From: Flavobacterium sp. LMO8
GTDB taxonomy: Bacteria > Bacteroidota > Bacteroidia > Flavobacteriales > Flavobacteriaceae
Direction of reading: 5' to 3'
Assembly (NCBI RefSeq): GCF_009495755.1
Contig: NZ_WIBJ01000015.1
Location: 1-64,000, forward strand
DNA length: 64,000 nt
Positions 1 to 64,000 of the stretch are shown here, one piece after another (position 1 is the first letter of the stretch; the number at the start of each line of letters is the position of its first letter). The notes under the pieces are model-generated. The model was not told the origin of the DNA. It saw nothing but the letters and a program-made list of their open reading frames with translations, and made no database searches. A program made the translations under genes and the position numbers.

Positions 1-8
1 ATTATAAT

Positions 9-32
9 TTGGTAAACCAATTTGGATAACCA
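9..32. promoter_or_regulatory. Candidate operator upstream of alginate lyase
   Basis: Positions 9-20 form the inverted repeat TTGGT-AA-ACCAA, followed directly by a related half-degenerate copy, TTTGGATAACCA, at 21-32. It lies about 50 bases before the lyase start. TGGT/ACCA dyads are typical of GntR/FadR- and LacI-type regulators of sugar-acid use, so a binding site is plausible. No regulator gene is in the window, and the assignment is inference. Confidence 0.35.
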
Positions 33-78
33 TACAAAATTTAATCGAATTACTATTCTGATTTTTTTATAGAAAAAC

Positions 79-1014
79 ATGAAAAACAAAAAGTTATTTA
101 CTTATTCTATTTTGAAACATTTAATATGTTTTTTTGTTATTCTTATTATATATAGTTGTTCTAGTAAAGATGAAATTATTACTCAAAATTCCACTGATGA
201 AATATCCGAAACAACATTAATAAACCCATTATCACCTTATGCCAACATAAGTTTTAACAATTTGAAAGTTACTTTACCAGTTGATGAAAACAATAATGGT
301 AGTCCTGATGAATATTCTGCTGCACAATTAAGTAATTTTGGATATAGAACCCTAGCACCAGTTATTCCTTTTATGTATGATGACACTACTGATGAGTCTA
401 TAGTTTTTTATACCTATCCAGCTAGTTCAACAGCTAATAGTAATTATTCTAGAACAGAGTTAAGAGAGATGATGAATCCAACTAATAGTAAAATTAATTG
501 GACTTTAAATCAAGGTGGTACTTTTGAAGGTAGATTAAAATTAGTGTCTGTAACACAAGACAATATTAGTTCAAGTTATGATTATCATAGAGTAATTATG
601 ATGCAAATACACGGAATTATATCTCAAGCAGATATGCTAACACATGGATTTTTATCCAACAATGGCCCACCACTTTTAAAAATATATTGGATAGACGGAC
701 ATATAAAAGCATACAAAAAAACTTTAGTAAACTCAAATACAACAGGTGATGCACTTTTAGATGTTTCAAGTAGCACGTGGACAGATATTAGTCATGATTT
801 TGGTTACATAGGATATGAACCATTTGATTTAAAAGTCATTGCTTCAACAGGCAAACTTGAAGTCACCGTAAATAATAGCATGAAAGTTTTTGAAGATATA
901 AGTTTGGCTAAATGGCCTTTTGAAAATTATTTTAAAGCAGGAAATTATCTAATAACTACGGAACCAACTGCAAATTCTACTGTAAAATATTATAAATTAA
1001 ATATTAATCATTAA
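79..1014 (+). CDS. Polysaccharide lyase family 7 alginate lyase, lipoprotein
   Basis: A 311-residue secreted alginate lyase that would cleave alginate by beta-elimination. The N-terminus has a hydrophobic stretch (about residues 14-25) followed by Cys27, which fits a lipoprotein signal, so the enzyme is probably anchored to the outer membrane. The three conserved PL7 blocks are present: RTELRE at 125-130, QIH at 176-178 and YFKAGNY at 284-290. These supply the Arg, Gln/His and Tyr of the active-site cleft. In this family the QIH variant (rather than QVH) is associated with activity on guluronate-containing alginate. It is followed after 16 bases by the T9SS protein gene, so the two are probably co-transcribed. 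An operator-like dyad lies upstream. The rest of any alginate locus would lie left of this window. Confidence 0.9.
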   Translation: MKNKKLFTYSILKHLICFFVILIIYSCSSKDEIITQNSTDEISETTLINPLSPYANISFNNLKVTLPVDENNNGSPDEYSAAQLSNFGYRTLAPVIPFMYDDTTDESIVFYTYPASSTANSNYSRTELREMMNPTNSKINWTLNQGGTFEGRLKLVSVTQDNISSSYDYHRVIMMQIHGIISQADMLTHGFLSNNGPPLLKIYWIDGHIKAYKKTLVNSNTTGDALLDVSSSTWTDISHDFGYIGYEPFDLKVIASTGKLEVTVNNSMKVFEDISLAKWPFENYFKAGNYLITTEPTANSTVKYYKLNINH

Positions 1015-1030
1015 ACTTAAAAACAAAATT

Positions 1031-2287
1031 ATGAAGACAAAATTACTTTTTTCAGAAAAAAATCAACAAAGATTTTATAGTGTTTTAGCACTTTCTTTGT
1101 TTATGAATTTCGGTTTTGCGCAACAAGTTATTGGAGAATTTCCAACAATGGATGGCGGTTTAGAGGGGCAAACAGCAACTACAACTGTTCCTTCAATAGG
1201 AAGTACAGGTACGCCAAGTGAAACTAATTGGTCGGTTAGTTCTACATCAAATTCTTCCGTAAGAACCATTTCGGATGTTCCAGCAGATGCAAGATCTGGA
1301 AACTTTTCTTTTGCTTTAGCAATTGCTCCAACAAAAACAAATACACGTTTGCAAGCGCCAACGCCTGTTTCGCCACTTTTTCAGGTAAGCACAGAATATA
1401 CTATTCAATTTCATTATAAAACAGATACTGATCCAGGTAGCTTTTTAGATGGTGGGATTTATTTGAATAGTACTTCGGGTGGAGTTGCTTCTGATATAAC
1501 AAATGCAGTTCCATTTGTAGCAAATACATGGACAAAAGGATACTCTACAATTACAAGTGGCTCAACGTTTAATAATCTAAACTGGGCAGTTGCCAGACTA
1601 TCAACGCCAACAGCAGATGAATATTTGGCTACTGTAAATTTTGATGATTTTGTAGTATATGCAGGACCTTATGATGAAACAGCACCAACAGCAGTAACAA
1701 CAGCTAGTGCTTATTATACAGAAAATGCAGGAACCTCTACAATTAGTTGGACAGCTCCAGCGAATGCTGCAGACGCAACAAATGGTCTTGTTGGTGGTGG
1801 ATATGTAGTAGTAAGATACGCATCAATGCCAGCAGCAGATAATGATCCAAATCAAAATGGTATTTATGCAATAGGTAACACAACTACAAACGGAACAGCT
1901 AGTCTTGAAGGAACAGTTGTATATATAGGAACAAATACTACATTTGACGAAACCTATGTTTCTGGGTCTTATTACAAAATTTACGCAGTAGATAAAGCAT
2001 TTAATTATTCGGAAGAAGTTACTGTAGCTGATCCTACTCTAGGTGTTGCTCAAAATGAAATTTCAAACTTAAGAGTTTATCCAAACCCAGCAAACGATGT
2101 ACTTTTTATTGAAAGCAACAATCAATTAATTGATGTAGTTTCTATCTACAGCTTAGAAGGAAAAGAAGTATTGAATATAAATAAAGTACAAAATTCTGTT
2201 GATGTTTCAAGCTTAACATCTGGAATATATATTATTAAAATCACTAGTAATGAAAATGTACTTACTAGAAAGATTATTATTGAATAG
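1031..2287 (+). CDS. T9SS type A sorting domain-containing secreted protein
   Basis: A 418-residue secreted protein. A long signal peptide ends near FGFAQQ (residues 27-32). Residues about 35-215 look like a beta-sandwich of the carbohydrate-binding or choice-of-anchor kind. Residues about 216-330 resemble a fibronectin type III-like segment beginning with the common linker DETAPTA. The last 75 residues are a type IX secretion sorting tail with the typical YPNPAND start and a GIYIIKI-type end. It would be exported across the outer membrane and released or attached at the surface. I see no catalytic motif. Its position 16 bases after the PL7 lyase suggests an accessory role in alginate binding or breakdown. 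That is inference from context only. Confidence 0.8.
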   Translation: MKTKLLFSEKNQQRFYSVLALSLFMNFGFAQQVIGEFPTMDGGLEGQTATTTVPSIGSTGTPSETNWSVSSTSNSSVRTISDVPADARSGNFSFALAIAPTKTNTRLQAPTPVSPLFQVSTEYTIQFHYKTDTDPGSFLDGGIYLNSTSGGVASDITNAVPFVANTWTKGYSTITSGSTFNNLNWAVARLSTPTADEYLATVNFDDFVVYAGPYDETAPTAVTTASAYYTENAGTSTISWTAPANAADATNGLVGGGYVVVRYASMPAADNDPNQNGIYAIGNTTTNGTASLEGTVVYIGTNTTFDETYVSGSYYKIYAVDKAFNYSEEVTVADPTLGVAQNEISNLRVYPNPANDVLFIESNNQLIDVVSIYSLEGKEVLNINKVQNSVDVSSLTSGIYIIKITSNENVLTRKIIIE

Positions 2288-2349
2288 TTGAATGTTAGTT
2301 ATATTTAAAGGAATTACTGAGTAACTTTCCTTTATATTAGTTGAGAGAA

Positions 2350-2377
2350 AAAAAGCGATGGGTATTCATCGCTTTTA
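2350..2377. terminator. Bidirectional intrinsic terminator
   Basis: A perfect 9-bp stem (AAAGCGATG, loop GGTATT, CATCGCTTT) with A- and T-rich flanks. It can end the lyase/T9SS transcript on the plus strand and the interrupted small gene or IS on the minus strand. Confidence 0.8.
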
Positions 2378-2500
2378 TGATTTTAATGAATTTTATTTAT
2401 TATTATCTTGAAGTAAATTTTTATAAATAATACCACCAACAATAGCCCCTAGAATGTACGTCTTCAAACTAAAGTGAACTTTTCCTAAGAGAGTATTTAG

Positions 2501-3511
2501 TTAATAATTCAAAGATAAATATTTTTTTTGATTTGTTGTTAATTTTAATTTTTGGTACTCATTTCTTCGGCCAATAATGGCTATTTTCTTTAATCGTTCA
2601 CGTTCTTTTAGAATAAGTTCACCTCTTCCAAAATAGACATCTGCTGGGGTTAAGTTGTTTAATGATTCATGATAGCGTTCATTGTTATAGCGATAAACAA
2701 ACTTGTCTAAAGCAGCTTCTAATTCTTCTGGAGCAAAGTAATTATCAAGTTTTACCACGTTTTTCATGGTTCTGTGATAGCGTTCAATTTTTCCTTGTGT
2801 TTGTGGATGATTGGGTCTGCCATGTACTTGTTGCATTTGATAATTGTCTTTTAAATACGTTTTTAATTCGCTTGCAATATAGCACGAACCATTGTCTGAC
2901 AAGAGTTTAGGTTTTTGTTTAGTTACCAATTTTGCTTTTTTAATGGCAGTATCCACAGTTCTTTTTACATCATCGGCTTTCATACTTGAGCAAAGTTCCC
3001 AATGCACAATGTATCGGCTGTAATCATCTAAAACCGTACTCAAGTAATACCAACCCCAACCCAATATTTTAAAATAGGTAAAATCCGTTTGCCACATTTG
3101 ATGAACAAAGCCTGTTTTGTCTGTAAATTCATTACCTGCACTCAAAAAAATATGAGCTGGAGCTGTAATTAAACCTCTTGACTTTAAAATCCGATAAACA
3201 CTTGATTCTGATAGAAATATCTGTTGTTCATCAGTGATTTTATAGGCTAATTCTCGAGAAGACAAATCAGGATGATCTAAAGCTAATTTTACAACCAAAT
3301 TCTTCTGCTCTTGTGGAATACTGTTCCATTGTCTGTTTGATGCTCTTTTGGTAGGAAGCAATCCTTCAACACCATTTTCGCTATAGGCATGATACCAATT
3401 GTAAAAAGTACTTTTGTTGATTCCAATCTCCCGAAGTGTTCGATTAACACCAATTTCAGAACGAGTAACCATGTGAATGATTTCTTGTTTTTCAGATACT
3501 GTAAGTCGCAT
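2501..3511 (-). CDS. IS3-family transposase OrfB (DDE integrase domain)
   Basis: The catalytic half of the transposase. An N-terminal helix-turn-helix-like region (residues about 1-60) precedes an rve/integrase core. The acidic triad is visible: D143 in WQTDF, D206 in LLSDNGS and E243 in QGKIERYH, the last two 36 residues apart as in IS3 enzymes. The ATG at 3511 follows the OrfA stop by 20 bases. However, the frame stays open upstream to the A-run at 3552-3559, so the functional product is probably an OrfAB fusion made by -1 frameshifting. No stop or lost catalytic residue is seen. Confidence 0.9.
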   Translation of the reverse strand: MRLTVSEKQEIIHMVTRSEIGVNRTLREIGINKSTFYNWYHAYSENGVEGLLPTKRASNRQWNSIPQEQKNLVVKLALDHPDLSSRELAYKITDEQQIFLSESSVYRILKSRGLITAPAHIFLSAGNEFTDKTGFVHQMWQTDFTYFKILGWGWYYLSTVLDDYSRYIVHWELCSSMKADDVKRTVDTAIKKAKLVTKQKPKLLSDNGSCYIASELKTYLKDNYQMQQVHGRPNHPQTQGKIERYHRTMKNVVKLDNYFAPEELEAALDKFVYRYNNERYHESLNNLTPADVYFGRGELILKERERLKKIAIIGRRNEYQKLKLTTNQKKYLSLNY

Positions 3512-3531
3512 ATATTTCTTGAACTTTTCAG

Positions 3532-3885
3532 TTAATCCAGCATGTCTAAGCTTTTTTTTACAATATCGTAGCGTAAAACTAAATCGGCAATCATTACTTT
3601 TAAAGACTGATTTTCTTTCTTGAGCTCTGCTACTTCATCACTCGTAGCTTCTCTTGTTACATCGCCTGCTAAACGCTTTTTACCTGCTTCCAAAAATTCT
3701 TTGTTCCACTTATAAAACTGAGATTCATGAATGGAATACTTACGACACAATTCTGCAACTGACATTTCTGCTCGTAAAGCTTCCATAACAATCTGAATTT
3801 TTTGTTCAGAACTAAAGATTCTTCGTGTGTTTCTACGAATGTCTTTGATGAAATTCTCTGCTGTTTTTTTCTTGGGTGTTTTCAT
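3532..3885 (-). CDS. IS3-family transposase OrfA (HTH and leucine zipper)
   Basis: A 117-residue DNA-binding subunit that would recognise the IS ends. Residues about 18-65 are an HTH_Tnp_1 domain (FSSEQKIQIVMEAL ... AELCRKYSIHESQFYKW). Residues about 80-115 form a leucine-zipper-like coiled coil (ELKKENQSLKVMIADLVLRY) used for dimerisation. The second-last codons contain the frameshift heptamer, which is normal for IS3 OrfA. Confidence 0.9.
   Translation of the reverse strand: MKTPKKKTAENFIKDIRRNTRRIFSSEQKIQIVMEALRAEMSVAELCRKYSIHESQFYKWNKEFLEAGKKRLAGDVTREATSDEVAELKKENQSLKVMIADLVLRYDIVKKSLDMLD
3553..3559 (-). promoter_or_regulatory. Programmed -1 frameshift site A AAA AAA
   Basis: Read on the minus strand, OrfA codons run GTA AAA AAA AGC. 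The heptamer A AAA AAA matches X XXY YYZ in the OrfA frame. A one-base backward slip continues as AAG CTT AGA CAT GCT straight into the OrfB frame, with no stop before the OrfB ATG. The A-run is eight bases long (3552-3559). Confidence 0.75.
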
Positions 3886-4006
3886 AATAATTCAAATTTA
3901 AGGATTTTGAAAACACTCTCTTAGTTTTGACTTAAATCAGTCCACTTTTTGCTGACGATTTACAATCTACTTGTTCTATTATCAATTGTTGTTTTGTATT
4001 TTTCAT

Positions 4007-4351
4007 AAACCTATAGATTTAAAAATGAAATAAAAATGTAAACCTTTTGATTTAAATAAAAAAAATATTTTAATTTTTTAGATTTAATTATTTTAATAGT
4101 TTAAAAAACTAATTCTTTGTTTAGTAAATTTTTTTAGGAAAGTATCCTAAAATTTAATCAAATGAAATTTTACACAATACGCTTTCAAAAATTTCTAATT
4201 CTTCATGCAGGCTGTTAGACATTTCACTTGTTATGTGTACTAAACCTCTCATTTTTGAGAGGTTTTTTTGTTAGAAAAAGACAATAAATCAGGAATCATT
4301 TTAGGAACAAAAGATAAAATTTTATCTTTGAGACTTCTAAAAAAGAAAAAG
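4007..4351. other. Intergenic region with plus-strand terminator, no clear gene
   Basis: Very AT-rich. It holds a strong plus-strand terminator at 4242-4268 (AAACCTCTC, loop ATTTTT, GAGAGGTTT, then T-run). I find no gene upstream that this would terminate, so a short untranslated RNA ending here is possible but has no clear promoter. A TAnnTTTG element (TATCTTTG, 4323-4330) then serves the downstream lipoprotein gene. A 32-codon minus-strand frame (4154-4252) is also present but unsupported. Confidence 0.5.
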
Positions 4352-4846
4352 ATGAAAAAGCAATTAATTTTAGCGATTATTACAGGTTCAACGTTTTTAT
4401 TTTCTTGTAAAAAAGAAGAAGAAGTAAAACCAGTTGAAGAACAACAACAAGTGCAACCTTTTTCTGGAGAAGCTTGGTTAAAACAGCGTGTTGGTAATCA
4501 AGGTCAAGTGCAACAGCAGGTTGTTCAACAATCAGCCCAACAACCAACTTCAGCTCAAACTCAAACTGCTCCAGGTATGAATCCGCCACATGGTCAACCA
4601 GGTCATCGTTGTGATATTGCTGTTGGGGCTCCATTGAATTCTAAACCAGCAGAAAAAAAACAACCTCAAACAACAACTCAAGTTGTTAATCAAAAACCAA
4701 TCGAAAAACCTGTGATGAATATAAATTCCAATAGCGGATCAACAACTATCGTTGGTGCATCGACTCCTCTAGGAATGAATCCTCCTCACGGTCAAAAAGG
4801 GCATCGTTGCGATATTGCTGTAGGGGCACCACTTCCAAAATTATAA
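4352..4846 (+). CDS. Lipoprotein with duplicated NPPHGQxGHRCDIAVGAPL motif
   Basis: A 164-residue exported lipoprotein (signal peptide, lipobox FLFSC with Cys19). The middle is Gln/Pro/Thr-rich and probably disordered. The segment MNPPHGQPGHRCDIAVGAPL occurs once mid-protein and again, as MNPPHGQKGHRCDIAVGAPL, at the extreme C-terminus. The motif has two His, one Cys and one Asp, which could bind a metal or heme. I know it as a recurring feature of uncharacterised Bacteroidota proteins, with no assigned function. I chose ATG 4352 over an upstream TTG at 4268 because it begins a proper signal peptide and lies 21 bases after a TATCTTTG -7 element. The upstream codons overlap the preceding terminator. 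Confidence 0.8.
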   Translation: MKKQLILAIITGSTFLFSCKKEEEVKPVEEQQQVQPFSGEAWLKQRVGNQGQVQQQVVQQSAQQPTSAQTQTAPGMNPPHGQPGHRCDIAVGAPLNSKPAEKKQPQTTTQVVNQKPIEKPVMNINSNSGSTTIVGASTPLGMNPPHGQKGHRCDIAVGAPLPKL

Positions 4847-4882
4847 TACTAAAAAAAGAGCCATAAGGCTCTTTTTTTAGTA
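4847..4882. terminator. Bidirectional terminator between convergent genes
   Basis: A perfect 16-bp stem (TACTAAAAAAAGAGCC, loop ATAA, and its complement) with internal A/T runs. It ends both the lipoprotein gene and the prolyl oligopeptidase gene. Confidence 0.9.
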
Positions 4883-4890
4883 TTTCTTTT

Positions 4891-6996
4891 CTACTTTAAT
4901 TCTTTAACACCCATATTGTAAAGTGTAAAAACTTGCATATCTACATTTTCTTGAATGGTAGCTGCTACAGATTTTCCTGCTCCGTGACCCGCATTTACAT
5001 CAATACGAATTAAAACTGGATTTTCTCCTGCTTGTTTCGCTTGCAATTCAGCTGCAAATTTGAAACTGTGAGCAGGAACCACTCGGTCATCGTGATCTCC
5101 AGTAGTTACCATTGTTGCTGGATATTTTGTACCTGCTTTAACGTTATGAACTGGTGAATAGCCCTTGATGTATTCGAACATTTCTTTGCTTTGCTCTGAT
5201 GTACCATAATCATATGCCCAACCTGCTCCTGCTGTAAAAGTATGATAACGCAACATATCTAAAACACCAACTGCTGGTAACGCTACTTTTACTAAATCTG
5301 GGCGTTGTGTCATCACCGCACCTACTAAAAGCCCTCCATTTGAACCACCTTTTATCGCTAAATAATCTGAAGAAGTGTATTTTTCTTTGATTAAATATTC
5401 GGCTGCAGCAATGAAATCATCAAAAACGTTTTGTTTTTTTAATTGCGTTCCAGCATCGTGCCATTTTTTACCGTATTCTCCACCACCGCGTAAATTCGCA
5501 ACAGCGTAAACTCCTCCATTTTCTAACCAAACCGCATTAGCAATACTAAAAGCAGGAGTTAAACTCACATTAAATCCGCCGTAGCCATATAAAACAGTTG
5601 GATTTTTTCCGTTTAATTTCGTTCCTTTTTTATAGGTAATAATCATTGGAACTTTTGTGCCATCTTTTGAAGTGTAAAATACTTGTTTTGACTCATAATC
5701 TGCAGAATTAAAATCAACTTTTGGTTTTTGATAGATTGCTGATTTTCCTGTTTTTGGATCAAAAGTGTAAGTTGTTCCTGGCGTTACATAATTGGTAAAC
5801 GAAAAATATAAAGTAGTTTCTTTTTCTTTTCCGCCAAAACCACCAGCAGTTCCAACACCTGGCAATTGAATATCACGAACTAATTTTCCGTTGTAGTCAT
5901 ATTGTTTAATGAATGAAACGGCATCTTTCATATAACTTGCGAAAATATAGCCACTTCCTGTGTTTGGCGACAATACATTTTCGGTTTCAGCGATGCAATC
6001 TTTCCAGTTTTCTTTCGAAGGATTTGACAAATCAAAAGTCACCACGCGTTTGTTTGGCGCTTTGTAATTCGTAACCAAATAAATTTTAGAACCTTTATTG
6101 TCTAAAACATCATTGTCGTTTTCGTAATTGTCAATTAACGTTACGATTTTAGCATCTGGTTTTGATAAATCTAAATAATATAATTCGTTTCCAGAAGTTG
6201 AATTCGCAGCAGAAATAAATAGATATTTCTCATCTTCCGATACGCCACCACCAACATATCTTCTTTTTACATCGCCACCAAAAACCAATTTATCTGTTTT
6301 TTGCGAAGTGTTTAATTTGTGATAATACAATTTGTGTTGGTCAGTTTTTGCCGATAATTCGCTTCCAACAGGTTTGTCATAACTTGAATAATAGAAACCT
6401 TCGTTTTTGTACCAAGAAACACCACTGAATTTCACATCTACAATCGTATCGCCAATGATTTTTTTAGTTTTTGCTTCCATTACAATCACTTTTCTCCAAT
6501 CACTTCCACCTTCTGAAATTGAATAGGCCACTAAACTTCCGTCTTTGCTAAAATTTAACCCACCTAACGAAGTGGTTCCGTCTTTTGAAAACGTATTGGG
6601 GTCTAAAAAGATTTCTTCTTTACCATCTTTGTCTTTTCGGTACAAAACCGATTGATTTTGAAGTCCATTATTTTTGTAGTAATACGTAAAATCGCCTTCT
6701 TTGAACGGAGCTCCAATTTTCTCGTAATTCCACAATTGCTCCATTCTATCTTTTAACTGATTGCGATATGGAATTCTATTTAGATACGCATAAGTAATCA
6801 AATTTTGTTTTTTTACCCACATTTCTGTTTCTGTACTTCGGTCGTTTTCTAACCAACGGTAAGGATCGATAATTTGTTTACCAAAATAAGTGTCAACATG
6901 GTCGATTTTTTTTGTTTCCGGGTAATTGATTTTATTTGTTTGTGCGTTCATAAAAAGTGTACAAACAATAGCCGATATTGTTATTGTTTTTTTCAT
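4891..6996 (-). CDS. Prolyl oligopeptidase family serine peptidase (S9A)
   Basis: A 701-residue periplasmic prolyl endopeptidase that cuts short peptides after proline. A signal peptide (MKKTITISAIVCTLFMNAQ) is followed by an N-terminal S9 segment with DPYRWLEND. A seven-bladed propeller spans about residues 85-420, and an alpha/beta-hydrolase domain completes the protein. The catalytic triad is visible: Ser552 in GGSNGG, Asp637 in GDHDDRV and His671 in NAGHGAG. Length and signal match the secreted flavobacterial (Elizabethkingia-type) enzymes. It is a single-gene unit, convergent with the upstream lipoprotein. Confidence 0.95.
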   Translation of the reverse strand: MKKTITISAIVCTLFMNAQTNKINYPETKKIDHVDTYFGKQIIDPYRWLENDRSTETEMWVKKQNLITYAYLNRIPYRNQLKDRMEQLWNYEKIGAPFKEGDFTYYYKNNGLQNQSVLYRKDKDGKEEIFLDPNTFSKDGTTSLGGLNFSKDGSLVAYSISEGGSDWRKVIVMEAKTKKIIGDTIVDVKFSGVSWYKNEGFYYSSYDKPVGSELSAKTDQHKLYYHKLNTSQKTDKLVFGGDVKRRYVGGGVSEDEKYLFISAANSTSGNELYYLDLSKPDAKIVTLIDNYENDNDVLDNKGSKIYLVTNYKAPNKRVVTFDLSNPSKENWKDCIAETENVLSPNTGSGYIFASYMKDAVSFIKQYDYNGKLVRDIQLPGVGTAGGFGGKEKETTLYFSFTNYVTPGTTYTFDPKTGKSAIYQKPKVDFNSADYESKQVFYTSKDGTKVPMIITYKKGTKLNGKNPTVLYGYGGFNVSLTPAFSIANAVWLENGGVYAVANLRGGGEYGKKWHDAGTQLKKQNVFDDFIAAAEYLIKEKYTSSDYLAIKGGSNGGLLVGAVMTQRPDLVKVALPAVGVLDMLRYHTFTAGAGWAYDYGTSEQSKEMFEYIKGYSPVHNVKAGTKYPATMVTTGDHDDRVVPAHSFKFAAELQAKQAGENPVLIRIDVNAGHGAGKSVAATIQENVDMQVFTLYNMGVKELK

Positions 6997-7057
6997 AAAA
7001 ATTTATTGTTGAATAACAAAGATATTCAAAAGGGTTTTAAAGATTTGTTAAAAAACA

Positions 7058-7083
7058 AAAACGACTGAAATTTCAGCCGTTTT
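7058..7083 (-). terminator. Intrinsic terminator of the 7106-10441 operon
   Basis: AAAACGACTGAAA paired with TTTCAGCCGTTTT (one mismatch), directly downstream of the lipoprotein gene on the minus strand and followed there by a T-rich run. Confidence 0.75.
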
Positions 7084-7105
7084 GTAACAAATTTGATTTA
7101 ATTTT

Positions 7106-7660
7106 TTAGTTTACTGCAACTGAAAAGCTAACAGCTGCATCCGTATTTCCACCAGCATTTGTGATGTCGCCACCCGAAACTCCAGAAGCGGTTTTATTTG
7201 GTAAGTGTCTCAAGGTTACAGTTAAAGTTCCAGTTGAGCCAGAAGTTCCAGCAACTAAAGTGAAGTTTAATCCTATTGGTCTTCCATTAGCATCTGTATC
7301 GGTGTAAGTTACGGTTCCAATAGATGATGGAAGTTGGTAAAAAACTTGATGATCAGCTCCTTCTTCTTCCACTTCTACTGTGATATCTTCAGCTGGACTT
7401 TCTAATTCATTTAAAAATGTTGTTGAACCTGTGTAAGTTGTTCCTGCTGTTAAATTTTCTGAAACTGTTATAACTGGTGCATTTGGTCCGTCACCATCTA
7501 AATCTCTTGAAGTTAAAGTAATAGTTTGTCCACCTCCAACAAGCGTTGTTGTTACAGTTGTGATAACTTCTTCCTCGTTAACAGGAGCATCATCGTTAGA
7601 ACAAGAAGTTGAAAATATTACTGGAATTACTAATAGCGCGATAAGTTTTAAATTTTTCAT
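7106..7660 (-). CDS. Lipoprotein partner of the TonB receptor (uncharacterised)
   Basis: A 184-residue lipoprotein (signal peptide and lipobox STSC, Cys20). The remainder is Thr/Val/Gly-rich beta structure with an acidic patch, EVEEEGADHQ. It lies 11 bases after the TonB receptor gene in the same direction. Similar proteins in flavobacteria sit beside this kind of receptor and are sometimes labelled type 1 periplasmic-binding-fold proteins. I cannot confirm that fold here. A role in capturing or handing over the receptor's ligand at the outer membrane is inferred from position only. Confidence 0.75.
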   Translation of the reverse strand: MKNLKLIALLVIPVIFSTSCSNDDAPVNEEEVITTVTTTLVGGGQTITLTSRDLDGDGPNAPVITVSENLTAGTTYTGSTTFLNELESPAEDITVEVEEEGADHQVFYQLPSSIGTVTYTDTDANGRPIGLNFTLVAGTSGSTGTLTVTLRHLPNKTASGVSGGDITNAGGNTDAAVSFSVAVN

Positions 7661-7671
7661 GTTTTGATTTT

Positions 7672-10053
7672 TTAATAATTAAATTTTAATTGAATTTGAA
7701 TGTTTCTACCCATTTCGTCTACAAAAAAGCGTTGACGATTTAGGTAATCTCGATACGTTGTGTTTCTTATGTTTTGTACACTGAAAGAAGTGGTTAAGCT
7801 GTTTTTTTTATTGATTTTAAATGTCATTTCACTATTTAAGTGCAACAAATGATAGCCTTTTGGTGGCGAACTAATATCAACCAAGACAGGAGTTAATGCA
7901 TCATCTACAACAATATTAGTTTCAAAATTGTAATTCGGGAATTGATTTTGTCTGAAAACCACTTCACTTTTTAATTCGGTTACGAAATTGAACCAAGATT
8001 CATCTTTATATTGAATTTTATTGTTGATGACAAATGGCGGCATATCAATTAAATACTCGTCAGTGCTTAGATTTTGCCCATTTACATAAGCCATGCCTAA
8101 TTCATGTGAAAAATGATTAGAAATTTCCCACTTGGTATTGACATCAAAACCGGTCAACAAAGCTTCTGTTTGCTTGAATTCCCAAACTGGAAAAGCACCG
8201 CGAATAGTGGTTTCAAAACCAATAGGTTGCAAATAATTGAAATTCGAAATTCGATTAATAAACGGATTAACTTGAATGCTGAACGATTTCCAATCTTTCT
8301 TAAAAGTCGTGTTGAATTTATAGGCCTGTTCTTTTTCCAAACGTAAATCACCTAATTCAATTTGACCAGTAGAATGATGCAATCCATCGCTAAATAATTC
8401 TGACGGATTTGGATTTCGAGAAGCTAAACTCGCATTTACTAACCATTCCAATTCATGATGAAATTGCTTTCTAAATCCGATGTTGGCTGTAATATTATGA
8501 TAATCAAAAGTTGGTTTTGTTAGCCATTGATTACCTTCTTCACCCACAATAAAATGTGAAAATTCAGCTTCATAACCACGCTCGTTCCATCTTGATTTCA
8601 AATAATATTTTGTTGCTTCGATAGTCGAAAAATCGTAACGAATTCCAGATTCTACAGAAGTAGCATTGTCAAATTTATAAACAGCAATACCATACAAACC
8701 TGCATCCAATTTCTCATAACTCGGAATTAACGGACGAACACCTGTTTCTGGATTAGCAAAATTGTTTTGGTAACCTAAATTCAAGCCTGATTTCAACTTT
8801 AAATTTCCAATAAACGTCTTATAATCCGCTAAAAAAGTATGTGTTGCTAATTGTAAATCCAATGCAGCTTTATCATTATTCGCGCTATTTCTTCTCACAT
8901 CAAATTCTAAACGATTATTGAATTGAAACGCATATTGTAAATCGATAGAAGCATTTTCACTTAACAATCTTTGGTAATTAATTTTTGCCAAATGATGTTG
9001 TACTTCTTGTTTAGGAGCATCAATTAAATAAGTAAAAGGTTCGATTACGTTTGGTTGTTGGTTGTTAATGGAGTTGTACAAATCGTTTACATTTCCAATA
9101 TGAGAAGCCCTAAGTATTCCAATTTGCGCATTGTAAAAACTGTACATCGCATTGAAACTATACTTTTCTTTAGCAAAACGAATGCCTCCCGAAAAATTTT
9201 GTTCGCGATTTCCTGAATTCGACAATACATAATCAGGCGTTTCTCTATCGCCTAAGTATTTAAAAGTTCCCAAAGCATTCCAACTCCACCCATAGCGATT
9301 TCCTTTTTGAAGACTTGAGCTCAAGCTTCCACCCATTCCGTTTGAGGCTAAGTTGAGAATTGTTTTTCCAACTAAAGTGTCTTTTTTCATCACTTCAGGT
9401 TCGATGACAACAATTCCACCAATAGCATCACCACCATATTGTAAAGCTGAAGCACCTTTAATCACCGTGATTTTTCCAGCCGCATTAATATCGAAATTAG
9501 GTGCGTGTTCCGTTCCCCACTGTTGGTCTTCCAATCGAACATTATTGTTGATAATTGGCACACGATTGCTATGCAAACCATTAATTACTGGTTTAACAAT
9601 AGTACTTCCGGTTTTTAAAATCGAAACGCCAGAAACTTCTTTTAAGGCTTCACCCAAGGTTTGATTGCTAAATTTTTCAATAGTAGCGCTTTTCAAGACT
9701 TGTTCATTACTACTTTCGCTTTTTGAATTCGAAAGTTGTTGAATGGTGATATCGTCTAATTTGGTAACATCTAATTTCAATTGACGATTGATAGTCAAAT
9801 CACTTGAAATTTCGATAGTTTCGGCAATAGCATGATAGCCTATAAACGAAATATAGAGTTTCTGTTTTCCTTTTGGAATGCCTGATATAACATAACTTCC
9901 ATTAACATCCGTAGAAGTAGTTTTATTAGCAATGTGTACGTGAGCATCTCTTAGTGGTAAGCCATTTTCATCTGAAATAACGCCAGTAATCGTAACTTGA
10001 GCGTATCCGAAAAAGCCAACCAAAAAGAAAAATAATATCGATATGAATCGCAT
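7672..10053 (-). CDS. TonB-dependent receptor with carboxypeptidase-like plug extension
   Basis: A 793-residue outer-membrane receptor. A signal peptide (ends near FGYAQ) is followed by a CarboxypepD_reg-like beta-sandwich (VTITGVISDENGLPLRDAHV). Next come a TonB plug (about residues 115-220, with GGDAIGGIVVIEP) and a 22-strand barrel ending in the aromatic-type C-terminus IQIQLKFNY. It is much shorter than SusC proteins and has no SusD neighbour, so it more probably imports a metal or siderophore-like ligand than a glycan. Its partners are a His/Cys-rich small protein just upstream and a lipoprotein just downstream, which favours a transition metal such as zinc or copper. The ligand is inference. 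Confidence 0.85.
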   Translation of the reverse strand: MRFISILFFFLVGFFGYAQVTITGVISDENGLPLRDAHVHIANKTTSTDVNGSYVISGIPKGKQKLYISFIGYHAIAETIEISSDLTINRQLKLDVTKLDDITIQQLSNSKSESSNEQVLKSATIEKFSNQTLGEALKEVSGVSILKTGSTIVKPVINGLHSNRVPIINNNVRLEDQQWGTEHAPNFDINAAGKITVIKGASALQYGGDAIGGIVVIEPEVMKKDTLVGKTILNLASNGMGGSLSSSLQKGNRYGWSWNALGTFKYLGDRETPDYVLSNSGNREQNFSGGIRFAKEKYSFNAMYSFYNAQIGILRASHIGNVNDLYNSINNQQPNVIEPFTYLIDAPKQEVQHHLAKINYQRLLSENASIDLQYAFQFNNRLEFDVRRNSANNDKAALDLQLATHTFLADYKTFIGNLKLKSGLNLGYQNNFANPETGVRPLIPSYEKLDAGLYGIAVYKFDNATSVESGIRYDFSTIEATKYYLKSRWNERGYEAEFSHFIVGEEGNQWLTKPTFDYHNITANIGFRKQFHHELEWLVNASLASRNPNPSELFSDGLHHSTGQIELGDLRLEKEQAYKFNTTFKKDWKSFSIQVNPFINRISNFNYLQPIGFETTIRGAFPVWEFKQTEALLTGFDVNTKWEISNHFSHELGMAYVNGQNLSTDEYLIDMPPFVINNKIQYKDESWFNFVTELKSEVVFRQNQFPNYNFETNIVVDDALTPVLVDISSPPKGYHLLHLNSEMTFKINKKNSLTTSFSVQNIRNTTYRDYLNRQRFFVDEMGRNIQIQLKFNY

Positions 10054-10117
10054 TTCTTTTAGTTTAAATGAAACAACAACGTATCATTATTTTTGATAAT
10101 GATGTCGTAATATATTT

Positions 10118-10441
10118 TTAAACTAAAGCTGGTGGACCACGAAGGTAGAACGAATTTCCTTCAAACGTAATGCTAGTTTCATTACTATTAAATTGATACG
10201 GAATTTCGTAAAACGAAGGAATAAAGTCAAAGTGTAAAACTTCTGGTGAAAGGAAAGCCGCGAATTTGAAATCACAAACAGGACAATCTTCGCTTTCGGT
10301 AAAAGTTTTTTTGGAAGTTTTAAAAGTCAAATGATGCGAATCATCGCAACATTCTGTTTTTAAATGGTGATCATGTGAAAAAGTGTGAATAGATTGATAA
10401 CTTACAGCAAATAATACTGCAAGCATCAAAAACAAATTCAT
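10118..10441 (-). CDS. Small His/Cys-rich exported protein, probable metal-related
   Basis: A 107-residue protein with one N-terminal hydrophobic helix. The His/Cys cluster HTFSHDHHLKTECCDDSHH follows, then CPVCDF, and it ends in the RGPPAL motif found in a widespread group of Bacteroidota proteins that precede TonB receptors. The Cys and His pattern suggests zinc or copper binding. I start it at ATG 10441. The longer GTG start at 10465 would overlap the -7 promoter element TATATTTG (10475-10468), and the hydrophobic segment begins at this Met. It heads the receptor-lipoprotein operon and could act as a periplasmic metal buffer or sensor. Confidence 0.7.
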   Translation of the reverse strand: MNLFLMLAVLFAVSYQSIHTFSHDHHLKTECCDDSHHLTFKTSKKTFTESEDCPVCDFKFAAFLSPEVLHFDFIPSFYEIPYQFNSNETSITFEGNSFYLRGPPALV

Positions 10442-10467
10442 ATGTAATAATTTCTTTTTCACCACTA

Positions 10468-10475
10468 CAAATATA
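10468..10475 (-). promoter_or_regulatory. TAnnTTTG promoter of the metal-receptor operon
   Basis: TATATTTG on the minus strand fits the Bacteroidota -7 consensus. Transcription would start near 10463, just before the chosen ATG. No good -33 TTTG at 19-20 bases was found. Confidence 0.5.
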
Positions 10476-10502
10476 CTGTATTTAGAACAAAGCCAAAAAA
10501 CA

Positions 10503-10660
10503 AACCACGAATTAACGAATTTTTAAGTTTTGATGACTTATTTCGTTAGTTCGTGATTATGTTGTGAAACACATAGAAACATAGAATTTAAGTTTGATGT
10601 GAACTTAAAAAAGTATAACATCCTTAATCTATTAAAATAAACTATGTGTCTATGTGTTTA
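10503..10660. repeat. Two imperfect inverted repeats between operons
   Basis: The first pair (10503-10519 with 10542-10558) is AACCACGAATTAACGAA against a 15/17 complementary copy. The second pair has AAACACATAGAAACATAG (10567-10584) against a near complement at 10643-10658. They look like the short dispersed repeats common between Flavobacterium genes and may also fold as terminators for asd. The gap holds no gene. Confidence 0.6.
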
Positions 10661-10663
10661 AAA

Positions 10664-11653
10664 TTACACCAAGTTATTTGCAACCAAATATTCCGCAATT
10701 TGAATCGTATTTGTTGCCGCTCCTTTTCTTAAGTTATCGGCAACAATCCACATATTAATGGTGTTGGGTTGGCTTTCATCTCTTCTAATTCTACCTACGA
10801 AAACATCATCTTTTCCTTGTGCGTAAATTGGCATTGGATAAGTAAACGTATCTAAATTATCTTGAACTGTTACGCCAGGTGTGTTGTGTAAAATTTCACG
10901 TACTTCGTTTACATCAAAATCATTTTCAAATTGAATATTTACTGCTTCACTGTGTCCGCCAACGACTGGAATACGAATTGCAGTTGCTGTAACGGCAATA
11001 GTGTTATCGTTTAAGATTTTTTGTGTTTCACGAACCAATTTCATTTCTTCTTTGGTGTAACCGTTTGCTTCAAAACTATCACATTGTGGAATGGCATTTC
11101 TGTGAATTGGATATTTGTATGCCATTTCATCTTGAATACCAGCGTATTCGTTTTCTAACTGACGTACGGCTTTTACTCCCGTTCCTGTAATGGATTGGTA
11201 AGTAGAAACAACAATACGTTTGATATCATATTTTGCGTGTAAAGGTGCTAAAGCCATTACCATTTGAATCGTAGAACAGTTTGGATTCGCAATAATTTTA
11301 TCTTCTTTAGTTAAAACCGATGCATTGATTTCTGGAACGACTAATTTTTTAGTAGCATCCATACGCCATGCAGAAGAATTATCGATAACTGTTGTGCCTG
11401 CTTCAGCAAATTTTGGAGCCCATTCTAAGGAAGTTTCTCCACCTGCCGAAAACAAAGCAATCTCTGGTTTCATATCTACAGCGGTTTGTAAACCAACCAC
11501 TTTATAGGAGTTCCCTTTCCATTCGATTTCTTTCCCTACTGATTTTTCAGAAGCAACTGGAATTAACTCCGTTACTGGAAAATTACGTTCTGCTAATACT
11601 TGAAGCATTATTTCGCCTACCATTCCGGTAGCGCCAACTACGGCTACTCTCAT
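10664..11653 (-). CDS. asd: Aspartate-semialdehyde dehydrogenase
   Basis: Reduces beta-aspartyl phosphate to aspartate semialdehyde with NADPH in the cytoplasm, feeding lysine/diaminopimelate, threonine and methionine synthesis. The Rossmann motif GATGMVG is at residues 7-13, the catalytic Cys126 in NPNCST, and the general base His234 in GGHSEAV. Length (329) is standard for the bacterial family. It is monocistronic, with a TATTTTTG -7 element at 11682-11675. Confidence 0.95.
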   Translation of the reverse strand: MRVAVVGATGMVGEIMLQVLAERNFPVTELIPVASEKSVGKEIEWKGNSYKVVGLQTAVDMKPEIALFSAGGETSLEWAPKFAEAGTTVIDNSSAWRMDATKKLVVPEINASVLTKEDKIIANPNCSTIQMVMALAPLHAKYDIKRIVVSTYQSITGTGVKAVRQLENEYAGIQDEMAYKYPIHRNAIPQCDSFEANGYTKEEMKLVRETQKILNDNTIAVTATAIRIPVVGGHSEAVNIQFENDFDVNEVREILHNTPGVTVQDNLDTFTYPMPIYAQGKDDVFVGRIRRDESQPNTINMWIVADNLRKGAATNTIQIAEYLVANNLV

Positions 11654-11674
11654 TGTGTGTGTTATTTAATGCTG

Positions 11675-11682
11675 CAAAAATA
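11675..11682 (-). promoter_or_regulatory. Promoter -7 element of asd
   Basis: TATTTTTG on the minus strand, with a TTTG about 21 bases further upstream. This fits the Bacteroidota promoter pattern and lies 21 bases before the start codon. Confidence 0.5.
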
Positions 11683-11837
11683 TAGAATATTCAAACGACT
11701 TAGCAAATATTGATGAAATTATAACAAAAGTTTTGATTTGTAACAGGAATGTAAAAAACACTCCGGTATGTCGTGTGTAGATTGTAAATTTTTACTGTCA
11801 ACTTTTTAAATTCATCTGTTTTTTGCAACGGATTTTT

Positions 11838-12047
11838 TTACTTAATATTAAAAATATCTTTAAATATTTGTATTATGTCAATTTTATTAATCAAGCCCAT
11901 AAATCCTAAATAAATAAAACCTAAACTACCAATAATCCCTTTAAAGTTGGTATTTGACATAGGTGATGGCTTTTTGTATATATAATACATTAAATAACCT
12001 CCAAAAACTAGAATTACAAGACTTATTACTGAATTACCTAAATTCAT
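11838..12047 (-). CDS. Small membrane protein with two TM helices (uncharacterised)
   Basis: A 69-residue protein. Residues about 5-26 (VISLVILVFGGYLMYYIY) and about 38-58 (GIIGSLGFIYLGFMGLI) are membrane-spanning, separated by a short polar loop KPSPMSNTNFK. No family recognised. The ATG follows an A-rich stretch, as is usual here. It stands alone between asd and mscL; 11683-11837 holds nothing I can identify. Confidence 0.55.
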   Translation of the reverse strand: MNLGNSVISLVILVFGGYLMYYIYKKPSPMSNTNFKGIIGSLGFIYLGFMGLINKIDIIQIFKDIFNIK

Positions 12048-12133
12048 ATTTTTTATTAATTATTATATTCCGATGGCGCCGAATCGTATTTCGTGCCAAA
12101 ACTTAAACTAACACAAATCTAATCAATTTCAAT

Positions 12134-12162
12134 CAAAAAAATACCCCGACGAATCGGGGTTT
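12134..12162 (-). terminator. Intrinsic terminator of mscL
   Basis: ACCCCGA, loop CGAA, TCGGGGT. On the minus strand the stem is followed by ATTTTTTT. Confidence 0.85.
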
Positions 12163-12192
12163 AATTTAGCATATATAATGTAGCGGTATTGA

Positions 12193-12570
12193 CTATTTTT
12201 TCAATAAATCTCTAATTTCAGCTAACAATTGCTCTTGTGTAGGTCCTGTTGGAGCCGCTGGAGCTGGTTCTTGCTTTTTCTTCATGCTGTTCATTGCTTT
12301 TACTAATAAAAAGATAACAAAGGCAATAACTAAGAAACTAATAACAGCTGCTAAAAATTTACCGTATAAAATACCACCATCGGTTTTTAATCCGGCTAAA
12401 TCTTCAACTTGAGCTGCTTTTAAGGCTGGGTTTAATAAGGCTGGTGTTATTACATCTGAAACCAAGGAGTTTACAATCGCTCCAAATGAAGCTCCAATAA
12501 TTACTCCGACAGCCAAGTCCATTGCGTTACCTTTAGCAATAAAATCTTTAAATTCTGAAATCATTCCCAT
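12193..12570 (-). CDS. mscL: Large-conductance mechanosensitive channel MscL
   Basis: An inner-membrane channel that opens under hypo-osmotic shock to release solutes. The N-terminal helix is EFKDFIAKGNAMDLAVGVIIG, the start of TM1 with the conserved FIxxGNxxDLAVG signature. TM2 lies at about residues 70-95. A charged C-terminal bundle (QEQLLAEIRDLLKK) follows a Pro/Ala linker. Length (125) is typical. The start could be either Met1 or Met3. It has its own terminator. Confidence 0.95.
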   Translation of the reverse strand: MGMISEFKDFIAKGNAMDLAVGVIIGASFGAIVNSLVSDVITPALLNPALKAAQVEDLAGLKTDGGILYGKFLAAVISFLVIAFVIFLLVKAMNSMKKKQEPAPAAPTGPTQEQLLAEIRDLLKK

Positions 12571-12635
12571 AGTTTTAATTTTAAGAGTTAGTTTTAATTT
12601 AAGTATAACGAATATACAAAATTTAAAACAAGTTG

Positions 12636-15080
12636 TTAATTTTTATAAAAAATTCGCTTCACACGTTGCGAAATCCCAGTCAGAATTTCATAAGGTATCG
12701 TGCCAATAACACTTGCCATCTCTGTTACTTTTGGATTTTTTCCAAAAACAATCACTTCATCTCCGGTATTGCAGGAAATATTCGTAACATCCACCATCAT
12801 CATGTCCATACAAATGGAACCTAAGATAGTCGCTTTTTGATTATTGATGGTAACAAATCCTTTCTCATTGCCCCAAGCTCTTCTGATGCCATCGGCATAA
12901 CCAATTGGTATCGTAGCAACTTTCATTTTTTGAGTCACTCGAAATCTTAGGCTGTAACCAATGCTTTCTTCGGCTGAAACTTCTCTTATTTGAGAAATGA
13001 TCGTTTTTAAAGTGCTTACATTTTCCAACACTTTCAATTCTTGTTCCGAATTTCCAATACCATACAAACCAATGCCTAATCGCACCATTTCCATCTGTTT
13101 TTTCGAATAATTGAAAATTCCAGACGTGTTTAAAATATGGCGAATCGGTTTTGACGGCAATACGTTCTCTAATTTCGAATACATCGCATCAAAGCGTTGA
13201 AATTGCAATTTTGTAAAATCGTCGAATTGCAAATCATCACTTGCGGCTAAATGCGAAAACACACTTTTCACCTTAACAAAATTGTTGTTTTTTAATAACG
13301 AACACAATTCGTCTATCAAATGCGGTTCAAATCCCAAGCGATGCATTCCAGTATCCAATTTAATATGAATCGGGTAGTGGGAAATATTTTGGTGTTGGGC
13401 AATTTTTAAAAACGCTTGTAAACCCGTAATCGAATAAATTTCAGGCTCTAAATTATAAGCAATCATAGCTCTAAAACTATTGTTTTCAGGATTTAAAACC
13501 ATAATTGGAGTCGTAATTCCGGCTTTTCGTAATTCGATACCTTCATCGGCAAACGCAACACCTAAATAATCGACTTTATGATGTTCGAGCAATTTCGCAA
13601 TTTCATAACCACCATTTCCGTAGCCAAACGCTTTTACCATCACCATGATTTTGGTGTCGTGCTTCAGTTTGGATTTGTAGAAATTCAGATTGTAACTAAT
13701 CGCATCGAGATTGATTTCTAAAATGGTTTCGTGATTTTTCTCTTCCAACAAAACCACAATTTCATGAAAGTTGAAACCACGTGCCCCTTTTACTAAGATG
13801 GTTTCGTTTTGAAACGATTGCGTATTGAATTGTTGTAAAAATTCTTGCGTAGTGGCAAACGAAATCACATTGGGTAAATCGTTTAATTGTTTTCCAACGG
13901 TTTCGCCAATGGTTATAATGCGCTCGATTTTATTTTTCGAAAGCAATTGTTTTACCTGATTGTAAAGTGTTTCAACAGCTACTCCGCTCGTGAAAATATC
14001 AGATAAAATAATCGTTTTTTTATCGTGTAATTTTTGTTGTTCTAAGAAATCTAATGCAATTTTCAACGATTGATAATCCACAGAATAACTGTCATCTATT
14101 ACCAAACAATTATTGATGCCTTTTATAGCTTGAAGTCTTAATTCTACTGGGTATAATTCCGCAACTCGATGTTGTATAAACGTAATTTCTTCGCCTAAAA
14201 ACAACATGAAATTCACGCAAGTAATTACATTTTCAATTGAAATTTCATCTAAAAACGGAACAGTTACGCTAAATGATTTGTTTTCATTTTTGAAAGTTAA
14301 TTCGGTTTTACCATGTTCATTTTTCTTCGAAACGAAAAGATTTGCACTTTCATCTGTAAAACTCCAAGTGTGTTTTTGACTGTTTTTTGGAAGTAAAACT
14401 TCAATTTCAGCATTCTTTTCTAATAAAATATCGGAACAATTTTCGAAAAGTTTGATTTTCTCTTTGATTTTGGCTGCGCGATTTGGGAAACCTTCATCGT
14501 GAACCGAACCAATATTCGTTAAAATGCCATATTTCGGTTGGATGATGTGTTCTAAATTTGACATTTCATTCGGTAACGAAATTCCAGCTTCAAAAATTCC
14601 TAAATCATAATTTCCCTCAATGGCTAAAATCGATAAAGGAACTCCGACTTGCGAATTATAACTTTTCGGATTTCGAACAATCAAGTGATTCGGACTCAAT
14701 AGGAAATTCAGCCATTCTTTTACGATGGTTTTTCCGTTGCTTCCGGTAATTCCCACAAATGGAAAATCGAATTGTTTTCGATACCCAATCGCAGTTTTTT
14801 GCAAAGCTTTTAACGAATTTTCAACGATGATGAAATTCGCTTTTTCGTACAAATGTTCTGGAATATATTCAACCACAAAATAGCGAACACCTTTTGCAAT
14901 CAACTCTTCCAAATACAAATGCGCATCGTGATTTTGTCCTTTGATGGCAAAAAACAGAGTGTTGCTTCCATTTTGTAACGAACGGCTGTCAATCGAAATG
15001 TGACTTGCGGTAAACTCAGTCGAATTTCCGTGAAAAACGCCTTTACAAAACGAAATAATATGAGAAAGGTTGAGGTTCAA
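12636..15080 (-). CDS. Bifunctional MurF ligase / alanine racemase
   Basis: An 814-residue fusion for peptidoglycan precursor synthesis in the cytoplasm. Residues about 1-440 are UDP-MurNAc-tripeptide:D-Ala-D-Ala ligase (MurF) with the ATP loop GITGSNGKT. Residues about 445-814 are alanine racemase, with the PLP lysine in MVKAFGYG near residue 480 and the opposite catalytic Tyr in IGYSLRFRV. This makes D-Ala and adds the dipeptide in one polypeptide, a known arrangement in Bacteroidota. The usual MurF catalytic lysine region should be checked, because in some fusions the ligase half is divergent. It follows tdk by one base, so the two are one operon. Confidence 0.92.
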   Translation of the reverse strand: MNLNLSHIISFCKGVFHGNSTEFTASHISIDSRSLQNGSNTLFFAIKGQNHDAHLYLEELIAKGVRYFVVEYIPEHLYEKANFIIVENSLKALQKTAIGYRKQFDFPFVGITGSNGKTIVKEWLNFLLSPNHLIVRNPKSYNSQVGVPLSILAIEGNYDLGIFEAGISLPNEMSNLEHIIQPKYGILTNIGSVHDEGFPNRAAKIKEKIKLFENCSDILLEKNAEIEVLLPKNSQKHTWSFTDESANLFVSKKNEHGKTELTFKNENKSFSVTVPFLDEISIENVITCVNFMLFLGEEITFIQHRVAELYPVELRLQAIKGINNCLVIDDSYSVDYQSLKIALDFLEQQKLHDKKTIILSDIFTSGVAVETLYNQVKQLLSKNKIERIITIGETVGKQLNDLPNVISFATTQEFLQQFNTQSFQNETILVKGARGFNFHEIVVLLEEKNHETILEINLDAISYNLNFYKSKLKHDTKIMVMVKAFGYGNGGYEIAKLLEHHKVDYLGVAFADEGIELRKAGITTPIMVLNPENNSFRAMIAYNLEPEIYSITGLQAFLKIAQHQNISHYPIHIKLDTGMHRLGFEPHLIDELCSLLKNNNFVKVKSVFSHLAASDDLQFDDFTKLQFQRFDAMYSKLENVLPSKPIRHILNTSGIFNYSKKQMEMVRLGIGLYGIGNSEQELKVLENVSTLKTIISQIREVSAEESIGYSLRFRVTQKMKVATIPIGYADGIRRAWGNEKGFVTINNQKATILGSICMDMMMVDVTNISCNTGDEVIVFGKNPKVTEMASVIGTIPYEILTGISQRVKRIFYKN

Positions 15081-15081
15081 T

Positions 15082-15714
15082 TTATTGATTATCGTCTTTT
15101 TGCTTGTTTACAATTTCAACATCTTTTACTTCCATGTTTTCACGCATGGCTTTAAAATAGGCTGCACGACTTAGTGGCTCGTATTCTTCGGTTTCACCAA
15201 GCATTACCAGTCTTTTATCATCCGATTTTCTAAAACTATAATGCGCTAAATTTCCAGTGCGTGTACAAACCGCATGTACTTTTGTAACATATTCAGCTGT
15301 AGCCATTAGTGCCGGCATTGGTCCGAAAGGATTTCCTTTAAAATCCATATCCAATCCAGCCACAATCACTCGAATTCCTGAATTTGCTAAATCATTACAA
15401 ACGGCAACAATTTCTTCGTCGAAAAATTGGGCTTCGTCAATACCTACTACATCGCAACCTTGTGCTAAAATTCGAATATTTTGAGCAATTGGCACAGGCG
15501 TAGAACGAATTTCATTTTTGTTGTGCGAAACTACCATTTCATCGTCATATCGAGTATCGACAGCCGGTTTGAAGATTTCTACTTTTTGTTTGGCAAACTG
15601 AGCGCGTTTTAGGCGGCGAATCAATTCTTCGGTTTTACCCGAAAACATGGAGCCACAAATTACTTCAATCCAGCCAAATTGTTCTTGTTGATTTACGGTA
15701 TTTTCGAGAAACAT
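15082..15714 (-). CDS. tdk: Thymidine kinase (type II)
   Basis: Phosphorylates thymidine to dTMP for salvage. The P-loop GSMFSGKT is at residues 21-28, the Walker B-like GIDEAQFF follows, and the base-binding lasso is toward the C-terminus. Of the structural-zinc Cys residues of type II kinases, only one (in HAVCTRTG) is visible. The expected second pair appears absent, as in some relatives. Length (210) is normal. It is the first gene of the tdk-murF/alr operon. Confidence 0.93.
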   Translation of the reverse strand: MFLENTVNQQEQFGWIEVICGSMFSGKTEELIRRLKRAQFAKQKVEIFKPAVDTRYDDEMVVSHNKNEIRSTPVPIAQNIRILAQGCDVVGIDEAQFFDEEIVAVCNDLANSGIRVIVAGLDMDFKGNPFGPMPALMATAEYVTKVHAVCTRTGNLAHYSFRKSDDKRLVMLGETEEYEPLSRAAYFKAMRENMEVKDVEIVNKQKDDNQ

Positions 15715-15749
15715 TTTGTATCTTTCGTACGTTAAAAATTATTTTCTGC

Positions 15750-15774
15750 TACATTTGTAAGCAAAACAAAAATA
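15750..15774. promoter_or_regulatory. Divergent TAnnTTTG promoters
   Basis: TACATTTG at 15750-15757 points right toward the acidic protein gene. TATTTTTG at 15774-15767 points left toward tdk. The two -7 elements interleave within 25 bases, so the divergent units probably share control or exclude each other. Confidence 0.55.
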
Positions 15775-15815
15775 GTAAAAAACAATCGATATAGTAAACG
15801 CTACAGCCTAAAGTT

Positions 15816-16727
15816 ATGAAGAAAAGAATATCCGCTGAATTAATCAGTATTGCGCACCGAATTTTAAAGTTAAAAAACCATTCAGAAACCGTTCAATTAC
15901 AGCAAGAAGCTAAAAATTTGTACGATCAATTGACGATTTTACGTTTTTATGAAGAGAATTTCGAATTGGTAAAAAACGAAATTTCGGAAGAAGTTTTAGC
16001 TGAAAAATTAGAAGCTAAACCAACCGAAGTTTTCGATGCACCTATTCAGGATAAATTCGTTGAAACTCCAGCGGAAGTTGCAATTGAATCTTCTCCAGAA
16101 ATTGAAGAAACGAAATCTGAACCCATAGCGGAAGAAAAAGTCGTAATTGCAGAATTAATTGTCGAAGATGATGATGAAGAGGAAGAAATAATCAAAGAAG
16201 AACCAGTTGCCGAAACTCCAAAAGCAGAAGAACCAGCGAAACAAATTTCGTTTGAAGATTTATTAGTACACGATTACAAAGAATTAGATTTTGTAAAAGT
16301 TGAAGATGTTCCAGTTGAAGTTGAAAAAGCAAACGAAACTATTTTTGAAGCTGTAACTCCAATTGAAGAAGTTAAGGAAGAAATTCAACCAGAACCTGTA
16401 GTGGCTGAAACGCCAAAAGTATTGGAAGAAGAAGTAAAAGCAACTTTCGAAAAAGTAAGCCAAGAGCCAAAAATAAGCTCATTAAACGACAGATTAAACA
16501 AAACGATTTCTTTTGGTTTGAACGATAGAATCGGATTTGAAAAGAAATTATTTGGCGGAAGTTCGGACGATTTTAATCGTGTAATTTCGCAATTAAATAC
16601 GTTTGATAGTTTTGAAGAAGCAAAATCTTTTGTTTTGGATTTCGTAAAACCGGATTACAATAATTGGGAAGGCAACGAAGAATTCGAAACGCGTTTCATG
16701 GAAATTGTGGAGAAGAAGTTTTATTGA
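15816..16727 (+). CDS. Acidic flavobacterial protein of unknown function
   Basis: 303 residues with conserved ends and a low-complexity middle. The N-terminus (about 1-65) is helical and charged, starting MKKRISAELISIAHRILKLK. Residues about 65-225 are Glu/Pro/Val-rich (repeated EEP/VAET/PVE) and surely disordered. The C-terminal about 75 residues (SLNDRLNKTISFGLNDRIGF through the end) form a conserved helical block seen in other flavobacteria. There is no signal peptide, so it is probably cytoplasmic. No function is known to me. It is transcribed divergently from tdk and is 88 bases from pepP. Confidence 0.75.
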   Translation: MKKRISAELISIAHRILKLKNHSETVQLQQEAKNLYDQLTILRFYEENFELVKNEISEEVLAEKLEAKPTEVFDAPIQDKFVETPAEVAIESSPEIEETKSEPIAEEKVVIAELIVEDDDEEEEIIKEEPVAETPKAEEPAKQISFEDLLVHDYKELDFVKVEDVPVEVEKANETIFEAVTPIEEVKEEIQPEPVVAETPKVLEEEVKATFEKVSQEPKISSLNDRLNKTISFGLNDRIGFEKKLFGGSSDDFNRVISQLNTFDSFEEAKSFVLDFVKPDYNNWEGNEEFETRFMEIVEKKFY

Positions 16728-16814
16728 AATATCTTTTTACAAATCTTAATCTTGAATTAAGATTTTATTTTCTTCAGTTTCACTAAAATTTAATTTAATA
16801 TATTATTACATATC

Positions 16815-18107
16815 ATGAAATACCATCAAATAGACCGCGATTTATACGTGAAAAACAGAGCAAAATTTACAGCTCAAATGAAACCTAATAGTGTTGCAAT
16901 ATTCAATTCAAACGATATTTATCCAGTTTCTGCCGATTCTACTTTGCCTTTTGCACAACATAGAGATATTTTATATTTATCAGGTGTTGACCAAGAAGAA
17001 AGTATCTTATTGCTTTTTCCAGATGCGCCTTACGAACATTTGAAAGAAATTTTATTTTTAAAAGAAACGAATGAGCATATCGCGATTTGGGAAGGCGAAA
17101 AACTGACTAAAGAAAGAGCTTTTGAAGTTTCTGGAATTAAATCGGTGATTTGGTTACAAGATTTCCACAAGACGTTGAAAGAAGTTATGGTGTATGCTGA
17201 AACAATCTACATCAACACCAACGAACATTACAGAGCCGTTGTTGAAACAGAAACTCGTGAAGCACGTTTTGTGAAATGGTGGAAAGAAAATTATCCAGCA
17301 CACAAAGTAGAAAAATCGAATCCTATTTTACAAAGATTGCGTTCGATAAAAGAAAGCGAAGAATTGGATTTAATCCAAAAAGCGTGTGATATTACTGAAA
17401 AAGGTTTTAGACGTGTATTGAATTTCGTAAAACCAGGCGTTATGGAATACGAAATCGAAGCTGAATTTGCACATGAATTCCTAAGAAATCGTTCGAAAGG
17501 TTTTGCTTACACGCCAATTATCGCTTCTGGAAACAATGCAAATGTGTTGCATTACATCGAAAACAACCAACAATGTAAAGCTGGCGATTTGATTTTATTA
17601 GACGTTGGTGCAGAATATGCTAATTATTCAAGCGATATGACGCGTATGGTTCCTGTTTCAGGTCGTTTTACAGATAGACAAAAAGCAGTTTATCAAGCAG
17701 TTTTAAATGTGAAAAACGAAGCTACAAAAATGTTGGTTCCAGGAACATTATGGAAACAATATCATGTAGAAGTGGGCAAAATCATGACTTCTGAATTGTT
17801 AGGTTTAGGATTAATCGACAAAGCCGACGTGCAAAACGAAAATCCAGATTGGCCAGCGTATAAAAAATATTTCATGCACGGCACTTCGCACCACATGGGA
17901 TTAGACACACATGATTACGGATTATTACACGAACCAATGCAAGCCAACATGGTATTCACAGTTGAACCTGGAATTTACATTCCAAAAGAAGGTTTTGGTA
18001 TTCGTTTGGAAGACGATATGGTAATTCAAGAAAAAGGTGCTGCATTCAACTTAATGCGCAATATTCCGATTGAAATTGAAGAAATTGAAGCGATAATGAA
18101 TGCTTAA
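16815..18107 (+). CDS. pepP: Xaa-Pro aminopeptidase (aminopeptidase P, M24B)
   Basis: Removes N-terminal residues before proline. An AMP_N domain (residues about 1-145) precedes the pita-bread metallopeptidase. The dinuclear metal ligands are visible: the Asp of LLDVGAEY, the Asp of SSDMTR, the His in HGTSHHMGLDTHD, the Glu in FTVEPGIYI and the Glu in IRLEDDMV. Length (430) matches the family. No signal peptide, so it is cytoplasmic. Transcription ends at the hairpin 18145-18173. Confidence 0.94.
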   Translation: MKYHQIDRDLYVKNRAKFTAQMKPNSVAIFNSNDIYPVSADSTLPFAQHRDILYLSGVDQEESILLLFPDAPYEHLKEILFLKETNEHIAIWEGEKLTKERAFEVSGIKSVIWLQDFHKTLKEVMVYAETIYINTNEHYRAVVETETREARFVKWWKENYPAHKVEKSNPILQRLRSIKESEELDLIQKACDITEKGFRRVLNFVKPGVMEYEIEAEFAHEFLRNRSKGFAYTPIIASGNNANVLHYIENNQQCKAGDLILLDVGAEYANYSSDMTRMVPVSGRFTDRQKAVYQAVLNVKNEATKMLVPGTLWKQYHVEVGKIMTSELLGLGLIDKADVQNENPDWPAYKKYFMHGTSHHMGLDTHDYGLLHEPMQANMVFTVEPGIYIPKEGFGIRLEDDMVIQEKGAAFNLMRNIPIEIEEIEAIMNA

Positions 18108-18144
18108 TTAGCTTAAGAGTTTACAAGGTTATAAGTTTAAAAGG

Positions 18145-18173
18145 CGGCTTGCAAAAATGTGAGCCGTTTTTTT
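18145..18173 (+). terminator. Terminator of pepP
   Basis: CGGCTTGC paired imperfectly with GTGAGCCG, followed by seven T. Confidence 0.7.
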
Positions 18174-18185
18174 ATACTCAAAGCT

Positions 18186-18257
18186 CAACGCAAACTTGTC
18201 ATGCTGTTAAGCATTTCTTAATGAGGTTTCTACGGAATGACAAGTTTGTGTTGAAAC
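18186..18257. repeat. Dispersed repeat, copy 1 (right of pepP)
   Basis: Its arms CAACGCAAACTTGTCAT (18186-18202) and ATGACAAGTTTGTGTTG (18237-18253) are 16/17 complementary. The inner part reads TCTTAATGAGGTTTCTACGG. The same inner and right-hand sequence recurs at 18695-18756. It touches the stop codon of the next gene. Confidence 0.7.
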
Positions 18258-18649
18258 TAAACAGATGGAATCACTTCCACCACCATTTCATTCCCCACTT
18301 TATCGTAGTAACTGCACGTCATTTTATCCATCACTACAATCCATTTTTCAACACCTGATTTGGCGCAATCATTTAAAAACGTCATGTAATCAGTGTTGCC
18401 TTGTTGGTGCGATTTTAAGTCTGATTTGAATTGCTCAACGTTACTTTCATCAGCGATAGTTATGGTTTCTGAAAAACCTTCTGACGATGTTTGAAAATCA
18501 TTAGCGCCATAATAATTGGTATGATTATCAAATACAAACGTTTCGAATGAATTAACACCAAGCGCCATAATGTCTTGCATGTATTTTGGAAAATCGGCAC
18601 CGCTTTTTACTTTGGCGTGTGCATCGTGGATTTGTTGGATGGTGAACAT
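18257..18649 (-). CDS. DUF1398 family protein
   Basis: A 130-residue cytoplasmic protein of the DUF1398 (YbcV-like) family. The typical features are an N-terminal FTIQQIHDAHAKVKSGADFP helix, YMQDIMALGVNSFETFVFD and the C-terminal WIVVMDKMTCSYYDKVGNEM block. The function is unknown in the family. The gene sits alone, reading against both neighbours, between two direct copies of a roughly 60-bp repeat. This suggests it may have arrived or moved as a small cassette. Confidence 0.75.
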   Translation of the reverse strand: MFTIQQIHDAHAKVKSGADFPKYMQDIMALGVNSFETFVFDNHTNYYGANDFQTSSEGFSETITIADESNVEQFKSDLKSHQQGNTDYMTFLNDCAKSGVEKWIVVMDKMTCSYYDKVGNEMVVEVIPSV

Positions 18650-18694
18650 GAGAGAATAATTTTATAATGCAAAAATACGTTTTTTTACACAATT

Positions 18695-18756
18695 TTGTCA
18701 TGCTGGAAAACATCTCTTAATGAGATTCCTACGGAATGACAAGTTTGTGATGAAAC
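18695..18756. repeat. Dispersed repeat, copy 2
   Basis: Shares TTGTCATGCTG, CTTAATGAG, TACGGAATGACAAGTTTGTG and TGAAAC with copy 1 in the same orientation, with small substitutions. Arms GTCAT/ATGAC remain complementary. Confidence 0.7.
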
Positions 18757-18782
18757 AATCCTTGCGTACTTCGCGAAAAAAC

Positions 18783-18814
18783 TTTGCGCCCTTTGCGTTT
18801 AAACCCTAACTTTG
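18783..18814 (+). promoter_or_regulatory. Promoter of alpha/beta hydrolase, nearly leaderless
   Basis: TTTG at 18783-18786 and TAACTTTG at 18807-18814 are 20 bases apart, a good Bacteroidota promoter. The ATG begins only six bases after the -7 element, so the mRNA would have almost no leader. The -33 lies within a dispersed-repeat-like stretch (ACTTTGCGCCCTTTGCGTTT). Confidence 0.55.
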
Positions 18815-18819
18815 CCCAC

Positions 18820-19602
18820 ATGAAAACCACGAACTTCAAAAACACTAAAATCAGTTACACCGACCAAGGAAAAGGAACGGCTGTGGTTTTATTGCATGGT
18901 TTTTTGGAAAATCAATTGATGTGGAAGGTATTTATTCCTGAATTAGTTAAAAAGCATCGCATCATTACTATTGATTTATTAGGTCATGGTGAAACGGAAT
19001 GTCTAGGTTATGTCCACACGATGGAAGACCAAGCCGATATGGTGCATCATGTGTTGCACGAATTAAAAGTCAGGAAAGCGGTTTTGATTGGACATTCGAT
19101 GGGCGGTTATGTAGCGTTGGCTTTCGCTGAATTGTATCCCGATAATATCAAAGGAATTGTATTACAAAACTCTACTTCAAGAGCTGATAGCGACGAACGA
19201 AAAGCAAATCGTGACCGTGCTATTGTAGCGGTGAAGCAAAATTATTCGGCTTTTATTCGCATGAGTATTGCCAATTTATTTAGTGAAGACAATCGCGACC
19301 GTTTAGCGGATATTATCGAAGAAGTAAAATTGGAAGCTTTAAAAACACCACTTCAAGGTATTGTTGCGTCATTAGAAGGCATGAAAATCAGAAAAGACCG
19401 CGAAGTTCTTTTGCATTTTGCGCCTTATCCAATTCAAATCATTTTAGGAAAAAAAGATCCTGTTTTAAACTACGAAGACAATTTAGAACAAATCGAAGGC
19501 ACACAAGTACAACTTACCACTTTTGAAGACGGTCACATGAGTCATTTTGAAAATAAGGCGGAATTGTTGTCGGTTTTGAGTGGTTTTTTGAAAAGCGTTT
19601 AA
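18820..19602 (+). CDS. Alpha/beta-hydrolase fold enzyme
   Basis: A 260-residue cytoplasmic hydrolase. The oxyanion-hole motif LLHGF is at residues 24-28, the nucleophile Ser93 in GHSMGG, an acid Asp in GKKDPVL near 216 and His in DGHMSHF near 242. This is the standard Ser-Asp-His set of the family that includes MhpC/BioH-like esterases. The substrate cannot be told from sequence. I chose the ATG at 18820 over an upstream start at 18784, whose extra 12 codons overlap the promoter elements. Confidence 0.85.
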   Translation: MKTTNFKNTKISYTDQGKGTAVVLLHGFLENQLMWKVFIPELVKKHRIITIDLLGHGETECLGYVHTMEDQADMVHHVLHELKVRKAVLIGHSMGGYVALAFAELYPDNIKGIVLQNSTSRADSDERKANRDRAIVAVKQNYSAFIRMSIANLFSEDNRDRLADIIEEVKLEALKTPLQGIVASLEGMKIRKDREVLLHFAPYPIQIILGKKDPVLNYEDNLEQIEGTQVQLTTFEDGHMSHFENKAELLSVLSGFLKSV

Positions 19603-19662
19603 CCACAAGAAACACCAAGCTTTGTGAACTTAGTGTAATTACTTTGTGTCCTTTGTGGTTAA
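19598..19662. repeat. Intergenic inverted repeat
   Basis: TTTAACCACAAGAAACACCAAG faces CTTTGTGTCCTTTGTGGTTAA, an imperfect palindrome between convergent genes that may terminate both. A half copy (TTAACCACAAAGGCACGAAG) is at about 57568. Confidence 0.65.
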
Positions 19663-19663
19663 G

Positions 19664-22441
19664 TTATACTTTCTCTTTAAACGGAATTTCTGGATTAAAA
19701 ATTTCTACAATCAACATTTCTAATTCTGATTTAAAATTTTCTAAAATTTCGTTTGAAATAACAAGTTCTGCCTCTTTCCCTTTTCCTAATCCGAAAGGTA
19801 AAAAACCGTTTTTCATATTTTTGAACGAAACAATTCCAGCTGAAACTTCTCGGTTTTGTTTCAATTCATGATTTTCAAACATCAACGCATAACACAACAA
19901 CTGAATGATTTTTTCATTTTTTATATCGGAAGCTAAATCGGCAAAATCTAGAATTTTTAAGCTGTTTCCAACTACTTTTCCAGTTTTGTAATCGATGATT
20001 CGGATGGCGCCGTTTCGTTCTTCTATTCGGTCGACTTTACCTGCAATTTTTATTGGAAATGACAACGATTTCACTTCAATTTCACAAGATAAACTAGCTT
20101 CCAACAATAGTACTTTTATCGCTTGACCTTCTTGGATATCTTTCTTTTCCAATTGTAGAAAATTGTAGACATTTCGTTTCGCTACTTCAAAAGCTAACAG
20201 GTTTTTCCCTTTTGTGATTTCGCCTTCTTTGTAAATTTCTTTGAAATGTTTTAGAATCACCTCGTCAATTTTAGTTTCCATCGCTTCAATATGATGCAAT
20301 GCTAAATACAGATTCAAATAAGGTGTATACAATTCTTCCAAAGCATTGTGAATAATGGTTCCCAAGGTATTCACTGCGATGTTTTCTTCCACTTCATCCG
20401 CTTCGTTAATGCGTAAAATACGTTGCATATAAAACTGTAACGGATTTCGGATATAATTCGTCAACGACGATGGTGAAAAGCCTTTATCGGTTGCGATTTC
20501 GTTTAAACGCGTTAAAATTTTATCAGTTTTTGGAATGGTAACAGGTTCGTATGCTTTTTCGGGTAAAACGGCGTTATAGATTGTACTGGTAATAATGTGT
20601 TTCGGTTGTTTTTCGATTTCTAATTGGGTAATGAATCGGCTTTTTTCGCCGGCATCAATTCCTTCGTTGTCGGTGTTATAAAGCAACCAAACGTTTTTCG
20701 CACGTAACAACAAATGATAAAAGTGATAGCAATAAATCGCATCTTTTTCTTTGTACGTAGGCAAACCCAATTCTTTCTTCACATCATACGGAATGAACGA
20801 ATTCTGTGATTTTCCAGCGGGAAATTTACCTTCGTTTACCGAAGTAATAATCACATTTTCAAAATCCAATACACGACTTTCTAAAACCCCCATTACCTGA
20901 AGACCGCTCAATGGTTCGCCTTCGAAAGAAACTTCCGCTAAATCGATGATTTGCTTGTAAATTGCCTGAAGTGATTGCAAACTTTCGATTTGATTATAGG
21001 TTTCGTGATAATTGGTTAATTTGTTAATGGTTTTAAAAACCGAATACACGAAAGCTTTCGTAACTTTTTCTTCGGCATCGTCATTGCTTAAATAGGATTT
21101 TATGGTAAGTAAAATCGCATTTAAGTTCGCTAAAATGTCTGAAATAGAATCATCCCAGCGTGTGAATAACAATTGAAAGAATTTATTTTCTGAATTAGGA
21201 TATTTCTCTTCGTATAAACTGAATAATTTTTGATTGGAGAAGAAAGTAAAATTGTTATTGTTAATCACTTTTACCACTTCTTCCACTTTACAATACGGTT
21301 CCACCAAAGGATGATTTAAAATATCTAAAACTTCTTTGTAATAAAAGGTATAGCTTTTTTCGTTTCGCTGTTTGGCATTAGTATGCAACTTAAACAACTT
21401 GCTAATCAACAATTGTGCAGGATTATTTTTACTTGGATAACCCATTGTTATATTCAACGCATCTACCGATTCAGGCAAACCGTATAAAACAGGAAGCAAC
21501 AGATTTTCATCGCCAAGAACAACAGCGGTTTTTTCCAAATTTGGGTTTTCAGATTGAATTTTTTCAATAATAGTACCAACAATTTTAGCTTGACCAATAC
21601 TTTTTGGCGTTCCAATAATTTCGATGTTTTTTTCTTCACTAAAATGGTTGACAACCCATTCGAAATCTTGATTAACAAAAGGTTTCCACTCATTTTTAAA
21701 CTTTCGAATAAATAAACCCGCATCATGATAGAAATCATTCAGAAAAACTTTATCGATATCCCAATATATTTTGGCTTTATTCTCGTTAGCTAAATGTTTG
21801 AATACTCGTTCTTCCGCTTGATTTAAAGCATTGAAACCTGCAAAATAGATTTGATTCGTAATCGTTGTGGTAAACGGAATTAAGTTTTTAACCGCTTCTC
21901 TGTACAATAGACCTTGATAACCAATTTCTTTTTTTAATAAATGATTATAAAAAGATTCATAATACAAAGGTAATTTTGCCCAAAACTCTAGATGTGTGTC
22001 GATTAATTTGGTGGTATTTGATGGTTCTAAATTCCATCTTTTTAAGGCTTCAATATCTTCTAAATAAGAAAAAACATGATTTGGTGGCAATAAATATCGG
22101 TCGATTTCATTAAAATCTTGAATAGCTGTTTTTGCCCAAGTAGCAAACTCTTCAAACGATTGTTGTTTCGTTTTTTCGGTAACGGAAAGATATACTTCGT
22201 AAAATTCGAATAACAATTCAATAGGATCAATTGTTCGAAGACCCGAAATTTCCTGAATAAAATCTTCAATACTAATTATAATTGGCGCAAACGAAGTGAC
22301 TTCTAATTGATTTTTTAAACTTTCTAAAAGAAACACTTTGGCTCTTTTATTGGGTAAAACAATCAAACAATTCGATAATTGAACATCGGATGGGGATAAA
22401 ATAGTCGCACTTAACTTGTCTAAAAAAGTCTCTTGTTTCAT
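19664..22441 (-). CDS. AddB-like PD-(D/E)XK nuclease
   Basis: A 925-residue protein of the AddB/RexB type, partner of a RecB-like helicase in double-strand-break end processing. The N-terminal two thirds are a degenerate helicase fold beginning with NCLIVLPNKRAKVFLLESL. The C-terminal RecB-family nuclease (about 640-925) shows AGKVDRI and IIDYKTGK, the Asp and DYK residues that bind Mg. I do not see the four-Cys iron-sulfur arrangement of Bacillus AddB. The AddA-like partner lies 2.8 kb away at 25242-28415, same strand, with ompA and kbl between. Confidence 0.85.
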   Translation of the reverse strand: MKQETFLDKLSATILSPSDVQLSNCLIVLPNKRAKVFLLESLKNQLEVTSFAPIIISIEDFIQEISGLRTIDPIELLFEFYEVYLSVTEKTKQQSFEEFATWAKTAIQDFNEIDRYLLPPNHVFSYLEDIEALKRWNLEPSNTTKLIDTHLEFWAKLPLYYESFYNHLLKKEIGYQGLLYREAVKNLIPFTTTITNQIYFAGFNALNQAEERVFKHLANENKAKIYWDIDKVFLNDFYHDAGLFIRKFKNEWKPFVNQDFEWVVNHFSEEKNIEIIGTPKSIGQAKIVGTIIEKIQSENPNLEKTAVVLGDENLLLPVLYGLPESVDALNITMGYPSKNNPAQLLISKLFKLHTNAKQRNEKSYTFYYKEVLDILNHPLVEPYCKVEEVVKVINNNNFTFFSNQKLFSLYEEKYPNSENKFFQLLFTRWDDSISDILANLNAILLTIKSYLSNDDAEEKVTKAFVYSVFKTINKLTNYHETYNQIESLQSLQAIYKQIIDLAEVSFEGEPLSGLQVMGVLESRVLDFENVIITSVNEGKFPAGKSQNSFIPYDVKKELGLPTYKEKDAIYCYHFYHLLLRAKNVWLLYNTDNEGIDAGEKSRFITQLEIEKQPKHIITSTIYNAVLPEKAYEPVTIPKTDKILTRLNEIATDKGFSPSSLTNYIRNPLQFYMQRILRINEADEVEENIAVNTLGTIIHNALEELYTPYLNLYLALHHIEAMETKIDEVILKHFKEIYKEGEITKGKNLLAFEVAKRNVYNFLQLEKKDIQEGQAIKVLLLEASLSCEIEVKSLSFPIKIAGKVDRIEERNGAIRIIDYKTGKVVGNSLKILDFADLASDIKNEKIIQLLCYALMFENHELKQNREVSAGIVSFKNMKNGFLPFGLGKGKEAELVISNEILENFKSELEMLIVEIFNPEIPFKEKV

Positions 22442-22456
22442 TTTATAAAAATAAAA

Positions 22457-22484
22457 AAACGCCCCGATAAATCGAGGCGTTTTC
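22457..22484 (-). terminator. Terminator of the OmpA-family gene
   Basis: AAAACGCCCCGAT and ATCGAGGCGTTTT pair with one mismatch. On the minus strand this is followed by a T run. Confidence 0.85.
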
Positions 22485-22504
22485 CAATTATATTTTAGAA
22501 GAAA

Positions 22505-23908
22505 TTATTTCATTAAAGTAACTTCTACTCTTCTGTTTTGAGATCTTCCAGCTTTTGTTTTGTTAGAAGCAATTGGTTTTGTTTCACCGTAACCATCTGA
22601 AGATAATCTATCGTCAGCAATACCTTTACTTTCTAAAAATTTTTCAACAGCTAAAGCTCTTTCTTTAGATAATCTTAAGTTAAGTGCATCAGAACCTACT
22701 GAATCTGTATGTCCGCTGATATGGAATTTAGCAGATGGATACTCTTTTAAGATAGCAACCATAGCTTCTAAAACTGGCATTGTTGATTTATGGAAAGATG
22801 CTTTACCTGTATCAAACAAAATAGTTTTACCATAATCATTTAATTTTTTCATTGTATCGTCAGAAATTTCTGGACAACCAAAGTTAGCTACAGTACCTGC
22901 AACTGTTGGACATTTGTCATCTTTATCTGCAACACCGTCACTATCAGTATCTGGCCATGGACAACCTGCATTTTCTTTTGGACCAGCAATTGTTGGACAA
23001 TTATCATCTTTATCAGCTACTCCATCTCCATCTGCATCTGGGCAACCTTTCATGATTTTAGTTCCTTTGTCATCTGGACAATTATCTTCATTATCGATAA
23101 TTCCATCTCCATCTCTATCAGGACATCCGTTAAATTCTTTAGGACCTGCTTGCTCTGGACATGCATCTTCTGAATCTTGAATACCATCACTATCAGTATC
23201 TGGACAACCTTTGAATTCTGGTAAACCAGCAACTTCTGGACATGCATCATCTTTGTCATAAATTCCATCACCATCTGTATCTTTACCTCCAAATTTGAAA
23301 GTTAAACCAGCAAAATGTTGAATATGAGTTGGTATATCTGCGTTTGGAACTCTTGTATCGTCAAATGAATGTTTATAAGTAGATTGAAATTGTAAACCAA
23401 CTTGCTCAGTAATCCAGAATGTTAATCCCAAACCTCCATTTACTGTACCTGCAGAAGCATCACCAATAAAGTTATAACCTCCACCAAGATTAATAGATGG
23501 ATCTAACCATTTTGATTTTAATAAATCCATAAAGCTATACTTAATTACAGCATCAATACCGTAATAAGATAAATTTCCTGGATCAAAAACATTGTCAGTA
23601 GACTCAGTTCCTGGAACTCTTGAAATCCATTTGTCAATTTTGTTAACAGAACCTGTTAAACCAAATGAAAAACCATCACCAACGTATCTAGATACATTTA
23701 AATAAGAAACTGAAGGTAAAATATTCCAGTTATCTTCAACGTTAATTAATTGGATGAATTTTGGACTGTCATTTCCAACAGCACTAACTTTAGTGTCAAC
23801 TCCATTTACCCCAAAAGACACTGCCCAAGGGTTGTTGCTGTCTTGTGCTTGTGATGTTAAACCAGCAAACAATAAAGCCGCAGCAAATAATTTGTTAAGA
23901 TGTTTCAT
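22505..23908 (-). CDS. OmpA-family porin with thrombospondin type 3 repeats
   Basis: A 467-residue outer-membrane protein that ties the membrane to peptidoglycan. After a signal peptide (ending LTSQAQ), residues about 20-200 form an eight-stranded barrel. Five calcium-binding TSP3-type repeats (DxDxDGxxDxxDxCP ... GCP) cover about 205-345. The C-terminal OmpA domain (about 355-467) contains [11 protein letters not shown] and [12 protein letters not shown], with the Asp/Arg pair that binds diaminopimelate. Such proteins are among the most abundant in flavobacteria. A strong promoter precedes it and it has its own terminator. Confidence 0.93.
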
Positions 23909-23946
23909 ACTTGTTTTTATTTAATTACAATGCGTTATAATTGGAA

Positions 23947-23976
23947 CAAAAGTAATACGTTTTTTTTAACTACAAA
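23947..23976 (-). promoter_or_regulatory. Promoter of the OmpA-family gene
   Basis: TACTTTTG (23954-23947) with TTTG (23976-23973) 18 bases upstream, near the ideal Bacteroidota spacing. Confidence 0.65.
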
Positions 23977-24012
23977 AAGTTTTGTTAAAAAAATTTACAT
24001 ATTTGTCGGATT

Positions 24013-25209
24013 TTACTTGATTATGCCTAAATTTTTTGCAACTTCTGTAAAAGCATTAATTGCTATATCCAAATGTACTTGTGTATGTGCCGCTGATAAT
24101 TGTACACGAATACGTGCTTTATCCTTTGGCACAACTGGAAAGAAAAACCCTATAACATAGATTCCTTTTTTTAACAGTTCTTCTGCCATAATTTGCGATA
24201 ATTTGGCATCATATAACATTACTGGAACAATTGCCGAATCTCCATCAATAAAATCAATACCAGCTTTTCTTAATCCAGCTTTGAAGTAATTGGTATTCCA
24301 TTCTAATTTATCTCTTAGTGTGGTATCTTTTTCTAATAATTCGAAAACTTTTAATGAAGCTCCCACAATTGAAGGCGCCAATGAATTTGAAAACAAATAC
24401 GGACGTGAACGTTGACGTAAAATTTCAATGATTTCTTTTTTGGCTGTTGTATAACCTCCCATAGCTCCGCCTAAAGCTTTTCCTAAAGTTCCAGTGATGA
24501 TATCTACTCTTCCCATTACTCCTTTTGCTTCTAATGTTCCTTTTCCTGTTGCGCCAATGAAACCAGCAGCGTGACATTCGTCAACCATTACTAAAGCGTC
24601 ATACTTATCAGCTAAATCGCAAATTTTATCTAATGGCGCTACTAAACCGTCCATTGAAAAAACTCCGTCAGTAACAATTAATTTAAAACGGTGACCTGCT
24701 TCAGATGCTTTTACAAGCTGTTGCTCTAAGTCTTCCATATTATTGTTTTCGTAACGGTAACGTGCTGCTTTACACAAACGAACGCCATCAATAATTGAAG
24801 CGTGATTCAAAGAATCAGAAATAATACAATCTTCTTCTCCTAATAAAGGTTCGAAAACTCCTCCGTTAGCATCAAAAGCGGCTGCATATAAAATAGTATC
24901 TTCTGTTCCGTAGAAATTTGCGATTTTTTGTTCTAATTCTTTGTGGATATCTTGAGTTCCACAAATAAAGCGTACTGATGACATTCCAAAACCGTGAGAA
25001 TCTAAAGCATCTTTCGCTGCTTGCACTACTTCTTGGTGAGATGATAATCCTAAATAATTGTTTGCGCAAAAATTTAAAACTGTTTCACCGGTCGAAATCG
25101 TAATTTCTGCTCCTTGAGGTGAAGTAATAATGCGTTCTTTTTTAAATAATCCGTTTTCTTCAATGGTATTTAATTCGTTTTGTAGGTGTTGTTGGATTTT
25201 TCCGTACAT
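24013..25209 (-). CDS. kbl: Glycine C-acetyltransferase (2-amino-3-ketobutyrate CoA ligase)
   Basis: A PLP-dependent enzyme of the alpha-oxoamine synthase family (398 residues) in threonine breakdown, converting 2-amino-3-oxobutyrate and CoA to glycine and acetyl-CoA. PLP Lys244 lies in [10 protein letters not shown], with [10 protein letters not shown] at 210-219. Length and the N-terminal [11 protein letters not shown]-type block ([10 protein letters not shown]) favour Kbl over the longer serine palmitoyltransferase or BioF relatives, though BioF-like activity cannot be fully excluded. No threonine dehydrogenase gene is adjacent. Its -7 element (25252-25245) abuts the stop codon of the upstream addA-like gene. 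Confidence 0.9.
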
Positions 25210-25241
25210 AATATGTTAATCGTTTATGGTTGTGTTAATGG

Positions 25242-28200
25242 TTACAAAGTTACTATTTCTATACTTTGTCCTGTATATATAAGTGCTTTTTTTGCAACGG
25301 TATAGTTCATTTCTTGTAAAGCCATTCCGTATTCTTCTAATTGTGCTTTGTGTTTGTTATGTTTTTCTCCCGTTTTGTAATCTAACAAGTAAGCCACATT
25401 ATCTTTAATTACAACTCTATCTGGTTTGCTGTTTCTTGTGTTTTTTTTGATGATATTTTGTTCATTAAATACTTTGGCATCCGCATCAAAAAACGGAATC
25501 AATTCTTCATGAAGCACAATTTTATCAATCGTATCTTTAAAAATCGCATTTTGAGAAAACGTAATCAATCCCAATTCGGTTGCTTTTTGAATCGCCAAAT
25601 CCACATCATCTTTCGTATGAATAAACGCCATTATTTCATGTAAAATATTTCCAAAAGTAATCGCATCTTGCTGAATGGTTCCCCACATTAAAGCTTCACG
25701 TTGTGCAATTTTGATGTTTTTTGGATTTAATTTATCAAAAACAATTCCTATTTGATTATTTTTCCCATCGTGTACTTTGTTGGTTGAAACTCGGGTTGGA
25801 TTTCCGAACTCGTATTCTAATTTTGTGTCTTCATATTTGCCTAAATTCTGTATAAACTCAATAAAATAATACGATAAATTATTGGTAACCAAATCACCTT
25901 TCTTGGTTGTAAGTTTATTCGAAATTACATACAATTGTTCTTCAGCACGCGTTAAGGAAACGTACAAAACGTTAATCGTATCTAAAACTTCTTCTTGGTT
26001 TTTGGTTTGAAAAATGGTTTTTGCTTCGTTTCCGTAACTTTCTACTTCTTTTTTGTTATTGATTAACGCTTTTGGTAAATCAATGTTCGAATCTTCAAGC
26101 GGAATCCATAATTTGTCTTTAATTTTTCTCGCAAAATCTTCTTCGGCAAACGGAAAAATGACCACAGGAAATTCCAATCCTTTTGATTTATGAATCGTCA
26201 TGATACGAACTGCGTTTGTTCCTTCAGGTGACGGAATGCTTTTTTGGTAGCCAATTTTATCCCAATATTCCAAGAAATCTGCAATACTCGATTGCACTTT
26301 TACATCTTTTTCCAACACCAAATCCAAGAAATATTGCAAATACGAAGTATTCACTTTGTCATTTAAAAATGTCGCAATTAAAATTTCAACTGCTTCATAC
26401 AAGGATTTCTTCTTACAATTTTTGAACGAAATTTCAATTCCGATGGTTTTCAAAAACGTTTCTAATTCCTCCGAGTTTTTATCATTTGCCCTCAAAATAA
26501 AATCATGAATTGCTAATTCCGATTGCGAATATTTCGCAATGAAATACAAGAAATAGACTTTCGATTCGTCGTCTTTTGGATTTTTCAAATAACGAAGCAG
26601 CGCAATCAACAACTTCACTTCAGTTGCATTTTGAATCAATAAGGTTTCCGAAGACAAAATTGGAACGCTGTTTTCGGTTAAGAAATTCGCCAACTTGATT
26701 CCGGGTGCTTTGGTTCGTGTAAGTAAAACTATGTCTTTGTATTCAAATCCGTTTGCGATACATTTTTCAATGGTTCTCAAGGTTTGATTCAAGTAAAATT
26801 TATCTTTTACCGAAATCGAATCGTTGTCCGAATCAAACCCTTCGACTTCCGTTTCGTCTTCTGGCACTTCGATAAACGACAAATTCACATAACCACCTTT
26901 TTTAGAATTGATTTCTTGATGCGAAAGGTTTTCGTATAAGTTTTTATAATCTGGATTTTCAAATTTATCAGACAATTGCTTAAAAAACGCATTATTAAAC
27001 TGAATAACTTCGCTGTAACTGCGGTAATTTGTTCCTAGACGAAGCGTTTGCTTGTCTTTATTAGAAAACGGATTAAATCGCGGGTCATCTTTGGCTAAAT
27101 CGATAAATTGTTCGGCTTTTCCACCACGCCAACGATAAATTGCTTGTTTTGGATCACCAACCAACATTAATGTTCCTTGTTGACCAAAATCGTCTTGACC
27201 AGAAAGCGCATTATCAATTAACGGAATCAAATTTTGCCATTGCATCACCGAAGTATCTTGAAATTCATCGATGAAATAATGACGGTATTTTTCGCCCAAA
27301 CGCTCGTAAATAAAAGGCGCAGGCTGGTTTTGTATTTCGTTATGAATGATTTTATTAAAATCGGAAATCGAAACTAAATTTTGCTCTTCCTGAATTTGTT
27401 TGAATTCTTGATAAATCGTGTTTAATAACGAAAGTGGATTTAGGTTTTGCAGAAAAGCTTCGTACATTGCTACTTTTCCTAACTTATCGTAAATCGATTT
27501 TAATTGCGATACAATTTCATCAATAATCGATTCAATAATGGCAACATCTTTTGCAGATTTTAAAATCTTAATATCATCAGGAGAAAAATATTTTTTTTGT
27601 GTGTCTTTCAGTTGATTTGACTCAATATTATTCAAATGATCATTGAAAAACTTTGGAAATGAACTTAAACTCGCACCATTTGATTCAATAAAATGCTTAA
27701 TTTTTTTTCCATCTTCACTCGTTTCGGCTTTTAAAAGTTTGATTTCTTCTTGTAATTTCTTTTTTACGATTCCAAAATCATCCAAACTTTTATCCGACAT
27801 TTCTTTGATTTCTTCCGAATTGTTTTCGTTGGTAATCAATTGAGCCACCTTTAATAATTCGGCCGAAATATCCCAATTTTTATCGTCGTCAGTTTTTTCT
27901 TTTGAAAATTCGATTAGCAATTTGGTCAGATTTACATCGTCTCCTGCTTTTGAAATTACCAAATCGATAGCTTCTTGTAAAAGCGAATCGGTTTCCAATG
28001 AAACTTCAAAATTAGGAGGCAAATTCAAATCTTGCGCAAACGTTCGGATAACTTTGTGCGTGAATTTATCAATTGTTGAAATATCAAACGCCGCATAATT
28101 GTGAATGATATTTTTGATGATGGCTTTCGATTTATCTTTTAAAGTAGCGATGCTTAATTTAGTTTCCGAGGCAATATCTTTTAGCAATTCCATTGCTTTA

Positions 28201-28415
28201 TCAGAAGTATTATCCAATGAAAATTGGTACAAACTTGATACAATTCGGCTTTTCATTTCTTCTACCGCTTTGTTGGTAAACGTTATGGCGAGAATTTTTC
28301 GATACGCATCGTCATTAGTAGCTAAGAAAAGAATTTTTAAGTATTCTTTCGTTAGCGTATAAGTTTTTCCTGATCCAGCTGAAGCGTCGTATATGGTAAA
28401 AGCGGTTGTTTTCAT
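25242..28415 (-). CDS. AddA-like UvrD/RecB helicase-nuclease
   Basis: A 1057-residue helicase-nuclease for recombinational repair. The Walker A motif ASAGSGKT is at residues about 11-18, with AITFTNKA next. Walker B is YFIDEFQDTS, motif III GDPKQAIYRWRGG, motif V IHKSKGLEFP and motif VI YVSLTRAEEQLY. The C-terminal RecB nuclease has SKPDRVV and LLDYKTGEKHNKHKAQLEEYG, giving the Asp, Asp and Lys of the active site. This matches the AddA class more than RecB. It pairs with the AddB-like gene at 19664-22441. Confidence 0.9.
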   Translation of the reverse strand: MKTTAFTIYDASAGSGKTYTLTKEYLKILFLATNDDAYRKILAITFTNKAVEEMKSRIVSSLYQFSLDNTSDKAMELLKDIASETKLSIATLKDKSKAIIKNIIHNYAAFDISTIDKFTHKVIRTFAQDLNLPPNFEVSLETDSLLQEAIDLVISKAGDDVNLTKLLIEFSKEKTDDDKNWDISAELLKVAQLITNENNSEEIKEMSDKSLDDFGIVKKKLQEEIKLLKAETSEDGKKIKHFIESNGASLSSFPKFFNDHLNNIESNQLKDTQKKYFSPDDIKILKSAKDVAIIESIIDEIVSQLKSIYDKLGKVAMYEAFLQNLNPLSLLNTIYQEFKQIQEEQNLVSISDFNKIIHNEIQNQPAPFIYERLGEKYRHYFIDEFQDTSVMQWQNLIPLIDNALSGQDDFGQQGTLMLVGDPKQAIYRWRGGKAEQFIDLAKDDPRFNPFSNKDKQTLRLGTNYRSYSEVIQFNNAFFKQLSDKFENPDYKNLYENLSHQEINSKKGGYVNLSFIEVPEDETEVEGFDSDNDSISVKDKFYLNQTLRTIEKCIANGFEYKDIVLLTRTKAPGIKLANFLTENSVPILSSETLLIQNATEVKLLIALLRYLKNPKDDESKVYFLYFIAKYSQSELAIHDFILRANDKNSEELETFLKTIGIEISFKNCKKKSLYEAVEILIATFLNDKVNTSYLQYFLDLVLEKDVKVQSSIADFLEYWDKIGYQKSIPSPEGTNAVRIMTIHKSKGLEFPVVIFPFAEEDFARKIKDKLWIPLEDSNIDLPKALINNKKEVESYGNEAKTIFQTKNQEEVLDTINVLYVSLTRAEEQLYVISNKLTTKKGDLVTNNLSYYFIEFIQNLGKYEDTKLEYEFGNPTRVSTNKVHDGKNNQIGIVFDKLNPKNIKIAQREALMWGTIQQDAITFGNILHEIMAFIHTKDDVDLAIQKATELGLITFSQNAIFKDTIDKIVLHEELIPFFDADAKVFNEQNIIKKNTRNSKPDRVVIKDNVAYLLDYKTGEKHNKHKAQLEEYGMALQEMNYTVAKKALIYTGQSIEIVTL
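25245..25252 (-). promoter_or_regulatory. TAnnTTTG element of kbl inside the preceding gene's end
   Basis: TAACTTTG on the minus strand within the last codons of the AddA-like gene. It allows kbl to be expressed separately. Confidence 0.45.
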
Positions 28416-28550
28416 ATATGTAAATGCCGTTTTTTAGTTGTCACATATGCAATCACCTATTTATTCATAGGTTTTTGCTTCGCAAACTTTTTAAAGGTAA
28501 TTTCAAATGTTATATTTATCTTAATAATAGCGGTATAGAAACTATCTATT

Positions 28551-28580
28551 TTTGATTCCGAAGTTTAATTTGTAAATTTG
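28551..28580 (+). promoter_or_regulatory. Promoter of superoxide dismutase
   Basis: TTTG (28551-28554), 18 bases, then TAAATTTG (28573-28580). Spacing fits the Bacteroidota consensus. It lies 33 bases before the ATG. Confidence 0.65.
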
Positions 28581-28613
28581 GTGAAAATATTACTAATCTA
28601 AAAATAAAATATT

Positions 28614-29219
28614 ATGGCTTTTGAATTACCACAATTACCTTATGCATACGATGCATTAGAACCACATATTGATGCGAGAACAATGGAAATACATCATTCT
28701 AAGCACCACAATGCATACGTTACCAACCTAAACGCTGCAATTGCTGGAACTGATTTAGAAGGAAAATCTATTGAAGAAATCATGAAAAATTTGGACATGA
28801 ACAATATGGCAGTTCGTAACAATGGTGGTGGACACTATAATCACACTATGTTCTGGGAAATTATGTCGCCAAACGGCGGTGGTTTACCAACAGGTGAATT
28901 AGCGACTGCTATCGATGCTGCATTTGGTTCATTTGACACTTTTAAAGCAGAATTTTCTAAAGCAGGAGCTACTCGTTTTGGTTCAGGATGGGCTTGGTTA
29001 TGTGTGAAAGATGGTAAATTAGAAGTTTGTTCTACCCCTAACCAAGACAACCCATTAATGCCAGGTGTGGCGTGTGGTGGACAACCAATCTTAGGAATGG
29101 ATGTTTGGGAACATGCTTATTACTTAAACTATCAAAACAGACGTCCTGATTATATGGAAGCTTTCTTTAATGTAATTAACTGGACAGAAGTTGCAAAACG
29201 TTTTGCTGCAGCGAAATAA
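28614..29219 (+). CDS. Superoxide dismutase (Fe/Mn type)
   Basis: Converts superoxide to oxygen and hydrogen peroxide. Metal ligands His27 (MEIHHSKHH), His77 (GHYNHTMFW), Asp163 and His167 ([10 protein letters not shown]) are present. Length (201) is standard. Gln near 145-147 in NQDN and the GWAWL block do not let me decide between iron and manganese with certainty. No signal peptide, so it is cytoplasmic. Monocistronic, with a clear promoter and terminator. Confidence 0.95.
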
Positions 29220-29237
29220 TTAAAATAAATAAAAATT

Positions 29238-29273
29238 AAAAAAGGCGAGGATTTTAAAATCTTCGCCTTTTTT
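29238..29273 (+). terminator. Terminator of superoxide dismutase
   Basis: AAAAAAGGCGA/TCGCCTTTTTT stem with an inner GATTTTAAAATC palindrome. Confidence 0.9.
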
Positions 29274-29293
29274 GTTACCAAGTTTATTAAAAT

Positions 29294-29367
29294 AAAAAAG
29301 GTGAAATTTCTTTCACCCTTTTTGCCCCAAATCTACCATAAAACTTAACCTACTAATTTTCTGGTAG
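29294..29367 (-). ncRNA. Candidate small RNA, copy 1
   Basis: About 74 nt. It starts at CTACCAG, forms a hairpin closing CTACCA with TGGTAG, passes through ATTTGGGGCAAAAAGGG and ends in a terminator. In this copy the terminator stem is GGGTGAAA/TTTCACC, unlike the other copies, yet fully paired. The -7 element TACTTTAG is at 29377-29370. Confidence 0.6.
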
Positions 29368-29501
29368 AGCTAAAGTAGAACGGTAAATTGTATCTGACTA
29401 AAAAAATTGTTGAATAACACAAAAACTCGATGAAATGCATACTTAAAAAACAAATCAGTTGTTTTTTTATTTTTTTCTAACAAGTGTCTAAACTTTTGGA
29501 T

Positions 29502-29574
29502 AAAAAAAAGGCACGCATTGCGTACCCTTTTTGCCCCAAATCTACCATAAACTTAACCTCTAATTTTCTGGTAG
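29502..29574 (-). ncRNA. Candidate small RNA, copy 2
   Basis: Same layout. The hairpin loop is two bases shorter (29541-29574). The terminator stem is GGGTACGCA with TGCGTGCC (one G-T type wobble), followed by eight T. The -7 element TACTTTAG is at 29584-29577. Confidence 0.6.
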
Positions 29575-29697
29575 TACTAAAGTATAGTGAGATTTTGTAT
29601 TACTATAAAAAAATTGTTAAACGAAATAAAAAGTCGATGAAATGCATATTTTGCAAAAAAACAACTTCTTTATTAAAATAAAATCTGATTTTGGAAT

Positions 29698-29773
29698 AAA
29701 AAAAAAGGCACGCATTGCGTACCCTTTTTGCCCCAAATCTACCATAAAACTTAACCTACTAATTTTCTGGTAG
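29698..29773 (-). ncRNA. Candidate small RNA, copy 3
   Basis: Core hairpin identical to copy 1 and terminator identical to copy 2. The -7 element TACTTTAG is at 29783-29776. Its upstream promoter region begins directly at the end of the PurF-like gene. Confidence 0.6.
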
Positions 29774-29849
29774 TACTAAAGTATGGTGAGATTTTGTATT
29801 ACTATAAAAAAATTGTTAAACGAAATAAAAAGTCGATGAAACGCACTTT

Positions 29850-31748
29850 TTAGTATGCACGAGCATCTTTACCTTCATAAAAATTCATGAATGCTCGGTT
29901 TACTACACGATTTCCTCCGTCAGTTGGATAATCTCCTGTAAAATACCAATCGCCTAAATTCTTCGGACAAGCAATGTGTAAATCTTCAACTGTTTGATAA
30001 ATGATTTTTACTTCTGCTTTTGTGTTTTCTGGGGTAAGCATTTGGGCAATTTTATCAGAAATTTCTTGATCCGTGAAAGATGCATAAATCTCTTTTACAT
30101 AATTCACTACATCAGCATCACTAAAATCTTCTTGTGCTTTTGATTTTTGATATACTTCATCGACTATATGATATAGATTACGCTCTCTCAATAAATCTAA
30201 TGCTGCTTTAAAGGCTACTAATCCTTCTAGTTTCGCCATGTCAATTCCGTAACAATCTGGGTAACGAATTTGAGGTGCTGATGAAACCACGACAATTTTC
30301 TTAGGATTTAATCGGTCCATCATTTTAATGATACTTTGCTTTAAAGTTGTTCCTCTTACAATACTATCATCAATAATTACTAAATTATCGGTTGGTTTTA
30401 CCACACCATACGTTACATCGTATACATGTGCTACTAAATCATCGCGACTACTATCTTCAGTAATAAACGTTCTTAATTTAGCATCTTTAATCGCAATTTT
30501 TTCCGTTCTGATTTTTACTGAAAGTAATTCTTTCAAGGTATCTTCCGTCAATGTATCTTTTTGCTCGATAATTGCTTTGGCTTTTCTTTGATTTAAAAAA
30601 TCCTGAGCCGCTTCTGACATTCCGTAAAACGAGGTTTCTGCCGTATTTGGAATAAAAGAGAAAACCGTATTGTCAGTATCGTTATCGATTGCCTTTAAAA
30701 CACTTGGAAATATTAATTTTCCTAATTCTTTACGTTCTTTATAGATTTCAGCATCGCTTCCACGAGAAAAATAAATACGCTCAAACGAACATGCTTTTTT
30801 GATTAACGGCGTTCTTACTTCCTGAACCGAAATATTTCCGTTTTTCTTAATAATGATAGCACTTCCTGGAGTTAATTCTTGTACTTTTTCGAAAGGTACA
30901 TTGAAAACCGTTTGAATTACCGGACGTTCTGAAGCGACTACTACAATTTCATCATCTTCGTAAAAATACGCAGGACGAATTCCTGCAGGATCGCGCAAAA
31001 CAAACGAATCGCCATGACCAAAAAGTCCAGCCATTGCATAACCTCCATCGAAATTACGTGAAGCACGTTCTAAAATGCGTTGCACATTTAATCGTTCGCC
31101 AATAATTGGAGAAGCTTCTTGTTTAGAAAAACCTTCTAATTTGCATTGTTTGTATAATTCGGTAACCTCATCATCTAAGAAATGTCCGATTTTTTCCAAT
31201 ACGGTAACAGTATCGGCCATTTGTTTTGGATGTTGTCCTAAGTCAATTAAGTTTTGAAACAACTCCTTTACGTTAGTCATATTGAAATTTCCCGCAACAA
31301 TTAAATTTCGGTGCATCCAATTGTTTTGACGTAAAAATGGGTGAACACTTTCGATGCTGTTTTTACCGAAAGTTCCATAACGAACGTGACCTAAAAACAC
31401 TTCTCCCAAATATGGAATATTTTGTTTTTGAAGTGCCACATTGTTTTGATATTCTGGATGTTCTTCTAACTCACGACTGATTCTGTCGTTAATTTGAGCG
31501 AAGATATCCTTAATAGGTTGCGGGTCGTTTGAACGAATACGGCTGATGTATCTTTCGCCTGGATTTACATCCAATTTAATACTCGCTAAACCCGCTCCGT
31601 CTTGACCGCGGTTGTGTTGCTTTTCCATAAGTAAGTACATTTTTTGTACACCATAGAAAGCGGTTCCGTATTTTTCTTTATAGAATTCTAACGGTTTTTT
31701 TAATCGTAGTAATGCAATTCCACATTCGTGTTGTATAGCGTCACTCAT
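29850..31748 (-). CDS. purF: Amidophosphoribosyltransferase-like enzyme (long PurF form)
   Basis: 632 residues, longer than ordinary PurF (about 500). An N-terminal Ntn glutaminase begins at Cys9 after the propeptide MSDAIQHE, with HNRGQDGAG and GHVRYGTFG motifs. A C-terminal phosphoribosyltransferase domain carries the PRPP loop VIIDDSIVRGTT (near residue 440). The expected reaction is PRPP plus glutamine to phosphoribosylamine, the first step of purine synthesis. Bacteroidota often encode both a short and a long PurF homologue, so this may be a specialised paralogue. The extra length is mainly at the C-terminus, containing YFTGDYPTDGG. Gene symbol assigned by homology class only. Confidence 0.8.
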   Translation of the reverse strand: MSDAIQHECGIALLRLKKPLEFYKEKYGTAFYGVQKMYLLMEKQHNRGQDGAGLASIKLDVNPGERYISRIRSNDPQPIKDIFAQINDRISRELEEHPEYQNNVALQKQNIPYLGEVFLGHVRYGTFGKNSIESVHPFLRQNNWMHRNLIVAGNFNMTNVKELFQNLIDLGQHPKQMADTVTVLEKIGHFLDDEVTELYKQCKLEGFSKQEASPIIGERLNVQRILERASRNFDGGYAMAGLFGHGDSFVLRDPAGIRPAYFYEDDEIVVVASERPVIQTVFNVPFEKVQELTPGSAIIIKKNGNISVQEVRTPLIKKACSFERIYFSRGSDAEIYKERKELGKLIFPSVLKAIDNDTDNTVFSFIPNTAETSFYGMSEAAQDFLNQRKAKAIIEQKDTLTEDTLKELLSVKIRTEKIAIKDAKLRTFITEDSSRDDLVAHVYDVTYGVVKPTDNLVIIDDSIVRGTTLKQSIIKMMDRLNPKKIVVVSSAPQIRYPDCYGIDMAKLEGLVAFKAALDLLRERNLYHIVDEVYQKSKAQEDFSDADVVNYVKEIYASFTDQEISDKIAQMLTPENTKAEVKIIYQTVEDLHIACPKNLGDWYFTGDYPTDGGNRVVNRAFMNFYEGKDARAY

Positions 31749-31795
31749 AAGTTGTTGTGTTGTTGTAGGTTGTTGTAATTCTTATTATTTTTAAA

Positions 31796-31823
31796 ACAAA
31801 AAATGCCCCGAAATTTCGAGGCA
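31796..31823 (-). terminator. Terminator between PfkB kinase and PurF-like genes
   Basis: TGCCCCGAAA/TTTCGAGGCA stem with one mismatch, then TTTTTTGTTTT on the minus strand. The two genes are therefore mostly separate units. Confidence 0.8.
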
Positions 31824-31828
31824 CGTTT

Positions 31829-32758
31829 TTATTCTTCTAATTTTATTTCAAATTGTGTTAAGGCTTTGAATTGTTTCAAACGCGCATTCACTTCATTTTT
31901 ATCTAAATTCTCCATTCGTTCTGTTCCAAATTTCTCCACACAGAAAGAAGCTAAATTTGAACCATAAATAATCGCATTTTTCAAATTGCTAAACGAAATG
32001 TTTTCTGATTGTGCAATGTAACCTGCAAAACCTCCTGCGAAAGTATCACCAGCTCCTGTTGGATCAAACACTTCTTCTAACGGTAAAGCTGGAGCAAAGA
32101 AAACCTCTTTATTGTGGAACAATAACGCTCCGTGTTCTCCTTTTTTGATTACTACATACTTAGGTCCCATTGTATGAATTTTAGCAGCCGCTTTTACCAA
32201 AGAATATTCTCCTGATAACTGGCGCGCTTCTTCATCATTGATGGTGATAACATCTACACGTTTTATTACGTCTAATAATTCTGGTAAGGCACAATCCATC
32301 CAAAAGTTCATTGTATCTAAAACAACTAATTTTGGTCGCTCTGTCATTTGGTTTAAAACCCCTGATTGCACTATTGGGTGTAAGTTTCCTAATAAAACTA
32401 CATCCGAATTTTTATACATTTGTGGCACCACTGGATTAAAATCAGCCAAAACGTTTAATTCTGTAACTAAAGTGTCACGAGAATTTAAATCGTTGTGATA
32501 TTTTCCACTCCAAAAGAAGGTTTTTCCACCTTTCACGATTTCGATACCTTCGATATTTACTCCTTTATTTTCTAATAAATCTAAATATTCCTTTGGAAAA
32601 TCTTCTCCTACTACAGAAACTACTGCTGCATCTACATTAAAAAAGTTAGACGCTAAACCAATGTAAGTTGCGGCTCCACCTAAAATTTTATCTGTTTTTC
32701 CGAAAGGCGTTTCAATAGCGTCAAAAGCTACTGTTCCTACTATTAATAGTTTGTTCAT
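31829..32758 (-). CDS. PfkB-family sugar/nucleoside kinase
   Basis: 309 residues with the PfkB fold. The C-terminal signature DPTGAGDTFAGG holds the anion-hole GAGD (235-238) and catalytic Asp238. The N-terminal GGAATYIGLA block binds substrate. It phosphorylates a sugar or nucleoside with ATP. Ribokinase- or adenosine-kinase-like activity would suit its position upstream of a PurF-type gene, but the substrate is not readable from sequence. Confidence 0.85.
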   Translation of the reverse strand: MNKLLIVGTVAFDAIETPFGKTDKILGGAATYIGLASNFFNVDAAVVSVVGEDFPKEYLDLLENKGVNIEGIEIVKGGKTFFWSGKYHNDLNSRDTLVTELNVLADFNPVVPQMYKNSDVVLLGNLHPIVQSGVLNQMTERPKLVVLDTMNFWMDCALPELLDVIKRVDVITINDEEARQLSGEYSLVKAAAKIHTMGPKYVVIKKGEHGALLFHNKEVFFAPALPLEEVFDPTGAGDTFAGGFAGYIAQSENISFSNLKNAIIYGSNLASFCVEKFGTERMENLDKNEVNARLKQFKALTQFEIKLEE

Positions 32759-32901
32759 TAAATTGAATTTGAAATAAGATGCAAAGATAAGTTTTTGTTT
32801 AGAAGTTTAAAAGTTTATATCTCGAAACTTCTTGATAAAAAATTTTGAAAGCCAATGATTAGCATGATTTTATGATTAAAAATACAATTCATAAATTAAT
32901 T

Positions 32902-32916
32902 TTATGATTATCATAA
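32902..32916. promoter_or_regulatory. Perfect 15-bp palindrome, Fur-box-like
   Basis: TTATGATTATCATAA is perfectly symmetrical about its centre and contains the ATGATWATCAT core of classical Fur sites. It lies 44 bases upstream of the -7 element TATTTTTG (32960-32967) of the following gene. Iron control is a hypothesis. Confidence 0.4.
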
Positions 32917-32959
32917 TTTAATACTTTCTAGTTTTTTAACATTTTTAATAGCTAAAGAA

Positions 32960-32967
32960 TATTTTTG
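32960..32967 (+). promoter_or_regulatory. -7 element of the beta-barrel gene
   Basis: TATTTTTG, 33 bases before the ATG. No clear -33 element. Confidence 0.45.
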
Positions 32968-32999
32968 AAAAAAATTACAAACAAAAAACAGAAAAACTC

Positions 33000-33908
33000 A
33001 TGAAAAAAATTAAATTATTAATGCTTTTTGCTCTTTTTACAACTGCTGCAAACGCACAAGATTATGTTGATATTTTTAAATTATCGTTGAACAATGCCAC
33101 GTTAGGAAACATAGATAACGACTACGAAACAAGTGTAAATAATCTAAACATGGAGGTTTACTATCCAAAAAAAATGTCTGAGAAAGCAGTTTTATTAACT
33201 GGATTTACTATTGAAAACACTCGCCTTAATTTTTCACAAGGCGCAGAGAGAACAAGCTTGACTATGACTCGTTTGAATTTAGGAATGAAATACCAACATT
33301 CAGAAAAATGGTCGGGAACTTATGTATTTCTTCCTAAAATAGCTTCTGATTTTGACAATATTGGATCAAATGATTTTCAATTTGGTGGACTTGCAGTATT
33401 CGATTATCAATATAATGAAAGCTATAAGATAAAGTTTGGATTGTATACTTCTTCTGAAAATCATGGCTCAACCATTACGCCTTTGATTGGTCTTTGGCAC
33501 CGTTCAAAAGACAATAAGTTTTATATAAACGCGACTTTACCTATTCGAATGGACGCCAATTATGCTTTGACAAAGAAATTTAGTTTTGGTGCTGATTTAC
33601 TTACTTCTATCAAATCCTATAATCTTTCTGAATTCAACTCTGATTTATATACTCAAGAAGAATCAATTCGTTTTGCCCTATATGCTGCCTTAGGTTTAAT
33701 GGATAATTCTATAATTCTTAGAGGAAAAGTTGGTTTTGACACTACCGATTATGCTGTTTACAATAGTAACGAAAAAGTAGGAGCACAAATATTAACGTTC
33801 CCATTAAGCACCGATAAAAGAAACCGACTAAACTCGGAATTTGACTCTTCTTTATATGTAGGATTTGATGCTATTTATAGATTTGATTTGACTAAAGAAA
33901 CAAAATAA
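33000..33908 (+). CDS. Outer-membrane beta-barrel protein (DUF6268-like)
   Basis: A 302-residue exported protein with a signal peptide (ends TAANAQ). Alternating hydrophobic strands run throughout, with the aromatic-ended final strand YVGFDAIYRFDL followed by a short tail, as in outer-membrane barrels. Blocks such as LGMKYQHSEKWSGTYVFLPK and TPLIGLWHRSKDNKFYINATLP resemble DUF6268 proteins. The ligand is unknown. A palindromic operator candidate lies upstream, and the gene ends at a clear terminator. Confidence 0.75.
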   Translation: MKKIKLLMLFALFTTAANAQDYVDIFKLSLNNATLGNIDNDYETSVNNLNMEVYYPKKMSEKAVLLTGFTIENTRLNFSQGAERTSLTMTRLNLGMKYQHSEKWSGTYVFLPKIASDFDNIGSNDFQFGGLAVFDYQYNESYKIKFGLYTSSENHGSTITPLIGLWHRSKDNKFYINATLPIRMDANYALTKKFSFGADLLTSIKSYNLSEFNSDLYTQEESIRFALYAALGLMDNSIILRGKVGFDTTDYAVYNSNEKVGAQILTFPLSTDKRNRLNSEFDSSLYVGFDAIYRFDLTKETK

Positions 33909-33913
33909 TACCG

Positions 33914-33937
33914 AAGGAGCTGAAAAGCTCCTTTTTT
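33914..33937 (+). terminator. Terminator of the beta-barrel gene
   Basis: AAGGAGCT, loop GAAA, AGCTCCTTTTTT. Confidence 0.9.
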
Positions 33938-33999
33938 ATTTCTTAAAAGAACTAGTTTGAAAGAAATTTGTAGATTTGAAAATTCTTTTCTCAAAAAAA

Positions 34000-34449
34000 A
34001 TGCAACTACATCTAATAAAAATCATCAATCTAAGAAAACTGTATGTTCTTTTCTTTATTGGATTAACTATATCAATATTTACATTGATTTTATTAGTATC
34101 CATTACTGTTTATTTCTTTCCAAAATTTGATTACATCAATTTATTTATAGTAATCTATTCGATTGTCATCAGCAATATTTTGCTCAAAATTTCCACGAAT
34201 AAATCCTCGAAATTAATTGTAATCAAAATAAACAATATAAAATTAGAAATTGACAAGAAAACATATTTACTTGAAACAATTAAGAAAATTAAAATCAGTA
34301 ATTTTCTTTTTACATATTATCCAAAGCTAACAATCTGTTTTTTGGACAACAACAAGATTATATTTAGAGTAGATAAAAACGAGAAAGACTATTGGAAACT
34401 GATAGAAAATTTAAAAGAAATTTCAATCAATGGAAGAAAATTAATGTAA
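34000..34449 (+). CDS. Membrane protein with two TM helices and soluble C-terminus (uncharacterised)
   Basis: 149 residues from ATG 34000. Two helices (about 14-40 and 46-66) are followed by a Lys/Ile-rich cytoplasmic-looking domain of beta strands (KLIVIKINNIKLEIDKKTYLLETIKKIK), reminiscent of small PH-like domains. Codons are very AT-rich even for this genome. A longer start (TTG 33976) is possible but it overlaps a TAGATTTG -7 element (33971-33978), so ATG is better. It is convergent with rnhA with four bases between. Confidence 0.6.
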   Translation: MQLHLIKIINLRKLYVLFFIGLTISIFTLILLVSITVYFFPKFDYINLFIVIYSIVISNILLKISTNKSSKLIVIKINNIKLEIDKKTYLLETIKKIKISNFLFTYYPKLTICFLDNNKIIFRVDKNEKDYWKLIENLKEISINGRKLM

Positions 34450-34453
34450 AACT

Positions 34454-34933
34454 CTACAACAACTTCCCTTCTTCTCTCTCATAAAACTCATCAATAGACA
34501 ATTTTTCTTGTTGCGATGCCATAACCGCTAATGCATCACAGCGTTCGTTCTGCGGATGACTGTTATGTCCTTTTACCCATTGAAAATCGACTTGGTGTTT
34601 TCTATACACTTTTAAGAAGCGCATCCATAAATCTGGGTTTTTCTTGGCTTTGAAATTGATTTTTTCCCACTGAAATACCCAACGCTTTTCTACCGCATCC
34701 ACCACATATTTAGAATCGGAAACGACCAATACTTTAGTTTTTGGGTTTTTTAATTTCTCTAAACCTACGATTACCGCTAATAGTTCCATTCTATTATTAG
34801 TAGACAATCGAAAACCTTCATAAAATTCTTTTTTATAAGGCGTTCCCACCATTTCCATCACTACGCCATAACCCGCTGGCCCAGGATTTCCCTTGGCAGC
34901 ACCGTCTGTATATATGTGGACTTCGTGACTCAA
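34454..34933 (-). CDS. rnhA: Ribonuclease HI
   Basis: Degrades RNA in RNA-DNA hybrids such as Okazaki primers and R-loops. The catalytic carboxylates D10 (YTDGAAKGNPG), E50 (NRMELLA), D73 (VVSDSKYV) and D133 (NERCDALA), plus His123 in KGHNSHPQNE, are all present. 159 residues, normal length. It lies 11 bases downstream of purN and is probably co-transcribed with it. Confidence 0.95.
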   Translation of the reverse strand: MSHEVHIYTDGAAKGNPGPAGYGVVMEMVGTPYKKEFYEGFRLSTNNRMELLAVIVGLEKLKNPKTKVLVVSDSKYVVDAVEKRWVFQWEKINFKAKKNPDLWMRFLKVYRKHQVDFQWVKGHNSHPQNERCDALAVMASQQEKLSIDEFYEREEGKLL

Positions 34934-34944
34934 GTAAAAAGTGA

Positions 34945-35508
34945 TTAGTGATTAGTGATTAGCTTTCCAATTACCTCAGGAAAATATTGATGTTCTAATT
35001 CGTGAATTTTATGTGCAATTTCATCCGCAGATTTGCAATCTTCTATATTGACTGATTTTTGAAAAATAAATTCCCCTTCATCGTAATGTTCGTTTACATA
35101 ATGTATAGTGATTCCGGTTTCTTTTTCTTTATTATCTAAAACTGCTTGATGCACATTCATACCATACATGCCTTTTCCGCCGTATTTTGGCAATAAAGCA
35201 GGATGAATATTAATCACTTTTGGATATTCCTTTAATATAGACTCTGGAAATTTCAGTAGAAATCCGGCTAAAACGATTAAATCGGGTTGAAATTGGTGTA
35301 AATGTTCTAACACAAAACCTTCATTTAACTGTGTTTTATTAAAAACCACAGATGGTAAATTATGATTTTTAGCACGATCTAACACTTTGGCATCTGGTTT
35401 ATTACAAAAAACAGCAACCACTTTCCCGATTTCACTATTTTTAAAATATTTTATAATTTCTTCTGCATTAGAACCATTACCAGAAGCAAAAAGCACAATA
35501 TTCCTCAT
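34945..35508 (-). CDS. purN: Phosphoribosylglycinamide formyltransferase
   Basis: Transfers a formyl group from 10-formyl-THF to GAR in purine synthesis. Seen are FASGNGSNAEEII near the start and the catalytic block NIHPALLPKYGGKGMYG (Asn-His) in the middle. FVNEHYDEGEFIFQ-like (YVNEHYDEGEFIFQ) contains the Asp of the active site. 187 residues. The final codons (LITNH) lie in a small tandem repeat of GTGATTA. Confidence 0.93.
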   Translation of the reverse strand: MRNIVLFASGNGSNAEEIIKYFKNSEIGKVVAVFCNKPDAKVLDRAKNHNLPSVVFNKTQLNEGFVLEHLHQFQPDLIVLAGFLLKFPESILKEYPKVINIHPALLPKYGGKGMYGMNVHQAVLDNKEKETGITIHYVNEHYDEGEFIFQKSVNIEDCKSADEIAHKIHELEHQYFPEVIGKLITNH

Positions 35509-35643
35509 CTTTTCATTGATTTCTTACCACAAAAAAAAGAATAATAATTGGTAAAAAATAAAAAAAAGAAGCCATTGTGAATATTTTTTTTTATTTTCGT
35601 GTCACATTTAGTAACAAAAAGGTGGTTTTAAAATAAAGTTTTT

Positions 35644-35651
35644 TATTTTTG
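35644..35651 (+). promoter_or_regulatory. -7 element of acpP
   Basis: TATTTTTG, 29 bases before the acpP ATG, in the divergent purN/acpP gap. Confidence 0.5.
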
Positions 35652-35680
35652 CCAACAAATTAAATTAAAAATTAAAGATT

Positions 35681-35917
35681 ATGTCAGACATTGCATCAAG
35701 AGTAAAAGCGATTATCGTAGACAAATTAGGAGTTGACGAAAACGAAGTTGTAGCAGAAGCTAGCTTCACAAACGATTTAGGAGCTGATTCATTAGACACT
35801 GTTGAGCTAATTATGGAGTTCGAAAAAGAATTTGATATTCAAATTCCAGACGACCAAGCTGAAAACATTGCTACTGTAGGTCAAGCTATTTCTTACATCG
35901 AAGAAGCTAAAAAATAA
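35681..35917 (+). CDS. acpP: Acyl carrier protein
   Basis: 78 residues. Carries fatty-acyl intermediates on a 4'-phosphopantetheine arm at Ser37 in [12 protein letters not shown]. The acidic helix II ([18 protein letters not shown]) is the usual partner-binding face. It is followed by a terminator-like hairpin and then fabF, the normal order for fatty-acid synthesis genes. Confidence 0.97.
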
Positions 35918-35927
35918 TAAATGAATT

Positions 35928-35960
35928 ACCCGTGTGCTTATTTTGGCATACGGGTTTTTA
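35928..35960 (+). terminator. Terminator/attenuator between acpP and fabF
   Basis: ACCCGTGTGC pairs with GCATACGGGT (one mismatch), then TTTTTATTATTTT. It would leave acpP more abundant than fabF-rnc. Confidence 0.8.
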
Positions 35961-36015
35961 TTATTTTAAAGAAAATTAGACTATTTTTGATTGAATTTCA
36001 ATCACAATATATTGA

Positions 36016-36063
36016 AATACCCTTGTCTCTTTACTCCTAATAATTAAAGAAAACACGGGTATT
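36016..36063 (+). repeat. Second inverted repeat in the acpP-fabF gap
   Basis: AATACCCTTGT (36016-36026) and ACACGGGTATT (36053-36063) are 10/11 complementary. The right arm is also an 8-bp perfect complement of the ACCCGTGT in the acpP terminator, so alternative pairings exist in a read-through transcript. Confidence 0.5.
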
Positions 36064-36095
36064 ATTTGTTTAAACGATTTTTTAAAAATTAGAAT

Positions 36096-37349
36096 ATGCA
36101 ATTAAAGCGTGTTGTTGTAACAGGTCTTGGAGCGTTAACTCCTATTGGAAATACTCTTCAAGAATATTGGGACGGTCTTGTGAACGGAAAAAGTGGCGCT
36201 GCCCCTATTACTTATTACGATACTGAAAAGCATAAAACAAAATTTGCTTGTGAGGTTAAGAACTTCAATGTTGAAGATTTTATAGATAAAAAAGAAGTTC
36301 GAAGAATGGATAAGTTTGCTCAATATGCTATTGTTGCAAGTGACGAAGCCATTAAAGATGCCGGTATTAACCTAGAAAATGTAAACAAACATAGAGTTGG
36401 TGTTATTTGGGGAGCAGGTATTGGAGGTTTACAAACTTTCCAAGACGAAGTAATGAATTATGCCGCTGGTGATGGAACACCACGTTTTAATCCATTCTTT
36501 ATTCCTAAAATGATTGCAGATATTGCTCCTGGACACATTTCAATGCGAAATGGTTTCATGGGACCAAACTATACTACGGTTTCTGCATGTGCTTCTTCGG
36601 CAAATGCTTTAGTAGACGCATTCAACTACATTCGTTTAGGAATGTGTGATGTTGTGGTTTCAGGAGGTTCTGAAGCAGCTGTAACTATAGCAGGTATGGG
36701 CGGATTTAACTCAATGCAGGCATTATCAACTAGAAACGAAAGTCCAGAAACAGCTTCTAGACCATTTGATGCTACTCGTGACGGATTTGTTTTAGGTGAA
36801 GGTGCCGGTGCTTTAGTATTAGAAGAGTACGAACATGCAATTGCACGTGGTGCTAAAATCTACTGCGAAGTAGGTGGTGGTGGTTTGTCTTCGGATGCCT
36901 ATCATTTAACAGCTCCACATCCAGAAGGAATTGGAGTTATTGCTGTAATGGAAAATTGTTTACGTGACGCTGGAATGAAACCTGAAGACGTAGACCATAT
37001 TAACACACACGGAACTTCTACTCCACTTGGAGACGTTGCCGAGTTAAAAGCAATTAAAGCCGTTTTTGGTGATCATGCTAAAAACATCAATATCAATTCA
37101 ACTAAATCGATGACAGGTCACTTATTAGGTGCTGCTGGTGCTATTGAAGCTATTGCTTCTATTTTAGCAATGCAAAACGGAATTGTACCTCCAACGATTA
37201 ATCATACTACTGTAGATGAAAACATTGATCCATCTTTAAACTTAACTTTAAACAAAACGCAAAAACGCGAAATTAAAGTAGCCATGAGTAATACTTTTGG
37301 TTTTGGTGGACATAACGCTTGTGTTTTATTCAAAAAATTTGAGAACTAA
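36096..37349 (+). CDS. fabF: Beta-ketoacyl-ACP synthase II
   Basis: Elongates acyl-ACP with malonyl-ACP. Catalytic Cys165 lies in TVSACASSANAL, the two active-site His in NTHGTSTPLGD and SMTGHLLGAAG, and the C-terminal glycine loop in SNTFGFGGHNAC. 417 residues, standard. rnc starts two bases after its stop codon. Confidence 0.96.
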   Translation: MQLKRVVVTGLGALTPIGNTLQEYWDGLVNGKSGAAPITYYDTEKHKTKFACEVKNFNVEDFIDKKEVRRMDKFAQYAIVASDEAIKDAGINLENVNKHRVGVIWGAGIGGLQTFQDEVMNYAAGDGTPRFNPFFIPKMIADIAPGHISMRNGFMGPNYTTVSACASSANALVDAFNYIRLGMCDVVVSGGSEAAVTIAGMGGFNSMQALSTRNESPETASRPFDATRDGFVLGEGAGALVLEEYEHAIARGAKIYCEVGGGGLSSDAYHLTAPHPEGIGVIAVMENCLRDAGMKPEDVDHINTHGTSTPLGDVAELKAIKAVFGDHAKNININSTKSMTGHLLGAAGAIEAIASILAMQNGIVPPTINHTTVDENIDPSLNLTLNKTQKREIKVAMSNTFGFGGHNACVLFKKFEN

Positions 37350-37351
37350 AC

Positions 37352-38095
37352 ATGCGTCGTCTATTTAATAAAATACGAAAAAATTCCCGTTCTCAAGAAG
37401 ACGGGATTTTTTTTGAAAAAATTACGAAAATACTTGGTTTTCAGCCTAAAGAATTAAAATATTACAGAAAAGCCTTCACCCATCGCTCGGCTAACAAAGT
37501 AGACGAAAAAGGAAATCCGTTCAATTACGAGCGATTGGAATTTCTTGGTGATGCTATGTTAGGAAGTGTTATTGCAGCTCATCTATATAACGAAGTACCT
37601 TCGGGCGATGAGGGTTATTTGACAAAAATGCGTTCGAAAATTGTAAGTAGAGAACATTTGAACGAACTTGGACGCGACTATAATCTCCTTCAATTTGTAG
37701 AAAGTAAAGTTAATTCTAGTCAATTTGGCGAAAATATACATGGTAATTTGTTTGAGGCATTCATTGGAGCTATTTATCTAGATAAAGGTTTCGTTTATTG
37801 TGAAAAATTTATCCAAAATAAAATCATCAAACAATATGTTGATATTGCAAAACTAGAAGGTAAAGTCATTAGTTATAAAAGTTTAATCATAGAATGGTGT
37901 CAAAAAGAAAAAATGTCTTTCCTTTTTGATTTTGTGGAAGATAACGGCATTGAAGGTCAGAAATATTTTGGTGTAAAATTACTTATCGATCAAAAAATTA
38001 TCGCTAGAGCAAGAGCTACTTCTAAGAAAAAAGCAGAAGAAAAAGCATCACAACGTGCTTATTTTGCTTTACAAGAAAAAATTTTAAAAAAATAA
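37352..38095 (+). CDS. rnc: Ribonuclease III
   Basis: Cleaves double-stranded RNA in rRNA and mRNA processing. The RNase III domain (about 20-165) carries the signature NYERLEFLGDAMLGSV, with the distal Asp/Glu in GNLFEAFIGAIYLDKG. A dsRNA-binding domain (about 172-245) ends in KKKAEEKASQRAYFAL. 247 residues. Directly after fabF in the same operon. Confidence 0.96.
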   Translation: MRRLFNKIRKNSRSQEDGIFFEKITKILGFQPKELKYYRKAFTHRSANKVDEKGNPFNYERLEFLGDAMLGSVIAAHLYNEVPSGDEGYLTKMRSKIVSREHLNELGRDYNLLQFVESKVNSSQFGENIHGNLFEAFIGAIYLDKGFVYCEKFIQNKIIKQYVDIAKLEGKVISYKSLIIEWCQKEKMSFLFDFVEDNGIEGQKYFGVKLLIDQKIIARARATSKKKAEEKASQRAYFALQEKILKK

Positions 38096-38197
38096 CCTAG
38101 TACTAAAACGTTTTCGTTACTAAATTATCGTTAAGAACACCAAAACTGGTATTTTTTAATAGATTTTAATCTTATCTTTACAACTTAAATTCTGGTA

Positions 38198-38671
38198 ATG
38201 GCCATTCATAAAATTCAAATAAACGATTTTGTTTCAGACGATTATGAATTAATAGCCATTCACTCATCTTTAGATGATTACAAATTGGCTTTTATGCTGA
38301 ACAAGGAATTAGACATTCAATTAAGCAAAAATAATGCTTATGTAGAAATTGCCATTCCAGAAGGAAAAAGCGCTTTTAGTAACTTCACATTTGATGATGA
38401 AAAGAACGATATAATTTGGACTTTAATCGATAACAAAACTACGATAATAAATTCCAAAAAACAGCCAACTTCATTATTTGAGCAGGTTGACATTACCGTT
38501 TTTTTACTACCTGAATTTAAAAAAGCCGATTACCTTATAAAAATTGAAAATATAGATTACGGTTTTGATTCAGAACCTATAATTGAGAAAATTCAGAAAA
38601 TTAAAAATGTAACTACGGCTTACGCGATTGATATCACGAACTTAAAATCTAAAAATAATTTAATTTTTTAA
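38198..38671 (+). CDS. IPExxxVDY family protein
   Basis: 157 residues. A flavobacterial family named for a motif that appears here as LPEFKKADY, near residue 105. The N-terminus is beta-rich (DYELIAIHSSLDDYKLAFMLN). No signal peptide and no known activity. It is regularly found between rnc and pyk, as here, six bases before pyk, which suggests a link with pyruvate kinase or RNase III expression. A TATCTTTA element upstream (about 38174) may be its promoter. Confidence 0.8.
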   Translation: MAIHKIQINDFVSDDYELIAIHSSLDDYKLAFMLNKELDIQLSKNNAYVEIAIPEGKSAFSNFTFDDEKNDIIWTLIDNKTTIINSKKQPTSLFEQVDITVFLLPEFKKADYLIKIENIDYGFDSEPIIEKIQKIKNVTTAYAIDITNLKSKNNLIF

Positions 38672-38676
38672 TTAAA

Positions 38677-40107
38677 ATGCCAACAAACAAAAAAACTAAA
38701 ATTGTAGCTACCCTAGGCCCTGCTTGTAGTACAAAGGAAGTAATAAAAAATATGATTGACGCTGGAGTTAATGTATTTAGAATTAACTTTTCACACGCTG
38801 ATTATACAGATGTATCAGAGCGAATTAAAATCATTAGGGAATTAAACGATGAATTTGGTTACACAACTTCAATTTTAGCCGATTTACAAGGGCCAAAATT
38901 ACGTGTAGGTGTAATGAAAGAAGATGTTGTTGTAAATCCTGGTGACATTATTACTTTTCAAACTTCTGATGATGTTCCTGGAACAGCAGATAGAGTATAC
39001 ATGAACTACAAAGAATTCCCAAGAGACGTTAATCCTGGTGAAAGAATTTTGTTAGATGATGGAAAACTAATGTTTGAAGCCATTGAAACAAATAGAACTA
39101 ATGAAGTGGTTTGTAAAGTTATCCAAGGTGGTCCATTAAAATCGAAAAAAGGAGTTAACTTACCTAATACTAAAGTTTCGTTACCCGCTTTAACAACAAA
39201 AGATATTAAAGATGCTATTTTTGCTTGTGAAAACAAGGTTGATTGGATGGCGCTTTCATTTGTAAGAACTAAAGAAGATATTAAAGACTTACAAGATTTA
39301 ATCGAAAAACATTCAGATCATAAAATTCCAATTATTGCAAAAATTGAGAAACCAGAAGCGGTAGAAAACATTAATGAAATTGTAGTTGCTTGTGATGGTT
39401 TGATGGTTGCTCGTGGAGATTTAGGTGTAGAAGTTCCTGCTGAGGAAGTACCTTTAATTCAGAAAAAATTAATCCACAGAGCAAAAACAGCGCGTATTCC
39501 AGTAATTGTAGCAACGCAAATGATGGAAACAATGATTACTTCATTAACTCCAACCAGAGCCGAAGTAAATGATGTTGCTAACTCGGTAATGGATGGTGCA
39601 GATGCGGTAATGTTATCTGGAGAAACATCTGTAGGAAATTATCCTGTTCAAGTAATCGAAACGATGACAAGAATTATTGAAAGTGTTGAAGATTCTCCAC
39701 TTATTAAAGTTCCTGTTTCTCAACCTCAAATAAAAAATGCTCGTTATATTACCAAATCGATTTGTTATCATGCGGCTTTAATGGCAGATACTATTAATGC
39801 AAAAGCGATAACAACATTAACAAACTCAGGTTATACAGCATTTCAAATTTCGGCTTGGAGACCAAAATCGCATATTTTAGTATTTACATCTAATAAAAGA
39901 ATCTTAACACAATTAAATTTATTATGGGGCGTAAGAGCTTACTTCTATGACAAATTAGTAAGTACAGATGACACCATTGAAGATATTAATGTGATTTGCA
40001 AAGAGAAAAAATACGTTAAAAAAGGTGATATGGTTATCAACTTAGCAGCAATGCCTATTGTAGCTAAAGGAATGGTAAATACATTAAGAGTTTCTGAAAT
40101 AGAGTAA
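38677..40107 (+). CDS. pyk: Pyruvate kinase
   Basis: Last step of glycolysis: PEP plus ADP to pyruvate and ATP. 476 residues with an N-terminal TKIVATLGPAC block and RINFSHAD. The catalytic lysine and metal-binding Glu lie in PIIAKIEKPEAVENI, followed by VARGDLGVE and ATQMMETMI. A C-terminal regulatory domain follows. It ends at a strong terminator. Confidence 0.97.
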   Translation: MPTNKKTKIVATLGPACSTKEVIKNMIDAGVNVFRINFSHADYTDVSERIKIIRELNDEFGYTTSILADLQGPKLRVGVMKEDVVVNPGDIITFQTSDDVPGTADRVYMNYKEFPRDVNPGERILLDDGKLMFEAIETNRTNEVVCKVIQGGPLKSKKGVNLPNTKVSLPALTTKDIKDAIFACENKVDWMALSFVRTKEDIKDLQDLIEKHSDHKIPIIAKIEKPEAVENINEIVVACDGLMVARGDLGVEVPAEEVPLIQKKLIHRAKTARIPVIVATQMMETMITSLTPTRAEVNDVANSVMDGADAVMLSGETSVGNYPVQVIETMTRIIESVEDSPLIKVPVSQPQIKNARYITKSICYHAALMADTINAKAITTLTNSGYTAFQISAWRPKSHILVFTSNKRILTQLNLLWGVRAYFYDKLVSTDDTIEDINVICKEKKYVKKGDMVINLAAMPIVAKGMVNTLRVSEIE

Positions 40108-40125
40108 GCTTTACTTTATAATTAT

Positions 40126-40162
40126 AAAAAAACGAGTGCTAGTAATTTAGCACTCGTTTTTT
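40126..40162 (+). terminator. Terminator of pyk
   Basis: AAAAAACGAGTGCT, loop AGTAATTT, AGCACTCGTTTTTT: a perfect 14-bp stem. Confidence 0.95.
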
Positions 40163-40174
40163 GTTTATCTAGGT

Positions 40175-40248
40175 TGTCATTCTGAACTCGATTCAGAATC
40201 TCTCTTGATAAATAATAAATTAGAAGCTGAAACGAGTTCAGCTTGACA
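40175..40248. repeat. Imperfect palindromic repeat element
   Basis: Outer arms TGTCATTCTGAACTCG (40175-40190) and CGAGTTCAGCTTGACA (40233-40248) are 14/16 complementary. The inner palindrome ATTCTGAACTCGATTCAGAAT and the phrase AATCTCTCTTGATAA are typical of dispersed repeats in Flavobacterium. A related degenerate phrase (ATTTCTCTTGATGAGGA) occurs near 53421. Confidence 0.65.
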
Positions 40249-40273
40249 GAAGTTTTAGTTTTACTATTTAAAT

Positions 40274-40789
40274 TTAAGCAGCTATTTTTTCAAACGCAAT
40301 AAAATTAGTCACTTCGCCTTTGTGATTGAAAACGGGAAAGCCTTTGATGTGACATTTGTATAACGAACCATCTTTGCAGTAATTAATTACATTTTTTTCA
40401 AACGGAATTTTATTGATAATGGCTTGTCTAATTTCGTTGCTTACTTGTAAATCTGTTTGTTTGCCTTGAAACATTTTTGGTGAATTTCCGACTACTTCGT
40501 TTGCTTCATAACCATTCATGTTTTTGATGTTTTTGGTTGCGAAAACAATTTTTAATTGTGCATCAGTTACTACAATTACGGTTTTATCTTGTAAACTTTC
40601 TTTAAAATCCCAAACCGATTTCCATTGATTTTTGTTGGCAATTTGATGCAACGAATTTACATCGTGAAGCAACACATTCGTTTGCAACAAATACTGAGAA
40701 TAAATATCCCAAGATACCAACGGCATTGCTTTTGTAACGCCATTTTCATACTGTTTTGCAAACGCAGCATCGTAAACTTTGAACTCCAT
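40274..40789 (-). CDS. PAS domain protein without output domain
   Basis: 171 residues. A C-terminal PAS fold (about 65-170) is visible with NMNGYEANEVVGNSPKMFQG, INKIPFEKNVINYCKDGS and GEVTNFIAFE. No kinase, GGDEF or DNA-binding part is present, so it senses through protein contact or is a stand-alone sensor. The NGYEANEV/GKSPKM pattern is that of LOV-like PAS domains, but the flavin-binding Cys motif (NCRFLQ) is absent. It is isolated, with repeats on one side and dinB on the other. Confidence 0.8.
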   Translation of the reverse strand: MEFKVYDAAFAKQYENGVTKAMPLVSWDIYSQYLLQTNVLLHDVNSLHQIANKNQWKSVWDFKESLQDKTVIVVTDAQLKIVFATKNIKNMNGYEANEVVGNSPKMFQGKQTDLQVSNEIRQAIINKIPFEKNVINYCKDGSLYKCHIKGFPVFNHKGEVTNFIAFEKIAA

Positions 40790-40871
40790 AACAATTCTAA
40801 TTTGGGATAAAGCTAATAAGAAAAATGAATCAATAAGTTAGAAAAGGCAACTTTAACGCATGTTTAAGTAA

Positions 40872-41969
40872 TTAAAACTCAAACTTCAATTGCACCGAAA
40901 CACTTTTTTGAGGTAAAGCGGTTTTGGTTTTTTCTTCGTTGTTTAGGTTATGAATGGAAATACCAAGTAATCGAACGGAATTTCTCAGTCGTTCTTGATA
41001 GAGTAAATCTTTAGCAACGTCTAAAATGATGTTTTTGTCGTTTACAAAATACGGCAAAGTTTTGCTTCGGGTTTGTAAAGTGAAATCGGAATATTTTATT
41101 TTTAAGGTGATGGTTTTTCCTGATATTTTGCTTTTTTGTAGGCGTTTTTCTAATTCTTTGGAAATGCTTTGCAAACGTTCTTCCATGAAAATTTCGGAAG
41201 ATAAATTTTCTCCAAAAGTACGTTCCGCTCCTACCGATTTAATTTTTCGGTTGGGTTTTACCGCGCTATTGTGAATGCCACGCACAATTTGATAATAATG
41301 CAAACCACTGTTACCAAAATGTTTATCGAGATATTCTAACGGTTTTTGCTTTAAATCATAACCCGTGAAAATGCCTAATTGGTACATTTTTTCAGCTGTA
41401 ACTTTTCCTACGCCATAGAACTTTTTTACATCTAATTTTTCTAAAAAGGCTTCTACCTCATCTGGATTTACTGTTTTTTGTCCGTTTGGTTTGTTGTAAT
41501 CGGAAGCAATTTTGGCTACAAATTTATTAACAGAAATTCCTGCAGAAGCCGTAAGTCCAACTTCTTCATAAATGCGTTTTCTGATTTCTTGTGCTATTAA
41601 TGTCGCACTGGGATTGCCTTTTTTGTTTTTGGTAACGTCTAAATAGGCTTCATCGAGGGATAACGGTTCGACTAAATCGGTGTAATCAAGGAAAATTTTT
41701 CTGATTTTCTTCGAAATTTCTATGTAACGGTCAAATCGTGGTCGTACAAAAATTAAATTAGGACACAATTTCTTCGCTTGAATACCGCTAATCGCACTTC
41801 GAACTCCGTATTTTCTAGCTTCGTAACTTGCGGCTGAAACCACACCACGAACTTCGCTTCCGCCTACTGCCAAAGGTTTTCCTTTCAGCTCAGGATTGTC
41901 CATTTGCTCTACCGATGCATAAAACGCATCCATGTCAACGTGAATTATTTTTCGATAGTTCTCGCTCAT
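40872..41969 (-). CDS. dinB: DNA polymerase IV (Y-family)
   Basis: Error-prone translesion polymerase, 365 residues. Palm catalytic acids D12/D14 (HVDMDAFYASVEQ) and D106-E107 (SLDEAYLDV) are present. Finger, thumb (helix-hairpin-helix, KFYGVGKVTAEKM) and little-finger domains follow. The C-terminus ends KSVSVQLKFEF, which lacks an obvious QLxLF-type clamp motif but has VQLKFEF, a likely beta-clamp binding site. Three bases after the upstream membrane-protein gene. Confidence 0.95.
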   Translation of the reverse strand: MSENYRKIIHVDMDAFYASVEQMDNPELKGKPLAVGGSEVRGVVSAASYEARKYGVRSAISGIQAKKLCPNLIFVRPRFDRYIEISKKIRKIFLDYTDLVEPLSLDEAYLDVTKNKKGNPSATLIAQEIRKRIYEEVGLTASAGISVNKFVAKIASDYNKPNGQKTVNPDEVEAFLEKLDVKKFYGVGKVTAEKMYQLGIFTGYDLKQKPLEYLDKHFGNSGLHYYQIVRGIHNSAVKPNRKIKSVGAERTFGENLSSEIFMEERLQSISKELEKRLQKSKISGKTITLKIKYSDFTLQTRSKTLPYFVNDKNIILDVAKDLLYQERLRNSVRLLGISIHNLNNEEKTKTALPQKSVSVQLKFEF

Positions 41970-41972
41970 ACA

Positions 41973-43997
41973 TTATTCGGTAGGAAAAAAGAAACTCATC
42001 GGTTTACTTAAAAATCGTCTTTTGATAGATGAAAAAATAGGTTTCAACTCGGTTAATGGAATATTTCTAGAGCGAAAAGCCAATCCTAACGACAATCCAA
42101 AACTAACTAAAAAATTGACTAAACCAATCATGAAAACACCAAAAATTCCCCAAAACAACAAATTATCTTCAACCTGAAATTTAGCGTCGTACAAGGCTAA
42201 TGCTAAATTTCCACTGGCAAAAGTAATATGGCGAATATCTAAACTTAAACCTAAAAATTTACCAATTGAAGAAGTGCTTCCAAGAAAAACACCAAACCAA
42301 AAATTAGACATTAATCCTGGCCATTTATTATCGTACCAATTAGCGAAATTTTTAGTTCTTTCTTTTCCAAATGTCATTTTTAACCATGGATGCTCTTCTA
42401 TTCTGTATTTAACATCAAAATGCTTGTCGCGATTGGCTATACTTCCTGAAATAATTCCAGATAAGAATAAGAAAAACCCAGCAATAGCAGCATGAAATAG
42501 CAATAAAGATTGAATTGGATTCAAATCGATGATGAATTTTTCCCATTTCATTTCGGCTATATTAATTCCAAAAGTAGTATCTATCATCCAAATACCTAAC
42601 AAAGCTATTGGAAACGCCATAATTACATTTCCAACAAAAGCAATAAACTGCGAACGAAACAAACGCGCGAATAATTTGGCAAAACTTTTATGCTTTTCAT
42701 CTGCAGAAATGGAATTTTTTTTCAAACCATCTTCTAAAGCAGATATTAGAGCTGAAGCTGTCATGGCTGGTTGTTTTGTAGCTAAAGTAAATCCCAACAA
42801 ATAAATAATGATAAATCCTATCGAATAATTTAAGCTGTATAAAAATGCGTGTCCAAAATCGCTTATTTCTACTTTTGAGAGGAGTAATTTAAAAATACAC
42901 AAAATCCCAACGATCAATCCTCCTCCAAGTGCCGCATACAACATTTTGAAATATTCTGTTTTACTTTCAGTAATATAATTTTCGCCTGTTTTTGCGGTGT
43001 GTTGTGTAATTTCGTAAGACAACAATTGTGTGCTTTCAGCAAATAATTTTCTTACGTTTGTTTTTAAACAATTGTATTTGATTAGTTTGATAGCTAATTC
43101 TATCGATTTTGATTTCTTTTCTTCGGGTTTGTCAATCACTAAAAGCGGCATCAAAACACCAATGCGATACAAATGTTGTTTTATGCTTAATAGGTTTTGG
43201 TTCACGCGTAGCGAAATTCCGTATTTTGAAGAGTTTTGAAAGGCTTTCTCGACAAATTCGTTACATTGCTTATGCAAAACCAATAATTGCTTAAAATTAA
43301 TGTCTGATGATGTTGTAAAAAACTCCGATTCTTTAGTTCGAATGGTTTTTTCAATAGCATATAATTCTTTTTCAAAAGCTGCAAACGGACTTTCTAAACC
43401 TGAATATTCGGGCACCATTTTCATAACATCGGTTTCCAAGGCTTTTCCGCTGGTACGTTGCGACAACAAATTTATAGCTTCCATTACTTCGTACAAAGGC
43501 GCATGAGCTTCAACCGATTCATAAATGGTTTCAAATTCAAACAAATCGAAAAGAGTTTCTAATTCTACTTTTGGAATTTTATTAACCCAAATTGGATCTG
43601 AATCAGCATAAAAAATCTGATTTAAAACATACTGTAATGTATCTTTTGGCGCTTGATATGGAAGGATTTTGGCAAAAATTCGCTTTTTTACTTCATAAAA
43701 GAAATCGATGTCTTGTAAAATTCCAGCATCGGTTAAAATGGCATCAAAATTTTTGTTTTCCAACACGGTTTTTAAATACGCTACAAAGTTGTCTCGTTCA
43801 ACTTGATTATTCGAAAAGAACTCAATTGTATTAAAAAGACTAAAACTTTCATGTTTTTTTGGGTTTTTCGGACGAATAGCATTCACCAATTGAACCAATA
43901 TATCGATATCGTTCTCTTCGTTTTTCCAAAGCTGCAATTCATTAAAATATTTTCTAATAATGATATCGAGCATTGTATTCACATTTTTTCTTAGCAT
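41973..43997 (-). CDS. Membrane protein annotated as site-specific recombinase (Gcr/PF10136 family)
   Basis: 674 residues. Residues about 1-330 are helical and soluble, with many charged segments. From about 345 to 645 there are seven or so transmembrane helices (such as LGGGLIVGILCIFKLLL and FHAAIAGFFLFLSGIISG). This is the family labelled site-specific recombinase. I see no Tyr or Ser recombinase active site, and the membrane topology does not fit DNA recombination. Co-transcribed with dinB downstream. The true role is unknown. Confidence 0.7.
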   Translation of the reverse strand: MLRKNVNTMLDIIIRKYFNELQLWKNEENDIDILVQLVNAIRPKNPKKHESFSLFNTIEFFSNNQVERDNFVAYLKTVLENKNFDAILTDAGILQDIDFFYEVKKRIFAKILPYQAPKDTLQYVLNQIFYADSDPIWVNKIPKVELETLFDLFEFETIYESVEAHAPLYEVMEAINLLSQRTSGKALETDVMKMVPEYSGLESPFAAFEKELYAIEKTIRTKESEFFTTSSDINFKQLLVLHKQCNEFVEKAFQNSSKYGISLRVNQNLLSIKQHLYRIGVLMPLLVIDKPEEKKSKSIELAIKLIKYNCLKTNVRKLFAESTQLLSYEITQHTAKTGENYITESKTEYFKMLYAALGGGLIVGILCIFKLLLSKVEISDFGHAFLYSLNYSIGFIIIYLLGFTLATKQPAMTASALISALEDGLKKNSISADEKHKSFAKLFARLFRSQFIAFVGNVIMAFPIALLGIWMIDTTFGINIAEMKWEKFIIDLNPIQSLLLFHAAIAGFFLFLSGIISGSIANRDKHFDVKYRIEEHPWLKMTFGKERTKNFANWYDNKWPGLMSNFWFGVFLGSTSSIGKFLGLSLDIRHITFASGNLALALYDAKFQVEDNLLFWGIFGVFMIGLVNFLVSFGLSLGLAFRSRNIPLTELKPIFSSIKRRFLSKPMSFFFPTE

Positions 43998-44080
43998 ATT
44001 CTAGTTTAAGTCTAATATGGGTAAAGATACAAATTGAAAGGATTTTTTCGTAATTTAGATGCCTAAATAAATATTAAATT

Positions 44081-44548
44081 TTGGTAGAAATAGAACGCAA
44101 ATTCCTCGTTACCAATCGCAATTTCATATCAGAAAGCAGCGAAAACTTTAGGATAGTTCAAGGTTATTTAAATACTAATCCTGAACGAACTGTTAGAGTA
44201 AGAATCAAAGATAATAAAGGTTTTTTAACCATAAAAGGCAAAGGAAGCGATTCAGGAATGAGCCGTTTTGAATGGGAAAAAGAAATTGATATTTCTGAAG
44301 CCGAAGCCTTATTACCACTTTGCGAAAAAGGCGCAATTGATAAAATTCGCTACGAAGTTCCTATGGGAAAACACACTTATGAAGTTGATGTTTTTTTTGG
44401 CGAAAACGAAGGTTTAATTGTTGCCGAAATTGAACTACAATCGGAAAACGAATCTTTTGAAAAACCCAATTGGTTGGGCAAAGAAGTCACTTCCGACGAA
44501 CGTTATTACAATGCTTATTTGAGTAACAAACCTTTTAAATCTTGGTGA
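44081..44548 (+). CDS. CYTH-domain (triphosphate tunnel) protein
   Basis: 155 residues. The conserved start VEIERKFLV carries the ExExK metal/triphosphate-binding motif (E3, E5, K7). Arg/Lys residues on successive strands (TVRVRIKDNKGFLTIKGKG, FEWEKEI, DKIRYEV) line the tunnel. Family members hydrolyse inorganic triphosphate or make cAMP or thiamine triphosphate; bacterial ones this size are usually tripolyphosphatases. The start codon must be TTG at 44081, because a stop codon lies two codons upstream in frame. A TAATTTAG -7-like element is at 44051-44058. It is one base from the next gene. Confidence 0.85.
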   Translation: MVEIERKFLVTNRNFISESSENFRIVQGYLNTNPERTVRVRIKDNKGFLTIKGKGSDSGMSRFEWEKEIDISEAEALLPLCEKGAIDKIRYEVPMGKHTYEVDVFFGENEGLIVAEIELQSENESFEKPNWLGKEVTSDERYYNAYLSNKPFKSW

Positions 44549-44549
44549 A

Positions 44550-44981
44550 ATGAAAGTACTTTTTGGAATATTTGCACTGGTTTTTTTGTTTGCTTGCGGT
44601 TCTAACTCCGTAATTTATCCGGATAAACCCAAAACCAATCACGAGACTTTTAGCTACAAAGAAGGCGACACTACGTATGTGATGCAGAAATATTTTTTGG
44701 TAATGCTTAAAAAAGGCCCTAATCGCGAACATTCGAAAGAAGAAGCTACTGAAATTCAGAAAAAACACATGGAACATATCAATTGGTTAGCGAAAACCAA
44801 TAAAATCAGTATTGCAGGTCCATCTGATAAACATGAAACTATTTCAGGATTTTTACTTTTTAATACCGAAACTTTAAAAGAAGCAGATAGTTTAGCTAAT
44901 TTGGATCCCGCGGTTAAAGCAGGAAGATTGGTGGTTGAAACAGTACCTTGGTGGGCTTCTAAAGGAAGTAAACTGAAATAA
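44550..44981 (+). CDS. YCII-related domain lipoprotein
   Basis: 143 residues. A signal peptide with lipobox FLFAC (Cys16) precedes a YCII-like dimeric alpha/beta-barrel (about 45-135). Its features are YFLVMLKKGPNREHSKEEATEIQKKHMEHI and a SIAGPSDKHETISGFLLFN strand. YCII proteins are usually cytoplasmic, so an exported lipid-anchored form is uncommon. The activity is unknown. It is in an operon with the CYTH gene and converges on the RlpA-like gene with two bases between. Confidence 0.8.
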   Translation: MKVLFGIFALVFLFACGSNSVIYPDKPKTNHETFSYKEGDTTYVMQKYFLVMLKKGPNREHSKEEATEIQKKHMEHINWLAKTNKISIAGPSDKHETISGFLLFNTETLKEADSLANLDPAVKAGRLVVETVPWWASKGSKLK

Positions 44982-44983
44982 AA

Positions 44984-45484
44984 CTATTCTACGATTTCTA
45001 AACTCACACGTAAAGGCGAGCGTCCATTATTATGAGAAATATCTAAAAATGGTCGTTTCGCCAAATCGATTTCTCTATTTTTAGTAAACGGACCCCTGTC
45101 GTTAATAGTGACAATAACGCTTTTGTTATTCGCTAAATTAGTGACTTTTACTTTGGTACCGAATTTTAACGTTTTATGCGCTGCCGTGTATTTTTTATTA
45201 CTAAAAATCTGTCCGCTTGCGGTTTTTCTTCCATTTAATTTGTCGGAATAATGTGTAGCTTCTACGTTTTTTTTATATAACTTGGTTTTAAGATTAGATA
45301 TAGAATCTACAACTCTAATTGAGTCTGATTTTTTTATCGAATCTAAAACTTTAAGCGAATCTTTATTCTTAACGGTATCATATAAAGAAGCTTTTCTAAC
45401 GAAACCTGATTTTGTTACACTAGAAAAGCTTACTAATGCAGCAATAAGTAATACAAACGATATTATTAAGATGTTTTTCTTCAT
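44984..45484 (-). CDS. RlpA-like double-psi beta-barrel protein
   Basis: 166 residues, exported. A signal anchor is followed by a Ser/Asp/Lys-rich linker with repeated DSIK/DSIR/DSLK heptad-like phrases. The double-psi beta-barrel (about 75-165) has ATHYSDKLNGRKTASGQ, KVTNLANNKSVIVTINDRGPF and DLAKRPF. The NDRGP Asp is the catalytic residue of RlpA lytic transglycosylases. It lacks a SPOR domain. It probably acts on peptidoglycan in the periplasm. Confidence 0.85.
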   Translation of the reverse strand: MKKNILIISFVLLIAALVSFSSVTKSGFVRKASLYDTVKNKDSLKVLDSIKKSDSIRVVDSISNLKTKLYKKNVEATHYSDKLNGRKTASGQIFSNKKYTAAHKTLKFGTKVKVTNLANNKSVIVTINDRGPFTKNREIDLAKRPFLDISHNNGRSPLRVSLEIVE

Positions 45485-45528
45485 AATTATTTAATTTGTT
45501 GACTCATTACCAAAGATTATACCAAAGA

Positions 45529-45954
45529 CTAGTTGAACCAATTAGCCCAAGGAAGTCTAGACAAGATTAATACCAAACCTAATGTATAGAAAACGGCAAT
45601 TTTTTTGAATTTTCCGTTGTTGCTTTCTTCTTTTTTGTGCTTTGACCATCCAATAGTAATTAAAACTAATGCGATAATGTTAATTAAAGGATGTTCTAAC
45701 GAAGTTAAGCGCATAGCTTTATCACTCATATTCCCCAGTTGTGATAAGCCCATTGGCGAAATAAAATACAAAATCAATCCAATTAATAATTGAATGTGGC
45801 AAATAATCAAAGTAAATAAAGACAAACGTAAGTCTTTATCCGTAAATAATTTTTTAGAAGTTAATCCAAAAATGGCATTAATAGAAGCCAATAACAATAA
45901 GCCTAAAGCGGCATATGCTATAATAGAGTGAACAGATTGAATAGTTTCGTACAT
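45529..45954 (-). CDS. Cytochrome b-like four-helix membrane protein
   Basis: 141 residues from ATG 45954. Four transmembrane helices carry His in SVHSIIAY, CHIQLLIGL and SLEHPLINI, which could bind heme b, hence the frequent 'cytochrome B' label. No further evidence for redox function. The longer TTG start at 46011 is rejected, because a TATATTTG -7 element (45986-45979) lies between it and this ATG. Confidence 0.65.
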   Translation of the reverse strand: MYETIQSVHSIIAYAALGLLLLASINAIFGLTSKKLFTDKDLRLSLFTLIICHIQLLIGLILYFISPMGLSQLGNMSDKAMRLTSLEHPLINIIALVLITIGWSKHKKEESNNGKFKKIAVFYTLGLVLILSRLPWANWFN

Positions 45955-45978
45955 ACTTAATTTTTTAATTATGAAACA

Positions 45979-45986
45979 CAAATATA
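45979..45986 (-). promoter_or_regulatory. -7 element of the cytochrome b-like gene
   Basis: TATATTTG on the minus strand, 25 bases before ATG 45954. It decides the start choice. Confidence 0.5.
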
Positions 45987-46053
45987 GGAAATTAAAAAAC
46001 CTCTTACTCAAAAAAATGAATTAAGAGGCATTTCAATCTACTTTATAGAATAT

Positions 46054-47691
46054 TTATTTTAGATAGTTTTTCAACAAAAATGAAGTAGAACTATCGTGGT
46101 TTTTTACTTCTTTCGAGTCAATTTCATCTAATATGGAATTCGCCAATTGTTTACCTAATTCCACACCCCATTGGTCATAACTAAAGATGTTCCAAATGAT
46201 TCCTTGTACGAAAATCTTGTGTTCGTACATAGCTACTAAAGCACCTAATGATTCTGGAGTTAGTTTCTTGATAAGAATGGTGTTGGTTGGTTTATTTCCT
46301 GTAAACACTTTAAAAGGCAATAGAAAATCCGCTTTTTCACCTGAAATACCTTGTTTCTCGAATTCAGCTTTTACTTGAGCTTCGGTTTTACCCATTAATA
46401 AGGCTTCGGTTTGCGCAAAGAAGTTTGACATTAATTTGTCGTGATGGTCTTTGTTTTTGTAAAGCGATTGTTTGAATCCAATAAAATCTGTTGGAATTAA
46501 TTTCGTCCCTTGGTGAATCAATTGGAAAAAAGCGTGTTGGGAATTCGTTCCTGGTTCGCCCCAAATAATGGTTCCTGTTTGATAATTTACTGGTTGTCCA
46601 TCTCTTCCAATACTTTTTCCATTGCTTTCCATAATCCCTTGTTGCAAGTATGGTGCTAACTTCTGTAAATATTGGGTATACGGAATTAAAGCTTCGCTTT
46701 CGGCACCAAAAAAGTTGTTGTACCAAATACTTAATAAAGCTAAAATTACTGGAATATTTTTGTCGAAAGATTCGTTTTTGAAATGTTCGTCCATTTCGTT
46801 AGCACCTTTCAATAATTTATCAAAATTATCAAATCCAACCGCTAAACTTACAGACAAACCAACAGCGCTCCATAACGAAAAACGACCTCCAACCCAATCC
46901 CACATTGGGAAAACATTGTCTGGATTAATTCCGAATTCGGTTACTTTTTGAATATTCGTTGAAACTGCTACGAAATGCTTAGACACATCGTCTTGTGAGG
47001 CCGATTGTAAAAACCAACTTCTTATGGTTTCTGCATTGGATAAGGTTTCTTGTGTGGTGAAGGTTTTAGAAACTACTACAAACAAAGTCGTTTCTGGATT
47101 TAATTTCTTAATTACTTCGTTAACGTGATCGCCATCTACATTTGAAACAAAATGAACATTTAAATGATTTTTATAGAATTGTAAGGCTTCTACAATCATG
47201 GCTGGACCCAAATCAGATCCACCAATTCCTATATTTACGATATCGGTAAATGGTTTTCCTGTGAATCCTTTTTTGTTTCCTGAAATAACTTCGTTAGAGA
47301 AGTTTTTGATTTTATTTTTTACCGAATACACTTCTGGCATTACGTTAATGCCATCAACCAAAACATTGGCTGATTCTTTTGCACGAAGCGCCGTATGTAA
47401 AACAGCTCTATTTTCGGTTTGATTGATTAAGTCGCCTTGAAAATAACTGGAAATTGCTTGTTTTAATTGAACTTCGTTAGCTAAATTCAGCAACAAATCA
47501 ATAGTTTCTTGACTAACGATGTTTTTTGAATAATCTACTAAAAAATCATTCCATTGCAAATGAAATTTCTCAGCTCTATTCGTATCAGAAGCAAACAAAT
47601 CTTTCATAGATGTTGCTTGCATTTTGTTGAAGTGCGATTGTAAGTTTTGCCATGCGGCAGTTTGTGAAGGATTTACTTTTGGTAATGCCAT
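46054..47691 (-). CDS. pgi: Glucose-6-phosphate isomerase
   Basis: Interconverts glucose-6-P and fructose-6-P. 545 residues with PGI signatures: [35 protein letters not shown] and [12 protein letters not shown], with the catalytic Glu in GIMESNGKS and His in NSQHAFFQ. Its ATG overlaps the upstream stop codon (TAATG), so it is translationally coupled to the M23 peptidase gene. Confidence 0.96.
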
Positions 47692-48929
47692 TATTCTTTA
47701 AATTTAACTTTAGTTATGCTATCTAATTCACGCTTTAAAGGTTCTATATCCTTTAAATATTGTATTTTTTTTGATTCATTCATTGGCTCAGCATTTGGCA
47801 ATTTTAATCGCAAAGGATCTACTTGCACCCCATTCTTCCAGAAACGGTAGCAAACGTGAGGTCCTGTTGCTAAACCAGTACTTCCTACTTTTCCAATTAT
47901 TTGTCCTTGCGAAACACGTTGTCCGTTTCGAACTAAAATTTTGGACATATGTAAATATTGAGTAGCGTATGTAGAGCTGTGACGAACTTTTACGAAATTA
48001 CCATTTCCGGCGGTGTAGCCTGTTCGTTCAACCACTCCAGAAGCCGTTGATTTAATTGGTGTTCCGTGAGGTGCTGCGTAATCAGTTCCGTTGTGGGCTT
48101 TAAAACGCATTTGTACTGGATGAAAACGTCTGCCTGAAAAACGAGAAGATATTCGGAAATAATCTAATGGAGCCTTTAAAAACATGCTTTTTAAACCTTT
48201 TCCGTTTTCATCATAATAATCCTCATATTTCTGATCTTCAGATAATTTATATGGAAAAGCAAAGATTTTCTTTCCTTTATGTTCAAAATAAGAAGCTTCT
48301 ATACTTTCTACACCAACATAAATAGAATCGTCGATGTAGCGCTCGTTTATAGTAACCGCAAACTTATCGCCTTTTTGAATTTTAAAGAAATCGACAGTAT
48401 AAGCATAAATATTGGCTAATTTATTGGCTAAACCAACACTAACTCCTGCATTACTTAAGGTTTCGGATAACGAACCTTCAATCTCAGCAGCTACAACTCT
48501 TCTTTTTATTGTTGTTGGTTTTTCTTTATTTGAAACTACAATAGAATCTCTAAAATCAATAACTGTGTATTTAATTCTGTCTTCTATGTAAACCAAAGCT
48601 TGTAGTGTATTTGGTTTTTTCTTGTCTAAAAATAAGATATATGGTTTTCCAGCTTTTATTCTTCTTACATTGAAGGAATCTTTTACTTTTTGAGTAACAT
48701 CATAGATTCTTAAACTATCTTTTAATGGATATTTTTCTAATATTTTTCCAAAAGTATCGCCCGAACGAATAGTATCTTTAACAACTTTATAGTCATTAAA
48801 AGTAAATCCGTACTCTTTTATAATTGGTTCTTTTTTTACAACCGCTTTTTTTACTTTTTCTGTTTCTTCTTTCGAATTACAAGCGGTAAAAAAAGTGACA
48901 AATAAAATGGCTAATACTAAATATCTCAA
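47691..48929 (-). CDS. M23-family peptidoglycan metallopeptidase, lipoprotein
   Basis: 412 residues. Lipoprotein signal ([16 protein letters not shown], Cys17), then a LysM-like or helical region and an OapA/M23 N-terminal-like domain. A LytM domain (about 270-375) carries zinc ligands in [13 protein letters not shown], the His of YLHMSKI and GPHVCYRF. It cleaves peptide crosslinks in the cell wall from the outer or inner membrane face. No ATG is available: the only start giving a signal peptide is TTG at 48929. Coupled to pgi by one-base overlap. Confidence 0.9.
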
Positions 48930-48956
48930 TGTTTTTTGTTTTGTGCGCTACGGCAG

Positions 48957-49883
48957 TTATTCTCCCCAATTATCTAATTCTTCTTTCGTCCATAATTCAG
49001 GGAAGAATATTCTTTTTTGGTATTTTGGTAACATGTATTTTTTCCAATCGCTTCCACCTGTAGCTTCGTGATTTCCTGGAACACTCTCGATGTATTTTTT
49101 AGCGGCGTTAAAGTGACCCATAACCCAAGTAATATTTACCGTTTTGTCGTAATGACGCATCGCAGCAACTAATTCAGGATTTTGTTGGTCGGCTTTTGGT
49201 AATTGTTTGAATTTTCTCCACAAGTTAATCGTGTTGTATTCTTCCATCCAATCTAAGAATATCTTTTTGTATTTTCTTTCAAATTCTAAAATTAGATATG
49301 ATTTTTCACCTGTGTGATAATCTTTTCCAGCAGCTTGCCAATATAAATGTTCAAAAGCGTGTTCGTAAGGTGTATTTCTGTCAATAGTTGCTCTAAAGCG
49401 GTTATCAATTAAGTTAATTAAATCGGTTGAACTGAACTCGATTAATCGATATTGAGCCGATTGAAACCCGCTTGCTGGTGTTAATGTATTTCTGAATTTT
49501 AGATATTGTTCAGGCTCCATTCCGTCTTTCATGATATCGAAAGAAGTTGTAAGCATATCAAAATAACGGCTAATTCTTCCTAGTTTATCTGTAAAATAAT
49601 CGGTTGTAGGTTTTTCGTTATGACACAATTGGTTCATTTCCCAAAGAATCATTTTAAACAACAATTCATTTACTTGATGATACATTACAAAAACCATTTC
49701 GTCTGGCAAAGTGGTGCGTTGTGTTTGAAGACTCAAAAGCGCATCGGTTTGGATATAATCCCAATAGGTAATTGGTTTAGCCCAAAGCAAACCTTCTAAA
49801 TGGGTAGAAGTATTTTGATTGATGGCTTCAAATTTATCATGAAGTTGATCTAATTGTTCTTGAATTTTGGGAGTAACTTCCAT
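48957..49883 (-). CDS. Tryptophan 2,3-dioxygenase
   Basis: Heme enzyme opening the indole ring of tryptophan to N-formylkynurenine. 308 residues. Seen are YDxYI-type TYWDYIQTDALLSLQTQRT, the distal-side VMYHQVNELLFKMILWE block (His of substrate binding), the FQSAQYRLIEF segment and TWVMGHFNAAKKYI with the proximal His. It overlaps the DUF3108 gene by one base (TAATG). No kynureninase or formamidase is adjacent. Confidence 0.9.
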   Translation of the reverse strand: MEVTPKIQEQLDQLHDKFEAINQNTSTHLEGLLWAKPITYWDYIQTDALLSLQTQRTTLPDEMVFVMYHQVNELLFKMILWEMNQLCHNEKPTTDYFTDKLGRISRYFDMLTTSFDIMKDGMEPEQYLKFRNTLTPASGFQSAQYRLIEFSSTDLINLIDNRFRATIDRNTPYEHAFEHLYWQAAGKDYHTGEKSYLILEFERKYKKIFLDWMEEYNTINLWRKFKQLPKADQQNPELVAAMRHYDKTVNITWVMGHFNAAKKYIESVPGNHEATGGSDWKKYMLPKYQKRIFFPELWTKEELDNWGE

Positions 49884-50659
49884 TATTTTTCTACTTTAAC
49901 TTTGAATGAGTGTTTTAAACCTTTGAATGCTTCTAAATCGGCTTTTATTGAACCCACTGCCAAACTTGCCTTTAAACGAACTGGTATTTTATTGTCATCA
50001 TCTGAAATCCAAACGGTTAGACTTTCTTCTTCTTTAAAAACTCTTCCTGCTTGCACATAAGGTCTAAATATCATGCAAGAAACTTTCCCAAATTTAGTTT
50101 TTATATCTTCTCTACCAACAAATTTTAACTTAAACTTTGTGGTTTCGTTATCAAAAAACATATCAATTGCTATTGATTCTCCTACTTTAAGTTTATCAAT
50201 CTTAGGATGATTTCTTAAATAATAGAAGGAAGAGACAATATCTTGCACATCTTCAGGAATAGTAAATGATTTTTCTGTTTTCTTTTTAAAATCTTTTACT
50301 AATACTATATTTTTATCTTGATTAAAATAGCCTTCTTGATTTTTTGTATACCCGCCTTCATTAATTCTTCGCACAAATTGGTATGGTTTCCCTGTTTCTT
50401 TATCAAAATAACTTTCATAATTATCATCAACTTCAAAGAAAAATTTAGCCATACCAACAGTCCAACCTTTACCCACGACATGGTGAACTTTTTTATTATT
50501 TTTTACGGCTTCTTTAATTTCTAAAGTAGCATAACCTGCATTAACCATTCCGTAATGTATTCTAAGTTTGAACCATTCACCAGTTGTGTATGTATTTTCT
50601 TGAACTACAAATGAATTTGTAGCAACAAAAAGAATAAGAAGTAAGATAATTTTTTTCAT
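49883..50659 (-). CDS. DUF3108 exported protein
   Basis: 258 residues with a signal peptide (MKKIILLLILFVATNSFVV). DUF3108 features include YTTGEWFKLRIHYGMVNAGYATLEI at the start of the mature part (a 20-residue-plus strand pair), YESYFDKETGKPYQFVRRI, and KVSCMIFRPYVQAGRVF with VWISDDDNKIPVRL at the end. Members are periplasmic beta-structured proteins of unknown function, often beside cell-envelope genes. It is the first gene of the DUF3108-TDO-M23-pgi run. Confidence 0.85.
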   Translation of the reverse strand: MKKIILLLILFVATNSFVVQENTYTTGEWFKLRIHYGMVNAGYATLEIKEAVKNNKKVHHVVGKGWTVGMAKFFFEVDDNYESYFDKETGKPYQFVRRINEGGYTKNQEGYFNQDKNIVLVKDFKKKTEKSFTIPEDVQDIVSSFYYLRNHPKIDKLKVGESIAIDMFFDNETTKFKLKFVGREDIKTKFGKVSCMIFRPYVQAGRVFKEEESLTVWISDDDNKIPVRLKASLAVGSIKADLEAFKGLKHSFKVKVEK

Positions 50660-50711
50660 AGTTTATTCATTTTTGAAATGAAAACGCAATTTCCGTTCCA
50701 AAAATACTAAA

Positions 50712-50825
50712 ACAAAAAAACCCAGTCAAAAATATGACTGAGTTTTTATGCTATTAACCAACCAAAAAACTATAAATTATGAAAATTTATTACAAATCAA
50801 GGCAAACTACCTCCTTGTTTTGCGA
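50712..50825 (-). ncRNA. Candidate small RNA with SD-like loop
   Basis: On the minus strand, the element TACCTTTG (50836-50829) is followed by CACTC and a hairpin GCAAAAC/GTTTGC (50823-50802) whose loop reads AAGGAGGTA. About 55 bases of AT-rich sequence and an intrinsic terminator (50743-50720, ACTCAGTCA/TGACTGGGT) with TTTTTTTGTTTT follow. There is no open frame of note. The terminator may equally belong to hppD read-through. It fills the 286-base gap 50660-50945. Confidence 0.45.
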
Positions 50826-50945
50826 GTGCAAAGGTATGTGTGTTTTTAAACTATTATTGGTTAAATTTTAACTTTAACATATTTCTATCAAAAACAACAC
50901 CTAAATAGCACTTACTTTTGATGATTTTGCAATAATTTTATGTTT

Positions 50946-52109
50946 TTATAATGTACCTCGCAATTCTTGTTCGCGCTCAATTGACTCAAAAAGGGCTTTA
51001 AAGTTACCAGCACCGAATCCTCTAGCACCCATTCTTTGAATAATTTCAAAGAAAAGCGTTGGACGATCTTCTACTGGCTTAGTAAAAATTTGCAATAAAT
51101 ATCCTTCTTCATCAGCATCAATCATGATACCTAATTTTTGAAGTTCGTTGATATCTTCTTTAAATTTAGACATGTGATCTTTTAATCTTTCTGGAATTGC
51201 ATCATAATATGCTTGTGGTGGCGTGCTTAAAAACTCGATACCCCTTGCGCGCATTTGAGCTACCGTTGTTAAGATATCATCCGTTGCAACTGCAATGTGC
51301 TGCACACCTTCGCCCTCATAGAAATCTAAATATTCTTCAATTTGCGAACGTTTCTTACCATTTGCAGGTTCATTGATTGGGAATTTAATTCTTCCGTTAC
51401 CATTAGACATTACTTTAGACATTAAAGCTGAATATTCTGTAGTAATTTGTTTGTCGTCAAATGAAAGGAAATTAACAAATCCCATAACATCTTCGAACCA
51501 TTTTACAGCTTCATTCATTCGGTTCCATCCAGTATTTCCTACCATATGGTCGATAAATTTTAATCCAACTGGTTCTGGATTATAATCCGATTTCCATTCA
51601 CTATATCCTGGTAAAAAGATTCCATTATAATTTTTACGTTCTACAAAAATGAAAACAGTTTCTCCATATGCACCATAGATACCTGCACGAACTACTTCTC
51701 CATTTTCGTCTTTTTCAACGACTGGCTCAAAATATGATTTTGCACCACGTTTAGTTGTTTCTTCATAAGAATGACGTGCATCTTCTACCCAAAGTGCAAT
51801 AACTTTAACACCATCTCCGTGTTTTTTTACGTGTTCGCCAATTAAAGAATCACTATTTAAAGCGGTTGTTAATACCAGACGGATTTTATCTTGCTTTAAC
51901 ACATAAGACGCTCTGTCTTTAACTCCAGTTTCTAATCCTGCATATGCTAATGATTGAAATCCGAAAGCTGTTTTGTAAAAATGAGCCGCTTGTTTTGCGT
52001 TACCTACATAAAACTCAACATAATCTGTTCCCATTAAAGGTAAGAAGTCTTGTGCTCCTTCAAATATTTTTTCTAATCCGTATTCTACTGATTTTATTTC
52101 TTGTGACAT
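50946..52109 (-). CDS. hppD: 4-hydroxyphenylpyruvate dioxygenase
   Basis: Non-heme iron enzyme converting 4-hydroxyphenylpyruvate to homogentisate in tyrosine breakdown. 387 residues in two vicinal-oxygen-chelate halves. Iron ligands are the His of IDHMVGN, the His of VQHIAVATDD and the Glu of LFFEIIQRMG. The C-terminal gate helix GARGFGAGNFKALFESIE is conserved. It is 54 bases downstream of hmgA, in one operon. Confidence 0.95.
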   Translation of the reverse strand: MSQEIKSVEYGLEKIFEGAQDFLPLMGTDYVEFYVGNAKQAAHFYKTAFGFQSLAYAGLETGVKDRASYVLKQDKIRLVLTTALNSDSLIGEHVKKHGDGVKVIALWVEDARHSYEETTKRGAKSYFEPVVEKDENGEVVRAGIYGAYGETVFIFVERKNYNGIFLPGYSEWKSDYNPEPVGLKFIDHMVGNTGWNRMNEAVKWFEDVMGFVNFLSFDDKQITTEYSALMSKVMSNGNGRIKFPINEPANGKKRSQIEEYLDFYEGEGVQHIAVATDDILTTVAQMRARGIEFLSTPPQAYYDAIPERLKDHMSKFKEDINELQKLGIMIDADEEGYLLQIFTKPVEDRPTLFFEIIQRMGARGFGAGNFKALFESIEREQELRGTL

Positions 52110-52163
52110 GATTCAAATATTTTTAAAAATGGTAATTCATTACCAATAAGTTGTATTAAATTT

Positions 52164-53324
52164 TTATTCTTCTAACCAAGATTGATAATACGTATCATCT
52201 GCAATACCCATAGCTTCTTCTGTAACCATTAAAGGTTTAAAAGTGTCTACCATTACGGCTAATTCTAACGTTTCTTTTTTACCAATACTTCTTTCTGCTG
52301 CTCCTGGGTGCGGTCCGTGAGGAATTCCGGCAGGATGTAAAGAAATATTTCCTGGTTTTACATCGTTTCTACTCATAAAATCACCATCTACATAATATAA
52401 AACCTCATCAGCATCAATATTACTATGATTGTAAGGTGCTGGAATAGACAATGGGTGATAATCGTATAACCTTGGTACAAATGAACAAATTACAAATGCA
52501 TTTGTTTCAAAAGTTTGATGTACTGGTGGTGGTAAATGAATTCTTCCTGTAATTGGTTCGAAATCATGAATTGAAAATGCATACGGATAATTAAATCCGT
52601 CGTATCCAATTACATCAAACGGATGCGAAGCGTATACCAATTCGAAAATTTCGTCTTTTTTCTTTACTTTAATCACGAAATCACCCTTTTCATTATATGT
52701 TTCTAATTCTTCTGGACGACGAATATCTCTTTCGCAAAATGGCGAATGTTCTAATAATTGTCCAAACCAGTTTCTATATTGTTTTGGTGTATATACTGGC
52801 GAATGCGATTCTACAATAAATAAGCGATTGTCTTCGGTGTCGAAATCTATTTTATAAATCATTCCTCTTGGAACCACTAAGTAATCACCATATTTGAAAT
52901 CTAAATTTCCTAACATAGTTCTTAATTTTCCAGTTCCTTTATGGATGAAAATTACTTCGTCTGAATCGGTATTTTTATAAAAATAATCGGTTGTAGATTT
53001 TCTTGGTGCTGCCAAAACGATGTGACAATCTGAATTTGTTAAAACAATTTTTCTGCTTTCTAGAAAATCGTCTTGAGGCTCAATTTCAAAACCTCTTAAT
53101 TTATAAGATTGGATGTTATTTGTTTTTGCGATTTTTGGTGCAACACTATATTGTTTTCTTATTTCTTTAACCTGAGTCGGTCTTTGTTCGTGATATGAAT
53201 TGGTTGACATTCCGTCAAATCCAACGGTTCCAAACAACTGTTCATAATACAAATCGCCGTTTGGTTTGCGGAATTGCGTATGACGTTTACGTGGAATTTC
53301 TCCTAATTTGTGATATATTGGCAT
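52164..53324 (-). CDS. hmgA: Homogentisate 1,2-dioxygenase
   Basis: Opens the homogentisate ring to maleylacetoacetate. 386 residues, shorter than the roughly 430 of classical HGD but usual in this phylum. Cupin-fold iron ligands are in DEVLYYVDGDFMSR (Glu) and LHPAGIPHGPHPG (His). N-terminal HTQFRKPNGDLYYEQLFGT is conserved. First gene of the hmgA-hppD operon. No fumarylacetoacetase is in the window. Confidence 0.93.
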   Translation of the reverse strand: MPIYHKLGEIPRKRHTQFRKPNGDLYYEQLFGTVGFDGMSTNSYHEQRPTQVKEIRKQYSVAPKIAKTNNIQSYKLRGFEIEPQDDFLESRKIVLTNSDCHIVLAAPRKSTTDYFYKNTDSDEVIFIHKGTGKLRTMLGNLDFKYGDYLVVPRGMIYKIDFDTEDNRLFIVESHSPVYTPKQYRNWFGQLLEHSPFCERDIRRPEELETYNEKGDFVIKVKKKDEIFELVYASHPFDVIGYDGFNYPYAFSIHDFEPITGRIHLPPPVHQTFETNAFVICSFVPRLYDYHPLSIPAPYNHSNIDADEVLYYVDGDFMSRNDVKPGNISLHPAGIPHGPHPGAAERSIGKKETLELAVMVDTFKPLMVTEEAMGIADDTYYQSWLEE

Positions 53325-53499
53325 TATAATATGTTTTTATTAGACAATTAAGTAAATATGTCGAAGTACCAATTATAACTGAAGTTTGAAAAGTATTGGC
53401 ACGCTAAAAAACTCACTCAGGATTTCTCTTGATGAGGAATTTCAAATACGCTAATAAGCCAGCCCAATTTTTCATCAATACAAATATCGTAATTTTTTT

Positions 53500-55698
53500 T
53501 TAAAACCAAAAACCTACTGAAAACCAAGTATGATGATCTTTAGTTTCGGGCGACCATGAATGTTTAATCTCAACAGGACCTATTATTGTTTCCATTCCAT
53601 AACCAAAAGAATAACCCGTATAACTTGGCTTTGACAACCATCCGGAAGTGTTTTCAAAAATATTATTTCCTATGTTAGAAAAATTTCCAGAGAAATTTAA
53701 ATGATGTTTCTTGAAAATTTCATAATCTGCTGTTAATAAAAACTTTACATAACTATTTCCTGCTAAACTCAAAAAATCATATCCAAAAAAGGGTTTTATA
53801 TTATTTATTTGTTGAAACCCATAACCCCCTAAAATAAAATCGAAATATGAAACACTTCTTTCTCCAAATGCAAAACCTCCTTCTGTTTGAAATTTAAAGG
53901 TCATGTTTTTAAAAAGAGGTTGGGCGAAACCAAAATCAGCTTTTGCGATTGAAAAGGGTTCAAAATTGGATTCACTATTTGACGAATATGCATAATATCG
54001 AATTTCAGAATTAAAATTCCATCCATTATCAGGGAAATATTTTTTATTGTATGAATCATATTTCATGAATCCAAAACCAGATAAATAATTGTTGTTTTCA
54101 AAAACATTATCGGTGTTTTCTAACGTTTCAGATTCTAGTTTTAGTATTTTAAATTCCAAACCACCTCCTATTGAAAATTTTTGAGCAAAAATGGTTTGTA
54201 AATAAGCTTGATTACTGAAATCAAAAAAATCGACATTAATTGCATTTGCTGTAGCTATAAAAACAACATCTTCAGCTATATTATTTGTGATATTTCTGTT
54301 AAAAGTTGTTAACTTAGAATTAAATCCAAAGCTCCAATAAAACCCGTTATCTATATAATAATCAAAATTATATCTAATGTTATCTCCTAAAACTAAATCT
54401 AAAGAAGCAACATCATTTTTGGCCAAAAGTCGTTTCTTTGTATAGTTAAGTAGAATACCACTTTTAAACAAATCATCATAATGTAAACCAAACTTTAAAA
54501 AGGTATTATTTTCATTTTCTTTTAATTGTAGGATTAATTTTTTTCCATCTTGCATTTTTTCAAAAGAATAACTTATGGCACTAAAATTTTGAGTTGCATT
54601 TAAATTTAATATCCCTTTTTGTAATTGTATTTGTGAAACTTTTGTGTTTTTTTTAAACTTCAGTTTTCCAATTATATAAGCTCGAGTATAATTTTCTAAT
54701 TTATTAAAACTAATGTCTTTAATAAAAATCGAATCTTTAATTAAAATTTTTGTGTTGTTTGATTGCTTAGAATTTCCATATAATGCTAATTCAGATACAA
54801 ATTCTAGTGCCTTATCCTTTCCTTTTTCTATAATTTCTTTGCCTTTATCGAATGCTATAACCGTATAACCTTTGATATCAGGCTTAATATAAATGTTAGT
54901 TATTTTCTGCTTCCCTTCCATCTTCTCAATCATAGAAAAATTATTAATCTGAGCTAAAACCGATGTAACTCCTTTTAACTCTTCTCTTGTTTTTAGTCCA
55001 TCTTGAACATCAACACCAATTATAATATCAATTCCTCTTGCTTTTAATTCTTCGACAGGATAATTATCTACCACGCCACCGTCTATCAATAATCTTCCGT
55101 TCATTTCAACCGGACTGTACAACGTTGGTAACGCTCCACTGGCAATCATGTTTTGAGCTAAAATTCCTGAATCTAAAACCACTTTTTCACCCGTTTCAGC
55201 ATCAGTTGCAATACATAAAAACGGTATTGGTAACTCATCAAAATCCCTTATATGACTAACTTGTTGTGTTAAAGAAGAAATTAAGTTGAAATTATAAAGT
55301 CCTTTTGATAAACCAGATGGTAAGCCTAATTTAAATTTATTAAACGGTAGCGTTAAAGCGTAAATCTCATCATTTCGTTTTTCATAAAACGATTTTGATT
55401 CCCGAGGTGTGTAATCCTGAAGTAAGGCATCTACGTCTATTCTAGAAAAAATAGAATCCAATTGCTCTGCATTATACCCAGATGCATACAATCCGCCCAC
55501 AACAGCGCCCATACTTGTACCTGCTATATAATCGATTTTTATTCCTAATGAATCGATTACTTTAAGCACACCAATATGCGCCAATCCTTTTGCACCACCA
55601 CCACTAAGTACTAGTCCTACTTTTGGTCTTGGATTTTCTTGTCCTAAGCTGATTTGGGTTAAAAATAGTAGGCTTACAAACAAGAAGATTTTTTTCAT
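53500..55698 (-). CDS. Patatin-like phospholipase fused to outer-membrane barrel
   Basis: 732 residues. A signal peptide (ends SLGQ) precedes a patatin domain (about 27-310): glycine-rich oxyanion loop LSGGGAKGLAH, Ser62 in GTSMG and Asp206 in DGGVVDNYP form the dyad. A POTRA-like segment (about 315-395) follows. A 16-strand Omp85-type barrel ends in the aromatic strand HTWFSVGFWF. This is the PlpD/type Vd-like architecture, in which the barrel carries a lipase to or through the outer membrane. It lies six bases after uvrC. Confidence 0.92.
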   Translation of the reverse strand: MKKIFLFVSLLFLTQISLGQENPRPKVGLVLSGGGAKGLAHIGVLKVIDSLGIKIDYIAGTSMGAVVGGLYASGYNAEQLDSIFSRIDVDALLQDYTPRESKSFYEKRNDEIYALTLPFNKFKLGLPSGLSKGLYNFNLISSLTQQVSHIRDFDELPIPFLCIATDAETGEKVVLDSGILAQNMIASGALPTLYSPVEMNGRLLIDGGVVDNYPVEELKARGIDIIIGVDVQDGLKTREELKGVTSVLAQINNFSMIEKMEGKQKITNIYIKPDIKGYTVIAFDKGKEIIEKGKDKALEFVSELALYGNSKQSNNTKILIKDSIFIKDISFNKLENYTRAYIIGKLKFKKNTKVSQIQLQKGILNLNATQNFSAISYSFEKMQDGKKLILQLKENENNTFLKFGLHYDDLFKSGILLNYTKKRLLAKNDVASLDLVLGDNIRYNFDYYIDNGFYWSFGFNSKLTTFNRNITNNIAEDVVFIATANAINVDFFDFSNQAYLQTIFAQKFSIGGGLEFKILKLESETLENTDNVFENNNYLSGFGFMKYDSYNKKYFPDNGWNFNSEIRYYAYSSNSESNFEPFSIAKADFGFAQPLFKNMTFKFQTEGGFAFGERSVSYFDFILGGYGFQQINNIKPFFGYDFLSLAGNSYVKFLLTADYEIFKKHHLNFSGNFSNIGNNIFENTSGWLSKPSYTGYSFGYGMETIIGPVEIKHSWSPETKDHHTWFSVGFWF

Positions 55699-55703
55699 GT
55701 GAA

Positions 55704-57509
55704 TTATTTATTATTCTTGTAAAAGTCTGAAATTTTTTTGGCTTTTGAAACACCAACCACTTCAGAAATTGCTTTTTCGTCGGCATTTTGTAATCTTTTA
55801 ACACTTTTGAAATGTTTCATTAAAGTAATCATGGTTTTTTCACCAATTCCTGGAATACTTTCCAAACTATTGGTTAAAGCCGATTTACTTCGCTTGTCGC
55901 GATGATGCGTAATGCCAAATCGGTGTGCTTCGTTTCGTAAATACTGTATTACTTTCAAGGTTTCCGATTTTTTATCCAAATATAACGGAGCTGAATCTCC
56001 AGGATAAAACAATTCTTCCAAACGTTTTGCAATTCCAATAATGGCAATTTTTCCTCGTAAACCTAAATCATCGATGCTTTTTAATGCTGATGATAATTGC
56101 CCTTTTCCACCATCAATAATAATCAATTGTGGCAACGATTGATTTTCATCTAACATTCGTTTGTATCTTCGGTATACCACTTCTTCCATCGAAGCGAAAT
56201 CATTTGGCCCTTCAACCGTTTTGATATTGAAATGACGGTAATCTTTCTTACTTGGTTTTCCGTCTTTAAACACCACACAAGCCGCAACTGGATTTGTTCC
56301 TTGAATGTTCGAGTTATCAAAACATTCAATATGTCTTGGTTCAACCGATAAACGCAAATCTTTTTGCATTTGTGCCATGATGCGATTCGTGTGACGTTCT
56401 GGATCAACGATTTGAATTTGTTTTAATTGATCTAATCTGTAATATTTGGCGTTGCGTTCTGATAATTCTAAAATTTGCTTTTTATCGCCTAATTGGGGAA
56501 CAGTGATTTTTAGTCCCGACACTTCGGGATCACCCAAATCAATCGCGAATGGAACCACAATTTCTCTGGAATTCAAGTGAAAACGCTCGCGCAATTCTAC
56601 CACGGCTAATTCTAACAATTCTTCGTTGGTTTCGTCTAATTTTTTCTTTAATTCCAATGTATGCGAACGAACGATGGCTCCATGCGAAATCTGTAAAAAG
56701 TTGACATACGCCATTGTTTCATCGGAAATAATCGAAAACACATCTAAATTGGTGATTTTCGGATTTAAAACCGTTGAACGCGATTGGTAATTTTCTAAAA
56801 CCTCGATTTTTTCTTTGATTTTTTGCGCTTCTTCAAACTTCATTTCCATTGCCAAATCGGTCATTAATTTCTTGAAATCTTTTAAACTTTCTTTGAAATT
56901 TCCCTTTAAAATTTGACGGATTTTTTCAATCTGACTTTGATAATGCTCCAAAGATTCATAACCTTCACAAGGTCCTTTGCAATTGCCAATATGATATTCC
57001 AAACACACTTTAAATTTCCCCGAATCGATGTTCGCTTTCGATAAATCGTAAGTACAAGTTCGAAGAGGATATAATTCTTTAATCAAATCCAAAATCGTAT
57101 GAACGGTTTTAAAACTCGTATAAGGTCCAAAATATTCCGAACCATCTTTAATCATTTTTCGAGTAGAAAATATTCTTGGAAAACGTTCGTTTTTGATGCA
57201 AATCCAAGGATAGGTTTTATCATCGCGAAGCAAGACATTATAGCGTGGCTGTAACTTTTTAATCAGATTGTTTTCCAACAATAACGCATCGGTTTCCGTA
57301 GGAACAACAATGTGTTTTATCGCAACAATTTTCTTAACTAAAACCGAAGTTTTATAATTGTCGTGATTCTTTGTAAAATACGATTGAACGCGCTTTTTTA
57401 GATTTTTTGCTTTTCCAACATATAGAATTTTTCCTTCCTTATCATAATATTGATACACACCCGGATTATCGGGCAAGGTTTGGATTTGAAGTTCTAATGG
57501 TGTTTGCAT
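55704..57509 (-). CDS. uvrC: UvrABC system protein C
   Basis: Makes both incisions in nucleotide excision repair. 601 residues. A GIY-YIG nuclease (about 12-95, GVYQYYDKEGKILYVGKAKN) comes first, then a Cys-bearing linker and a UVR motif (about 205-240, with MKFEEAQKIKEKIE). An RNase H-like endonuclease (HIECFDNSNIQG ... IIDGGKGQL ... HHRDKRSK) and two C-terminal HhH motifs (IPGIGEKTM, VVGVSKAKK) complete it. Full-length. Confidence 0.96.
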   Translation of the reverse strand: MQTPLELQIQTLPDNPGVYQYYDKEGKILYVGKAKNLKKRVQSYFTKNHDNYKTSVLVKKIVAIKHIVVPTETDALLLENNLIKKLQPRYNVLLRDDKTYPWICIKNERFPRIFSTRKMIKDGSEYFGPYTSFKTVHTILDLIKELYPLRTCTYDLSKANIDSGKFKVCLEYHIGNCKGPCEGYESLEHYQSQIEKIRQILKGNFKESLKDFKKLMTDLAMEMKFEEAQKIKEKIEVLENYQSRSTVLNPKITNLDVFSIISDETMAYVNFLQISHGAIVRSHTLELKKKLDETNEELLELAVVELRERFHLNSREIVVPFAIDLGDPEVSGLKITVPQLGDKKQILELSERNAKYYRLDQLKQIQIVDPERHTNRIMAQMQKDLRLSVEPRHIECFDNSNIQGTNPVAACVVFKDGKPSKKDYRHFNIKTVEGPNDFASMEEVVYRRYKRMLDENQSLPQLIIIDGGKGQLSSALKSIDDLGLRGKIAIIGIAKRLEELFYPGDSAPLYLDKKSETLKVIQYLRNEAHRFGITHHRDKRSKSALTNSLESIPGIGEKTMITLMKHFKSVKRLQNADEKAISEVVGVSKAKKISDFYKNNK

Positions 57510-57723
57510 TATTTTGAAAGATGATAAAACAAAGATAAGAGATTTGTTTTTGAATTCTTGAAGTTTTTAACCACAAAGGCACGAAGAATACACTAATTAC
57601 ACAACGATTTTTTGAATTTCTAAAATTTTATCAATCTGTGTTCCAATAAAAAATTGATTTTTGAATTTGTTATTGTCCTTGTTCTTGAACTTTTCGTATT
57701 TTTAACACCTTAGAATCAACCAA

Positions 57724-58698
57724 ATGACAGCCTCAAAACCACTTGTAATCCTTAAAGAAACCATTTTAGCTGGTGAAAGCAAAACCATTAACATGGAAAT
57801 TGCCAAGTTGCACACCATGAACAAATTGAAGATTCCAATAATTGTGGAGCGTTCAAAAATTGATGGTCCAACAGTTTTATTCACCGCTTGTTTGCATGGC
57901 GACGAAATCAACGGAACCGAAATTGTGCGTCAGTTAATCATTCAAAAAATCAATAAACCAAAACGTGGAACTATTATTTGCATTCCGATTATCAATATTT
58001 TTGGATTTGTAAATCAAACTAGAGAATTTCCAGATGGTCGCGATTTGAATCGGGTTTTTCCTGGTAGTAAAACAGGTTCTTTGGCAAGTCGTTTTGCGTA
58101 TTATATTTTAAAAGACATAATTCCGCATGTGGATTATGCAATTGATTTTCATGCGGGTGGTGCGAGTCGATTTAATGCACCGCAAATTAGAATAGTACCT
58201 GAAAATCCAGAATTAAAAGAACTTTCCGATGTTTTCAATGCGCCTTTTACCTTGTATTCGAAGAATATTTCGGGTTCGTTTCGAAATTCTTGTGATAAAT
58301 TAGGCGTTAAAATGTTACTTTTTGAAGGCGGAAAATCGTTGGATATCAATGAAGAAGTTACTAAAGATGCAATAGAAGGCACCAAGCACTTTTTGGATCA
58401 TTTAGACATGTTAAATCCTAAGAAAAAAGCACTAATAAAAACCAAAAAACCAATATACATCGAAAAATCCAATTGGGTAAGAGCCAAATATTCAGGTATG
58501 TTTCATGGAATGGTAACCATTGGCAGTTTCATTAAAAAAGGGGAATTAATTGCTACTATTTCAGATCCATACGGAAAAGTCGAACACAAAATGAAAGCCC
58601 CTCATGATGGTTATGTTATCAATGTAAACGAAGCACCGATTGTGTATCAAGGTGATGCTATTTTTCATGTTTCAACGCATTTAGAATCGGAAAGCTAA
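57724..58698 (+). CDS. Succinylglutamate desuccinylase/aspartoacylase-family deacylase
   Basis: 324 residues. Zinc carboxypeptidase-like deacylase with ligands in CLHGDEINGTE (His, Glu) and the His of DFHAGG. Arg-rich RDLNRVFPG binds the substrate. The C-terminal about 75 residues (GMFHGMVTIGSFIKKGELIA ... KAPHDGYVINV) resemble a biotinyl/lipoyl-like hammerhead, a common addition in this family. The substrate is unknown, and no arginine-succinyl pathway genes are nearby. It is 55 bases before a PLP decarboxylase, possibly one operon. Confidence 0.85.
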   Translation: MTASKPLVILKETILAGESKTINMEIAKLHTMNKLKIPIIVERSKIDGPTVLFTACLHGDEINGTEIVRQLIIQKINKPKRGTIICIPIINIFGFVNQTREFPDGRDLNRVFPGSKTGSLASRFAYYILKDIIPHVDYAIDFHAGGASRFNAPQIRIVPENPELKELSDVFNAPFTLYSKNISGSFRNSCDKLGVKMLLFEGGKSLDINEEVTKDAIEGTKHFLDHLDMLNPKKKALIKTKKPIYIEKSNWVRAKYSGMFHGMVTIGSFIKKGELIATISDPYGKVEHKMKAPHDGYVINVNEAPIVYQGDAIFHVSTHLESES

Positions 58699-58753
58699 CA
58701 ATTATCATGTTTTTATTAGTTTTTCAACTGTAAATTCGCCAAAACTTTAAGGT

Positions 58754-59995
58754 ATGAATTTCTGGAAAAAACTATCACAAGAAGAAAGAAAAGCCCGAAT
58801 TGAAAAGGCTTTACACGATAATGTTAACTTCTCAAAAGACGCTTCTTTAGGCTATCCAGCTTCTAAATTAGATAGTCGCGTTTTTTATGATGATGCGCCA
58901 TTTTTGAAAGATGCACCTACGCTTCAAACCTATGTTGCCAATCCAAATAACATTGGATGTCACACTTTTGGCACTTCTGAAAAAGCGTTTTATGGTACAC
59001 AAGAAATTGAGCGCGAAGTTTTAAATGTGATTGCAGTTGATATTTTCAAAGCAAAAGAAAACGAATTTGATGGCTACATCGCTCCTGGTGGAACCGAAGC
59101 GAATATTCAAGCGATTTGGGTTTTTAGAAATGAATTCTTGCACAATTTTGATGCGAAATTAGACGAAATTGCCATTTTAGCATCGGAAGACACACATTAT
59201 TCAATTCCAAAAGCTTCTAATTTATTGCAAATTGATTGGTTGAAAATTCCGGTTGGTTTTGAAAGCCGTGAAATTGATGAAGAAGCTTTAGATACGATTC
59301 TTTCAGATGCTAAAAATAAAGGTAAAAAATACTTTATTGCTGTGTCTAATATGGGAACTACTATGTTTGGTTCAGTCGATAATCCAGATGTTTACACTTC
59401 TGCATTAGAAAAACATCAAGTAACGTATCGTTTGCATATTGATGGCGCTTATGGCGGATTTGTGTATCCGTTTAGTAATCAAAATTCAAACATAAACTTT
59501 AGTAATCCAAAAATTAGTTCCATTACAATTGATGCACACAAAATGTTGCAAGCTCCTTATGGAACCGGAATTTTTGTTTGCCGAAAAGGATTAATCGAAA
59601 ACGTATTAACCAAAGAAGCCGAATATGTAGAAGGAATGGATTTAACCCTTTGCGGAAGTCGTTCAGGGGCAAATGCCGTTGGTGTTTGGATGATATTATT
59701 TACTTATGGTGCTTTTGGCTGGTTTGAAAAAGTAAGTATTTTGCAAATGCGTACTCAATTTTTATGTCACGAATTAGACCTATTGAATATCCAATATTTC
59801 CGCGAACCTTTTATGAATATTGTAACCATTCATTCGGAATCCATTCCAGAAAAAATTGCTGAAAAGTATGATTTGGTGCCGCAACAACACAATGAACACA
59901 ACAGATGGTACAAAATTGTGTTAATGGATCACGTAGAAGTAGAACATTTGACTAAGTTTATAGATGAATTGAAAGTAGTTAAACAAACTAATTAA
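58754..59995 (+). CDS. PLP-dependent (group II) amino-acid decarboxylase-like protein
   Basis: 413 residues. The PLP lysine lies in ITIDAHKMLQAPYGTG and the cofactor Asp in YRLHIDGAYGGF. GYIAPGGTEANIQAIW is the small-domain signature. This matches aromatic/diaminobutyrate decarboxylase and tyrosine decarboxylase-like (MfnA) proteins. The substrate is undetermined. In many flavobacteria it is simply called pyridoxal-dependent decarboxylase. It converges on a TonB receptor gene with six bases between. Confidence 0.88.
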   Translation: MNFWKKLSQEERKARIEKALHDNVNFSKDASLGYPASKLDSRVFYDDAPFLKDAPTLQTYVANPNNIGCHTFGTSEKAFYGTQEIEREVLNVIAVDIFKAKENEFDGYIAPGGTEANIQAIWVFRNEFLHNFDAKLDEIAILASEDTHYSIPKASNLLQIDWLKIPVGFESREIDEEALDTILSDAKNKGKKYFIAVSNMGTTMFGSVDNPDVYTSALEKHQVTYRLHIDGAYGGFVYPFSNQNSNINFSNPKISSITIDAHKMLQAPYGTGIFVCRKGLIENVLTKEAEYVEGMDLTLCGSRSGANAVGVWMILFTYGAFGWFEKVSILQMRTQFLCHELDLLNIQYFREPFMNIVTIHSESIPEKIAEKYDLVPQQHNEHNRWYKIVLMDHVEVEHLTKFIDELKVVKQTN

Positions 59996-60001
59996 TTTTT
60001 A

Positions 60002-62716
60002 TTATAGCGTATAAGTAAATCGAAAAGTAATAAAACGTGGTTGAATAAACGTTTCCGAAGAGAAAACAGAAACAGCATTAGCGCTATTTCGTACCTGAGA
60101 ATCTATATTTAAAATATTACTTGCTCTTAACTCATATTCCCATTTTGCGTCTTTATCTTTTCTGTAAGAAACAGATGCATCCCAATTTTGGAAAGATTGT
60201 GATTCATTACTTCCATCATTTTGATTCGTATAGCTGTAATTGCTTTTTAAGGTTATTTTTTTTAAAATATAAGCATCAAATGAAACAGAAGGAGCGTTAG
60301 TTATAAACTTTGTATTTCGGCTACCTTGATTGTTTTCCGTTACACTATAGCGATATCTAATATTTATATTAGGCGCTGTTTTAAAGTTTGTTCTAATGCC
60401 TGGTGTATAAGTTTGAGTATAACCTTCATTTACAGATTGTTGCCCTTGTATAAATTGATTAATTTTACTATAATTAAAATTTCCATTTAAACTGGCTACT
60501 ACTTTGCCAAAGGTTCTTTGTATTTGTCCTACTACATTAACATTTTCATCGGCAAAATTAGAATTAAAAAAAGTGCTGGTTCGTATTACATTTTCAAAAT
60601 TAGTTAGACCTCTAATTTGATCAATATTATTAGAATACGCTGCTCTTGCAAATACATTTGTATAATTAAATAAGTTAAAACTGCTATAAAGTAAACTTAC
60701 GTTATGTGATAAAGCATTTTGAAGGTTAGAATCTCCAAACTGTATATTATTAAAGTTATTAAGCACCAAACCTTCTGCTAAGCGAGTTACATCTGTAAAT
60801 TGATTTTGTATGTTGTAACGAAAGGTTAACGTTTCGCTTTTTTTAAATTGGATTCGGGTTTCGAAATCGGGTAATATTCTAAAAAAATTGTCTTCAAAAG
60901 TTTTACCAAATTGCGTGTTTTTATTTCCGTAAGAATGAGCTGATAAACCCGGAGTTACAGTAAATTTTCCACTTTTAAAACGATAACGAAAACTTAAATA
61001 TACATCTCTAAAAAAATATTCGGTATCGTTTGTGGCTCTTCCATCATTAAAAGTTGGTATTGGTTCTAAAGTGTTGCCATTATCTAAAAACTGGAAAATA
61101 CTAGAACTAAAATTTTGATGACTTAAAATAGTTCCTGCCGTTATATTAACATTGCTCTTTTGATTAATGATGTGATAGTAATCTAATTTTGCGTCTAGTT
61201 GATTGGACTTGATGCGTTTGTTTTGATTTAAATCGTAATTATTTAATGAAGTGTCTAAGTTTAATGCGGCCGCTGTAGTATCGAAAGCATCAAAACCAAA
61301 AGGATTATTAATTAATATGGCATTATAAAAAGGATTTTCGTTTTTAAATAAATGCTGGGCTTCAAAAGCAAAAATATTATCTTCATCTAGAGTATAATAA
61401 TAATTTAGATTCTGATTGATACTGTATGGCGTTACTTCGTCTAATTGTTTTGTGTTTCCAATTACAGATGAGAAAACATTTTGGTTTTGCCTATCATTAG
61501 AAATACGAGCCAAAACATCATATTCCATTTGGTTAATTGTGTTAGGTTTATACGATGCACTTAACTTTATTAATCCTTGATTAGAACGCTCGTTACTAGT
61601 TTGCTCTGTAGCCTCATCCGGAATACCTAGTTCGGGATTAGTATATTGTACAAAGCTGGTTTCTTTAGATAGAATTCGGCTATCATTCAAAATAATAAAA
61701 CCACTTAAGTCTAAAGCTTTAGATACTGCATAGCTAAAGTTACCTGTAGCTAGCTTATTTTCAATTTCTAGTGCATTAGCTTGACTAGTTAAAAAATTAA
61801 GACCGTTGTCGCCTAAATTAATACTTGTTCCACTGTTATTACTAGGTGCTCTGAAACCACCTCCAAAACCTCTAATATCACGTTGGGTTAGTGCTAATTC
61901 TCCTGTATTATTAATATCGCCAATAAAGTTAATGCTATAATTAGGGCTGTAATAAAATAATTTAGGTTGAAATACATATAAACCTTTGTCTGGCGAGGCT
62001 CCTGCACTTGCTGTAACATCACCAAACCAAAAGTTTTCTTTTCCTTCTTTTAACTTAATATTAATTGCAACGTTATCTTGGTTATTTCTTACGCTACTTA
62101 ACTGTCCAACTTCGGAGTAATTTCTTAGTACTTGAATTTTATCAACCGCGTTAGAGGGTATATTTTTTGTTCCTAATTTGGTATCTCCATCAAAAAAATC
62201 TTTTCCATTTACCATTAATTTGTTAACCACTTTTCCTTCAACTTCAATTTGGCCATTTTCATTAATCTCAACACCTGGTAAATTTTTTAATACATCCCCA
62301 AGTTTTCTTTCAGTTCCTGTATTATATGCATCTGCCTTGTAAGTAAGTGTGTCGCCTTTAATAGAAATTGGCATTTCATAAATAATTTCCACTTCATCTA
62401 AAACATTATCAGGAGATAAAGTATAATTTTTTTGAATATTAATTTCTTTTGTAATTAAAATTTCTTCAAATGTTTTCATACCAATGTAACTTACTTGAAT
62501 GATGTAAGTGCCATTTTTTCCTAATTCTAATTTATAATTACCTTTCTGATCTGCTATCGCATAAGACTCTAGCCCTTTTGTTACTTGGTTTAAAGCAACA
62601 ATGTTTGAGAGTTCTAAAGGGTTATTAAGACTGTCTCGAACAACACCTTCTAACTTAATTTGCCCATTAGAAAAATTAGCAAGTAATAGTAACAATAAAG
62701 AAATAATTTTTTTCAT
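60002..62716 (-). CDS. Outer-membrane beta-barrel TonB-like receptor (partner of GLPGLI)
   Basis: 904 residues. A signal peptide (ends ANFSNGQ) precedes a CarboxypepD_reg-like domain (IKLEGVVRDSLNNPLELSNI). A divergent plug (about 110-215, LGDVLKNLPGVEINENGQIE) and an outer-membrane protein beta-barrel (PF14905-like) end in ITFRFTYTL. Such proteins regularly follow a GLPGLI-family gene, as here 31 bases downstream. They probably form a two-gene export or uptake unit, and the ligand is unknown. Confidence 0.88.
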   Translation of the reverse strand: MKKIISLLLLLLANFSNGQIKLEGVVRDSLNNPLELSNIVALNQVTKGLESYAIADQKGNYKLELGKNGTYIIQVSYIGMKTFEEILITKEINIQKNYTLSPDNVLDEVEIIYEMPISIKGDTLTYKADAYNTGTERKLGDVLKNLPGVEINENGQIEVEGKVVNKLMVNGKDFFDGDTKLGTKNIPSNAVDKIQVLRNYSEVGQLSSVRNNQDNVAINIKLKEGKENFWFGDVTASAGASPDKGLYVFQPKLFYYSPNYSINFIGDINNTGELALTQRDIRGFGGGFRAPSNNSGTSINLGDNGLNFLTSQANALEIENKLATGNFSYAVSKALDLSGFIILNDSRILSKETSFVQYTNPELGIPDEATEQTSNERSNQGLIKLSASYKPNTINQMEYDVLARISNDRQNQNVFSSVIGNTKQLDEVTPYSINQNLNYYYTLDEDNIFAFEAQHLFKNENPFYNAILINNPFGFDAFDTTAAALNLDTSLNNYDLNQNKRIKSNQLDAKLDYYHIINQKSNVNITAGTILSHQNFSSSIFQFLDNGNTLEPIPTFNDGRATNDTEYFFRDVYLSFRYRFKSGKFTVTPGLSAHSYGNKNTQFGKTFEDNFFRILPDFETRIQFKKSETLTFRYNIQNQFTDVTRLAEGLVLNNFNNIQFGDSNLQNALSHNVSLLYSSFNLFNYTNVFARAAYSNNIDQIRGLTNFENVIRTSTFFNSNFADENVNVVGQIQRTFGKVVASLNGNFNYSKINQFIQGQQSVNEGYTQTYTPGIRTNFKTAPNINIRYRYSVTENNQGSRNTKFITNAPSVSFDAYILKKITLKSNYSYTNQNDGSNESQSFQNWDASVSYRKDKDAKWEYELRASNILNIDSQVRNSANAVSVFSSETFIQPRFITFRFTYTL

Positions 62717-62747
62717 GTTCTTTAATAACTGTTATAAATTAAAAAAA

Positions 62748-63557
62748 TTAATTTCTTCTACCTCTGTTATTTCTCATTTCAAGCATTTTTTCTTGAATGG
62801 TTTTTTTGTATTCCGATTTAGTAATTTCTTTACCTTTATCTGGTGCAATAATCGTTATTTTTTCTTTCGGATTTAAAATAATTTTAGAGCATAACATAGT
62901 TGTATTTCCAGCACTAACTTCTAAAATAAGTCCTGGCAAACCCCAATACTCAGCCGGTCCATTGCTAACCGGAATTTGCAAAGTATACCACGCTTCTACG
63001 TTAGTCATTTTTACTTCAGCCGCTTTTTCTTTTTGTTCAGATTCACTTAAATCGCTCCAAGAAAAGTCGTACCAAGCCAATTCATTTGTAGGAATAGAAG
63101 CAGTAGCTTTAAAACACAAATATTGTCCTATTTTTTTTGTCTCTTTACCAGTAACCCAGCTTATAGGTTGTAATTTATCTTTAACTAAAAAACGTTTGCC
63201 ATAAAACTCCTGATTTTGCACTAAAATATTTTCTTTTACATTTTTATATTGTTCTCCACGAGAAAAATTACTTCCCCAAGAATCTGTTGCACCAGAAATT
63301 GCATCTACTTTATCCTCTTCTTTGAAAACAGATTCTTCTTTATTAAAACTCAAAATATAGGTTTTTTCTAATCTGTTTTTAAGGCGTTCTTGCGCTTCTT
63401 TTTTCTGAGCTTCACTCATTCTAGCGCCCCAAGATCCAAGATCCATAGTAGATTTTGAAAAATAATAAGCTTTCCCTTGAAATTCTTGTACAGATGGTGT
63501 AAACGACAAAAAAATAATACAGAAGAAAGAAATACATTTAAATAAGATAGATTTCAT
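62748..63557 (-). CDS. GLPGLI family protein
   Basis: 269 residues, exported (signal peptide ends near LSFTPSVQ). It carries the defining motif as WGLPGLILEVS near residue 225. The preceding WYTLQIPVSNGPAEY and following ITIAPDKGKEITKSEYKK are also conserved. The C-terminus ends in Arg/Asn-rich MRNNRGRRN. Function unknown; members are encoded with TonB-type receptors. It has a TACATTTG -7 element at 63591-63584. Confidence 0.88.
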   Translation of the reverse strand: MKSILFKCISFFCIIFLSFTPSVQEFQGKAYYFSKSTMDLGSWGARMSEAQKKEAQERLKNRLEKTYILSFNKEESVFKEEDKVDAISGATDSWGSNFSRGEQYKNVKENILVQNQEFYGKRFLVKDKLQPISWVTGKETKKIGQYLCFKATASIPTNELAWYDFSWSDLSESEQKEKAAEVKMTNVEAWYTLQIPVSNGPAEYWGLPGLILEVSAGNTTMLCSKIILNPKEKITIIAPDKGKEITKSEYKKTIQEKMLEMRNNRGRRN

Positions 63558-63583
63558 AAATAAGAAATTAATAATTTGTTTAA

Positions 63584-63591
63584 CAAATGTA
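63584..63591 (-). promoter_or_regulatory. -7 element of the GLPGLI-receptor operon
   Basis: TACATTTG on the minus strand, 26 bases before the start. The remaining gap to 63742 shows nothing else. Confidence 0.5.
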
Positions 63592-63742
63592 TAAAAATAT
63601 TAAACAAAATGTGTTTTTGTTAAAAATATTAACATTTAATTATATAACTAAACTAAAATCAACATGAAATGTTTCCTAATTTAAGATAATGAAAATTTAA
63701 CGGAATTAACTATTTTTATAAACAAATTGAAAGCGTCTGTAA

Positions 63743-64000
63743 ATGGATAAAAAATCGTTAAGGCAAAAGGCAAAAGCTGAAAGGCAAAAGTTAACTCAAG
63801 AGGAAATCGAAGACAAAAGTTTAGCGATTGCGAACCAATTGTTGCCTATGGACACCGTGCCTAGCGGCAGGCTGGTTTGGGACAAATTGTATTATCATTT
63901 GTTTTTAACGATTGAAGAACAAAAAGAAATCAATACCGAATATATACTGCAAATTTTAGCGGGAAAAGATAAAGAAATCGTTATTTCGAAGTGCGACTTT
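63743..64000 (+). CDS. 5-formyltetrahydrofolate cyclo-ligase, N-terminal part
   Basis: The first 86 codons of a gene cut by the window end. The start MDKKSLRQKAKAERQKLTQE matches the family's K-LR-K----R nucleotide-binding opening. LVWDKLYYHLFLTIEEQKEINTE is the usual next block. It would make 5,10-methenyl-THF from 5-formyl-THF with ATP. Two oddities: a triplicated GGCAAAAG in the first 45 bases, and an in-frame stretch (MDTVPSGRLV) containing the DNA palindrome GCCTAGCGGCAGGC (63859-63872) just before the conserved WDK. Both look like small repeats inserted in the coding region. Confidence 0.8.
   Translation, partial: MDKKSLRQKAKAERQKLTQEEIEDKSLAIANQLLPMDTVPSGRLVWDKLYYHLFLTIEEQKEINTEYILQILAGKDKEIVISKCDF

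Follow-up and report, generated by a model that had tools for sequence, protein, structure and literature searches.

Bacteria are known to carry families of small RNAs (sRNAs) whose near-identical members share one kind of regulated promoter, and for Qrr, csRNA and LhrC both the regulators and the targets are known. All three are listed as multicopy sRNAs in a description of FopS from Bacteroides thetaiotaomicron (PMC11697453). FopS itself is described there as a set of 14 paralogous RNAs, each about 65-70 nt long, with a seed that spans the start regions of susC mRNAs; the RRM protein RbpB both binds and opposes them (PMC11697453). Few sRNAs have been studied in the abundant Flavobacteriaceae; our literature search surfaced Rfp18 of Flavobacterium psychrophilum as a functional sRNA, from a transcriptome study that describes it as structured, conserved in the genus, affecting metalloprotease mRNAs and having a third stem-loop, three or more in all (PMC9723704). 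On the side of transcription, regulators of the LytTR type are reported to recognize imperfect direct repeats that sit just upstream of the core promoter and are separated by about 12 bp, or in a minority of cases by 11 or 13; CCGTTCATC is given as an AlgR site at rhlI (PMC6193735, PMC4064291).

The window analysed here is a stretch of 64,000 nucleotides from Flavobacterium sp. LMO8 (contig NZ_WIBJ01000015.1, positions 1 to 64,000). On its minus strand, at 29294-29845, it carries three tandem, near-identical units between convergent purF-like and sodA genes, the name purF being our reading of Pfam amidotransferase domains. Each unit begins with a repeat TTTCATCGA, followed 20 bp on by a second repeat, GTTTAACAA or ATTCAACAA, and after a further 29 bp by the box TACTTTAG; downstream of the box come a hairpin CTACCA...TGGTAG, the linker ATTTGGGGCAAAAA and the unit's own terminator. 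The constant linker of all three predicted RNAs is AUUUGGGGCAAAAA, and the string between CTACCA...TGGTAG and the terminator is ATTTGGGGCAAAAAGGG in each copy. The direct repeat spacing is 207 and 199 nt. As a repeat family of 124 nt, the units show 70% and 85% identity between the reference copy and the two others. With the 5' end placed at CTACCA, an assumed start, the predicted RNAs are 73-76 nt long. The features are as follows, in window coordinates.

29850..31748, minus strand: purF-like amidotransferase gene, conserved neighbour (Pfam GATase_6/GATase_7)
29813..29841, minus strand: direct repeats of the copy 3 promoter, TTTCATCGA and GTTTAACAA, at a 20-bp interval (sequence, period test)
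29776..29783, minus strand: copy 3 -7 box TACTTTAG (position and conservation, 133 copies)
29698..29773, minus strand: copy 3 predicted sRNA, 76 nt (5' end assumed at CTACCA)
29739-29773, 29725-29738 and 29698-29729, minus strand: copy 3 hairpin 1, linker and terminator (sequence, folding)
29614..29642, minus strand: direct repeats of the copy 2 promoter, TTTCATCGA and GTTTAACAA (sequence, period test)
29577..29584, minus strand: copy 2 -7 box TACTTTAG (position and conservation, 133 copies)
29502..29574, minus strand: copy 2 predicted sRNA, 73 nt (sequence, folding)
29542-29574, 29528-29541 and 29502-29532, minus strand: copy 2 hairpin 1, linker and terminator (sequence, folding)
29407..29435, minus strand: direct repeats of the copy 1 promoter, TTTCATCGA and ATTCAACAA (sequence, period test)
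29370..29377, minus strand: copy 1 -7 box TACTTTAG (position and conservation, 133 copies)
29294..29367, minus strand: copy 1 predicted sRNA, 74 nt (sequence, folding)
29333-29367, 29319-29332 and 29294-29323, minus strand: copy 1 hairpin 1, linker and terminator (sequence, folding)
28614..29219, plus strand: sodA, iron/manganese superoxide dismutase gene, conserved neighbour (sequence, neighbour comparison)

A sequence-only reading of this DNA had already described a triplicated cassette, each unit with TACTTTAG, a CTACCA/TGGTAG hairpin, a constant string and a terminator, and we find the same. It was also right that the terminator stem of copy 1 (GGGTGAAA/TTTCACC) differs in both halves from that of copies 2 and 3 (GGGTACGC/GCGTGCC). 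We can add that two bases are missing from within hairpin 1 of copy 2 and that conservation extends about 60 nt upstream of TACTTTAG, into the promoter repeats.

We identified the RNA in 91 of 101 genomes of the genus, 87 by BLAST of copy 3 (E <= 0.01; one to seven copies each, among the matches listed) and four by covariance model and eye. The model, R1, was built from 52 distinct copies (62 seen) and at E <= 0.01 matched seven of the 14 BLAST-negative genomes; inspected by eye, G024, G033, G055 and G087 have divergent copies, and the core is absent in G018, G027 and G084. Across the family, matches at E <= 0.01 came from 322 of 397 genomes, which cover 201 of 237 genera; a few of them are near the limit and perhaps due to chance. 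There was no accepted match in 10 of the 101 genus genomes and 75 of the 397 family genomes. At the level of the order, matches at E <= 0.001 were found in six of 79 genomes, all in the window's genus. The 70 genomes in that set from other families gave no match, and neither did G230, G273 and G418, which belong to the same family and to two other genera. In the class, 28 of 198 genomes matched, four belonging to the genus and 24 lying outside the family; the best of these 24, at 5.4e-7, lacked the conserved core on reading, and the others were at 1.7e-4 or weaker. Searches spanning more than 40 genomes used stricter filters, so that weak copies may be missed. A pattern scan of named genomes had Flavobacterium in the title of 68 of the 80 loci listed. 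The proposal of a tandem multicopy family of RNAs of about 75 nt is supported by the genus and family counts, and also by the folding and terminator covariation given below.

Homologues of both purF and sodA occur at 60 of these 80 named loci, with purF alone at 13, sodA alone at 3 and neither at 4. Among 27 loci from other genera, examined with 1.5 kb flanks, 25 have both neighbours and two have neither, and the four divergent-copy loci tested all have purF and sodA homologues. Because these neighbours recur across loci, the array is ancient and mostly kept in place. The stress link that had been suggested from the adjacent superoxide dismutase gene found no support: sodA is convergent and simply the usual neighbour on one side, as purF is on the other, and its start region ranks only 413th among 694 for pairing with the linker (purF ranks 520th), and we set a superoxide connection aside. 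Directly 3' of sodA, at 29238-29273, there is a strong 18-bp inverted repeat, AAAAAAGGCGAGGATTTT/AAAATCTTCGCCTTTTTT, which looks like a possible terminator usable from both sides.

Given its occurrence in 201 of the 237 sampled genera, its several copies, its fixed locus and its almost unchanging core, the array RNA likely matters to the cells that carry it, yet it matches no Rfam family. The array could make post-transcriptional control in this family directly testable.

The predicted RNAs fold better than expected by chance. In six foldings (three RNAs, two lengths each) z ranged from -3.29 to -4.65 against dinucleotide shuffles, and the folding energy was equalled by at most one shuffle in 200. 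Across 52 distinct copies, 96.3% of cells are paired in the terminator and 88.9% in hairpin 1. Cells changed on both sides number 25, whereas shuffles gave 6.7 +/- 2.1 and none of 500 shuffles reached the observed value. All 25 fall in the terminator, where covariation had been claimed from the three copies of the window and now holds across relatives. No clear excess was seen in these 52 copies in the number of pairs with two-sided change (4; 89 of 500 shuffles as high) or of pair types (15; 235 of 500). Hairpin 1 has no two-sided change in the 52 copies because its 3' arm is nearly fixed.

For the wider fold set we used 131 copies, the 133 available minus two without the anchor string. Hairpin 1 is present in the lowest-energy fold of 126 of them, and in only 71 is most of the linker unpaired; the folds took in some 10-20 nt upstream of the assumed 5' end. 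The expectation that the hairpins would be preserved in homologues is supported. A divergent subfamily at the same locus keeps the promoter repeats (by eye), the UUUUGGGG..CAAAA linker, UAGUA..UUA and GGUA, and has hairpin 1 rebuilt from other bases. The almost invariant G-rich linker sits between the two hairpins; the linker first, and then the loop, are the likely working parts of the RNA.

Upstream of the RNA, the -7 box is prominent in an alignment-wide view of 133 distinct stretches from genus and family loci, as are two T-rich blocks that carry A/C tails. The stretches contain no clear -33 element, which fits activator dependence. The word TT(C/T)(A/G)(A/T)C recurs at a distance of exactly 20 bp in 60 of the 133 promoters, where shuffles gave 2 at most. 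It recurs at 41 bp in 11 promoters, against at most 1 in shuffles, and some promoters therefore have a third repeat. Two 9-bp direct repeats with an 11-bp spacer, upstream of a core promoter, correspond to the layout of a putative LytTR-type site. In promoters controlled by AgrA, AlgR and HdrR/BrsR, too, direct repeats of 9 bp are found just upstream of the core promoter, separated by roughly two turns of the helix (PMC6193735, PMC4064291), and the likeness extends to the CCGTTCATC string, which is found in several Flavobacterium copies. The spacer of LytTR sites is usually 12 bp, the 11 bp of the array being a minority value, and the array repeats precede sRNAs, unlike those of the LytTR-controlled promoters compared.

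The genome has six LytTR genes, and the array repeats are absent from the fetched flanks of all six loci. Genome-wide, the repeat pattern has seven matches, three of which are the sRNA promoters; since a reversed control gives two, the remaining four are weak leads. The pattern precedes two genes with signal-like protein starts, at C30:617934-617959 (L237) and C30:476229-476254 (L236), and at L237 a third repeat is followed by a TATTTTTG box. The two genes are possibly members of the same regulon as the sRNAs.

Own promoter, conserved structure and intrinsic terminator, the features by which bacterial trans-acting sRNAs are recognized, can all be predicted for each unit. We hold with moderate confidence, the parts being taken jointly, that the array holds a trans-acting sRNA of about 73-76 nt in three tandem copies, each with a promoter and a terminator of its own, and that this sRNA belongs to the core genes of the Flavobacteriaceae. 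The presence of several copies, the promoters of activator type, the pair of hairpins and the constant G-rich stretch are all consistent with a base-pairing sRNA. Our best reading is of a multicopy, activator-controlled RNA of that kind which would work like Qrr or like FopS, a precedent from the same phylum. Like Qrr, csRNA and LhrC, the array combines multiple near-identical sRNAs with a shared, probably regulated kind of promoter; it is unrelated to them in sequence and phyla. In the mechanism we propose, a LytTR-type (AlgR-like) regulator would bind the repeats and turn all copies on together, with the copies adding dose. The RNA would then pair through the GGGGC linker, the UAGUAGGUUAA loop or both with mRNAs near their start codons and block translation, and the single RRM_1 protein would perhaps modulate its action. 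More tentatively, there may be an unnamed core sRNA regulon in which a LytTR two-component system drives the sRNAs at the purF-sodA locus and the UUUGGGGC linker serves as a shared seed or protein decoy controlling surface or secreted proteins; such a regulon, which we regard as possible but doubtful, would do for flavobacteria what Qrr and FopS do in their own hosts.

Targets were sought in 400 and then 694 start regions from the window and a further 740 kb, about 29% of the genome. At -40..+10, linker pairing at <= -12 kcal/mol was found for 34 genes against 16.1 +/- 5.7 (0 of 150 dinucleotide shuffles as high), and at <= -14 for 11 genes against 4.3 +/- 2.7 (4 of 150 as high). When CAAA was left out of the seed, the 694 start regions showed no excess, with 33 genes at <= -11 against 32.7 +/- 9.0 and 11 genes at <= -13 against 8.2 +/- 4.0 (10 of 60 shuffles as high), the 60 shuffles here being mononucleotide ones and so a different null from that of the first test. 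Because the excess is absent with this seed, we do not claim enrichment of linker targets. The promoter -7 box has the consensus TAnnTTTG, and TTTG, a part of the linker complement, belongs to it as well; the -7 box may be the cause of the apparent enrichment. The loop gave no pairing excess over shuffles in the start regions, and for the 3' arm any excess is slight at best (at <= -9, 41 genes where shuffles gave 28.7 +/- 11.4; 11 of 60 as high).

In the 101 genus genomes, TTTGCCCCAAA followed by ATGA within 14 nt has 45 matches (two overlapping), compared with 22 for the reversed pattern. Ten of the 30 sites fetched begin a frame of at least 100 codons, and in some of these ten the TTTG resembles a -7 box. 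A candidate site is the TTTGCCCCAAA just before the gene C30:76187, which by eye resembles a secreted subtilisin-type peptidase. In the 694 start regions (those of the window and of L248-L284), CCCCAAA occurs at -40..0 in five genes and, in each of six other position intervals, in 0 or 1 genes, a cluster that possibly reflects transcription start sequence rather than pairing.

The missing target excess with the seed lacking CAAA would also agree with a decoy, in which the G-rich linker or the loop titrates an RNA-binding protein such as RRM_1 and the copies provide dose rather than base pairing. The near-invariant single-stranded motifs, present in several copies, point the same way, as do the one RRM_1 protein in the genome and the binding of FopS RNAs by RbpB (PMC11697453). 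We nevertheless consider a decoy rather unlikely. Classical protein-sponge RNAs bear the binding motif more than once, unlike the array RNAs, in which each motif occurs only once per molecule.

If the array RNA is a base-pairing sRNA, as we prefer, it might belong to a described family. An Rfam model search gave no match at the gathering score anywhere in the window. Flavo-1, the motif singled out for comparison by the sequence-only reading, is not among the 70 weaker Rfam matches listed for 29200-29900, which we judged to be chance. In the main texts of the open-licence literature searched, five core strings of the array RNA family led to three unrelated papers, and the family itself was not found. 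This is a real, widespread multicopy family of predicted sRNAs outside Rfam; its kind is known, and the family itself appears new, Rfp18 having been compared by description only.

Rfp18, which is implicated in protease control, or another Rfp RNA of unpublished sequence might be the same molecule. The array RNAs and Rfp18 are alike as structured sRNAs conserved in the genus Flavobacterium, and the effect of Rfp18 on metalloprotease mRNAs (PMC9723704) could be seen as favouring identity, to which we assign a small probability. The three or more stem-loops of Rfp18, as against two in the array RNAs, set it apart by description.

The position of the array 3' of purF, in the same orientation and with three terminators, could mean that the units are stacked terminators or a purF 3' UTR insulating the convergent purF and sodA genes, without any regulatory RNA. 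Such a role would not need a fixed linker, a fixed hairpin loop or phased promoter repeats, yet these are kept family-wide, and the divergent subfamily keeps the same elements. We think an insulator quite improbable.

Returning to the reading as a base-pairing sRNA, the closest system in outline is FopS/GibS of Bacteroides, which shares with the array the multicopy habit, a size of about 65-75 nt, an intrinsic terminator and an RRM protein in the genome; some array-family copies also share UUCAUGGUA and GAUUU/AGAUUU. Identity of the two is very unlikely. The FopS model RF04319 scores 18.5 bits on copy 1 and 16.5 on copy 3 against a gathering score of 56, so we did not file the array RNA under FopS; none of 41 family genomes has a match over the cut-off, and the genome's best match, at 21.4 bits, lies outside the array. 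FopS genes are dispersed single copies with canonical promoters, whereas the array has tandem copies and phased repeats, and the GGGGC linker of the array RNAs is absent from FopS. FopS targets the start regions of susC; for the array RNA, the 694 start regions gave no pairing excess with the seed lacking CAAA, and individual genes may still be targets.

A tiny peptide encoded from ATGGTAGAT is suggested by an ATG and the same seven codons in most of the 133 copies, and we rejected it as extremely unlikely, since in 73 copies a stop codon follows after 5 to 20 codons, in 60 the frame runs off the examined stretch, and the endings, through the terminator, are unrelated, and since the divergent subfamily has ACGG at the position of that ATG.

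Some variation in the RNA was noted in other genera. Many of the loci L044-L068 have two adjoining RNA versions that share a constant 5' arm, ACCATAAC, and differ in the 3' arm, which is GTTTATGGTAG in one and GTTCATGGTAG in the other; the C version of the 3' arm would pair without wobble to a CCAUGAA start region. An extra copy is present near 1856 in L045 and near 1659 in L059, with GGGACGAAA in place of GGGGCAAA as linker and the usual promoter repeats absent, which we read as a decaying or differently controlled paralog.
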